Source: Nitrospira sp. (GTDB lineage: Bacteria > Nitrospirota > Nitrospiria > Nitrospirales > UBA8639). From it: 40,068 nucleotides of DNA. A program made the position numbers and the translations under genes. Positions 1 to 40,068 of the stretch are shown piece after piece; the stretch's first letter is position 1; each line of letters starts with the position of its first letter. The notes beneath the pieces were generated by a model. That model saw nothing but the letters and a program-made list of their open reading frames with translations. It was not told where the DNA came from and searched no databases. The stretch lies in NCBI GenBank assembly GCA_011523385.1, contig WTGX01000014.1:1-40068 (forward strand). Direction: 5' to 3'.

Positions 1-375
1 GTTGGGGGCAGGGGGGTTAGGGGCCAACATGAGCCCCTGGTTGATCAGGGTCGTGATCCACGCTTCGTAAAGATGTTGATGCTTGAGTTCCAGCGCCGGC
101 CGTTTCGGAAAAACGACAATATCATTGCCCTGCAAAAGACTCTGGTACGTCTGCCTCACCAATTCCCGAAAAATGCGTTTCCCTCTGTTCCGCACAACCG
201 CCGTCCCAAGCCGGCGGCTCACCACAATACCGACCCGGGTATTCTCAAGCGGGGACCAGCACGAAACCACGTTGAAGAATCGCGTCGTGATACGCTGGCC
301 TTCCCGTTTGACTCGCTCGAAGTCCTCTGTTTTTTTCAAGAATACCGGCGGGCACCGTGAGGAAACGTCACTCAT
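1..375 (-). CDS. rnpA: Ribonuclease P protein component RnpA (3' end beyond window)
   Basis: This is the protein subunit of RNase P, which matures the 5' ends of tRNAs together with the catalytic RNA. The minus frame is open for 125 codons from an ATG at 375 down to base 1, so the C-terminus lies outside the window. The translation shows the RnpA pattern: an N-terminal [10 protein letters not shown] segment, a central [20 protein letters not shown] stretch (the conserved RNR-type basic helix), then FRELVRQTY. The start codon lies inside the end of rpmH (8-base overlap), implying translational coupling. RpmH-RnpA is the usual pair next to a bacterial origin. Identification is secure; only the true 3' end is unseen. 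Confidence 0.93.
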
Positions 376-514
376 CGGATACGGTCAGGCGGTAGCGGCC
401 TTTTCTGCGACGGCGGGCAAGTATTTTTCTCCCGGCTTTGGTGCTCATTCGCTTGCGAAACCCGTGGTCTCGTTTTCTCTTGAGATTCGACGGTTGTCGA
501 TACGTCATGGACAT
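368..514 (-). CDS. rpmH: 50S ribosomal protein L34
   Basis: A 48-residue, very basic protein with the L34 signature: [20 protein letters not shown] followed by [18 protein letters not shown]34 is a small structural protein of the large subunit. The first ATG (514) is chosen because a GAGGG Shine-Dalgarno lies 8 bases upstream; a second ATG two codons later would be too far from it. It is the first gene of an operon with rnpA, which starts before rpmH ends. Length is normal for the family (about 44-50 residues). A near-consensus promoter lies immediately upstream. Confidence 0.95.
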
Positions 515-726
515 GGTCAAGACCCTCTTTCCGAAACGGTAATAATGAAAGGATTGTAAATTCCCGCTTATTGACTGTCAAATATTTCAGGTCTCAATAG
601 CTAGACAACGTGAGGGCCTAGGCGTATCTTGGCCGCACGTCACCAGCCTGAACGAGGTCTATTCCAATCTGTGGATCGACTTCGACTGAGTGAGTCAAAC
701 GAAACGCTAGAACGTATGGAACACAG
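515..726. other. Intergenic region between divergent rpmH and the PLD gene
   Basis: Apart from the rpmH promoter I see no gene. A plus frame ends with TGA at 687-689 after an open stretch ending in NLWIDFD, but I recognise no family in it. No DnaA-box cluster is visible here, although rpmH often borders the origin in other bacteria. Confidence 0.4.
553..581 (-). promoter_or_regulatory. Sigma-70-type promoter of rpmH-rnpA
   Basis: Read on the minus strand: TTGACA (581-576), a 17-base spacer, then TACAAT (558-553). The predicted start near 546 gives a leader of about 32 bases containing the Shine-Dalgarno of rpmH. Both hexamers are near perfect and the spacing is ideal. Confidence 0.8.
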
Positions 727-2040
727 ATGAACTCATCCACACCCTCTTACGGCATGCCCATACATATAAACTATCACTCGGCGTTTTATGGCACTGTCGT
801 GCTGCTGTTCGCCTTTGCAGTCAGCACTCCCGGTCGTACGAGTTTTGCAGACAGCGAGGGCCAAGCTCACAGCAGGCCCGTCGAGTTGCTGTTTGCCGAT
901 CCGCGCATCCATTCCGCGCCGGGAGACCGTTGCGAAGATGAAATCTGCGCGCGCTTGCTGAAACTGATACAAATGGCGGAAACATCTATCGACTTTGCCG
1001 TCTACGGGATGCGCAACCAAACGCAACTTCTAGAGGCCATCGAGGCGGCCCAGGCCCGTGGGGTGGTCGTGCGCGGTGTTGTCGACCGTGATCGAAACAG
1101 CAAGAACTACTATACCTCGACTGATCTGTGGATCAAAAAGCTTGGCAACACACGAGACGACTACGAGGCCGAACAAAAGCTGGACCAGATGGGCAAACGG
1201 GAAAGGTTCAACCGGATAATGCACAACAAGTTCTTTGTCATCGATCGGCGCTGGGTATGGACTGGGTCGGCCAACATATCGGATACGGGAACGGGCGGGT
1301 ATAACGCCAACATCGTGGCTGTAGTCGATTCACCGCAACTTGCCGCTATCTATACGCAGGAGTTCGAGCAAATGTGGTCGGGCCGTTTCCATGCGTTGAA
1401 GGAAAGCAACGGCGTGGAGCGGTTTGCAATAGCAACTACGGAAGTGGAAGTGTGGTTTTCTCCACAAGACAAAGCCATGCGTAACGGAGTGCAGGTACTC
1501 ATCGCCCAGGCGGAGCGCCGCATCGACGTCGCAATGTTTTATCTGACCAATAAATACGTCACCGCTGAACTGATTGCGGCGCACAAACGGGGCGTTGATG
1601 TGCGCGTCATCGTGGATGCCACGTCGGCACAGAGCAAGTACACCAAGCACGAGCTTCTGCGTGAGGCGGGCATTCCAGTCAAGGTAGAGAACTGGGGTAG
1701 CAAAATGCACATGAAGGCCGCGGTCGTCGATGGTCGTGCGGTTGCAGTCGGGTCGATGAACTGGAGCTTTTCAGGGGCAAAGAAAAATGACGAAAACACG
1801 CTTATTCTTCATTCTCCGGAGTTAGCAGTCGAGTTCGAATCGGTCTTCGACCGCCTGTGGAACAGTATCCCTCAAAAGTGGAGTCGACCTGGCGCGAATC
1901 CATCCCCTGAGTCCGCACAGTCATCAAGAGCCTGCACCGACGGTATTGATAACGATTTTGACAAGTTGATTGACGAGAAAGACCCCGGATGCAGCGACAA
2001 TCCGCCGCGCATGTCGGGCCTGCCCCCGCATTCTAATTGA
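727..2040 (+). CDS. Secreted phospholipase D-superfamily protein with MopE-like C-terminal motif
   Basis: A 437-residue protein with a hydrophobic N-terminal segment (about residues 20-40, ending in an Ala-rich region) suggesting export or anchoring. It has two complete HKD motifs: HNKFFVID beginning near residue 166 followed by GSANIS, and HMKAAVVD near residue 328 followed by GSMNWS. Paired HKD motifs form the active site of phospholipase D-superfamily enzymes, which hydrolyse phosphodiesters in lipids or nucleic acids; substrate cannot be told from sequence. Near residue 403 is CTDGIDNDFDKLIDEKDPGC, an acidic Asp-rich motif like the MopE metal-binding repeat seen in extracellular proteins. 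The ATG at 727 is kept because it places the signal segment normally; its Shine-Dalgarno is weak. It leads a block of membrane-related genes. Confidence 0.85.
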   Translation: MNSSTPSYGMPIHINYHSAFYGTVVLLFAFAVSTPGRTSFADSEGQAHSRPVELLFADPRIHSAPGDRCEDEICARLLKLIQMAETSIDFAVYGMRNQTQLLEAIEAAQARGVVVRGVVDRDRNSKNYYTSTDLWIKKLGNTRDDYEAEQKLDQMGKRERFNRIMHNKFFVIDRRWVWTGSANISDTGTGGYNANIVAVVDSPQLAAIYTQEFEQMWSGRFHALKESNGVERFAIATTEVEVWFSPQDKAMRNGVQVLIAQAERRIDVAMFYLTNKYVTAELIAAHKRGVDVRVIVDATSAQSKYTKHELLREAGIPVKVENWGSKMHMKAAVVDGRAVAVGSMNWSFSGAKKNDENTLILHSPELAVEFESVFDRLWNSIPQKWSRPGANPSPESAQSSRACTDGIDNDFDKLIDEKDPGCSDNPPRMSGLPPHSN

Positions 2041-2060
2041 AATCATAAGGGAGAAGAACA

Positions 2061-3029
2061 ATGAATCGTTCAATCAAATACATCTTTGTTCTGATTTCCC
2101 TGTTGATTCTGGTGGCCGGCACCGTGATGGTTGTCAACCAGACAAACCAATTCATTCAGTTAGCAACCCAGTTCGATGAACGATTGGGCCGAATCGTCTT
2201 CTGGGGCTTGATCGCACTCTATGCCGTTTTGATTATCACACCCATCGTGCTGTTTTTTCGCCTTCCCAAAGCGCTGATACCTCCCGATGATGAAACGTCA
2301 CCTGCATTTGAAAAGCATCTTTCCCTGTTGAAGACCCGCCTGAAAACCAACCCTCACACGAAAAATCTTGCACTTGAAACAAAAGAGGACGTAGAAAAAG
2401 CCATCGACGTATTGGACGCCCGGGCTGAAGACATCATCAAGGACACGGCTTCCCAGGTCTTTATAGGCACGGCCGTTTCTCAAAATGGCAATATGGATGC
2501 CATAGTCGTGCTCTCTGCCCAATCCAGGATGGTGTGGCAGGTGGCGCACGTTTATTATCAGAGACCGACGTTAAGAGACATGGCCCAGTTGTATGCAAAC
2601 GTTGTATCGACGGCCATCGTTGCTGGCGCATTGGATGATATCGATATCAGTGAGCTAGGCGCACCCATTGTGACAACCGCTGCAGGGTCGATGCTCGGAG
2701 CCATCCCGGGATTGACCGCGATTTCCAATTGCATTCTTTCTGGGGCAGCCAATGCCTTTTTCACGCTTCGAGTCGGCGTGATCGCCAGACAATACTGTAA
2801 CGCCCGGGTCGCACGTGATAAGAGCTTGATCAGAAAGTCTGCAATTGTCGAAGCCGCCAAACTTCTCAGGTCTATTGTTCGAGCAGGGACAACGCGGGTT
2901 ATGAAAGGGGTGGCGACAAAAACAGGAGAGGGCATACGGAGTGCCGCGACATCTATTACAGATGTTCTTACAGGTGCGACCGGGCCAAAGGAGGCGCAAG
3001 AGAACCCCCAAACGCCAACAAAGTCCTAA
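2061..3029 (+). CDS. DUF697-like two-helix membrane protein
   Basis: 322 residues. Two N-terminal transmembrane segments (about residues 5-27 and 45-68) precede a cytoplasmic region. The C-terminal half contains MAQLYANVVSTAIVAGALDD and a Gly/Ala-rich amphipathic stretch with GSMLGAIPGLTAISNCILSG, resembling the DUF697 (YcjF-type) domain, found in membrane proteins often near stress or GTPase genes. Function is unknown. The start has a strong Shine-Dalgarno (AAGGGAGAA) 5-10 bases upstream, and it follows the PLD gene by 20 bases, suggesting one transcript. The family assignment is from pattern recognition and needs a profile search. Confidence 0.7.
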   Translation: MNRSIKYIFVLISLLILVAGTVMVVNQTNQFIQLATQFDERLGRIVFWGLIALYAVLIITPIVLFFRLPKALIPPDDETSPAFEKHLSLLKTRLKTNPHTKNLALETKEDVEKAIDVLDARAEDIIKDTASQVFIGTAVSQNGNMDAIVVLSAQSRMVWQVAHVYYQRPTLRDMAQLYANVVSTAIVAGALDDIDISELGAPIVTTAAGSMLGAIPGLTAISNCILSGAANAFFTLRVGVIARQYCNARVARDKSLIRKSAIVEAAKLLRSIVRAGTTRVMKGVATKTGEGIRSAATSITDVLTGATGPKEAQENPQTPTKS

Positions 3030-3136
3030 AACAGCGGGAGAAACCCCATTTCCTCCGGACAATCATGAGGTTCCGGCATCATATCAAGGTAAAAGGATAA
3101 GTCTCTTCAGGTGATAGGCAATCGGTTAGACTTGTG

Positions 3137-3295
3137 ATGTTCGGACGTTTCGGCAAAGGCATTCTGTGGATACTGGCTCTCGTAGTCATTTGGGTATTCA
3201 TCGATATCTTTGTGATCGTTGTGGGAACGATAATGTACTATGTAGAAGATTTCCTTGGGATCCCATCTCCCGGTCCTCCTCCGTGGATGGATTGA
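3137..3295 (+). CDS. Possible 52-residue membrane protein
   Basis: A short frame encoding MFGRFGKGILWILALVVIWV, then a hydrophobic stretch to about residue 36 and a Pro-rich tail ending PGPPPWMD. It has one long or two short membrane segments. It lies in the gap between the DUF697-like and DUF4126 genes on the same strand. The Shine-Dalgarno is weak, so translation is uncertain, but the ordered hydrophobic/acidic/Pro-rich composition looks protein-like. I know no homologue. Confidence 0.45.
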   Translation: MFGRFGKGILWILALVVIWVFIDIFVIVVGTIMYYVEDFLGIPSPGPPPWMD

Positions 3296-3334
3296 CTCCG
3301 TTTCCTGATAGGCTGCCAAAAGAACGGTCAAACA

Positions 3335-3916
3335 ATGGATTTTGGAGACACATTCTTGGCAATCCTGACCGGCCTCGGGCTCAGCGCGGCCTGTGGCTTC
3401 CGGGTCTTCATTCCTCCGCTTGTCGTCAGCATCGCCGCCCAAACGGGAAATCTTGAACTAGCCGAAAGTTTCAGTTGGGTGGGTGAATGGCCTACGTTGA
3501 TTGCTCTTGGTATCGCAACGGTTTGCGATTTTATTGGACATGAAATTCCGGCGGTAGATGATATGCTCAATGTTGTTGAGGCCCCGTTAGCCGCTATCGC
3601 GGGAACAATTCTTTCAGCCTCAATGTTCACGGACATGGACCCGCTCCTGCAATGGGGGCTTGCCGCTATTGCCGGTGGGGGGACGGCTGAAACGGTTCAT
3701 CTTTCAAGATCCTTTCTCAAAGGTGGTCTGAACTTGGCTACGTTCGGATTGAGTACTCCTTTCGTTTCGATTGCCGAAGACGTTGCGGCGGCAGTCATCC
3801 CCATATTGACCTTTCTTGCTCCGATATTAGTCTTGTTTGTCTTTCTGGTTCTATTTGGCATGACCGCGTTAGCGATCAAAAAGTGGGTCGTCAAGCGCCG
3901 CCAGCAGCCCGCTTAG
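3335..3916 (+). CDS. DUF4126 family membrane protein
   Basis: 193 residues, mostly hydrophobic, with about four to five membrane segments. The N-terminus has GLSAACGFRVFIPPLVVSIA, characteristic of DUF4126 proteins, integral membrane proteins of unknown function; a Gly-rich loop (AIAGGGTAETVH) and a basic C-terminal tail (KKWVVKRRQQ) follow. It is part of the same plus-strand series as the preceding genes. Shine-Dalgarno is poor. No catalytic residues can be proposed. Confidence 0.75.
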   Translation: MDFGDTFLAILTGLGLSAACGFRVFIPPLVVSIAAQTGNLELAESFSWVGEWPTLIALGIATVCDFIGHEIPAVDDMLNVVEAPLAAIAGTILSASMFTDMDPLLQWGLAAIAGGGTAETVHLSRSFLKGGLNLATFGLSTPFVSIAEDVAAAVIPILTFLAPILVLFVFLVLFGMTALAIKKWVVKRRQQPA

Positions 3917-3958
3917 ACCCCACATTCCCTATGAACCTCAACTGCCGGGAGCAAGCTT

Positions 3959-4483
3959 ATGACTCAAAAATCTCTTAAGCCTTGGATAGGTGAATACTAC
4001 GATGAGACCGGGCTTCTCTTGCTCGCAGACCAGTTGCCCTCTCTCCCAACGATACTGGTAAAAAAGGTTTTAGCCGATTTCAAGAATGCCAATTATTTCA
4101 TGAAGCAGCTATCGCGAGGGCTCGCTGGCAAAATAAAACCGGACCAGAACTTGCTGCACCGCGTCTGGCATCGCGTCGCATTTACGAATTATGTCGAGAA
4201 GGAAACCTTCCACCGCAATATATTAAATAACCTCCGGCCTCAGCGGATCATTGTCCTCGGAACGGAGATCTGGGGGAAAATGCCCCAAGTGACGGCTAGG
4301 GATGTGTATATGACCGACGATGTACAGGGCTACTCGCTTGAAGATGGCTCGGTGGCTGTGTGCTTCGCGCTTAACAACCCAGCAACAAAGAGGTTGACTT
4401 GGAAGCAACTCGCCAACACTATCTATTTCGCGCTGGGGGGTGAACTACCTCGTAATGGCCGATGCCCTGTGGGTGGAGAGTGA
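3959..4483 (+). CDS. Uracil-DNA glycosylase-superfamily-like protein of unknown function
   Basis: 174 residues with a GGGAGC Shine-Dalgarno. The central part, RVWHRVAFTNYVEK followed by NILNNLRPQRIIVLGTEIWG, and the tail NNPATKRLTWKQLANTIYFAL resemble the UDG-like fold families (a hydrophobic strand ending in LG, then a loop equivalent to the HPS motif). In relatives I remember, the N-terminal KPWxGExY segment is followed by a GESHY-type active-site strand; here the corresponding place reads LLLLADQLPSL. The protein may be catalytically altered, or the match may be superficial. No partner gene is evident. Fold assignment is inference. Confidence 0.5.
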   Translation: MTQKSLKPWIGEYYDETGLLLLADQLPSLPTILVKKVLADFKNANYFMKQLSRGLAGKIKPDQNLLHRVWHRVAFTNYVEKETFHRNILNNLRPQRIIVLGTEIWGKMPQVTARDVYMTDDVQGYSLEDGSVAVCFALNNPATKRLTWKQLANTIYFALGGELPRNGRCPVGGE

Positions 4484-4800
4484 ACAGCCCCGTATACTCG
4501 CTTGTTCCAATTTAACTGCTTCTTCAAAGTTCTCACGGTCTATCGGATCACATTCAGAAGTTTTGGGTTGCTGGTTTTTGAACCTGCCTCGTTTGGGTTT
4601 CATAAATGAAGGAAGTTGTCAACCAGTTGCGTGACAAAATCTCGATGATCTTTTAAAATAACTCCCTGCATCCTTCACAGAGGAGTTTATTTCCACATTA
4701 CGTAGTACAATGTACAGCAGGATAAAATCGTTACAGGGAAAGAAGTCAGGCATCCTTGTGATCACGAAAAACTCTTTATAGACTTGGGAGCAAGAAAGCC
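4484..4800. other. 317-base intergenic stretch
   Basis: AT-richer than its neighbours. No convincing gene on either strand. A short GTAC-AAT-GTAC inverted repeat sits around 4710, and a TACAAT hexamer lies next to it but without a good -35 element. The Shine-Dalgarno GGGAG of the following gene is near the end of the stretch. Confidence 0.4.
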
Positions 4801-5238
4801 ATGTCTCCATCGACTGTCGATGATGAACAACGCTGCAAGGACGGAATAAGACTTGCCAAGCAGCTTCGCACCGTAAGCCACCGCAACCTGTCTAACCTGC
4901 CGAAAAGGCTAACCAAAAGAGATTTAGACACAATGCAAGACGATTTTTTGGATTGTTATAAAATCTATATGGAAATGCGTAACCGGTTGCCGTTACCACG
5001 TATGATTGATGACAAGGGAACCACGGTTGCTCAACTTGAGCAGCATGAAGAGAGGCTTCAAACCTATTTGGACTCGCAAGACGGTCGGATTGTGAAGTGG
5101 GTGCGAGCTTGGCTTCATCTACTCCAAGAGTTTCGGTGGCTTATCATGATCAATGATGGGCTATCTGATATAGAACAGACGAACGGCCCGATTCATCGAA
5201 ATGGCCGTGATGTTGTGGCTTCATTGGATTATGATTAA
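4801..5238 (+). CDS. Hypothetical protein (145 aa)
   Basis: Unrecognised. A charged soluble protein with an N-terminal basic region (LPKRLTKRDLD), predicted mostly helical, and an aromatic-rich segment WVRAWLHLLQEFRWLIMIND near residues 98-117. The ATG at 4801 has GGGAG about 12 bases upstream. Its DNA is AT-richer than the surrounding core genes, and it is flanked by intergenic gaps of 317 and 229 bases, so it is probably a monocistronic accessory gene. Confidence 0.6.
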   Translation: MSPSTVDDEQRCKDGIRLAKQLRTVSHRNLSNLPKRLTKRDLDTMQDDFLDCYKIYMEMRNRLPLPRMIDDKGTTVAQLEQHEERLQTYLDSQDGRIVKWVRAWLHLLQEFRWLIMINDGLSDIEQTNGPIHRNGRDVVASLDYD

Positions 5239-5390
5239 ATGGCATCACAACAGGCATTTCGGATTGTCGGAGTTCATCCGCTTACCTCTCTAGCATCGCC
5301 GCTCCTGAATGCTAAATACCTAAATTTGCACCCTATGCGGATTTTGGGACATAAGTCCCTTCTCACCGTATTTCTCAAAATTCCATTCCG

Positions 5391-5419
5391 TTGACTCACT
5401 GAGGCCCCCCTTCTATAGT
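5391..5419 (+). promoter_or_regulatory. Promoter of hisS
   Basis: TTGACT (5391-5396), a 17-base spacer, TATAGT (5414-5419). Predicted start near 5427, about 40 bases before the hisS GTG. Good fit to a housekeeping promoter. Confidence 0.7.
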
Positions 5420-5467
5420 CGGAAGGTTGGTGTACCTTCATCCGCTCATGAGCAAAGGACCGTCACG

Positions 5468-6739
5468 GTGATTCGAGGCATTAAAGGCATCAAGGATATT
5501 ACCCCGGACGAAATGCCCAAGTGGAGCGTGGTGGAACGAACCGCGCATGCGTTGGCCCACACTTTCGGCTTTCATGAAATCCGAATCCCTGTTTTTGAGA
5601 GAACGGACCTTTTCGTTCACAGTATCGGGGGCACCACCGATATTGTCGAAAAGGAAATGTATACCTTTCCGGACAAGGATGGAACCTCCCTAACGCTTCG
5701 TCCCGAAGGAACCGCGGGTGTCGTTCGCGCGTTTATCGAACGGGGGCTGAAAACCTACGAGGCTTCGCGAAAACTCTATTACATCGGCCCGATGTTTCGC
5801 CATGAACGCCCTCAGGCCGGACGGTTGCGGCAATTTCACCAGTTCGGAGTGGAATATGTCGGGAGTTCCGAACCGTCCGCCGACGTGGAGGTTGTCACGC
5901 TGCTCTGGAGATATTTTTCAGCGCTTCAGTTGCCAGGCCTCTCGTTGGAACTCAATTCACTGGGCCAACTTGCTGATCGTCAGGCCTACAAAGAGGAATT
6001 GGTTTCCTTTCTGAAAACCAAAGCGGACGGGCTGTGCGAAAATTGCCGGCGACGACTGGCGATCAATCCTCTTCGAGCTTTGGATTGCAAGGTTCCAACG
6101 TGTCATAAAGCCACGAACGATGCTCCTTTTCTGAAGGATTTTCTTTCCACTTCATCCAAAGAACACTTCGATCGAGTTTTGCAGGGTTTACAAGCCTTAG
6201 CTGTTCCGTATTCGCTCAATCCCCGGCTCGTCCGGGGGCTGGATTATTATTCAATGACGACCTTCGAGGTCTCCAGCTCCGTACTCGGAGCTCAAAACGC
6301 GATTGGTGCCGGCGGACGGTACGATGGATTGTTTGAAACGTTGGGCGGCGTCCCCACCCCAGCAGTTGGTTTCGCCATCGGACTTGAGCGGGTCATTTTG
6401 GCTCTTCCCGAATCAGCCCTGCCGGCACCGGACCCATGGGTGTTTGTGGCAGCGTTCGGAGAAAAAGGGAAGCCAGCCGGTGAGGCTCTCATTGATTCCC
6501 TCCGCTCAAATCATATGAAAGCCGATACGGATTATACCTGTTCAACCCTGAAGACTCTCCTACGCTCCGCAGACCGGCTCAACGCGCCCCATGTCGTCAT
6601 CATAGGAGACGATGAAGTCGCGAATAACCACGTCATTCTCAGAAACATGGCAACGAAAGAGCAGGAGATTCATACCTTGGATACCGCCTCATCAGCTATC
6701 CCTAAACGCCTCGGATTCCGCAAACACGTAGAAACATGA
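5468..6739 (+). CDS. hisS: Histidine--tRNA ligase
   Basis: 423 residues, normal for class II HisRS, which charges tRNA-His with histidine using ATP. The N-terminus IRGIKGIKDITPDE is typical. Motif 2 is seen as YYIGPMFRHERPQAGRLRQF, the histidine-specific loops as LVRGLDYYSMTTFEV and GAGGRYDGL, and motif 3 as PAVGFAIGLERV; a C-terminal anticodon-binding domain follows. The GTG start at 5468 is preferred because AAAGGA lies 8 bases upstream and it places the conserved N-terminus correctly. A promoter lies just upstream, and a separate promoter follows its stop, so it appears transcribed alone. Confidence 0.96.
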   Translation: MIRGIKGIKDITPDEMPKWSVVERTAHALAHTFGFHEIRIPVFERTDLFVHSIGGTTDIVEKEMYTFPDKDGTSLTLRPEGTAGVVRAFIERGLKTYEASRKLYYIGPMFRHERPQAGRLRQFHQFGVEYVGSSEPSADVEVVTLLWRYFSALQLPGLSLELNSLGQLADRQAYKEELVSFLKTKADGLCENCRRRLAINPLRALDCKVPTCHKATNDAPFLKDFLSTSSKEHFDRVLQGLQALAVPYSLNPRLVRGLDYYSMTTFEVSSSVLGAQNAIGAGGRYDGLFETLGGVPTPAVGFAIGLERVILALPESALPAPDPWVFVAAFGEKGKPAGEALIDSLRSNHMKADTDYTCSTLKTLLRSADRLNAPHVVIIGDDEVANNHVILRNMATKEQEIHTLDTASSAIPKRLGFRKHVET

Positions 6740-6740
6740 A

Positions 6741-6769
6741 TTGACTTTTTGGCGTGTTGGGAATACGAT
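6741..6769 (+). promoter_or_regulatory. Promoter upstream of the DsrE-like pair
   Basis: TTGACT (6741-6746), a 17-base spacer, TACGAT (6764-6769), immediately after the hisS stop. The predicted start near 6776 leaves a long leader (about 175 bases) before the likely first start codon at 6951; the leader includes a run of eight T at about 6812-6819. Confidence 0.55.
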
Positions 6770-6950
6770 TTTTTCTTTGTTTGTTTATACGTAGTGGTGC
6801 TTAGAATATCATCTCTTTTTTTTAAGCTTTTCTATCTTCATCACCAGAGTCCGTGCCTCATACACAATGGGGCGATCTTCAACTGGTTTTCATCGACGAA
6901 ACCCGGGTTATCGTTCCTTCCACGGCGAGAATCCGTTTGTCTTTTCAATC

Positions 6951-7295
6951 ATGGGCCTTTCGATTCTCGTATTGATTCAGAGCAACCCCCTGGAAACTCA
7001 TCGTCCAACCGAAGGTCTTCGTATCGCGCTCGGTTTATCAACCGGGTCCCCCTCAGTCACGGTTGTTTTGCTTGGACAAGCGAGAATGCTCATCACTGAA
7101 GAAGTAAGTGACGTTGTCGATGCGGAAATTCTCGAACAACATCTCCCCGCGATCCGGGAACTGGGACTGCCTATTGTGCTCCCTGAGGGGAGCAGTGAGG
7201 CTTTTCCCGTCGATACGGATTTTTCCGTTCGAGAGGTTTCACAATCAGGAATTACATCCTTGCTTTGTCAAGCCGACCGGGTCCTGGTGTTTTGA
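6951..7295 (+). CDS. DsrE/TusC-like small protein
   Basis: From the ATG at 6951 the protein is 114 residues: LSILVLIQSNPLETHRPTEG, then a VTVVLLGQAR strand, an Asp/Glu-rich helix region, and a C-terminal CQADRVLVF. This strand-helix layout, with an E-lR-AL helix and a terminal ADRV strand, resembles DsrE-fold proteins, which relay persulfide sulfur (TusBCD, DsrEFH). The conserved relay cysteine of DsrE/TusD is not obvious. The frame extends back to 6867, but the extra 28 residues do not look conserved; neither start has a clear Shine-Dalgarno. It is four bases from the next gene. Function is inferred from fold only. Confidence 0.55.
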   Translation: MGLSILVLIQSNPLETHRPTEGLRIALGLSTGSPSVTVVLLGQARMLITEEVSDVVDAEILEQHLPAIRELGLPIVLPEGSSEAFPVDTDFSVREVSQSGITSLLCQADRVLVF

Positions 7296-7298
7296 ATC

Positions 7299-7550
7299 AT
7301 GAGGAAGGTTCTCTTTCTATTATCTGTCGGGGCAGCATCCTCCATGGAAGACCTTGTTAAGACGTCCGATTTTTCAGATTGTTCAGTCCAAGGGGTTTTC
7401 CTGAAAGAGCGTCGCGAGTCCGGCAAGCCGCTTCCTTTCCCGTGTTATATGCTTGCGTCTACCGAAAAAATGACAGAATCGGCACATCCGTTGATTAATT
7501 ATCCTGACGTATTGAAGATGGTTTTCGAAGCTGAGACTATTATTTCCTGA
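7299..7550 (+). CDS. Small DsrE-like protein
   Basis: 83 residues: an N-terminal strand MRKVLFLLSVGA, a short middle region with one Cys in FPCYMLAS, and a C-terminus YPDVLKMVFEAETIIS that resembles the end of DsrE/TusB-type proteins. It starts three bases after the preceding gene, so the two are probably co-translated. It might be the second half of a two-subunit DsrE-type relay; a third partner (as in TusBCD) is not present. The assignment is tentative. Confidence 0.5.
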   Translation: MRKVLFLLSVGAASSMEDLVKTSDFSDCSVQGVFLKERRESGKPLPFPCYMLASTEKMTESAHPLINYPDVLKMVFEAETIIS

Positions 7551-7794
7551 TTTTTAAAAGAAGAAATTCGTAGGAGCAGGAAGAGGAATAGGGGCTGTGA
7601 ATAAGGTGGTTTTTATATATCTTATTGATTATATTGATAAATAATAAGAAGAAATATATGGAAAAGTAGAGGGATAAGAGGTCAAAGACTTGTGATGAGT
7701 CTTGAAGAAAATGGTTGGCTGGTCGAGTGAAATAGGGTAAACAGAAGAATATTTAAGTTATTAACAAGTGTTAATAAACCTGTGAATAATTATA
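7551..7794. other. Putative replication origin (oriC) upstream of dnaA
   Basis: A 244-base gap just before dnaA with two exact DnaA boxes (TTATTCACA on the minus strand) at 7596-7604 and 7781-7789. An inverted pair of one-mismatch boxes, TTATTAACAagTGTTAATAA, lies at 7758-7777. A strongly AT-rich tract at about 7611-7660 could be the unwinding element. A small hairpin (AAGACT/AGTCTT) lies near 7685-7703. The dnaA-dnaN gap is only 16 bases, so it cannot hold the origin. Identification rests on boxes and position; cumulative GC-skew would test it. Confidence 0.6.
7758..7777. repeat. Palindromic pair of degenerate DnaA boxes
   Basis: TTATTAACA, two bases, then its reverse complement TGTTAATAA. 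Each arm differs from TTATNCACA at one position. It lies 18 bases before the dnaA start and just before an exact DnaA box, so DnaA autoregulation is plausible. Confidence 0.6.
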
Positions 7795-9150
7795 ATGAAA
7801 AAGACTGAGCAACAGATATTGGGCATTTGGAATGAGGCCTTGGGCTTCATCCAAGCGAAAATGGGGGATGAAGTCATAGAAACATGGTTTCAGCCGACAA
7901 AATTGGGCGAACTGAATGGAACGAAAGCGACAATTGTCGTTCCCAATAAGTTTTTCGGGGAATGGCTGGGAAGAAATTATCGAGAGATGATCGGCGAAGC
8001 CTTACAAGCGGTTCGGCCCGGTGAAGAAGGAAAAGTCGACATAGAATTTATTGTCGGTGAGCCTTCATCGCCCGTGGCTGGTGAGGGAGCAGGCAAATTA
8101 CCGGCTGCTCCCCAGCAGACGCGGGTCCATCGCCAACTGCCGAATCCAAAATATACCTTCGAGAATTTTGTGGTCGGGGCCAGTAATCAATTTGCCCACG
8201 CAGCAAGTCTCGCCGTCGCTGAGGCGCCCGCGCGCTCCTATAACCCATTCTTTATCTACGGAGGCGTGGGCTTGGGGAAAACGCACCTCCTCAATTCCAT
8301 CGGGAATTTCGTCATGCAGAAAGGTGAACTGAGGATTGCGTACGTGACGACGGAGCAGTTCACCAATGAAGTCATCAATTCGATCCGATATGACAAGATG
8401 ATGGACCTGCGCCGGCGCTATCGAAACATCGACATGCTCCTGATCGACGATATCCAATTTCTCGCGGGTAAAGAGCGGACGCAGGAAGAATTTTTTCATA
8501 CCTTTAATGCGCTATATGAGGCCAGAAAACAGATCGTTCTATCGAGCGACCGGTTTCCGAAAGAGATGCCGTCGATGGAAGAACGGTTACGCTCACGATT
8601 CGAGTGGGGGCTAATCGCTGACCTGCAACCGCCCGACGTCGAAACCCGGATTGCGATCCTGCGAAAGAAATCAGAGGAAGAAGGTATTGTGATCGGCGAC
8701 GACGTTATTCACCTTCTGGCCGAAGGATTAAAGAGCAATATACGCGAATTGGAAGGTGCGTTGATCCGCCTGGGAGCATACAGCACACTGACCGGCCAGC
8801 CCATTACGATGGATATGGTGAAAACCGTGCTTCGTGATCTGCTGGGAAACAAAAAAAAGGTGATCACCCCGGAAGACGTGCAAGACGTGGTGGCGAAGAG
8901 TTTTCACGTCAAAGTAGCCGAACTCAAATCCAAGCGACGAACCAAAACCGTGGTTCATCCCCGGCAAGTTGCCATGTACCTGTGCAGGGAACTCACGGAC
9001 GCCTCGTTCCCGGAAATCGGACGCGAGTTTGGAGGAAAAGACCACACCACCATCATCCATGCGTGTCGCCAGATAGAAAAAGCCCTTGAGAAAGACCATA
9101 CCTTGCGGGCGACGCTGGACAACCTCAAAGACGAAATCGGAAAGGCATAA
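7795..9150 (+). CDS. dnaA: Chromosomal replication initiator DnaA
   Basis: 451 residues. DnaA binds boxes at the origin, unwinds DNA and loads the helicase. Domain I (about 1-80, with ETWFQPTKL), a short linker, the AAA+ domain with Walker A GGVGLGKTHLL near residue 156 and Walker B LLIDDIQFL near 216, sensor and box VII region (NIRELEGALIRL), and the domain IV DNA-binding helix with GGKDHTTIIHACRQIE near 413. No Shine-Dalgarno precedes the ATG; the start is fixed by the conserved N-terminus. dnaN follows after 16 bases. Confidence 0.97.
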   Translation: MKKTEQQILGIWNEALGFIQAKMGDEVIETWFQPTKLGELNGTKATIVVPNKFFGEWLGRNYREMIGEALQAVRPGEEGKVDIEFIVGEPSSPVAGEGAGKLPAAPQQTRVHRQLPNPKYTFENFVVGASNQFAHAASLAVAEAPARSYNPFFIYGGVGLGKTHLLNSIGNFVMQKGELRIAYVTTEQFTNEVINSIRYDKMMDLRRRYRNIDMLLIDDIQFLAGKERTQEEFFHTFNALYEARKQIVLSSDRFPKEMPSMEERLRSRFEWGLIADLQPPDVETRIAILRKKSEEEGIVIGDDVIHLLAEGLKSNIRELEGALIRLGAYSTLTGQPITMDMVKTVLRDLLGNKKKVITPEDVQDVVAKSFHVKVAELKSKRRTKTVVHPRQVAMYLCRELTDASFPEIGREFGGKDHTTIIHACRQIEKALEKDHTLRATLDNLKDEIGKA

Positions 9151-9166
9151 CAGAAGGGAGTCTCTC

Positions 9167-10309
9167 ATGCGAGTGACGGTGGAACGAGAAGTCCTGTTGA
9201 CGGCCCTCCATCGCGTCCAGGGAATCGTGGAAAAACGAAATACGATGCCCAGCCTGGCGAACGTCCTGCTGGAAGCGAAAAAGGAAGGCCTGGACATTTC
9301 GGCGACGGATTTGGAACTCGGGATGCGGGGGCTCTACAAAGCCGCGGTCGAGGAAACCGGGTCGGTCACGTTCTCCGCCAGAAAGCTCTATGAAATTCTC
9401 AAAGAAATCACGGACCAGGAAATCGCCATGACCGTCACGGAGGATTGCCTGGTTACCATTACGACTGCCCGCGGGGAATTCAAGGTCGTAGGGCTCCCCA
9501 GCAAGGACTTCCCGCCCCTGCCCGCCATTGAGCGGGACGGCCTCATTCCTTTGCCCGGCACAGGCTTATTGCACCTCATTCGGAAAACCCTGTTTGCCGT
9601 CGGGGACAACGATACGCGGTACGTGCTCAATGGATTGTTGATTGTGGTCACGAGTACAGGCGGAACGCCGATGATCCGGTTGGTGGGGACTGACGGGCAT
9701 CGATTGGCGATGGCGGAGCAAAAATTGGAAGGGGAGAAATTGGAAGGGGAGGATAAGGAGTCCGCCGATGCGCAAGAAGAAAAAGTGATCATCCCGAAAA
9801 AGGCTGCGGCTGAAATTCGCCGCCTGCTGGAAGAGGACGAAGATGAGCCGATGATCGGCTTTACCAAGAACATGTTGATCTTCAGAAAAAGCGGGCTGGT
9901 CCTCACGTCCCGGCTGATGGAAGGCAATTACCCCAACTATCAGCAGGTCATTCCCAAGGCGGGCAGCAAACAGGTCGCGGTGAACCGCGATGATCTCGAA
10001 GGGGCCCTGCGACGTGTCTCGGTCCTGTCCCAGAACAAGACCTATGCCGTCAAGCTCACGTTTTCAAAGAAGGCGATCACGCTCTTATCGAGTCATCCGG
10101 ATATGGGAGAAGCGAATGAAGAAATTCCCGCCAGTTTCAACGGCGAGGAATTTTCCGCCGGCTTCAATGCCCGATATCTGCTTGACGTGTTGAGCGTCAT
10201 GGGAAGCGAGACGGTCGTGCTGAATATGGAAGCGTCCCTCAGCCCGTGTTTGATACGAGAGAAGGACAACGCCTTGTTCAAAGCCGTCGTGATGCCCGTC
10301 AAAGTGTAA
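9167..10309 (+). CDS. dnaN: DNA polymerase III beta sliding clamp
   Basis: 380 residues. The ring-shaped clamp tethers the replicative polymerase. The frame opens earlier, but the start is set at 9167 by the AGAAGGGAG Shine-Dalgarno and by the normal N-terminus MRVTVEREVLLTALHRVQGI. The family features FKVVGLPSKDFPPLP, GTDGHRLAMAEQKL and a C-terminal KAVVMPVKV are present. Odd point: between the GHRLA motif and the KVIIPKKAA segment there is a charged insert with the tandem unit KLEGEKLEGE, making the protein slightly longer than most clamps (about 366). The DNA of the insert is itself a short direct repeat. Confidence 0.96.
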   Translation: MRVTVEREVLLTALHRVQGIVEKRNTMPSLANVLLEAKKEGLDISATDLELGMRGLYKAAVEETGSVTFSARKLYEILKEITDQEIAMTVTEDCLVTITTARGEFKVVGLPSKDFPPLPAIERDGLIPLPGTGLLHLIRKTLFAVGDNDTRYVLNGLLIVVTSTGGTPMIRLVGTDGHRLAMAEQKLEGEKLEGEDKESADAQEEKVIIPKKAAAEIRRLLEEDEDEPMIGFTKNMLIFRKSGLVLTSRLMEGNYPNYQQVIPKAGSKQVAVNRDDLEGALRRVSVLSQNKTYAVKLTFSKKAITLLSSHPDMGEANEEIPASFNGEEFSAGFNARYLLDVLSVMGSETVVLNMEASLSPCLIREKDNALFKAVVMPVKV

Positions 10310-10317
10310 GGGTCATG

Positions 10318-10323
10318 TATACT
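10318..10323 (+). promoter_or_regulatory. Possible -10 element just upstream of gyrB
   Basis: TATACT ends 8 bases before the gyrB ATG at 10332. No good -35 is visible. If used, the transcript would be leaderless or nearly so. gyrB also lies only 22 bases from dnaN, so read-through is equally likely. Confidence 0.35.
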
Positions 10324-10325
10324 GA

Positions 10326-12866
<2,541 letters not shown>

Positions 12867-12896
12867 TCACCAGGAACCCCGATCCTCCTACCCACG

Positions 12897-15392
12897 ATGC
12901 CCGCCGAAGAACGTTTCACCCAAGTCGCCATCGAAGACGAGATGCGCCTGTCGTACATGGATTACGCCATGAGCGTGATCGTCGGCCGCGCCTTGCCGGA
13001 CGTCCGTGACGGGCTGAAACCCGTGCACCGGCGCATCCTGTACGGCATGAACCAAATGGGTTTGGCGCACAACCGGACCTACCGCAAGTCGGCCAAGATC
13101 GTGGGCGAAATCATGGGAAATTATCATCCCCATGGCGATTCCGCGATTTACGATACGCAGGTGCGCATGGCCCAGGACTTCAACATGCGCTATACCCTGG
13201 TGGACGGCCAGGGGAATTACGGATCGGTGGACGGTGACCCGCCGGCCGCCATGCGCTACACCGAAGCACGGCTCACGAGGTTGGCCGGCGAAATGCTGGC
13301 GGACATCGATCGGGAAACCGTGGATTTCGGTCCGACCTATGATGAATCGGACGTCGAACCACTGGTGCTACCGGCCAAGGCCCCCAACCTGTTGATCAAC
13401 GGCGCCGGCGGGATCGCCGTGGGCTACGCCACCAACATTCCCACGCATAATCTCGGCGAAGTCCTCGCCGCCCTGATCCACCTCCTTGAGAATCCCGGGG
13501 CGTCGATTGCGGACTTGATGGACATGATCCCGGGTCCGGATTTTCCCACGGCCGGATTCATCTATGGCACGCAAGGCATCAGAGACGCCTATGAACACGG
13601 GCGAGGGCTGTTGACCATCCGCGCCAAAACGCACGTGGAAACCGATGAGAAGCGGGACCGGTCGAGCATCATCGTGACCGAAATTCCGTATCAGGTGAAT
13701 AAGGCCAAGCTGCTGGAGAAAATTGCCGAATTGGTGCAGGAGAAACGCGTGGAAGGCATTTCCGACATTCGGGATGAATCGGACCGGGACGGCATCCGCG
13801 TGGTGATCGAACTCAAGAAAGGCGAGCTTCCGCCCGTCATCCTGAACCAGTTGTACAAGCATACCCAACTTCAGAATACATTCGGCGTCATCATGCTCGC
13901 GCTCGTGAATAACCGGCCCGAGATTTTGAATCTCAAAGGAATCCTGGTGGCCTTTCTTGAGCACCGACGCGAAGTGGTCATCCGGCGAACCGCCTACGAG
14001 TTACGGAAAGCCCAGGAACGCGCGCATATTCTCGAAGGCCTCACCGTGGCATTGTCGCACTTGGATGACGTGATTGCGTTAATTCGCGGGGCGGCGTCGC
14101 CCGACGAAGCCAGGACGGGTCTTACACAACAATTCCCGCTGTCGGAGATTCAGGCCCAAGCCATCCTGGACATGCGGCTCCAACGGTTGACGCAACTCGA
14201 ACAACGCAAGCTCTCGGAAGAATATGAGGAACTGAAAGCCAGGATCACCTCGCTGCAGGCCATCCTGGGCTCGGATGACCTGGTGAAGCAGGTCATCAAG
14301 GACGAACTCATTGAACTCAAGACCACGTATCAGGATGAACGCCGCACCCAAATCATTCCGCAGGAAGCCGAGATCAACATCGAGGACTTGATCGCGGATG
14401 AAACCATGGCCGTGAGCATTTCCCACGAGGGCTACATCAAACGTCATCCCGTGTCCGAATACCGGGCGCAGCGTCGTGGAGGAAAAGGCAAGATCGGCAT
14501 GGGAGTCAAGGAAGAAGATTTCGTCGAGAAGATTTTTACCGCCTCGACGCATGATTACATCCTGTTCTTTAGCGATGCGGGAAAAGTGTATTGGCTCAAA
14601 CTGCATGAACTGCCCGAAGCCGGCCGCACGAGCAAAGGCAAGGCCATGGTGAACCTGTTGGCCCTGGGACCGGAAGAACGGGTGACCACCACGCTACCGG
14701 TTCGGGAATTCCCCGATGACTTGTACGTCGTGATGGCGACCCGCATGGGCTATATCAAAAAGACGAAACTATCCGCCTTCGGGAACCCCCGGCAGGGCGG
14801 GATCATCGCCCTGACCTTGGAGGAAGGCGACAAGCTCATTGGCGTGGAAATCACCAATGGCCGGAGCGACATCATGCTGGGCACCAGGGAAGGACTGGTC
14901 ATCCGGTTTGGAGAACAGGACGTCCGGCCGGTGGGCCGGACCGCTCGAGGTGTCCGGGGCATTCGCTTGGACAACACCAATCACGTCATCGGGATGGTCA
15001 TTATCCAGCCCGAGGTCGAGGCCTCGATCCTGACTGTGACCGAAAAGGGATTCGGAAAGCGGACCGTAGCGACCGAATACCGGACGCAAGGTCGGGCGGG
15101 GCGGGGGCTGATCAGCATCAAAGTCAACGAGAGAAACGGGTCGGCTGTCTCCTTCCATCAGGTCAAGGAAACCGATGAGATCATGATCATGACGTCCGAA
15201 GGAAAGATCCTCAGGACCAAAGTCGAGGCTCTCCGGGACATCGGGCGCAATGCTCAAGGGGTGCGTCTCATCGACATGGAAGAGACCGACCGCGTCGTGG
15301 ACGTGGCCAAACTCGCGGAGAGCAGCGAGAACGACGGAAGTGAAGAGAGCAACGGCACCGGTCACGCGGCGGAGACGACCGGGCTTGCATGA
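12897..15392 (+). CDS. gyrA: DNA gyrase subunit A
   Basis: 831 residues. The DNA breakage-reunion subunit. The N-terminus RALPDVRDGLKPVHRRILYG is typical; the catalytic tyrosine sits in AAMRYTEARL near residue 121. In the quinolone-resistance region HPHGDSAIYDT, Ser82 and Asp86 (E. coli Ser83 and Asp87 equivalents) are both the susceptible residues. The GyrA box QRRGGKG near residue 525, in the C-terminal beta-pinwheel, marks it as gyrase rather than topoisomerase IV. Shine-Dalgarno is weak. It ends the dnaA-dnaN-gyrB-gyrA run and is followed by palindromic repeats. Confidence 0.96.
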   Translation: MPAEERFTQVAIEDEMRLSYMDYAMSVIVGRALPDVRDGLKPVHRRILYGMNQMGLAHNRTYRKSAKIVGEIMGNYHPHGDSAIYDTQVRMAQDFNMRYTLVDGQGNYGSVDGDPPAAMRYTEARLTRLAGEMLADIDRETVDFGPTYDESDVEPLVLPAKAPNLLINGAGGIAVGYATNIPTHNLGEVLAALIHLLENPGASIADLMDMIPGPDFPTAGFIYGTQGIRDAYEHGRGLLTIRAKTHVETDEKRDRSSIIVTEIPYQVNKAKLLEKIAELVQEKRVEGISDIRDESDRDGIRVVIELKKGELPPVILNQLYKHTQLQNTFGVIMLALVNNRPEILNLKGILVAFLEHRREVVIRRTAYELRKAQERAHILEGLTVALSHLDDVIALIRGAASPDEARTGLTQQFPLSEIQAQAILDMRLQRLTQLEQRKLSEEYEELKARITSLQAILGSDDLVKQVIKDELIELKTTYQDERRTQIIPQEAEINIEDLIADETMAVSISHEGYIKRHPVSEYRAQRRGGKGKIGMGVKEEDFVEKIFTASTHDYILFFSDAGKVYWLKLHELPEAGRTSKGKAMVNLLALGPEERVTTTLPVREFPDDLYVVMATRMGYIKKTKLSAFGNPRQGGIIALTLEEGDKLIGVEITNGRSDIMLGTREGLVIRFGEQDVRPVGRTARGVRGIRLDNTNHVIGMVIIQPEVEASILTVTEKGFGKRTVATEYRTQGRAGRGLISIKVNERNGSAVSFHQVKETDEIMIMTSEGKILRTKVEALRDIGRNAQGVRLIDMEETDRVVDVAKLAESSENDGSEESNGTGHAAETTGLA

Positions 15393-15427
15393 TGTCCCTT
15401 TCCGTCATCCCCGCCTTTCCTTCCGTC

Positions 15428-15447
15428 ATTCCCGCGAAAGCGGGAAT
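15428..15447. repeat. 20-base dRS3-like palindrome
   Basis: ATTCCCGCGAAAGCGGGAAT, fitting the ATTCCC-N8-GGGAAT form of the neisserial dRS3 element and related repeats widespread in bacterial intergenic DNA. It lies just after gyrA and could also help stop transcription, but there is no T-tract. Confidence 0.7.
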
Positions 15448-15467
15448 CCAGGGTCTTTGTATTTCAC

Positions 15468-15502
15468 CTTCTCCTCCTGGGAGAGGGCGGGGGTGAGGGA
15501 GC
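15468..15502. repeat. Second intergenic repeat (CTGGGAGAGGG type)
   Basis: The sequence around TCCTGGGAGAGGGCGGGGGT closely resembles a short G-rich repeat scattered in many proteobacterial-type genomes next to dRS3-like elements. Boundaries are approximate. Confidence 0.45.
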
Positions 15503-15520
15503 GCGTCCTTTGTTATTCCT

Positions 15521-16078
15521 ATGCCCAAAAAGCCATTCGACCCCGTTGTCAGAATAGGGCTGACCGTTTTACTGGGAGGCTTCACGCTGATTGCGGGAGG
15601 CATGTTCCTGTCCAGACCCGACCGCACCATCCCGCCTTTCAGTATCGGAGGACAGGAAGGCACGGTGGTGGCCGTCCACGTGCCGGCGTGGACGAGCGAT
15701 CCGGACATCGAAACCCTCATTCGCCGGTTCCGAAAGGTTGGCCTGACCGATCATGATTTCCGATCCATGAAGGTACACCCCACGACCCCGGACGATCCGG
15801 CCACGCTCTATCGGGAAGTCGGCCTCTACGTGTTTTCCGATCCCCAGTGGACACAACCGGAAACGCTTCGCCGGTATCTGACGGCACGGGTCCTCGCGGC
15901 AACGGGGAACCGGCTGGGCGCTGAAGAAGAAACGTTCCGACAGGAGTTCGAACGATCCGTCAGGGGAGGATTTATCTACAGCCAAGGCGACACCAAGGGC
16001 TGGCTCGGCCCCATTCCGGACCCATCAATCCCCGAGCAACGCCAGAACATTCAGATCCTGTTCGACGACGGGCTTTGA
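15521..16078 (+). CDS. Hypothetical single-pass membrane protein
   Basis: 185 residues with one N-terminal membrane segment (about residues 10-30, VRIGLTVLLGGFTLIAGGMF) and a soluble part with no family I recognise. The soluble part has alternating strands and helices with a TLIRRFRKVGLTDHDFRSM segment, and a hydrophilic C-terminus ending LFDDGL. Likely anchored with the bulk outside the cytoplasm. It lies between palindromic repeats and a toxin-antitoxin operon; no clear operon partner. Confidence 0.7.
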   Translation: MPKKPFDPVVRIGLTVLLGGFTLIAGGMFLSRPDRTIPPFSIGGQEGTVVAVHVPAWTSDPDIETLIRRFRKVGLTDHDFRSMKVHPTTPDDPATLYREVGLYVFSDPQWTQPETLRRYLTARVLAATGNRLGAEEETFRQEFERSVRGGFIYSQGDTKGWLGPIPDPSIPEQRQNIQILFDDGL

Positions 16079-16086
16079 AGGCCACA

Positions 16087-16134
16087 TTGACAGCGGATAC
16101 GACATGAATTACAGTATCGTCATATTTGTATGAC
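16087..16134 (+). promoter_or_regulatory. Promoter and operator-like palindrome of the RHH/PIN operon
   Basis: TTGACA (16087-16092), 17-base spacer, TACAGT (16110-16115). A perfect inverted repeat GTCATA-TTTG-TATGAC follows at 16119-16134, covering the predicted start. Such a site fits autorepression by the ribbon-helix-helix antitoxin encoded downstream. Confidence 0.7.
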
Positions 16135-16162
16135 AAAGAAAACCAGGACAGAAGGCGAGAAC

Positions 16163-16402
16163 ATGAAAACTTTAACACTTAGACTCGATGAAGCGCTCTA
16201 TGCCAAAGTCCTGTCCAGGTCCAAACGGCGAAAGACGACACGGTCGGAAGTGGTCCGGGAGGCTCTGAACCTCTGCTTTGAAAAAGGCGACACCTCCTCA
16301 AAAGGGTCGGCGTTTGAATTGGCCCATGATCTGGCAGGGGCTGTGGCCGGTCCGACCGACCTGTCAGTCAATCAAATCCACCTGGAAGGCTTTGGTCGAT
16401 AA
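16163..16402 (+). CDS. RHH-type antitoxin (VapB/CopG-like)
   Basis: 79 residues from the ATG at 16163, preferred over 16130 because GAAGGCGAG lies just upstream of it. The N-terminus KTLTLRLDEALYAKVLSRSK followed by TRSEVVREAL is a ribbon-helix-helix DNA-binding domain; the C-terminal part (AHDLAGAVAGPTDLSVNQIH) is the usual toxin-wrapping tail. It represses its own promoter and neutralises the PIN toxin that begins six bases after its stop. Family-level call is firm. Confidence 0.85.
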   Translation: MKTLTLRLDEALYAKVLSRSKRRKTTRSEVVREALNLCFEKGDTSSKGSAFELAHDLAGAVAGPTDLSVNQIHLEGFGR

Positions 16403-16407
16403 TCCAC

Positions 16408-16824
16408 GTGGACAAGTCCATTATTGTGGATACGGGCCCCCTGGTCGCGTTTCTCAACCGGAGCGACCGCTACCACAATTGGACAAAACAGCAATGGGAG
16501 CGAATACGCCCGCCGTTGCTCACGTGCGAGGCGGTTCTGGCTGAAACCTGTTTTCTGATGCGTCATTTACCGGGAGGAAGCCAAGCCGTTCTCGAACTGG
16601 TGAACCGGGGAGTCATTCAGTCCCTGTTCAACCTGGAACAGGAAGCCCAGCCACTCATGAAGCTGATCAAGCGCTATGCGGATGTTCCCATGTCCCTGGC
16701 GGATGCATGTTTGGTTCGGATGTCGGAACTACATGCCCAAAGTAAAGTCTTAACCCTGGACCGGGATTTTCGCATCTATCGAAAACACAGCCGTCACGTC
16801 ATTCCGCTTCTGATTCCCCATTGA
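16408..16824 (+). CDS. PIN-domain ribonuclease toxin (VapC-like)
   Basis: 138 residues with a GTG start at 16408, five bases after the antitoxin stop codon. PIN toxins cleave specific RNAs in a Mg-dependent way. The acidic catalytic set is visible: Asp8 (IIVDTGPLVAFL), Glu46 (AVLAET), Asp99 (SLADACLV) and Asp118 (LTLDRDF). Length and layout are normal and all catalytic residues are present, so the pair looks intact. The next gene, a HicB-like antitoxin, begins 26 bases after its stop. Confidence 0.88.
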   Translation: MDKSIIVDTGPLVAFLNRSDRYHNWTKQQWERIRPPLLTCEAVLAETCFLMRHLPGGSQAVLELVNRGVIQSLFNLEQEAQPLMKLIKRYADVPMSLADACLVRMSELHAQSKVLTLDRDFRIYRKHSRHVIPLLIPH

Positions 16825-16850
16825 AGAATCGCACCATTGAGGATGAAAAC

Positions 16851-17063
16851 ATGGCCCAAACGTACACGGCACTGATCCAGCAACGTAAGGAGTGGTGGAT
16901 TGGCTGGATAGAAGAGATCCCTGGCGTGAATTGTCAAGAAAGGACAAGAGAAGAATTGCTTGATGCCCTTCGCGTCACACTTGTCGAAGCCTTGGAATTC
17001 AATCGGCAGCAAGCAATCAGCGTTGCCGAAAGTGAGTATCAGGAAGTTGCAATCCAGGTATGA
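16851..17063 (+). CDS. HicB-like antitoxin
   Basis: 70 residues from ATG 16851, with GAGGATG at good distance; the upstream ATG at 16821 has none. The N-terminus YTALIQQRKEWWIGWIEEIPGVN and TREELLDALRVTLVEALEFN match the short HicB-type fold (degraded RNase H) that neutralises the HicA mRNA interferase. The stop overlaps the ATG of a HicA-like stub (ATGA), the normal coupling for this pair, but the toxin is truncated. So the antitoxin is probably an orphan. Confidence 0.8.
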   Translation: MAQTYTALIQQRKEWWIGWIEEIPGVNCQERTREELLDALRVTLVEALEFNRQQAISVAESEYQEVAIQV

Positions 17064-17164
17064 AACGAAGGGCCTTGATCGGACATTCCAAAACGAGCAT
17101 AACGATGCATTCCATCAAGCTAAAGCTCCGGCTGTTCTCCCAGCTTGTCAAAACGTTCTTGTAG
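17060..17164 (+). pseudogene. Truncated hicA remnant
   Basis: The frame starts with MKRRALIGH, which matches the usual first residues of HicA toxins (MKRRxLIRHL), and overlaps the hicB stop as hicA normally does. After about nine residues it loses all similarity (SKTSITMHSIKLKLRLFS) and stops at 34 residues, while HicA is about 60-90. The double-stranded RNA-binding-like fold with its catalytic His is gone. The lost part ends near where the convergent parE remnant begins, suggesting one deletion. Confidence 0.65.
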
Positions 17165-17272
17165 CTTGTTGTAGTATCGGCGGGACCGTTCACCCCCGAA
17201 TTGTTCTATGCCATACAATGCGATGTTCAGCAGGTCATGTTCAGCTTGTTGAGTAAGCCGATACTTAGGCAT
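17120..17272 (-). pseudogene. Truncated ParE/RelE-type toxin remnant
   Basis: From the ATG at 17272: MPKYRLTQQAEHDLLNIALY, then GIEQFGGERSRRYYNKLQERFDKLGEQPEL and a stop after 50 residues. This is the N-terminal half of ParE (two helices); intact ParE is about 95-100 residues and continues with a Gly-Arg-rich strand region that is missing here. It overlaps parD by 8 bases as usual. The end converges on the hicA remnant. A short active form cannot be excluded but is unlikely. Confidence 0.7.
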
Positions 17273-17519
17273 GTTGGGATCTGTGGCGTTGTTGCGCTTC
17301 TTCCCAAATTTCCTCAACGGTCTTTTGACTGACGCCGCTTTGTTCGCCGTCAATGAGTGCGGCACGGATGGCCGTGGTTTCAGCGTCGCGGCTGATGCGG
17401 TCGCGAATCAGATCTCGGAATACTTCGCTTTCGTTACCGTAATTTCCGGTTTCAATTTGCGCTTTGATCCAGTCGGCTTGCTGATCTGTTACGGATATAC
17501 TCTTTTTCACCATTCCCAT
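17265..17519 (-). CDS. ParD-like antitoxin
   Basis: 84 residues from ATG 17519, chosen for GGGAG eight bases upstream. Sequence KKSISVTDQQADWIKAQIET, then GNYGNESEVFRDLIRDRI, is the ParD ribbon-helix-helix domain; the C-terminus TVEEIWEEAQQRHRSQ wraps the toxin. ParD represses its own operon and blocks ParE inhibition of gyrase. Its toxin partner is truncated, so it is probably an orphan regulator. A promoter with a palindromic operator lies upstream. Confidence 0.85.
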   Translation of the reverse strand: MGMVKKSISVTDQQADWIKAQIETGNYGNESEVFRDLIRDRISRDAETTAIRAALIDGEQSGVSQKTVEEIWEEAQQRHRSQHA

Positions 17520-17550
17520 GATTGGTTCTCCCAAGGTTCAGACGACCGTT

Positions 17551-17589
17551 CCTGCTGAGCAGGATAATCTGCCCCTTCTGGATTGACAA
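17551..17589 (-). promoter_or_regulatory. Promoter/operator of parD
   Basis: Minus strand: TTGTCA (17589-17584), 17-base spacer, TATCCT (17566-17561). The palindrome CCTGCTGAGCAGG at 17551-17563 overlaps the -10 and start site, fitting ParD autorepression. Confidence 0.6.
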
Positions 17590-17624
17590 GTATCTGTCTT
17601 TGCATGGCGCGCAGAAGAGGGAAG

Positions 17625-18089
17625 TTATTTGGGATGGTGCGCAGACGACAGCGCCCGGGCGATGACTCTGGTGAGCGAATCCCGTAGTTCGTCGTCATTG
17701 ACGGATTGAGTGGATTCGCGGGCTGTCTTGTGCGCCTCGGCGGAAACGGGAGCCTGCTCGGCGGGTACGTCGACGTCGTCTTCGCGGAGTTCCGGGAGTT
17801 CGCCGATCCGGAAAATAATATCCTCTAACTGGAGTTCTTCCATCTGCGCCTGAATGTTCTCCAGTAACGTGGCTTTGAGATAGCGGAGTTGGTGTAGCCA
17901 CACGGAATTGTCCACGGCCACGTGCAGCTTTCGAAACTTGATCCGGGTCGGCCAGGTATGGGCCGCCACGACCTCGCCCACGAGCCCTTTCCATTGTTTT
18001 TGGAGACGAGACTCCCAGAGGCGCGCCGCAAACCCATGGCTTTGAGAAATTTCCTCGATGAGTGACTTGGAGGAGGAAAAGGCGTGCAT
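17625..18089 (-). CDS. dciA: DciA-type helicase loader (DUF721)
   Basis: 154 residues. The N-terminal half, RLQKQWKGLVGEVVAAHTWP then IKFRKLHVAVDNSVWLHQLR, is the DUF721/DciA KH-like domain, which loads the replicative helicase DnaB in bacteria lacking DnaC/DnaI. The acidic, low-complexity C-terminal tail is also family-like. Placement near dnaA-gyrA is consistent. No Shine-Dalgarno precedes ATG 18089, and a strong promoter ends nine bases before it, so the message may be leaderless. Confidence 0.85.
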   Translation of the reverse strand: MHAFSSSKSLIEEISQSHGFAARLWESRLQKQWKGLVGEVVAAHTWPTRIKFRKLHVAVDNSVWLHQLRYLKATLLENIQAQMEELQLEDIIFRIGELPELREDDVDVPAEQAPVSAEAHKTARESTQSVNDDELRDSLTRVIARALSSAHHPK

Positions 18090-18097
18090 GGAATGGT

Positions 18098-18126
18098 ATT
18101 CTAGGCCGTCAATCGGGTAGGGTCAA
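18098..18126 (-). promoter_or_regulatory. Promoter of dciA
   Basis: Minus strand: TTGACC (18126-18121), 17-base spacer, TAGAAT (18103-18098). Eight bases separate the -10 from the ATG at 18089, which suggests a leaderless transcript. Confidence 0.65.
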
Positions 18127-18181
18127 TTGACGGGTGGCGAAACTCCGTGCTCCAAGGACGGTTGGCTCTACCCCACCTGTC

Positions 18182-18202
18182 CTCCCCTTACAAAGGGGAG
18201 GG
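18182..18202. repeat. Palindromic intergenic repeat
   Basis: CCTCCCCTT-ACA-AAGGGGAGG, a perfect 9-base stem with a 3-base loop in the divergent dciA/smpB gap. It resembles the common CTCCCCTTTxxAAGGGGAG repeat family and is probably a REP/MITE-like element rather than a terminator: there is no T-tract and no gene ends here. Confidence 0.55.
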
Positions 18203-18262
18203 ACCGAAAACAGAAAGCCCGGGCAAGAACGACCTCCATAAAGATAAAGACGGTATGGCTGC

Positions 18263-18739
18263 ATGTCTCAAGAACCGACGACAAAACTGATCGGGAGCAA
18301 TCGCAAGGCGTTTCACGACTATGCGATTGAAGAAAAGGTCGAGGCCGGGCTGATCCTGAAAGGCACCGAAGTGAAGTCGCTCCGGGAGGGCCGGGTCAAC
18401 TTGCGCGAGGCCTATGCCACGGTGGCCGAGGGGAAAGCGATCCTGCATAATTGTCACATCGGCGAATACAGTCATGGGAATATCACGAACCATGACCCCT
18501 TACGGCCCCGCGGACTGTTGTTGCACAAAAAGGAAATCCAAAAACTGGCCGGGAAAGTTCAGCAGAAAGGTCTGACGCTGGTGCCCCTCCGCATGTATTT
18601 CAATCCACGCGGGATCGCCAAGGTCGAATTGGGAGTCGCGCGCGGGAAGAAGCACTACGACCGGCGGGAGGCCGTGAAACAACGCGAGGCCGGGCGTGAA
18701 ATGCAACGAGCCATGAAACGCGAAACCCGGAAACCCTGA
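18263..18739 (+). CDS. smpB: SsrA-binding protein SmpB
   Basis: 158 residues. SmpB carries tmRNA to stalled ribosomes (trans-translation). Core features: NRKAFHDYAIEEKVEAGLIL, KGTEVKSLREGRVNL, HIGEYSHGN, and the basic C-terminal tail GKKHYDRREAVKQREAGREM, which enters the decoding centre. The start at 18263 gives the normal N-terminus. No tmRNA gene is visible in this window. engB begins 28 bases downstream. Confidence 0.96.
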   Translation: MSQEPTTKLIGSNRKAFHDYAIEEKVEAGLILKGTEVKSLREGRVNLREAYATVAEGKAILHNCHIGEYSHGNITNHDPLRPRGLLLHKKEIQKLAGKVQQKGLTLVPLRMYFNPRGIAKVELGVARGKKHYDRREAVKQREAGREMQRAMKRETRKP

Positions 18740-18767
18740 GGCTTGCGCGGCCGTCTGTGATCTGAGA

Positions 18768-19385
18768 ATGAAGATTCTATCAGCGGATTTTGTGAAGAGT
18801 TGCCTGAAGCCGGCCCACTATCCTCGCGAGCACCTGCCCGAGGTGGCCTTCGTGGGGCGTTCCAATGTGGGCAAATCGTCGGCGATCAATTCATTATTGA
18901 ATCGCAAGGGTATCGCCAAGGTCAGCACGACTCCGGGAAAGACGCAAACGCTCAATTTTTTCCGGATACTCACGAGTGACAAGACGTTGTCCCCGATCTA
19001 CTTCGTGGATTTGCCGGGGTACGGCTATGCCAAAGCCGCCCGGTCGGTGCGTGAACAATGGGGCCCGATGATTGAGCGTTATCTGAAAGACCGGGCTCAA
19101 TTGTGCGCGGTCGTGCAATTGGTCGACGTGCGAGGGGTTGAAGCTCATGACGTGACCACACTGGAATGGCTGACCCATCTCGGGTATCGACCAATCGTGG
19201 TGGTGACAAAGATCGACAAACTGTCTCGCGGCCGGCGCCGACAGGCCCTCTTGCAAGTGTGCCAAACCCTGGGCGTGGAACATGATGAAGCGGTGGTGGG
19301 GTATTCCTCAAAAACGAACGAAGGCCGCCAGGAACTCTGGAGCGCATTGAAAGCGCGTTATGAATCGTGGAGCCCCTCCGGCTAA
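18768..19385 (+). CDS. engB: Ribosome-biogenesis GTPase EngB (YsxC/YihA)
   Basis: 205 residues. A Ras-like GTPase needed for 50S assembly. G motifs: G1 GRSNVGKSSAIN, G2 around STTPGKTQ, G3 DLPGYGYA, G4 TKIDKLSR, G5 near YSSKTN. The N-terminus SCLKPAHYPREHLPEVAFVG is typical. It follows smpB by 28 bases, so a joint transcript is likely. Confidence 0.95.
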   Translation: MKILSADFVKSCLKPAHYPREHLPEVAFVGRSNVGKSSAINSLLNRKGIAKVSTTPGKTQTLNFFRILTSDKTLSPIYFVDLPGYGYAKAARSVREQWGPMIERYLKDRAQLCAVVQLVDVRGVEAHDVTTLEWLTHLGYRPIVVVTKIDKLSRGRRRQALLQVCQTLGVEHDEAVVGYSSKTNEGRQELWSALKARYESWSPSG

Positions 19386-19395
19386 AACCCGCGTC

Positions 19396-20235
19396 ATGGG
19401 GAGACGTTCAGGTTGCCGGGTCTTGCAGTTTGGCATCGCCGGTTCGCTCGTGTTCCTGATGGCCGCCTGTCAGGCGCTGGCTCAAAACAATGATGAACGA
19501 GACGCTGGCGCTCAACGCGCGCCGGCGGCGGGCCACCAAAACGCCAGCCCGTTTGATCGCTTGGCAGGGGAATACCGGGGCACGTCAGACGGCGATGCAT
19601 TCGTCGTCTGGGTCGATGCGTTACCCGCAGTCGAGGAGGGTCAACAGGCGGCCCTGCTTCTTTTCAAAGAGCAGGACAGGCTGCGGCTGGAAGCCTACAT
19701 CAAAGGGATCATTGCCAACCCCGCCGACGCTTACCGAAAGGTCTGCGAACGGGCCGGGTCCGGCGAACTAAAAGGCCGCCTCAATGACTTGTACAGGATT
19801 TGGGATACACAGGGTGGGCTGGTTCTCTTGCACGACTTTCACGGCGATCGCTTGCCGCCCGATTGGGAGGAAATAGAAAGTCAGAAATACTCTCCTCATC
19901 TGCGCACCGAGGAATATATTGTCTGGCAAGACCGGGAATACGCGGTCAGGAGAATCCGTCGTTCCGCTAGGACAGGAGCCCTCGAAAGCGTGCAGTTGAC
20001 GCAAACCGGCTTTATTCAGAATTTCTTCGATAATCCGGTGATCGGCGTGACACGGGTTGACACCGCAACGCCGTCGTTCAAGTTGCTGGGATCGTATCTG
20101 GACGCCAAATTTGCCGCTTGGCAGGAACTCGATGCCTTGTATCAATCAAGCCAGGGTGGAACGAACGTGCCTCCCGGTCTTCAGGAAGTCTGCACGCAGA
20201 TTATGTCAAATGACGCAATGTCGCCCCATCAGTGA
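19396..20235 (+). CDS. Secreted hypothetical protein (CpeT-like size)
   Basis: From ATG 19396 the product is 279 residues with a classical signal: basic start GRRSGCR, hydrophobic core FGIAGSLVFLMAAC, then QALAQ, allowing cleavage after ALA or, less likely, lipidation at the Cys. The frame also opens at 19360 inside engB, but that start would put 12 extra residues before the signal. The mature part shows FDRLAGEYRGTSDGDAFVVW and short strand repeats; the phrase around a chromophore-lyase CpeT family is only a vague resemblance and I do not assert it. Function unknown; periplasmic or outer-membrane location is inferred. Confidence 0.65.
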   Translation: MGRRSGCRVLQFGIAGSLVFLMAACQALAQNNDERDAGAQRAPAAGHQNASPFDRLAGEYRGTSDGDAFVVWVDALPAVEEGQQAALLLFKEQDRLRLEAYIKGIIANPADAYRKVCERAGSGELKGRLNDLYRIWDTQGGLVLLHDFHGDRLPPDWEEIESQKYSPHLRTEEYIVWQDREYAVRRIRRSARTGALESVQLTQTGFIQNFFDNPVIGVTRVDTATPSFKLLGSYLDAKFAAWQELDALYQSSQGGTNVPPGLQEVCTQIMSNDAMSPHQ

Positions 20236-20317
20236 CATGCGCGCAAATATGCGACAAATATACACATAAAATAAACATTAACGAGCTATAAATGCGATAA
20301 ATCTGCATCAAAATGTA

Positions 20318-21334
20318 TCAAAACCGGATTTCGATGTAGGCCCGGTCTTTCAGCGATGACATCCACTTGTCATGGGATTCCTGGATTTTCTCTTGATACA
20401 ACCGGTTCGCAATCGCTTCTTTCACTTTCTCAAACGGTTGCGTGATTCCCGGCCGGTTCTCTTCAAGCCGGAGAATATGGATCCCGATTTCCGTTTCAAT
20501 CAAAGGGCTGACTTCCCCCGGGCTGAGCTTGTCCAAGGCTTCACGTAACGGGGCCAGAAGTTCGTCTTTCGTGACGAAACCCAGATCGCCCCCCATCACG
20601 CTCTCTGATCCATCGGAAAACAATTCAGCCAATTTCTCAAAACTCGTGCCTTCCTTGAGCTGACTCATGAGGACTTCCGCCCGCGTTTTCAGTGTTTCCC
20701 GGTCTTCATCCAGCTTCGGGAGCAGGAGAATCTGCCGGATGTGGTGTGTGCCCGGAGAGGTAAAGCGCTGTTGTTGCTCTTTAAAGTAGGCGCGAATCTC
20801 TTCAGGTACGACGACGATCCCTCGACGGACTTCGATATCCCTGATTCGGCGGGCCATCAATTCTTCGCGAAGGATGTCCTTTGATTGAGTGGCCGCCGGC
20901 GGGAACCCGGCGGGGTTTCTGCGCATCTGTTCCCAGGCTTGGTCCACCTCTTCATCGCTGACGGAAATGGTCTTGGCCTTGGCCTCCTGGACCAGGAGCT
21001 TTCGTTCGATCAACAGAGTCAAGACTTCAAGGCGTTTCTGAGAGAGATGCTCCTTGAGTTCATCGCCGTCATAACGAGCTTTCAAGCGAAAGAATTCATC
21101 ACCCATTTCCATTTGAAGCTCTGAAACCGTAATGATCTCCGTGTTGACGATGGCGGCGATCCCATCAGTTACCGCTTTTCCTTCACCGTTCGGCGTCGGG
21201 GATTGAGCAGACGCAACGGAAACAAGGCACGTGATCACGCATAAAGCCATGAACAGTAGAGCCGCTGTCCCTGACATGCGTCGGCATGGCGAGTGACGGG
21301 ATGACGAATCGGGTTGGTGATGGTCGTGCATCAT
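20318..21334 (-). CDS. SurA/PrsA-like periplasmic peptidyl-prolyl isomerase
   Basis: 338 residues. An N-terminal signal (hydrophobic core LLFMALCVITCLVSVASAQ) exports it. A SurA-type N-terminal chaperone region (IAAIVNTEIITVSELQME, then RLEVLTLLIERKLLVQEA) is followed by a parvulin domain (about residues 200-295) with HHIRQILLL, EKLAELFSDGSESVMGGDLG and GEVSPLIETEIGIHILRL. Such proteins fold outer-membrane proteins. Its ATG overlaps the mfd stop (ATGA), so it is translationally coupled to mfd. A later ATG at 21277 would give a shorter signal. Confidence 0.9.
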   Translation of the reverse strand: MMHDHHQPDSSSRHSPCRRMSGTAALLFMALCVITCLVSVASAQSPTPNGEGKAVTDGIAAIVNTEIITVSELQMEMGDEFFRLKARYDGDELKEHLSQKRLEVLTLLIERKLLVQEAKAKTISVSDEEVDQAWEQMRRNPAGFPPAATQSKDILREELMARRIRDIEVRRGIVVVPEEIRAYFKEQQQRFTSPGTHHIRQILLLPKLDEDRETLKTRAEVLMSQLKEGTSFEKLAELFSDGSESVMGGDLGFVTKDELLAPLREALDKLSPGEVSPLIETEIGIHILRLEENRPGITQPFEKVKEAIANRLYQEKIQESHDKWMSSLKDRAYIEIRF

Positions 21335-24300
21335 GAGCGTGAAGGCATCAAAGTGTCCGAAGAAGCATCCAACAGGCCATTCAACATCGTCGTCAGGACC
21401 GAGACCGCTGCTGGCCAGTCATCGAGGTCCATGGGTACGGCAAAGGAGACGGGGGAGAGGAATTGGAGCCGGTTTTCCGAATACTGCATGAGCCAATCGA
21501 GGCTCTTTTGCGCAATCGTGGCGTTGGGAGCAAAGGTCACGGTCACGGTGCCATTCGCGGCGTCCAGCGACTCCACGTTCAGCTTTTTGGCGAGCAGGCG
21601 AATTTGCATGACCTGAAACAACTGTTCTACCGGTTCGGGCGGCGTTCCGTACCGGTCCTGCGTCTCCCCATGCAGTAGCGCGAGGTCGCCGACCGTCTGG
21701 CTGGCGGAGAGGCGTTTATACAAAGACAAGCGTTGGTGGCCGTCCTCGACGTAGTCGTCCGGGATAAAGGCCGATACGGGCACGTGCAACGTGGGTTCGA
21801 TCTCTTCTTCAACGGGGTCGCCTTGCCGCTGTTGCACGGCTCGCTCCACCATCTGCATATACAGATCAAAGCCCACCGCGGCAATGTTGCCGGACTGTTG
21901 TTTGCCGAGCAGGTTGCCGGCGCCGCGAATTTCCAGGTCCGCGGCGGCAATGCGAAACCCCGACCCCAAGTCCGCAAATTCCTGAATGGCCAGCAGCCGT
22001 CGTTGGGCATCGGTGCCCAGGATTTCTTCATTGGGGAAAAAGAAATAGGCATAGGCCTGGTCGCCGGCGCGCCCCACACGCCCCCGCAGTTGATAGAGTT
22101 GCGCCAGACCGAAGGTATCCGCCCGGTCCACCAGGATGGTATTGGCGCGCGGCACGTCCAGCCCCGATTGAATGATCGAGGTCGCGACCAGGATATCCGC
22201 TTCACCGTGAAAGAACTTGAGCATGACGCCTTCGAGCACGTGTTCGTTCATCTGCCCATGTGCCATAACCAGCCGGCCTTCGGGTACGAGTTCCCGAAGC
22301 CAACCGGCCGTCCGCTCAATGGTTTCGACCCGGTTGTGTACATAGAACACTTGTCCCTGTCTCGCCAGTTCCCGGCGGATCGCCTCGCGGATCAGGTTGG
22401 GATTGAAACGGACGACCTGGGTGCGAATGGCCAGGCGGCCGGGCGGAGGCGTGTCGATAACCGACAGGTCCCGGACTCCGGAAAAGGCCATTTGCAGCGT
22501 GCGCGGGATGGGAGTCGCCGTGAGCGTCAACACGTCCACTTGCGTGCGCAGTTGTTTCAGGCGTTCCTTATGGCGAACGCCGAACCACTGCTCTTCGTCG
22601 ATAATGACCAGTCCCAGGTTCTTGAAGCGCACGTTCTTGTGCAGGAGCCGGTGGGTGCCGATGACGATGTCCACGATGCCCGAGGCGAGATCGGATAACA
22701 CCGCCTTGGCCTCTTTGGGGGTTTGAAACCGTGAGAGCGTCGCCACGTGAATGGGAAACGGCGCGAAGCGGCGCGTAAACGTTTCCGCATGTTGTTGCGC
22801 CAAGAGGGTGGTGGGCACCAGCACCGCCACCTGCCGGTTATCCTGGACGGCCTGGAACGCCGCGCGCATCGCCACTTCGGTTTTGCCGTACCCGACGTCT
22901 CCACACACGAGCCGGTCCATGGGTTTGGGCAGCAGGAGGTCCCGTTGAATGTCGTCGATGGCCTTGAGTTGGTCGGGGGTTTCTTCATAATCGAACGCCG
23001 CATCGAATTCATGGGACAAGGTGCCGTCCTCCTGGTACGGTTGGCGGGTGACGACTTCCCGGTTGGCATACAAATCGACGAGTTCGTCGGTCATGTCCTC
23101 AATGGCTTTCTTGACGCGCGCCTTGGTCTTGGCCCACGCGGTGCCTCCCAATTTGTCGAGAGTCGGAGCCACGTGGTCGCTGCCCCGAAATTTCTGGACC
23201 TGGTTCAACCGGTCCAGCGGCACATAGAGCGTGTCCCGTCCTGCAAATTCCAGGATGAGATAGTCGCTTTCAAAGTCTTGAACGGACAAACGCCGAAGCC
23301 CCTTGTACCGGCTGATCCCATGCTGGATGTGGACCACGTAGTCGCCGGCATTCAAATCCTCCAACGAGGAGAGAAAGGTTGCGGTCTTGCTTTTGGGTTG
23401 GGGGCGATGCCGCGAGATTTTGGCGAAAATATCGTCTTCGGTAATCACTGCGAACGGCAATGACGGTGCCACAAACCCCGACGAAAGAAATCCTTGGAGG
23501 ATATAGAACGGCAAGCGTGCCGAAGGATCGAAAGCGTGCGAGAAGGGGTTCTGTTCCGTCGCGGGCGCATGGTGTTCGGCAAACAGCCCCGACAAGCGCC
23601 CGACTTGTCCGGAGGATCGAACCACGACGATCACGGGCCCGTCACGGCGAAGCCGTTCCAGGATCGACAGGGTCTCGGTAAAGGACGTTCCACGGAGCCC
23701 CAAGCCCACGCTCTTGGCCGACTGGCATGGAAGGGTGATGACCGGATTCCAGGCGCCGTCGGCGGGCGCGACCACGTCAAACGCCAGAAGCGGACCCTCG
23801 GAAAGGAACGGCAGGAACTCATCCCAGACACCCGCCTGATGGGAGGGGTCAGGATACGGCAATGCGGGGTTCGCCATGTCGTGTTCTTCCCATGCCGCGT
23901 GCAAGCGTTCTGCCCACTCTCGTGCGTGCTGCGCCAAGGCGATGGGACGATCCATGACCACGAAAGGCGAAGCCGGGAAGTAATCCAACAGGGTGGCCAT
24001 GGACGGGTGGACGTCCGGCAATCGCCACTCGGCATCCGGCGGCATCTCGACCAGCGAGTGGTCGGATTCGTCATCCGGGAGCAGGTATTCCCGGGCGGGA
24101 AGGAGCACCGCGGAGAGAACCGATTCGGTGGATTCCTGTGTGCCCGGATCAAACTGCCGGGTGGACTCCACGGTATCGCCCAAAAACTCGATCCGGTAGG
24201 GTTCGGTGGCCCCGGTGGAAAAGATATCCACGATACCGCCTCGCACGCTGAATTCTCCGGGGATGTCCACTACGGAAACCCGCCGGTAGCCGGTACGCAG

Positions 24301-24825
24301 CAAATGGCGAAGCAACGATTCCCGCTCGATGACGCTGCCCACTTTGAGCGTCAAACAGGCTTGCGCGAACACGGACTGGGGGATTAGGTACTGCAAGGCG
24401 GCGGGCGGTGTCGTGATGACCACCGTGGGGCGATGGCTTTGAAGCTGAAACAAGGTCCGCATCCGTTGCGTGATGAGATCGATGGACGGGGCCCCGGCTT
24501 CATACGGGGCTTGGCCCCGGTCCGGGAAAAACGCCAGAGATTCGGCGGGCAGGTTGAAAAAGTCAAAGAAAAACGCCATGTCCCGGCATAACGATTCCGC
24601 CTCTTCCTGTGTCGGAGACAGGATGAGCCAGTTGTGGGGAATGACGCCTTGGAAGGGTCGCTCGGAGGCTGACGCCTCGTCTCCCGTCGTCCTCAACAGG
24701 CTCAGGATGAACGCGAGGCCGGGGCCATGTGGCCCAAGCACCAAAGGTTGAGCCCCCGGTATCGTCAAGGCCTCAAACAGGGGAGTCAGGATTTGGTCAC
24801 AGGATGCCTGGAACGCCTTGTTCAT
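21331..24825 (-). CDS. mfd: Transcription-repair coupling factor Mfd
   Basis: 1164 residues, normal for Mfd, which removes stalled RNA polymerase and recruits UvrA. N-terminal UvrB-like region (LDYFPASPFVVMDRP), an RNA-polymerase-interacting domain (LNAGDYVVHIQHGISRYKGL then YLILEFAGRDTLYVPLDRL), and RecG-like helicase motor: Walker A GDVGYGKTEVAMRAAF near residue 645, DEEQ box IIDEEQWFGVRHKE near 742, TATPIPRTLQMA, and QLRGRVGRAGDQAYAYFF. TRCF C-terminal domain follows. A TTGCCA-18-TAGAAT promoter ends six bases before the ATG, hinting at a leaderless message. Confidence 0.96.
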   Translation of the reverse strand: MNKAFQASCDQILTPLFEALTIPGAQPLVLGPHGPGLAFILSLLRTTGDEASASERPFQGVIPHNWLILSPTQEEAESLCRDMAFFFDFFNLPAESLAFFPDRGQAPYEAGAPSIDLITQRMRTLFQLQSHRPTVVITTPPAALQYLIPQSVFAQACLTLKVGSVIERESLLRHLLRTGYRRVSVVDIPGEFSVRGGIVDIFSTGATEPYRIEFLGDTVESTRQFDPGTQESTESVLSAVLLPAREYLLPDDESDHSLVEMPPDAEWRLPDVHPSMATLLDYFPASPFVVMDRPIALAQHAREWAERLHAAWEEHDMANPALPYPDPSHQAGVWDEFLPFLSEGPLLAFDVVAPADGAWNPVITLPCQSAKSVGLGLRGTSFTETLSILERLRRDGPVIVVVRSSGQVGRLSGLFAEHHAPATEQNPFSHAFDPSARLPFYILQGFLSSGFVAPSLPFAVITEDDIFAKISRHRPQPKSKTATFLSSLEDLNAGDYVVHIQHGISRYKGLRRLSVQDFESDYLILEFAGRDTLYVPLDRLNQVQKFRGSDHVAPTLDKLGGTAWAKTKARVKKAIEDMTDELVDLYANREVVTRQPYQEDGTLSHEFDAAFDYEETPDQLKAIDDIQRDLLLPKPMDRLVCGDVGYGKTEVAMRAAFQAVQDNRQVAVLVPTTLLAQQHAETFTRRFAPFPIHVATLSRFQTPKEAKAVLSDLASGIVDIVIGTHRLLHKNVRFKNLGLVIIDEEQWFGVRHKERLKQLRTQVDVLTLTATPIPRTLQMAFSGVRDLSVIDTPPPGRLAIRTQVVRFNPNLIREAIRRELARQGQVFYVHNRVETIERTAGWLRELVPEGRLVMAHGQMNEHVLEGVMLKFFHGEADILVATSIIQSGLDVPRANTILVDRADTFGLAQLYQLRGRVGRAGDQAYAYFFFPNEEILGTDAQRRLLAIQEFADLGSGFRIAAADLEIRGAGNLLGKQQSGNIAAVGFDLYMQMVERAVQQRQGDPVEEEIEPTLHVPVSAFIPDDYVEDGHQRLSLYKRLSASQTVGDLALLHGETQDRYGTPPEPVEQLFQVMQIRLLAKKLNVESLDAANGTVTVTFAPNATIAQKSLDWLMQYSENRLQFLSPVSFAVPMDLDDWPAAVSVLTTMLNGLLDASSDTLMPSRS

Positions 24826-25055
24826 GCTGAAATTCTATGATACCTCGTCTCCTCCTGGCAAAATCCCAGCAGAATCCTTGCTCAGTGCCGCCACCCTGCT
24901 CGAGACCCGGATGGTTTTGTTTGCCCGGTCCGGCGACAGCGCAGTCCTGGCGTTGGATGCCTTCCTTCTCATAACTGGTTTACCCTTCAACCGGCTCCAG
25001 ACGTGTATTCGGGAAGTCACGAGCCGATACTGCATCTGCGGCTTCGCCACTCCGG
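24826..25055. other. Gap between mfd and the MBL gene
   Basis: 230 bases. Besides the putative mfd promoter at its left end I see no supported gene; the overlapping frames on both strands have no family features. Confidence 0.4.
24832..24861 (-). promoter_or_regulatory. Possible promoter of mfd
   Basis: Minus strand: TTGCCA (24861-24856), 18-base spacer, TAGAAT (24837-24832). The -10 ends six bases before the mfd ATG. Confidence 0.45.
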
Positions 25056-25946
25056 CTATGGGTTTGGTCTCCAAGGGAACGGGCCCATCGAGTCATCCAA
25101 CAGAATGCGCCATACGTTCATGGGCAACCATTCTTCATACATCCACCAGTCTTTATATTGAGGCAGCTTCACGGCCTTCGGGATCATCATCCAGTTCGTG
25201 CCTTTTTTGAATTCCGCATAAATCGCGCCGCGTATGTCCTGAAGGAATTGGATATACTCTCTCACTTCCTGTTTGGTGCCCCCCAACAACGGCTGCGCTT
25301 TCCCGTTGTGGGCATAGATCGCTTTGTCGAAATCCATTTGTTCGATTTCTTTCAGGGATCGCTCCCACTCCTTGATGTTGAAATCCGGCACAATATTGAA
25401 CAGGACTGCCTGCGGGTCGACCAGGTCGGCAATATAGGCGATTTTTTCTTTGGGCAGGAGAAACACGGTCATGCCCAGACCATGATTCATGCCCAGGTAA
25501 TGCAATTCCAGGACGGTACCGCCCAAGGTGAGATCTTTTCGATTACCCGACCAACTTTTATCCGGAACCATCATGTCCGGACCGGGGTTCGCCTGCATCC
25601 ATCGATAGGCTTCCTCATGGGCCATCACAATCGCTCCGGCATCATGAAACACTTGACCGCCGCTCGCATGATCCCAGTGATTGTGACTGTGCAGGAGATA
25701 CCGGATGGGCTGATCCGTGACGGCCTTGATGGCTGCGACCATGTCTTTCGCATGGTTCGTATTCACCGATTCAATGGCGATCACTCCCTCGTTCGTCACC
25801 ACAAACATCGAAAAATAGGCATTCGCCGGGTTCCCGAAGCTGTACGCCCCCTCACCGATCCTGGCGGTATGCGGGGGCAGGGGTTCAGCGAGAGCGGCAC
25901 CCGAGAACAGAATGGTCACCAGAACCATACCCATAATACGTTTCAT
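25056..25946 (-). CDS. Periplasmic metallo-beta-lactamase-fold hydrolase
   Basis: 296 residues from ATG 25946, chosen for the strong GAAGGAGGCAGG Shine-Dalgarno and because it starts a clean signal peptide (MKRIMGMVLVTILFSGAALA, cleavage after ALA). The metal site is HSHNHWDH, i.e. His88, His90, Asp92 and His93, with later ligands likely in MNHGLGMT, IADLVD and YAHNGK. It resembles the periplasmic MBL-fold proteins related to quinoprotein relay systems, not true beta-lactamases. Substrate unknown. The gene stands alone on the minus strand. Confidence 0.88.
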   Translation of the reverse strand: MKRIMGMVLVTILFSGAALAEPLPPHTARIGEGAYSFGNPANAYFSMFVVTNEGVIAIESVNTNHAKDMVAAIKAVTDQPIRYLLHSHNHWDHASGGQVFHDAGAIVMAHEEAYRWMQANPGPDMMVPDKSWSGNRKDLTLGGTVLELHYLGMNHGLGMTVFLLPKEKIAYIADLVDPQAVLFNIVPDFNIKEWERSLKEIEQMDFDKAIYAHNGKAQPLLGGTKQEVREYIQFLQDIRGAIYAEFKKGTNWMMIPKAVKLPQYKDWWMYEEWLPMNVWRILLDDSMGPFPWRPNP

Positions 25947-26181
25947 GTTCCTGCCTCCTTCCGTGAAAGTGTGCGACTTGAAGCATGTTCCCCTGCTGTG
26001 CAGAGTAACCGGCTTCGCCATTTCCTGGTTTATGGTATAAGAAAATTGCCGTGGAAGCGAGCTTTACTCCAAGCGGTGAAATCCGCGGACCGTTGTTTGA
26101 GGCGTTGTTGTATGGGGCATTCGAGGAGGCCATGAGATGACTGATGAATAGCGCGGGATGTGACCGCCGCCGCTTGGATGC

Positions 26182-26217
26182 TTGACCCGGCATCACAAAA
26201 AGATTAACTTGAGTTAA
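26182..26217 (+). promoter_or_regulatory. Promoter/operator of the Phd/PIN pair
   Basis: TTGACC (26182-26187), 17-base spacer, TAACTT (26205-26210). The inverted repeat TTAACT-TG-AGTTAA at 26204-26217 covers the -10, as expected for antitoxin autorepression. A perfect AGGAGG Shine-Dalgarno follows before the ATG. Confidence 0.6.
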
Positions 26218-26235
26218 ACCTCAGGAGGTGCCCCG

Positions 26236-26481
26236 ATGCCAGAGATGATCAGTGCGAAACAACTCCGAGAGCGGTTGTATGATGTCGTCGAGAAAGTGCG
26301 GCATGGGAAACGGTTTACCGTCCTGTATAGAAGTCGTCCGGCTTTTGACATAGTCCCGGTTGACAGTCCTCCACTCGACAGCATCTCGCTGGAATCGGAT
26401 ACGCTGTACCGGGCCCCGGCTGTTGGTGCATCCGAATCAGGAGACGCTGCTGTGCGGCATGACGAGGTGCTGTACCGGTGA
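26236..26481 (+). CDS. Phd/YefM-like antitoxin
   Basis: 81 residues after an AGGAGGT Shine-Dalgarno. The N-terminus MISAKQLRERLYDVVEKVRHGKRF with FTVLYRSRPAFDIVPVD is the Phd/YefM DNA-binding fold; the C-terminal part is the disordered toxin-binding arm. It neutralises and represses with the PIN toxin, whose GTG overlaps its stop by four bases (GTGA). Confidence 0.82.
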   Translation: MPEMISAKQLRERLYDVVEKVRHGKRFTVLYRSRPAFDIVPVDSPPLDSISLESDTLYRAPAVGASESGDAAVRHDEVLYR

Positions 26482-26885
26482 GACACATGTTTGTCGATAC
26501 GGCCGCATGGGTTGCAGTTGCGGATAGCCGCGACATGGCGGGGTCGGCCGTGCGGGAAGCCCGGGATGAATGGTTGGCGGCCGGCGGCATGCTGACGACA
26601 ACGGACTATGTGATCGACGAGACACTGACCACGATCCGGTTTCGCCTTGGGCTCGATGCCGCCGAAGCGTGGTGGCTGCAAATCGACGGCTCGGCTCGAC
26701 TACGGATCGAGTCCATTGACGAACCGCGAAGAGACCGGGCGCGAGCGCTCTTCTTCCGCTATCGGAACAAAGACTTCTCCTTTACCGATTGTTGCAGCTT
26801 CGTCGTGATGCGAGAGTTACGGATTCGTCGCGCATTGACGCTGGACTCCCACTTCCGCCAAATGCGCTTTGAAGTCGTCCCATAA
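26478..26885 (+). CDS. PIN-domain toxin (VapC-like)
   Basis: 135 residues; GTG start at 26478 overlaps the antitoxin stop (an ATG at 26487 is the alternative). Catalytic acids: Asp7 (FVDTAAWVAVAD), Glu48 (YVIDETLT), Asp104 (SFTDCCSF) and Asp123 (LTLDSHF). It looks intact. As a PIN nuclease it should cleave RNA when free of its antitoxin. Confidence 0.88.
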   Translation: MRHMFVDTAAWVAVADSRDMAGSAVREARDEWLAAGGMLTTTDYVIDETLTTIRFRLGLDAAEAWWLQIDGSARLRIESIDEPRRDRARALFFRYRNKDFSFTDCCSFVVMRELRIRRALTLDSHFRQMRFEVVP

Positions 26886-26893
26886 GTATCGGT

Positions 26894-28375
26894 ATGAAAC
26901 CCGCAAACCGGCATGCTTGGGGAATGAGGCAACGGGTCGGCCTGTATGCGGCGCCCGTGCTGGCGCTCCTGGTGTATCTCAATCCGTTTTCCAGTCTGCC
27001 TCCTGCGGCACATATCCTCTCGGCCATTTTGGTATGGGTCGTGGTCAGTTGGGCCACGGAAGCCATTCCCCTGGCCGTAACGTCATTGATCGGTGCGGCG
27101 TTGTGTATTGCCATGGGTTTGGGGTCGGCCAAGGAAGTGCTGGCGACGTTTGCCCATCCGATCGTTTTTCTCTTTATCGGCAGTTTCTTTTTGGCCGAAG
27201 CCTTTGTGGTGCACGGGCTGGATCGCCGGTTTGCCGTGTGGCTGTTGTCTCGAAAGAGGATCACGGCCAGGCCGGTCGGAATATTCGGGACCATGGGATT
27301 GGCCACCGCTTTCCTGTCCATGTGGATCAGTAACACGGCGGCCGTGGCGATTATGGTGCCGATTGCGCTTGGCCTTCTCTCGACGATCCGCGGGGTCCGG
27401 GAAGAGCCAGGGTCCCATGAGCCCGGGGTGATTCTGTTACTGGCCTATGGCTCGGCGGCCGGGGGGATTGCCACAATGATCGGCACGCCGCCTAATCTCA
27501 TTGGCGTGGGGTTGCTTTCCCAGCAGGCGGGCATTTCCATCTCGTTTTTCGATTGGATGGCTATCGGTCTTCCGCTGGCAGGTGTGCTCTGGTTGGGCAT
27601 TGCCACCGTGCTTTTTTGGCTTCACCCGCTGCCCAAAACGCTCCCGGACCCGGACGGGCATCTTCAGAATCTTTGCCGGCAACAGGAAGGCTGGACACGA
27701 GGCCAAAAGAATACCTGTCTCGCGTTGCTGTTGGCCGTCGCGTGCTGGATCGGGCCCGGGGTGTTGGGGATCGTGTTGGGACGGGATGCCGATCTGGTGA
27801 CGTTCATCAATGCCCGTCTTCCCAAGGAAATGGTGCCGATTTTTGCGGCGGGGCTGCTGTTTGTGTTGCCTGTCGATTTCAAGGCCGGGGAATTTACGTT
27901 GAAATGGACCCAGGCCGCAAACATTAACTGGGGTACGATCCTGTTATTCGGCGGAGGCTTGACGTTTGGACATCTGATGGTGCAAACCCATCTGGCCGAG
28001 ATTATTGGAGAAAGTCTGGTGGCGCTGTTTGGGAGCAACACATTGTGGACCTTGACGGCCGTTGCCATTGGCATGGCGTTGATGATCACGGAGGTTGCTT
28101 CGAATACCGCGTCGACGAGCATGCTCGTTCCCGTGGTCATCTCCATTGCCACCGCGGCCGGGGTCTCCCCGGTTCCCCCGACCTTGGGGATTTGTTTGGG
28201 AGCCAGCCTCGCGTTTATGATGCCGGTCGCGACCGCGCCGAATGCGATTGCCTACGGCACGGGATTCGTCCCGCTTCCGAACATGCTGAGAGCCGGGGTG
28301 TTTTTGAATATCATCGGGGCCGTGCTCGTCTGGTTGACCCTCCGTCTCCTGTGTCCGTTGATGGGGTTCGCATGA
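26894..28375 (+). CDS. DASS (SLC13-type) sodium/anion symporter
   Basis: 493 residues with about 11-12 membrane segments. Both Ser-Asn-Thr substrate/sodium motifs are present: SNTAAVAIMVP near residue 146 and SNTASTSMLVP near 402; the GTPPNLIGVG loop and the pseudo-repeat architecture are typical of DASS transporters. The family imports dicarboxylates, sulfate or phosphate with sodium; which anion cannot be told. It begins eight bases after the PIN toxin stop, on the same strand, probably without functional link. Confidence 0.9.
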   Translation: MKPANRHAWGMRQRVGLYAAPVLALLVYLNPFSSLPPAAHILSAILVWVVVSWATEAIPLAVTSLIGAALCIAMGLGSAKEVLATFAHPIVFLFIGSFFLAEAFVVHGLDRRFAVWLLSRKRITARPVGIFGTMGLATAFLSMWISNTAAVAIMVPIALGLLSTIRGVREEPGSHEPGVILLLAYGSAAGGIATMIGTPPNLIGVGLLSQQAGISISFFDWMAIGLPLAGVLWLGIATVLFWLHPLPKTLPDPDGHLQNLCRQQEGWTRGQKNTCLALLLAVACWIGPGVLGIVLGRDADLVTFINARLPKEMVPIFAAGLLFVLPVDFKAGEFTLKWTQAANINWGTILLFGGGLTFGHLMVQTHLAEIIGESLVALFGSNTLWTLTAVAIGMALMITEVASNTASTSMLVPVVISIATAAGVSPVPPTLGICLGASLAFMMPVATAPNAIAYGTGFVPLPNMLRAGVFLNIIGAVLVWLTLRLLCPLMGFA

Positions 28376-28415
28376 ACGAGAAACCTGTACGCCACGTTAT
28401 CGAAGGGTAAGGACC

Positions 28416-29003
28416 GTGTCGCGAATGAGTCATATCGTCGTAGTGGGCGTTCCGGCAGCGAAGTCTTTCGAGATCCGGCGGGATGGGGTAGGCGTTCGCG
28501 TGGTGGCGGTGGAGAATCTCCAGCAGGTCAAACAAGAGGCTCAAAAGGCACCAATCGATGGGGTGGTGCTTTCGGAAAAGACGGCGAAGGAAGGCCTCAG
28601 TGACTTGCCACACGTCCTCGACGTGTCGAAGACCTTGATCATCTCGGGACCGCCTTCCCTTCAAGCGGCTTTGGATACCATGAAATGGCTCCTCGGCAAA
28701 TTTGATGGGCGGGAAGCCAAGCGCGGATTACAGGCATTCCCGGGTTTGACGCTCGAAGATTACGTCGAGTTGAAGTTCGGCGAGTTTGTGCACACCATGA
28801 AGGCGAGTTCGGCCAAGGGATTGCACGTGACCCTCATCCAGGCCGTGGAACGACCGTTGATCCAACATGCCCTTCATGAAACGAATGGCAACCAAATTCA
28901 AGCCGCGAAGCTTCTGGGCATGAATCGAAACACCCTGCGCAAGAAAATCACGGAATACCACATATCCGTCATGCGCCGTTCCCGCCAAAACACTGAATCC
29001 TGA
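28416..29003 (+). CDS. Fis-type DNA-binding regulator
   Basis: 195 residues, GTG start with a GGTAAGGA Shine-Dalgarno. The N-terminal half (HIVVVGVPAAKSFEIRRDG, DGVVLSEKTAKEG, TLIISGPPSLQAAL) alternates strands and helices like a receiver domain but lacks a clear phosphorylation Asp pattern. The C-terminus has a Fis-type helix-turn-helix: AVERPLIQHALHETNGNQIQ, then AAKLLGMNRNTLRKKI. Such proteins act as nucleoid-associated or response-type regulators. Target genes are unknown. Confidence 0.85.
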   Translation: MSRMSHIVVVGVPAAKSFEIRRDGVGVRVVAVENLQQVKQEAQKAPIDGVVLSEKTAKEGLSDLPHVLDVSKTLIISGPPSLQAALDTMKWLLGKFDGREAKRGLQAFPGLTLEDYVELKFGEFVHTMKASSAKGLHVTLIQAVERPLIQHALHETNGNQIQAAKLLGMNRNTLRKKITEYHISVMRRSRQNTES

Positions 29004-29012
29004 TAACAGCCA

Positions 29013-30377
29013 TCATAATAGACGCGGATTAGAGTCAAAGGTATCTTTCGCCAGATATTCACGAATCAGTTCTACTGACCAGGGCTCCGCTAGTTTGTTG
29101 TTTCCGACGTCTTTGGCGAGTTGATCGACGGAAGCGAAGCTTCCGCTCAGAGACGTTCCGCGCTTCTCGAAAAACTCGGTTCTACTCAGAACCACCGAAA
29201 CGTCATTTGTAGACGCGCGCCATTCGTACGCGATTCCCACGTGCTTCGAAGTACTCCCGCCGTTGTCGAAATAGACGGCTCCGATCGAGCGCAGGGAGGC
29301 AGGTTCGATCTGAAGTCGTAGCTCTTCTTCGATTTCCCGTACAGCACAACGAGTGAGCGGGTCACCGTTGACGGCATCTTCACATCGAACGTGGCCTCCA
29401 GCCCAAATCACGATCTTGTCATGAAGGATGTTATCAACCGTTTTTTCACGTCGGCGAAGCCGAAGCACCTCACCATCCGCATTTCGAATCACGACGATCG
29501 GAAGGGCCTGAACACGTGATTCATCATTTTCAACCGCATCCCTTGGGCGGAAATTGCTCTCGTGATCTTCACGGAAGTACCGGGCCAGCTTCTCTGCTTG
29601 AGAAGCATCAATGAAATTCTTTTCACCGAAGAATTTCGTTACGACTTTCTTGGAACAGGAAAGGATGTTTTCTTCAAGCTGTGCTTCTATCAAACCGAGA
29701 ATGGCTTCAGCGACAACTTCCGCCGTGCGCTCGGGGTTTTCTTTAGTTTCACCATCAGACGTATTGACTGAAAATATCCGAAAATCTTTCCCAAGCTGAT
29801 CAACGCATTCTTCATTAATCTCCTTAATCTGCTGGAGGATCTCAGAATTCATGATGGATCCACCTGTGCCTTCTACGGGAAGTACCCCTTGTTCGCGCTT
29901 CATCGCATCCGATGGCGAGACAAGCATCACAAAAACGGCCGAGATTCGCTTTTTCCAATCATCAATCAAGAGGAATTTTTGAATAAGTTCTCTTTCGTCA
30001 CGACGGATTCTGGAGATTCGCTCCATCATCGTCATCCAACAAATGGAATCAAAGATGCCTCGATCAAGAAAGAGAATTTGGGGATCATCCGGTCGCGGCG
30101 GGTTTTGTGTTTTTTCCAGGATCTGAGCAAGCGTCGTGCAAGCCGTCCAGATATTGAAATTCGCGTGCTTTTTGTCTCGAATCGGGCAAACTGAAGCACG
30201 TTCAACCACCACGTCGGTCCGAAAACCACAACGCTTGAGAAAAGTCTGCACGTGCGTGAGCGTACTGGTCTTGCCCGCCTTTGGAACGCCCGCGAATTCG
30301 ATGACCAGGGGTTTGCGCGCCTTATCAGCAAATTGTTCCGCTGAGCGTTCAGCACGGATTTGAAGATTTGACTTCAT
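29013..30377 (-). CDS. P-loop nucleoside/nucleotide kinase fused to a Nudix hydrolase domain
   Basis: 454 residues, with GGGGG in the leader 10 bases before ATG 30377. Residues 25-38 contain a Walker A (EFAGVPKAGKTS), followed by a thymidylate-kinase-like ILFLDRGIFDSICW (DRG motif) and a long helical region, so the N-terminal half is a kinase-type P-loop NTPase. The C-terminal half (about 285-450) holds a Nudix domain: WAGGHVRCEDA followed by TRCAVREIEEELRL, matching the Nudix box. The combination suggests action on nucleotides or nucleic-acid ends. It lies next to a restriction-modification locus. Both domains look intact; the exact substrate is unknown. Confidence 0.8.
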   Translation of the reverse strand: MKSNLQIRAERSAEQFADKARKPLVIEFAGVPKAGKTSTLTHVQTFLKRCGFRTDVVVERASVCPIRDKKHANFNIWTACTTLAQILEKTQNPPRPDDPQILFLDRGIFDSICWMTMMERISRIRRDERELIQKFLLIDDWKKRISAVFVMLVSPSDAMKREQGVLPVEGTGGSIMNSEILQQIKEINEECVDQLGKDFRIFSVNTSDGETKENPERTAEVVAEAILGLIEAQLEENILSCSKKVVTKFFGEKNFIDASQAEKLARYFREDHESNFRPRDAVENDESRVQALPIVVIRNADGEVLRLRRREKTVDNILHDKIVIWAGGHVRCEDAVNGDPLTRCAVREIEEELRLQIEPASLRSIGAVYFDNGGSTSKHVGIAYEWRASTNDVSVVLSRTEFFEKRGTSLSGSFASVDQLAKDVGNNKLAEPWSVELIREYLAKDTFDSNPRLL

Positions 30378-30778
30378 GTATGCGTGCCCCCTTTATCCTT
30401 GGCTTCGACGGTGCTTGAATATTTATTGACGAGACCTCTTGCGGACTTGATGAAGCTGATGGCTATCTTTTCATGAAAGGGTTTCTTTGGTTTTTGGGGC
30501 AGGGTAAGTCTACCGTTCGGGAAATTGCGATTCAACCCGACCTCGTCTTAGTGATGACATTGCGGTTAGCGGAGAGTATGGCGTTAATAGATGCCCATTC
30601 CAGTTCTAGGGAAGATTGCCGAACACTAAAGCGTGATTCTATGAAACACCATTACCAATGCTGTTTCCACAGTATGCCCGGTAGACAGGTCTTGAAAAAA
30701 CGTATTATATCCGTATAATACGGATATATAACGTACTAACCGTATATAATACGTACATAAAAAGGAGAGCTAAAAAAT
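30378..30778. other. 401-base divergent intergenic region
   Basis: Between the kinase-Nudix gene and the YfbU gene. I see no gene in 30400-30690; an 81-codon plus frame there has no recognisable features. The last 90 bases are very AT-rich and hold the palindromic promoter described separately. Confidence 0.5.
30692..30753 (+). promoter_or_regulatory. Promoter inside a 21-base perfect palindrome, with flanking inverted repeat
   Basis: TTGAAA (30692-30697), 16-base spacer, TATAAT (30714-30719). The -10 is the centre of a perfect 21-base palindrome at 30707-30727 (arms ATATCCGTAT/ATACGGATAT around one A). CGTATTATAT at 30701-30710 and its reverse complement ATATAATACG at 30744-30753 form a second, wider inverted repeat. 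This is a strong candidate operator for the RHH-containing protein encoded downstream. An AAAGGAGAG Shine-Dalgarno follows before ATG 30779. Confidence 0.75.
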
Positions 30779-31486
30779 ATGCAGCTAAAGACCGAGCGTT
30801 TCGAGATGCGACTTGATTCAAGAACTCTAGAGAGAGTAGACGCTTGGCGCGTATGCCAATCGGACCTTCCGTCGCGGGCAGAGGCAATCCGTCGATTGAT
30901 GGGATCTGGGCTGTCCGAGATGGAGAGGAAGCCGCTCAAGCTAAGCGATGGCGAGAAGCTGATCACATTGATGCTCTGCGAGCTTTACAAGCCTCATAAG
31001 ATCGAGGGCGATATTGATCCGTTATTTGTAAAGGAGGCCTTACTAGGGGGCCACTATTGGGGCTTGAAATGGGAATATCCAAGTATCTTCCATGGACATG
31101 AAGACAATAGTGCAACGGTTCATGAAGTTGTCAATGTACTTGATATGTGGTCCTTCCTCGAAGAATCGTACGCGGTGCTATCAAAGAAGGATAAAGATCA
31201 CATTGCGAAAGAGACCGAACCCTTTGGCAAGCGCATAGTATTTCGGGGATTCGACGGGAACAATGAGACCGAACATTTACTCATCGCCAGATTTCTGATA
31301 GACAAACTGGATCGGTTCACTCGATTCAAAGGCCGTGATCTCAACGTACATACGCCGCGTATTCGCGGTTATCAGCGTATGGTGAAGGTCTTTGAGCCAA
31401 TAAGACCGAACCTTGGTCCCGGTAACTTACTAGGGGCGGAAGCAATTATCAAGATTCTCAATGCCCAACGGAATGATGATGTTTAA
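30779..31486 (+). CDS. YfbU-family protein with N-terminal RHH domain
   Basis: 235 residues. Residues 1-45 (TERFEMRLDSRTLERVDAWR, then SRAEAIRRLM) form a ribbon-helix-helix DNA-binding domain. The rest is a YfbU domain: GGHYWGLKWEYPSIFHGHED, NVLDMWSFLEESY, GFDGNNETEHLLIARFLIDK, LDRFTRFKGRDLNVH. YfbU function is not established. The start is set by the ideal AAAGGAGAG Shine-Dalgarno. The palindromic promoter and RHH domain imply autoregulation. It lies 36 bases upstream of the restriction-modification gene, so it may act as its control protein. Confidence 0.85.
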   Translation: MQLKTERFEMRLDSRTLERVDAWRVCQSDLPSRAEAIRRLMGSGLSEMERKPLKLSDGEKLITLMLCELYKPHKIEGDIDPLFVKEALLGGHYWGLKWEYPSIFHGHEDNSATVHEVVNVLDMWSFLEESYAVLSKKDKDHIAKETEPFGKRIVFRGFDGNNETEHLLIARFLIDKLDRFTRFKGRDLNVHTPRIRGYQRMVKVFEPIRPNLGPGNLLGAEAIIKILNAQRNDDV

Positions 31487-31522
31487 CCTAAAGAAAGCCA
31501 AGCTTGAAACAGGTATAGAAAA

Positions 31523-33808
31523 GTGACAGGACGTCTGAAACGAAACCTCCCCAAATTTATACATCATCCACGGCCTACCTACGTTGCGCAGAACGGCGTG
31601 AAACTGAAACGGGAGGACGGCAAGATATGGAGCAGCGTTCGCGGGAAATGGCTCGTCGAAACACCGGAAGAATTTGTCCGGCAGGAATATCTGCTCGTCC
31701 TGTTTCACGAATACGGCTATTGCCTAGAACAGATCGCCGAAGAAGAGGAAGTCACCGGACGAGGTTCTGGGAAGGCCCGAGCCGACTTTGTTATCTGGCG
31801 TTCCACATCAGACAAAGCGGCACGTAAATCACCGCTCATCATTGTTGAATGCAAAGCCGACAACGTAACGATCCAGTCAGAAAATTACGCTCAAGGAGAT
31901 CGCTACGCCCGGTTGACCAATGCGCCTTTCTTTGTCACCCATAACAACACGGAAACGAAGTTCTGGCATGTCCGCAAAGACCGGATGCCAGGCTACTTAG
32001 AAGAGATAGAGGATATTCCTCACGCAGACGCCACCGATCAGCAGGTTGAAGAGCTTCTCACTCGATTGAAGACCTTCAAAGAAGACGAGTTCGCCAATCT
32101 TCTTCACCAGTGCCACAACGTCATCCGAAATCGGGAGAAGAAAGATCCTGTAGCAGCCTTTGACGAAACCGCCAAAATTTTGTTCGTCAAGGTTTTTGTT
32201 GAACGTGAGTTAAAAAGCCGCCAGCGGCGCAAGAACCTGTTTACCGTCGAGTATCTTGAGGATCAGCTTGGAGATAATCCGCTTGAAGACCTGTTCCAAA
32301 AGACGAAGGAGCATTATCGAACGGACCGCATCTTCGCCGAAGATGAGCGTTTGAACCTGAAGCCTGCAACTGGTATTGAGATTGTGCGGCTTCTCGAACG
32401 CTACAATCTCTCCGACACGAGCGAAGACATCAAGGGCATTGCCTTCGAACGCTTTCTTGGCAAGACCTTCCGTGGCGAAATCGGCCAATTCTTTACGCCG
32501 CGTCCAATCGTCGAGTTCATGGTTCGCATGGTCGATCCCAAAGAGGGGGAAGTTATTTGCGACCCGGCCAGCGGCTCTGGAGGATTCTTGATCCGTTTCT
32601 TCGAGATTGTCCGGGAAAAAATTCTTGCCGATGTGGATCGGCAATATCGAGAGTTCCGCAAGCAAATCGAAAGCAGGAAGCGTATGGCGCAGGAGAAGCA
32701 GGCCGAAGCTCTCCGCACCAAGTACGAGGAACTGCAAAAGACCATTGACAAGGACGTTAGTGACTCACGGCTCTGGAATTTGGCGAATCGCTGCATCTAC
32801 GGCACAGACGCGAATGACCGCATGGCCCGCACTAGCAAGATGAACATGATCATGCATGGTGACGGTCACGGTGGGGTGCATCACCATGACGGCTTTCTGA
32901 ATGTCAACGGCATCTTCGAGGGCCGTTTCGACATCATTTTGACCAATCCGCCATTTGGCTCGAGCGTAGAACCTTCTGATACTATCATTGAAGAGCAGGT
33001 CATGCTCCCCAGCGAACTCGAACGCCACTATGCAGGCATCTACGGTGACCACTACCGTGACGCTCTGAGCCGTGTTCGTGCTGCGAAAGGTAAACCCATA
33101 GCCAGCCTGTTCGAGTTGCCGGCTAATAAAGGGAAACGCAAGGTCGGCAAGATCAAGACCGAACTGCTTTTCATTGAACGTTGCCTTGACCTGTTGAAGG
33201 CTGGCGGGCGTCTCGGCATCGTGCTCCCCGAAGGCGTTTTCAACAATCCTTCCCTGGCCTATGTTCGAGAGTTCTGTGAAGACAGAGCTTTCATCCGAGC
33301 TGTCGTGTCCTTGCCACCCGAGACGTTCGTTTCTTCCGGCGCGTCAGTAAAGGCGTCGCTTCTCTTCATGCAGAAGTTTACCAAAGAAGAACAATCCGAC
33401 TTCGACGCAAAGAAGGTTGCCGCCAAACAGGATATCCGCGATAAGTACGCCCCCGAGATTGCCAAGAGAACCGGGGAACTCGAAGCGGCCATTGCCCAGG
33501 CCAAGAAAGACAAGAACGTAGTCCAGCGCAAAGTCCTGCAAGACGAATTGAAGCGGTATCAGCGCGACATTGAAGCAAAGATGCGAGCCGAAGCTCGCTC
33601 CCTGCTCAAATCCCGTTTCCTCTATGCGGTCTTTCTCTACGAAGCCGAGCATGTCGGCATCACCGCTACCGGCGAAACCGACCGCGTACCAAACGAGCTT
33701 TTCTCCGGCAACCACATTCCGGAAGGCATGGAGAAGACCACACTGGAGCTTTATCGGGAGTTTCGGGCAACCCCCAAATTCTTTCTAGCGGTGGCGCCGC
33801 CTGCATGA
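31523..33808 (+). CDS. Fused restriction nuclease-N6-adenine methyltransferase (BcgI-like / type I-like)
   Basis: 761 residues, GTG start. Residues about 50-115 hold an HsdR-N-type PD-(D/E)XK nuclease: Asp88 (ARADFVIW) and Glu109-x-Lys111 (LIIVECKADN). A helical region follows, then the HsdM-like methyltransferase: GQFFTPRPIVEFMVRM, SAM-binding DPASGSGGFLIRFFE near residue 347, and the catalytic NPPF at 475-478. A coiled-coil Lys/Glu segment lies near residues 630-690. No helicase/translocase domain is present. A specificity gene overlaps its end (ATGA). This layout resembles BcgI-type IIB enzymes, where one polypeptide cuts and methylates and a separate S subunit gives specificity. Confidence 0.85.
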   Translation: MTGRLKRNLPKFIHHPRPTYVAQNGVKLKREDGKIWSSVRGKWLVETPEEFVRQEYLLVLFHEYGYCLEQIAEEEEVTGRGSGKARADFVIWRSTSDKAARKSPLIIVECKADNVTIQSENYAQGDRYARLTNAPFFVTHNNTETKFWHVRKDRMPGYLEEIEDIPHADATDQQVEELLTRLKTFKEDEFANLLHQCHNVIRNREKKDPVAAFDETAKILFVKVFVERELKSRQRRKNLFTVEYLEDQLGDNPLEDLFQKTKEHYRTDRIFAEDERLNLKPATGIEIVRLLERYNLSDTSEDIKGIAFERFLGKTFRGEIGQFFTPRPIVEFMVRMVDPKEGEVICDPASGSGGFLIRFFEIVREKILADVDRQYREFRKQIESRKRMAQEKQAEALRTKYEELQKTIDKDVSDSRLWNLANRCIYGTDANDRMARTSKMNMIMHGDGHGGVHHHDGFLNVNGIFEGRFDIILTNPPFGSSVEPSDTIIEEQVMLPSELERHYAGIYGDHYRDALSRVRAAKGKPIASLFELPANKGKRKVGKIKTELLFIERCLDLLKAGGRLGIVLPEGVFNNPSLAYVREFCEDRAFIRAVVSLPPETFVSSGASVKASLLFMQKFTKEEQSDFDAKKVAAKQDIRDKYAPEIAKRTGELEAAIAQAKKDKNVVQRKVLQDELKRYQRDIEAKMRAEARSLLKSRFLYAVFLYEAEHVGITATGETDRVPNELFSGNHIPEGMEKTTLELYREFRATPKFFLAVAPPA

Positions 33809-35136
33809 TTGCACCGACAACAGGAAAAGCTTTCGCCGTTCTGTTTGAAGACCTCAAAAGATGGAGTGTCAATTCTTTCTTCACCACCCAGTGGAAGTGG
33901 CCCTCGGACTTGATTAAACCCCTTACTTCTGGGCTCGAACGGAAGTCAGTAGCCATCGAAAAGATGAGGATTGATCCTAAAGACATTACTCTTGTTTCGC
34001 TCCATTTCGATGGAGAGATGGAACCTCGGGAGGACAGCATTGCTGGTTTCAAGGGTCGCCTATTCCTTGCGGAACCAGGCGACGTCATTTACTCCAAGAT
34101 TGACGTTCGACACGGAGCCATTGGCGTTGTCTCGGACACGCTTCCTCGCATCGCTGTCAGTAGTGAGTTTCCCGTTTACCGCGTACGATCCGAGGTTGCA
34201 CTTCCGCGTTACGTGAAGCTCCTGTTTCAGACGGACGCCTTTCGCCGCCAGATTAATGCCCTAATCAGTGGCACAAGCGGGAGAAAGCGGGTACAGCCTT
34301 CCGATTTGGAAGAAGTTGAAGTCCCGCTTCCGCACCCTGACATTCAACGCACGATTGTGGACTTCTGGCATGAAGCCATAACCGCCGTTGAATCCGCACA
34401 GCAAAAGCTCGCCCAGCCTGTCAACGCCTTGAATGTGCGCTTACTTGAACTCTATCGCAGAGAGTCTTCTCGAGACGTGATTCATTCCCGTTTCTTCGCC
34501 CTTGACTTCAAGGATTTGGCAGCATGGGACGTAAAATCTGGCCGAGCCTCTGCGTTTCGTCTGACGTGTCCATCCTTCCGACCGCTGGGGGATTTTATTG
34601 AAGAAGCAACCGATCTTGTCCGGCCTTTCGACAAACCAGAAAAGAACTGGCCCGTCTATGGGGTAAACAACAAGGAAGGCGTTTTCCTGAACGGGCACCA
34701 GAAGGGTAAGAGCTTCAAGGCAGCCTATAAACGTATCCGCAAAGACTGGTTTTTCCACAATCCAACACGCTGTAACGTCGGTTCGCTTGGGATTGTTCCT
34801 GACGTTCATGGAGATGCCATTACCAGTCCCGAGTATCAAGTCTGGCGCGTGAAGGAGGATGCACGAAGCCCTATACTCCCTGGCTTCCTCGCGGTCCTCA
34901 TTCAGACGTCCTTCTTCATTGACCTGATTCAGTTCAATCGCGTCGGTGCCGTTAAGCAGCGTATGTATACGGAAAATCTTTGCCAGCTTCGGATTCCCTA
35001 CCTTCCCGAATCCGAGCAACGGACATACGCCCAAGCCCGAGAAGAGGCCCTTGCTGACCTCACTTCTGCGAGAGACCGTCTCGCTCAAGCCCGCAAGGAA
35101 GTTGAAGATATGATTCTTGGGATCAAGAAAGTCTAA
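33805..35136 (+). CDS. HsdS-like specificity subunit
   Basis: 443 residues, ATG overlapping the stop of the nuclease-methyltransferase gene. Two target-recognition regions are visible: one with KIDVRHGAIGVVSDTLPRIA and SGTSGRKRVQPSDLEEVEVP, the other with RKDWFFHNPTRCNVGSLGIV and FNRVGAVKQRMYTENLCQLR; each is followed by a helix (VDFWHEAITAVESAQQKL and AREEALADLTSARDRLAQA) of the HsdS spacer type. It should direct the enzyme to a bipartite sequence. Both halves look intact. Confidence 0.88.
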   Translation: MIAPTTGKAFAVLFEDLKRWSVNSFFTTQWKWPSDLIKPLTSGLERKSVAIEKMRIDPKDITLVSLHFDGEMEPREDSIAGFKGRLFLAEPGDVIYSKIDVRHGAIGVVSDTLPRIAVSSEFPVYRVRSEVALPRYVKLLFQTDAFRRQINALISGTSGRKRVQPSDLEEVEVPLPHPDIQRTIVDFWHEAITAVESAQQKLAQPVNALNVRLLELYRRESSRDVIHSRFFALDFKDLAAWDVKSGRASAFRLTCPSFRPLGDFIEEATDLVRPFDKPEKNWPVYGVNNKEGVFLNGHQKGKSFKAAYKRIRKDWFFHNPTRCNVGSLGIVPDVHGDAITSPEYQVWRVKEDARSPILPGFLAVLIQTSFFIDLIQFNRVGAVKQRMYTENLCQLRIPYLPESEQRTYAQAREEALADLTSARDRLAQARKEVEDMILGIKKV

Positions 35137-35160
35137 GTTTGAATTTGGGCATGATATTTA

Positions 35161-35676
35161 ATGATGAAACAGATAGCACTCATTGGTACTAGCCATAAAT
35201 ACCAGAAGGAAGATAAAGACTGCTCGAAGCAAGATGTGCAAGCCTTTAAAGATTTTCTTGAGAAGGCCTGTCGTGTCTACAACATTCGAACCGTGGCCGA
35301 GGAAATGAGCGAGCAAGCCTTAGAAGAAGCGCATCGCAATAATTCGATTCCACAACAAGCAGCAAAGGCTTTATCTCTCAAGCATCTTTTCTGTGATCCT
35401 GACGGAGAACGGCGCGCGCTCCTTGGAATAGAGTATGAAACTGCAATTGATGTGGAGGTGTTCTTTGATCGCGTATCCTGCGATGAAGCTAAACGACGAA
35501 AATGCGAATCACGGACGAAGCGTGAGCTTTACTGGCTTGAACGTCTACAAACGGTACCCGAATCCGAATGGCCCGTTCTATTCATTTGCGGGGCCGACCA
35601 CGTTAAGAGCTTTAAAGGAATTCTCGAAGACAATGGATTCAGCGTAGAAACCATCGCAGACGATTGGTCACCTTGA
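35161..35676 (+). CDS. Hypothetical protein of accessory locus (171 aa)
   Basis: I have seen this kind of protein in accessory regions but know no function. The N-terminus MKQIALIGTSHKYQ, IRTVAEEMSEQALEE, a middle LKHLFCDPDGERRALLGIEY, and the end WPVLFICGADHVKSFKGILE are arranged like strand-His/helix units; the GTSH and GADH motifs are possible metal or catalytic sites and recall TraB/ChaN-type folds, but that is only a guess. It lies 24 bases after the specificity gene on the same strand and so may belong to that locus. Confidence 0.7.
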   Translation: MMKQIALIGTSHKYQKEDKDCSKQDVQAFKDFLEKACRVYNIRTVAEEMSEQALEEAHRNNSIPQQAAKALSLKHLFCDPDGERRALLGIEYETAIDVEVFFDRVSCDEAKRRKCESRTKRELYWLERLQTVPESEWPVLFICGADHVKSFKGILEDNGFSVETIADDWSP

Positions 35677-35749
35677 ATTCCAATAGCACATAAGTCAAGA
35701 AAGTGAAGAAGCGAAACTCAAGCTGAAAAACCATCACAATCCTGATTTC

Positions 35750-35779
35750 TTGACAGGATATGAGAGGCTCCTCTAGCAT
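35750..35779 (+). promoter_or_regulatory. Promoter of tRNA-Val
   Basis: TTGACA (35750-35755), 18-base spacer, TAGCAT (35774-35779). Predicted start about eight bases before the mature tRNA. Confidence 0.65.
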
Positions 35780-35793
35780 ATTTTGTTTGTGAT

Positions 35794-35868
35794 AGGCGCG
35801 TAGCTCAGGGGGAGAGCGCTACCTTGACACGGTAGAGGTCGGCGGTTCAATACCGCCCGCGCCTACCA
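35794..35868 (+). tRNA. tRNA-Val (anticodon GAC)
   Basis: A complete cloverleaf of 75 bases including encoded CCA: acceptor AGGCGCG/CGCGCCT, D stem GCTC/GAGC, anticodon stem CTACC/GGTAG with loop TTGACAC (anticodon GAC), variable AGGTC, T arm GGCGG-TTCAATA-CCGCC. It decodes GUC/GUU valine codons. The first pair is A-U. thrS begins 45 bases downstream, so read-through transcription is possible. Confidence 0.95.
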
Positions 35869-35913
35869 CCTTCTTCCTCCGGGGGAAGGCAGATAACGGG
35901 AGATTTCAGGCGT

Positions 35914-37884
35914 ATGTCAGTTTCGATTGAGGCCGAAAAAGTCCAAGGCGAATGCATCGAAATCTCGTTGCCGGGGACCGGTACGAAGTCCTTTCGGCCC
36001 GGGGTCACGGCGCGCGAGGCGTTGACGGAGATGACGGGGACGCTTCCGCCGGAGGTGTTCGCCGTGAGGATTGACGGACAACCCGGCGACCTGAGCGCGC
36101 CTCTGACCAAGAGCGCCACGCTGGAGCCGGTGACCTTTGCGTCGGAGGACGGGAAGGAAATTTACCGCCACAGCAGCACCCATATCATGGCTCAGGCCGT
36201 GAAAGACGTGTTTCCGTCGGCCAACCTGACGATCGGACCGGCCATACACGAGGGCTTCTATTACGACTTTTCTTTTGAACGGCCGTTCACGCCGGAGGAT
36301 TTGGAAAAAATCGAGGCCCGGGCGCACGAGATCATTCAAGAAAATTATTCCGTACACCGCCTGGAAATGTCGAAGGAAGACGCGATCAAGCTGTTTCGGG
36401 AAAAAGGGGAAGCCTTCAAGGTCGAAATTATCGAACAGATCGAGGATAACGTCGTCTCCCTCTACCAGCAGGGCAACTTCATCGACTTGTGCCGGGGCCC
36501 GCACGTGGGCGCAACCGGTCAGGTGAAAGCGTTCAAGTTGTTGAACGCCGCGGGCGCATATTGGCGGGGGGATGAACGCAATCCGATGCTCCAGCGCATT
36601 TACGGGACCTCGTTCCCCGCGCAGGCTGACCTGGATGCCCATCTCCAGAAACTCGAAGAAATCAAACGCCGTGATCATCGGAAACTCGGCAAGGAACTGG
36701 ATCTGTTCAGCAGCCCCGACGACACGGGACCGGGCTTGATTCTCTGGCATCCCAAGGGAGCGCTGGTCCGGTTGTTGATCGAAAATTTCTGGCGCGACAG
36801 CCACATGAAGAACGGCTATGAACTGATCTATTCCCCGCACGTGGCCCGGTTGGAGTTGTGGAAGACCAGCGGGCATGTGGACTATTACAAGGAGAACATG
36901 TTTGCGCCCATGGCCGTGGAGGCGGGTGAGTACCAATTGAAGCCCATGAATTGCCCGTTTCACATCATGGTGTACAAGTCGCACTTGCGCAGCTACCGGG
37001 AACTGCCCATTCGCTATGGAGAGTTGGGAACGGTCTATCGCTACGAGCGATCAGGGGTGCTGCATGGCCTCATGCGGGTTCGGGGATTCACACAGGATGA
37101 CGCGCACATCTTCTGCCGTCCTGACCAGATCGAATCCGAAGTCGGAAAAGTCCTGGATTTCACGATGTTTGTCCTCCGGCGCTTCGGCTTCACGGAATTC
37201 GCGTTGTATCTGTCCACGCGACCGGAAAAAGCCGTCGGCGCCGTGGAAAAGTGGGATCAGGCCACGGAGGCCCTCGAAGCCGCGCTGAAAAACAGCGGGT
37301 TTCCGTATCAGATCGACCCCGGCGAAGGGGTGTTTTACGGACCGAAAATCGATCTGAAAATCCACGACGCGTTGGGCCGGGCCTGGCAATGTTCGACCGT
37401 GCAAATCGACTTCAATAATCCCGAACGCTTCGGCCTGTCCTATATCGGGGAAGATGGCGCGGCGCACCAACCGATCATGATTCATCGGGCGCTGATGGGA
37501 TCCATCGAACGGTTTTTCGGCATTCTGATTGAACACTATGCCGGCGCCTTTCCGACGTGGCTCGCTCCGGTCCAGGCCATCGTGCTGCCCATTACGGACA
37601 AACAGGCTGAGTATGCGTCACTCGTCCGGGACCGCTTGGCGGGCGTAGGGTTGCGTGCCTCGATGGACTTGCGAAAAGAAAAAGTTGGGCTCAAAATCCG
37701 CGAAGCCGAAAAAGCCAAGATTCCCTATATGCTCGTCGTTGGAGACCGGGAACGGGAGGCCGAATCGGTCTCCGTGCGAAAACGCAGTGGGACCAACGTG
37801 GGGACGCTGCCAATCAGCGAGGTGATAGATCTGATTCGACAAGATATGCCAGCAGAACCATTGACCAGTTCATCTGTTCACTGA
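35914..37884 (+). CDS. thrS: Threonine--tRNA ligase
   Basis: 656 residues. N-terminal TGS domain (residues about 10-75), then the editing domain with HSSTHIMAQAV, a His-rich second-domain site, the class II catalytic core with motif 2 (GTVYRYERSGVLHGLMRVRG then FTQDDAHIFC), zinc-ligand Cys in PMNCPFHIMVYK, motif 3 near MIHRALMGSIERFFG, and a C-terminal anticodon domain. GGGAGA lies about 11 bases before the ATG. infC overlaps its stop by one base (TGATG). Confidence 0.96.
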   Translation: MSVSIEAEKVQGECIEISLPGTGTKSFRPGVTAREALTEMTGTLPPEVFAVRIDGQPGDLSAPLTKSATLEPVTFASEDGKEIYRHSSTHIMAQAVKDVFPSANLTIGPAIHEGFYYDFSFERPFTPEDLEKIEARAHEIIQENYSVHRLEMSKEDAIKLFREKGEAFKVEIIEQIEDNVVSLYQQGNFIDLCRGPHVGATGQVKAFKLLNAAGAYWRGDERNPMLQRIYGTSFPAQADLDAHLQKLEEIKRRDHRKLGKELDLFSSPDDTGPGLILWHPKGALVRLLIENFWRDSHMKNGYELIYSPHVARLELWKTSGHVDYYKENMFAPMAVEAGEYQLKPMNCPFHIMVYKSHLRSYRELPIRYGELGTVYRYERSGVLHGLMRVRGFTQDDAHIFCRPDQIESEVGKVLDFTMFVLRRFGFTEFALYLSTRPEKAVGAVEKWDQATEALEAALKNSGFPYQIDPGEGVFYGPKIDLKIHDALGRAWQCSTVQIDFNNPERFGLSYIGEDGAAHQPIMIHRALMGSIERFFGILIEHYAGAFPTWLAPVQAIVLPITDKQAEYASLVRDRLAGVGLRASMDLRKEKVGLKIREAEKAKIPYMLVVGDREREAESVSVRKRSGTNVGTLPISEVIDLIRQDMPAEPLTSSSVH

Positions 37885-38405
37885 TGGGTAGAACGGTCAC
37901 TGCCAAACATCGCGTGAATCATCTGATTCGGGTGCCCGAGGTCCGGGTGATCGGATCAGAAGGTGAACAACTTGGGATCCTCAAAACTTCCGAGGCACTC
38001 AAACGGGCCCATGAGGGTGGGTATGATCTGGTCGAGGTCGCGCCCACCAGCACGCCGCCGGTGTGCCGGATCATGGATTATGGAAAATTCAAGTACGAAC
38101 AGAGCAAGAAAGAACATAAGACGCGCCAGCATCAGAAATCGACGCAGGTAAAGGAAATCAAGCTTCGTCCGCGAACGGACAAACATGACCTTGAAACCAA
38201 AGTTCGCCGGATCGTGGAGTTCTTGGAAGAGGGGATCAAAACCAAAGTGACGGTCATGTTTCGAGGCCGGGAAATGGCGAACCAAAATCTAGGCCGGCAG
38301 GCCATGGAAAGGGTTCGGGAAGAGCTCAAGGATGTGGCAACAATCGAAATGGAGCCCAGGATGGAAGGGCGCAATCTGTATATGATTGTGTCGCCCAAGA
38401 ATTAA
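37884..38405 (+). CDS. infC: Translation initiation factor IF-3
   Basis: 173 residues. IF-3 prevents premature subunit joining and checks the start codon. N domain: NHLIRVPEVRVIGSEGEQLG, EALKRAHEGGYDLVEVAPTS, RIMDYGKFKYEQSKKEHK; C domain: LRPRTDKHDLETKVRRIVEF, TVMFRGREMANQNLGR, RMEGRNLYMIVSPK. ATG start overlaps the thrS stop, rather than the rare AUU start used in E. coli, so IF-3 autoregulation via AUU is not expected. Confidence 0.96.
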   Translation: MGRTVTAKHRVNHLIRVPEVRVIGSEGEQLGILKTSEALKRAHEGGYDLVEVAPTSTPPVCRIMDYGKFKYEQSKKEHKTRQHQKSTQVKEIKLRPRTDKHDLETKVRRIVEFLEEGIKTKVTVMFRGREMANQNLGRQAMERVREELKDVATIEMEPRMEGRNLYMIVSPKN

Positions 38406-38417
38406 GGGGATGAGGAC

Positions 38418-38621
38418 ATGGCACGCATGAAGCTGAAAAGTCATTCGGGAGCAGCCAAACGGTTTAAGCGTACGGGAAGCGGAAAATTCCTGAGACGGAA
38501 GGCGGGATTGCGACACATCCTGACCACGAAAAACGCCAAACGGAAAAGTCGTCTGGGCGATACGGTGGTCGTCGCCAAACCGGATCAGGCCTCGCTGGCC
38601 CGGCTCTTGCCCTATTCCTGA
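38418..38621 (+). CDS. rpmI: 50S ribosomal protein L35
   Basis: 67 residues, basic: [40 protein letters not shown], and the [12 protein letters not shown] tail, all L35-like. GGGGATGAGGA provides the Shine-Dalgarno. It lies 12 bases after infC in the usual infC-rpmI-rplT order. Confidence 0.95.
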
Positions 38622-38652
38622 TTTGTCGGACACGCGAAGCCCGGTGTTTCAT

Positions 38653-38673
38653 CGGAGAAGAGCTATTGCTCCG
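38653..38673 (+). promoter_or_regulatory. Hairpin in the rpmI-rplT gap
   Basis: CGGAG (38653-38657) pairs with CTCCG (38669-38673), with an inner GAGC/GCTC alternative. The rpmI-rplT gap is 133 bases, unusually long for this operon. L20 autoregulation sites occur in other bacteria, but the resemblance is not shown here. Confidence 0.3.
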
Positions 38674-38754
38674 GGACAGGGTGGGCCAGCGCGGCCATAC
38701 AAGTCCTGAGAGATAGACAACATTCAATATTCTGAAACGAAGGAGTTCTAAGTC

Positions 38755-39108
38755 ATGCCACGTGTCAAAGGAGGTCCGCAGACTCGCCGCCGGAGAAACA
38801 AACGGCTGAAATTAGCCAAGGGGCAGTATGGGGGCAGAAGCAAACTGTTTCGGACGGCAACGGAATCAGTCGATAAAGGCCAAGTCTACGCGTATATTGG
38901 CCGGCGACATCGGAAAAGAGATTTCCGGCGACTGTGGATTACGAGGATCTCGGCCGCGGTCAAAGCGCACGGGTTATCCTACAGCCGGTTTATCCATGAG
39001 CTGACCAAAGCCAACATCGCCTTGAACCGGAAGATGCTGTCGGAAATGGCCATTCACGATCCGGAAGGGTTTAAATCCCTGACCGACCTGGCAAAATCCG
39101 CAGCCTGA
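38755..39108 (+). CDS. rplT: 50S ribosomal protein L20
   Basis: 117 residues. MPRVKGGPQTRRRRNKRLKL, AKGQYGGRSKLFRTATESVD, RRHRKRDFRRLWITRISAAV, YSRFIHELTKANIALNRKML: full L20 match. Needed for 23S assembly and, in many bacteria, represses its own operon. AAGGAG lies 10 bases upstream. It is the last core gene before the defence-like remnants. Confidence 0.96.
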   Translation: MPRVKGGPQTRRRRNKRLKLAKGQYGGRSKLFRTATESVDKGQVYAYIGRRHRKRDFRRLWITRISAAVKAHGLSYSRFIHELTKANIALNRKMLSEMAIHDPEGFKSLTDLAKSAA

Positions 39109-39147
39109 ACCCACCTCAAATTTGACTTGACATTAAGTGCCGTATGC

Positions 39148-39252
39148 CTATTTGAGGGGCAATTCAAGGGCGATGGCGAACTCGTCAGAACTGAACGAGC
39201 GGTCTTCGCGTACTTCTTGGCGAAGCGTAACGATTTTGTACCAGGGTTCCAT
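39148..39252 (-). pseudogene. N-terminal stub of a DUF499-type ATPase
   Basis: A 34-residue minus frame starting at an ATG (39252-39250) that overlaps the stop of the DUF5615 gene by one base. It begins MEPWYKIVTLRQEVREDRSF, then SSDEFAIALE, which matches the N-terminus I know for DUF499 (COG1483) proteins (MxPWxKVVTPRxxVRxGxxxxxEFAxxLxxV), then breaks off as LPLK and a stop. Intact DUF499 proteins are near 1000 residues. The breakpoint falls about 45 bases after the rplT stop. It is a deletion relic. Confidence 0.65.
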
Positions 39253-39626
39253 TACTCGTCACCTTGGTGGTTGTCTGTTCCGGATCGCAACCGTACCCGT
39301 TCCCGTGTCACCACAATGATTGTCCCGTCGTGCATCGCATCAGCGTGATGCGCGATGAGATCCCGCATGGCGGCCACTTTCTCTGCAATCCGCATCCCGA
39401 CGAAGCGAACGACACATGGGTGTGGCAGCCGGCGCACAAAGATCAGTTCGCCGAAGTCCTTGTCTTCTGTGATGAGTACACGCTGTTCCTGAGTGGCCAT
39501 GGCCAGTAGCGCTTCATCGATCGCACGAGAAAACCCGTCCCGGGCAGACACAACGTCGTGGCCAAGGTCGACCAATAATGCGTGCAAGCTTCGGGATGCA
39601 GCACACACGTCGAGAAGAAATTTCAC
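39252..39626 (-). CDS. DUF5615 PIN-like toxin
   Basis: 124 residues: MKFLLDVCAASRSLHALLVD, LGHDVVSARDG, ALLAMATQEQRVLITEDKDF, GELIFV, IVRFVGMR-type strand. This is the DUF5615 PIN-like fold, with Asp6 and the TEDKDFG acidic motif as candidate catalytic residues. Its start overlaps the DUF433 gene by four bases, the standard toxin-antitoxin pairing. The family usually acts as the ribonuclease toxin of the pair. Confidence 0.85.
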   Translation of the reverse strand: MKFLLDVCAASRSLHALLVDLGHDVVSARDGFSRAIDEALLAMATQEQRVLITEDKDFGELIFVRRLPHPCVVRFVGMRIAEKVAAMRDLIAHHADAMHDGTIIVVTRERVRLRSGTDNHQGDE

Positions 39627-39880
39627 AAGGTCTCTCGTATGGGAACACGCTCATACACGTGGTCACCCGCCAGTGAACGGTGGGCAAACAGCAGGCACGC
39701 TTGGACATCCTCGGCGGTCAGATCCGGATACTCATTGAGAATCGTCTCCGCCGTGTCCCCTGCCGCCAGCATTCCCAAGACGTGTTCTACCGCAATCCGC
39801 ATGTCGCGAATGATGGGCTTACCGCCAAAGACATCCACACGCACGGTGATGCGCTTGAGGAGTTCAGAATGTGTGTTCAT
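39623..39880 (-). CDS. DUF433 antitoxin
   Basis: 85 residues with a strong GGAGGAAGGC Shine-Dalgarno. VFGGKPIIRDMRIAVEHVLG, then AAGDTAETILNEYPDLTAED and VQACLLFAHRSL, is the DUF433 winged-helix domain, which neutralises DUF5615 toxins. It sits 65 bases downstream of the partial methylase gene and leads directly into the toxin. Confidence 0.88.
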   Translation of the reverse strand: MNTHSELLKRITVRVDVFGGKPIIRDMRIAVEHVLGMLAAGDTAETILNEYPDLTAEDVQACLLFAHRSLAGDHVYERVPIRETL

Positions 39881-39945
39881 GCCTTCCTCCGTGATTTATG
39901 ATGCGTACGACGTTGGATAACGCCTGACCGAAATCATCCATCCGG

Positions 39946-40068
39946 CTACCGCGGCACCGCCAGCAACATGGCGTCGAGCAGGCGTTTCTCGTCGCAGCCT
40001 TGAGGATAGAGGGCCGATAGCGAGTTGGCAAGCCGCAGGAAACCCGGACCGCGCTCCTGCTCAGCCTT
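39946..40068 (-). CDS. C-terminal fragment, probably DUF1156-type DNA methylase (start beyond window)
   Basis: Only the last 40 residues are visible: KAEQERGPGFLRLANSLSAL, then YPQGCDEKRLLDAMLLAVPR and a stop. The pattern RLAxxLxALYPxGxxEKRLLDAM resembles the ends of DUF1156 methyltransferases found in anti-phage islands with DUF499 ATPases. The nearby DUF499 stub supports this. A longer sequence is needed to be sure. Confidence 0.5.
   Translation of the reverse strand, partial: KAEQERGPGFLRLANSLSALYPQGCDEKRLLDAMLLAVPR

Follow-up and report, generated by a model that had tools for sequence, protein, structure and literature searches.

A predicted type IIB-like restriction-modification system probably read from the putatively autoregulated promoter of a mobile RHH-YfbU gene in Nitrospira

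BcgI, the archetype of the type IIB enzymes, is encoded by an RM gene and an S gene, with no HsdR translocase and no need for a separate methyltransferase (PMC3874165). BsaXI (PDB 8w0p, 8w2p, 8w2q; PMC11997821) is likewise composed of an RM fusion and a separate two-TRD S subunit, and it carries an N-terminal PD-(D/E)xK nuclease, a helical connector, a gamma methyltransferase and a long antiparallel double-helix hairpin. Its cleavage activity is killed by mutation of any of E73, D90, E105 or K107, and the authors of that work also found that the predicted REase of BcgI fails to superpose on its relatives (PMC11997821). The Nitrospira locus described here can be likened to BcgI in organisation and to BsaXI in the domains just listed as well. 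It differs from BsaXI in the length of the RM chain (761 aa here, 916 aa in BsaXI) and in sequence, with about 20-25% identity, and the BsaXI knob domain is not resolved in the model of the RM protein.

C proteins of type II restriction-modification systems are small helix-turn-helix activator-repressors that are encoded upstream and regulate themselves through operator repeats at their own promoters. The RHH-YfbU gene found upstream of RM in this locus would share the small size, the upstream position and the self-regulation through operator repeats but differs from the C proteins in having an RHH head and a YfbU domain, in being unlinked to RM genes elsewhere, and in preceding a fusion in which R is not a separate gene. 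No lambda-repressor-like helix-turn-helix fold was matched in it; its head belongs with RHH_1 and has NikR as nearest structure. The RHH repressors (Omega, PaaR, NikR and the CopG/ParD antitoxins) also have an RHH head and operator repeats over their own promoter, and what sets RHH-YfbU apart from them is the YfbU fusion and a CGTA operator. A literature search turned up neither a paper dealing with RHH-YfbU nor an RM system controlled by an RHH protein. E. coli YfbU (PDB 1wpb, 4lr3) has the YfbU fold in common with the protein studied here (Z 14.1 over 111 residues) but lacks the RHH head, and YfbU genes without the head have no operator. The first-pass annotation took YfbU to be without an established role, which is not wholly the case, as E. 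coli yfbU has been reported to be a mazEF "death gene" under DNA damage (PMC2646832).

The window, meaning the whole stretch of DNA analysed, is a complete contig (40,068 nt) of a 2.5-Mb Nitrospira genome (Table 1). The genes proposed in the first-pass annotation are all present, namely a nuclease-methyltransferase fusion whose stop overlaps the start of a two-TRD S gene by 4 bp, with no hsdR adjoining either, and a small GTSH/GADH gene (hereafter GTSH) after S. RHH-YfbU and RM lie on one strand with a 36-bp gap between them, and a tRNA-Val gene and then thrS come after GTSH. The AAA-NUDIX gene on the other strand of the island is outside the RM unit; a sibling genome (G008) has AAA-NUDIX without the RM genes.

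Table 1. Positions of genes and control elements in the window.
Feature	Position	Strand	Description
AAA-NUDIX protein gene	29013-30377	-	opposite strand, same island as RM
Sigma-70-like promoter	30692-30719	+	-35 TTGAAA 30692-30697, 16-nt spacer, -10 TATAAT 30714-30719
Predicted operator	30701-30755	.	CGTA/TACG half-sites at 30701, 30712, 30719, 30732, 30741, 30750, 30752
Palindrome TATATCCGTATAATACGGATATA	30706-30728	.	perfect 23 bp, contains -10
RHH-YfbU gene	30779-31486	+	235 aa; RHH head residues 1-48, YfbU domain 110-229
RM fusion gene	31523-33808	+	761 aa, GTG start
RM fusion domains			PD-(D/E)xK nuclease (E74, D88, E109, K111), helical connector, gamma-type N6-adenine MTase
S gene	33805-35136	+	443 aa specificity subunit, two TRDs
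GTSH/GADH protein gene	35161-35676	+	171 aa
tRNA-Val(GAC)	35794-35868	+	right border of variable insertion site

The RM chain matched the Pfam families HSDR_N_2 (2.5e-24) and N6_Mtase (1.1e-34). When 11 relatives were aligned, the four nuclease residues were invariant, as was the methyltransferase motif IV (NPPF), and motif I (DPASGSGG) was conserved. The nuclease residues are the counterparts of BsaXI E73/D90/E105/K107, matched by motif, as the automatic alignment is weak in that region. BsaXI was the best PDB match of RM by sequence (1.3e-28) and also the best Foldseek match of its predicted fold (851 alignment columns, 7.6e-20). VIA-align placed 562 residues of the model on BsaXI (model range 25-730, Z 16.4), nuclease part included; other methyltransferases reach similar or higher Z scores against the model, but mostly only from residue 180 onward. 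A long helical hairpin in the model (residues 621-698) resembles the BsaXI paddle, the AlphaFold models being of moderate quality (pLDDT 68 and 75). The two halves of S form an internal repeat (E 9e-10), which gives the two TRDs, and S also has profile matches. Six HsdR loci are found elsewhere in the genome, each with its own HsdM nearby, and thus there is no orphan HsdR that would need the M and S of this locus; an hsdR gene elsewhere completing a classical type I system, which the first-pass annotation had named as a finding that would refute its interpretation, was not found. The BsaXI matches in sequence and predicted fold, the catalytic motifs and the two-TRD S support the prediction that RM and S are a type IIB-like restriction-modification system. 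The two proteins would be expected to assemble as (RM)2S, a complex that would modify a bipartite site by methylation and, with no need of ATP, make cuts on either side of that site.

The YfbU domain of the RHH-YfbU protein is readily recognised (Pfam E 1.2e-17). Its RHH head gave no Pfam RHH match when the window protein was searched alone; RHH_1 matches 10 of 19 members of the family, and NikR is nearest among solved structures, at an E value of only 0.027. Helices are predicted at residues 14-25 and 33-45 of the head, and the putative recognition strand reads R7-F8-E9-M10-R11.

The promoter of this gene agrees with the consensus at 11 of 12 positions (TTGAAA-16-TATAAT). In the region scanned (30400-35900), no other promoter-like site precedes RM on the plus strand, and none lies between RHH-YfbU and RM. 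The palindrome does hold the -10, as the first-pass annotation had it, but is 23 bp long rather than 21. No other palindrome in the 40 kb has arms of at least 10, none of such size arose in 30 simulated windows, and the chance of one in 130 bp of local composition is P 7.5e-4. Its core, CCGTANNNTACGG, occurs at two places in the whole genome, this one and one other. The palindrome lies within a cluster of seven CGTA/TACG sites that is the densest in the window.

Promoters were collected from RHH-YfbU genes of Alpha-, Beta- and Gammaproteobacteria, Acidobacteria-type bins, plasmids and phage contigs. CGTA/TACG sites average 4.45 per 100 bp ahead of the 22 RHH-YfbU genes; the figure is 0.36 for 59 headless YfbU genes and 0.37 at randomly chosen positions in the same loci. 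At least four sites are present in 73% of RHH-YfbU promoters and in 0% of headless YfbU promoters. In a non-redundant set, from which proteins at least 65% identical had been removed, no tetramer is more enriched than CGTA, which was counted 76 times where 14 were expected and occurs in 17 of 17 promoters. Spacings between CGTA sites on the same strand fall near 11, 20 and 31 bp, which places them on one helix face.

A Microvirga protein with the RHH-YfbU head and another C-terminus in place of YfbU has five CGTA/TACG sites upstream; in these sequences the operator follows the RHH head, not the YfbU domain. A scan with the head alone returned 122 relatives in viruses, most of them stand-alone proteins roughly 50 residues long. 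Among 70 distinct viral relatives, at least three CGTA sites accompany R[FL]E[ML]R heads in 16 of 19 cases and other heads in 2 of 51 (P 5e-11), whereas F-Q-[MV]-R heads have a CGTA mean of 0.06 and TGTA palindromes instead (e.g., ATGTAATTACAT); the TGTA excess of Q-class over E-class heads is weaker (P 0.014), and both P values overstate independence, as the head and operator sequences share ancestry. Since the operator varies with the RHH strand, this covariation is our strongest evidence for recognition of the operator by the strand, and it leads to the prediction that the C of CGTA is read by E9 of RHH-YfbU. The RHH-YfbU protein very probably binds its own palindromic promoter. The overlap of the operator with the -10, together with the RHH precedents Omega and PaaR (PMC3874152), argues for autorepression, in which the head would bind the CGTA cluster over the -10; that RHH-YfbU represses itself is well supported by these comparisons.

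In a sibling species (G012) the same island occupies the same site with RM, S and GTSH intact, its RM being 92% identical in amino acids to that of the window. There, a resident DNA methyltransferase gene replaces the first 92 codons of RHH-YfbU together with the promoter and operator, and a 17-nt deletion frameshifts the rest of the YfbU remnant. The retention of RM without RHH-YfbU argues against an essential controller role. Between the two genomes, RM and S are far better conserved than YfbU and GTSH, and the share of changes at third codon positions is 0.70 for RM, 0.66 for S, 0.44 for the YfbU remnant and 0.43 for GTSH. As the intact GTSH gene has nearly the same value as the remnant, it is the truncation and frameshift, not the ratio, that show decay. 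The order YfbU-RM-S-GTSH, with YfbU as a remnant in the sibling, is common to both genomes, so that the genes have remained neighbours in this genus. Two siblings have 193 and 240 bp between a Fis-type gene and thrS/tRNA-Val, the site being empty there, and others have 2.6-9.6 kb, which indicates a variable insertion site. Several siblings carry an Eco29kI-type RM system at this site (PF09517, 3.1e-60).

Conserved positions in the GTSH protein are G9, AEE46-48, R121 and CGA(D/N)H 143-147. TraB-type motifs (GxxH, E, GxxH) are largely conserved, and Pfam TraB matched below its cut-off (0.0079 in one member, 0.18 in the window protein), which suggests that the protein may be TraB/TIKI-like. Its profile had no match in the PDB, and the viral scan returned no GTSH relatives, phages included. 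A GTSH-like match beside a type I system on contig C6 was discarded, as it fell by chance within what looks like a uvrB gene.

Other explanations were weighed for both the enzyme and the palindrome. The top NCBIfam models, MAD2 for RM (NF047738, 5.8e-85) and MAD5 for S (NF047740, 4.6e-12), raise the possibility that RM is a methylation module of the MADS/BREX kind, with an inactive nuclease fold, and no restriction enzyme. The scores, however, are far under the curated cut-offs (286 vs 720 bits for MAD2, 45.5 vs 400 bits for MAD5), on which ground membership in MADS was rejected; mad3, mad4 and mad6-8 are absent from the ORFs around RM, the nuclease residues are invariant, and BsaXI is the best full-length structural match. 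We therefore regard this identity as unlikely and MAD2 and MAD5 as distant homologues from a system whose other genes were not seen around RM-S. The palindrome could alternatively be a weak transcription terminator of the minus strand and no operator, as its stem has 10 pairs and is followed by a T run on that strand. Only 3 of the pairs are G-C, however, the CGTA sites reach well past the stem and are found again in RHH-YfbU promoters unrelated to this one, and the site covaries with the RHH recognition strand. The terminator was set aside, and we consider it very improbable.

The first-pass annotation had proposed that RHH-YfbU acts like a C protein, as a dedicated controller that delays restriction upon entry into a new host, and that all four genes form one functional unit. 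The 36-bp gap without a promoter-like site, the conserved operator at the RHH-YfbU promoter and the gene order kept in the sibling are in favour of the former. So is the small XRE gene found directly before RM in two distant relatives (L048 and L151), in a position equivalent to that of RHH-YfbU, and RM enzymes of this type may therefore be regulated; other upstream neighbours of RM relatives are a Schlafen AlbA_2 protein (L131) and an XRE plus a PIN-domain protein (L130). Outside the one genus, however, RHH-YfbU genes showed no linkage to RM genes, a pattern that the first-pass annotation had itself named as contrary to its model. None of 22 other RHH-YfbU loci, 19 of which extend at least 2 kb downstream, encodes an RM, S, HsdM or HsdR homologue, and most RHH-YfbU genes are solitary. 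RHH-YfbU in turn occurs at 0 of 20 loci of fused-enzyme relatives (4 plasmid, 2 genome, 14 viral; some short upstream), in most of which S directly follows RM. RHH-YfbU is dead in the sibling that keeps RM-S. Moreover, R and M are parts of the same polypeptide, and transcriptional control therefore cannot hold restriction back behind modification; it could set only the total level. A dedicated controller is thus improbable. As for the four genes being one defence or addiction unit, with GTSH and YfbU as effectors beside RM, the order is kept in two species of one genus, relatives of RM-S have other effectors directly behind S (e.g., PtuA-PtuB), and yfbU of E. coli is the reported death gene cited above (PMC2646832). 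The few GTSH homologues, however, are mostly solitary and adjoin RM-S only in the sibling, where YfbU is degraded, and it is YfbU and GTSH that have diverged far more than RM and S. The unit is not supported by these comparisons, and we think it improbable as well.

The reading we prefer, and hold to be likely, is that a type IIB RM-S pair is read from the promoter of a mobile, autoregulated RHH-YfbU gene that is not its dedicated controller. Comparison of sequences establishes the architecture, the conservation of the operator and the lack of linkage; we infer repression, read-through into RM and enzymatic activity. RM-S would probably be transcribed from the promoter of the RHH-YfbU gene 36 bp upstream. 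As this is the only promoter-like site before RM, RM-S may be under RHH-YfbU feedback, which would cap RM-S levels in this genome. RHH-YfbU would then be a stand-alone, autoregulated mobile cargo gene, and GTSH a separate accessory gene. The placement of RM under this promoter is best read as chance, either a local accident or a recent arrangement of which a remnant is left in one sibling. The function of the YfbU domain may lie beyond the reach of the comparisons made here. A bolder proposal places RHH-YfbU in an extensive mobile class of proteins from phages and plasmids that have RHH heads and follow a simple code, F-E-M-R for CGTA and F-Q-M-R for TGTA; in this genome YfbU would sense stress or infection and free the head, so that the type IIB RM is induced on demand. 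Taken as a whole, we consider this unlikely.

The RM enzyme would join the type IIB enzymes, few of which are characterised, as an ordinary but well-formed member distant from BsaXI in sequence, and the locus illustrates how a natural deletion in a sibling can be used to test what a suggestive gene neighbourhood implies. Of greater use is a by-product, namely the CGTA operator conserved across a mobile RHH-headed family and a proposed recognition rule that turns on one residue of the RHH strand, Glu or Gln. These would give the poorly understood YfbU family, where it is fused to RHH, its first concrete and testable molecular function.

The nuclease-methyltransferase fusion and specificity subunit of the window (RM-S) lie in a variable insertion site adjoining tRNA-Val (29004-35735), which is empty in two sibling genomes and is occupied in several others by an Eco29kI-type RM system. 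The genome of the window (G000) encodes two further nuclease-methyltransferase fusions, L040 on contig C28 and L045 on contig C3; counterparts of the C3 fusion occur in siblings G006 and G009. Related RM-S pairs were also seen in temperate phage contigs (L143-L150), in several of which apparent terminase and portal genes adjoin the pair, an unusual location for an RM system.

Coordinates of features in the window and at related loci
Feature	Position	Strand	Remark
AAA-like ATPase fused to NUDIX domain	window 29013-30377	minus	common to sibling G008, same site
Two overlapping genes	window 39252-39880	minus	contig end
Nuclease-methyltransferase fusion, possible S gene 3'	L040 5836-9155		C28 of G000
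Nuclease-methyltransferase fusion, possible S gene 3'	L045 5825-9570	reverse	C3 of G000
RM-S and downstream genes	L140 7294-10657		relative of window RM-S
RM-S and downstream genes	L151 7403-10916		relative of window RM-S
RM-S and downstream genes	L048 8289-11356		relative of window RM-S

The core of the palindrome upstream of RHH-YfbU, CCGTANNNTACGG, has a sole other copy in the genome (L174, C38 136878-136890), which is a possible second target of RHH-YfbU. Solitary RHH proteins of about 50 residues form a large phage family on viral contigs (L175-L254), and their operators are of the CGTA or TGTA type, tracking Glu or Gln of the recognition strand.

In genome G005 (contig C33, L155 6348-7816) the GTSH gene is in two parts that lie about 1 kb from each other, and an insertion appears to have separated them. 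The two overlapping genes at the end of the window's own contig (39252-39880) are ones that we take to resemble a DUF5615 (PIN-like) and DUF433 toxin-antitoxin pair.

In the three relatives tabulated, a PtuA-like ATPase lies directly 3' of RM-S with overlaps of a few bases, and in L140 and L151 a PtuB-like HNH protein comes next, likewise with a short overlap. The arrangement in these two loci is a Septu-like pair coupled to a type IIB-like RM-S.
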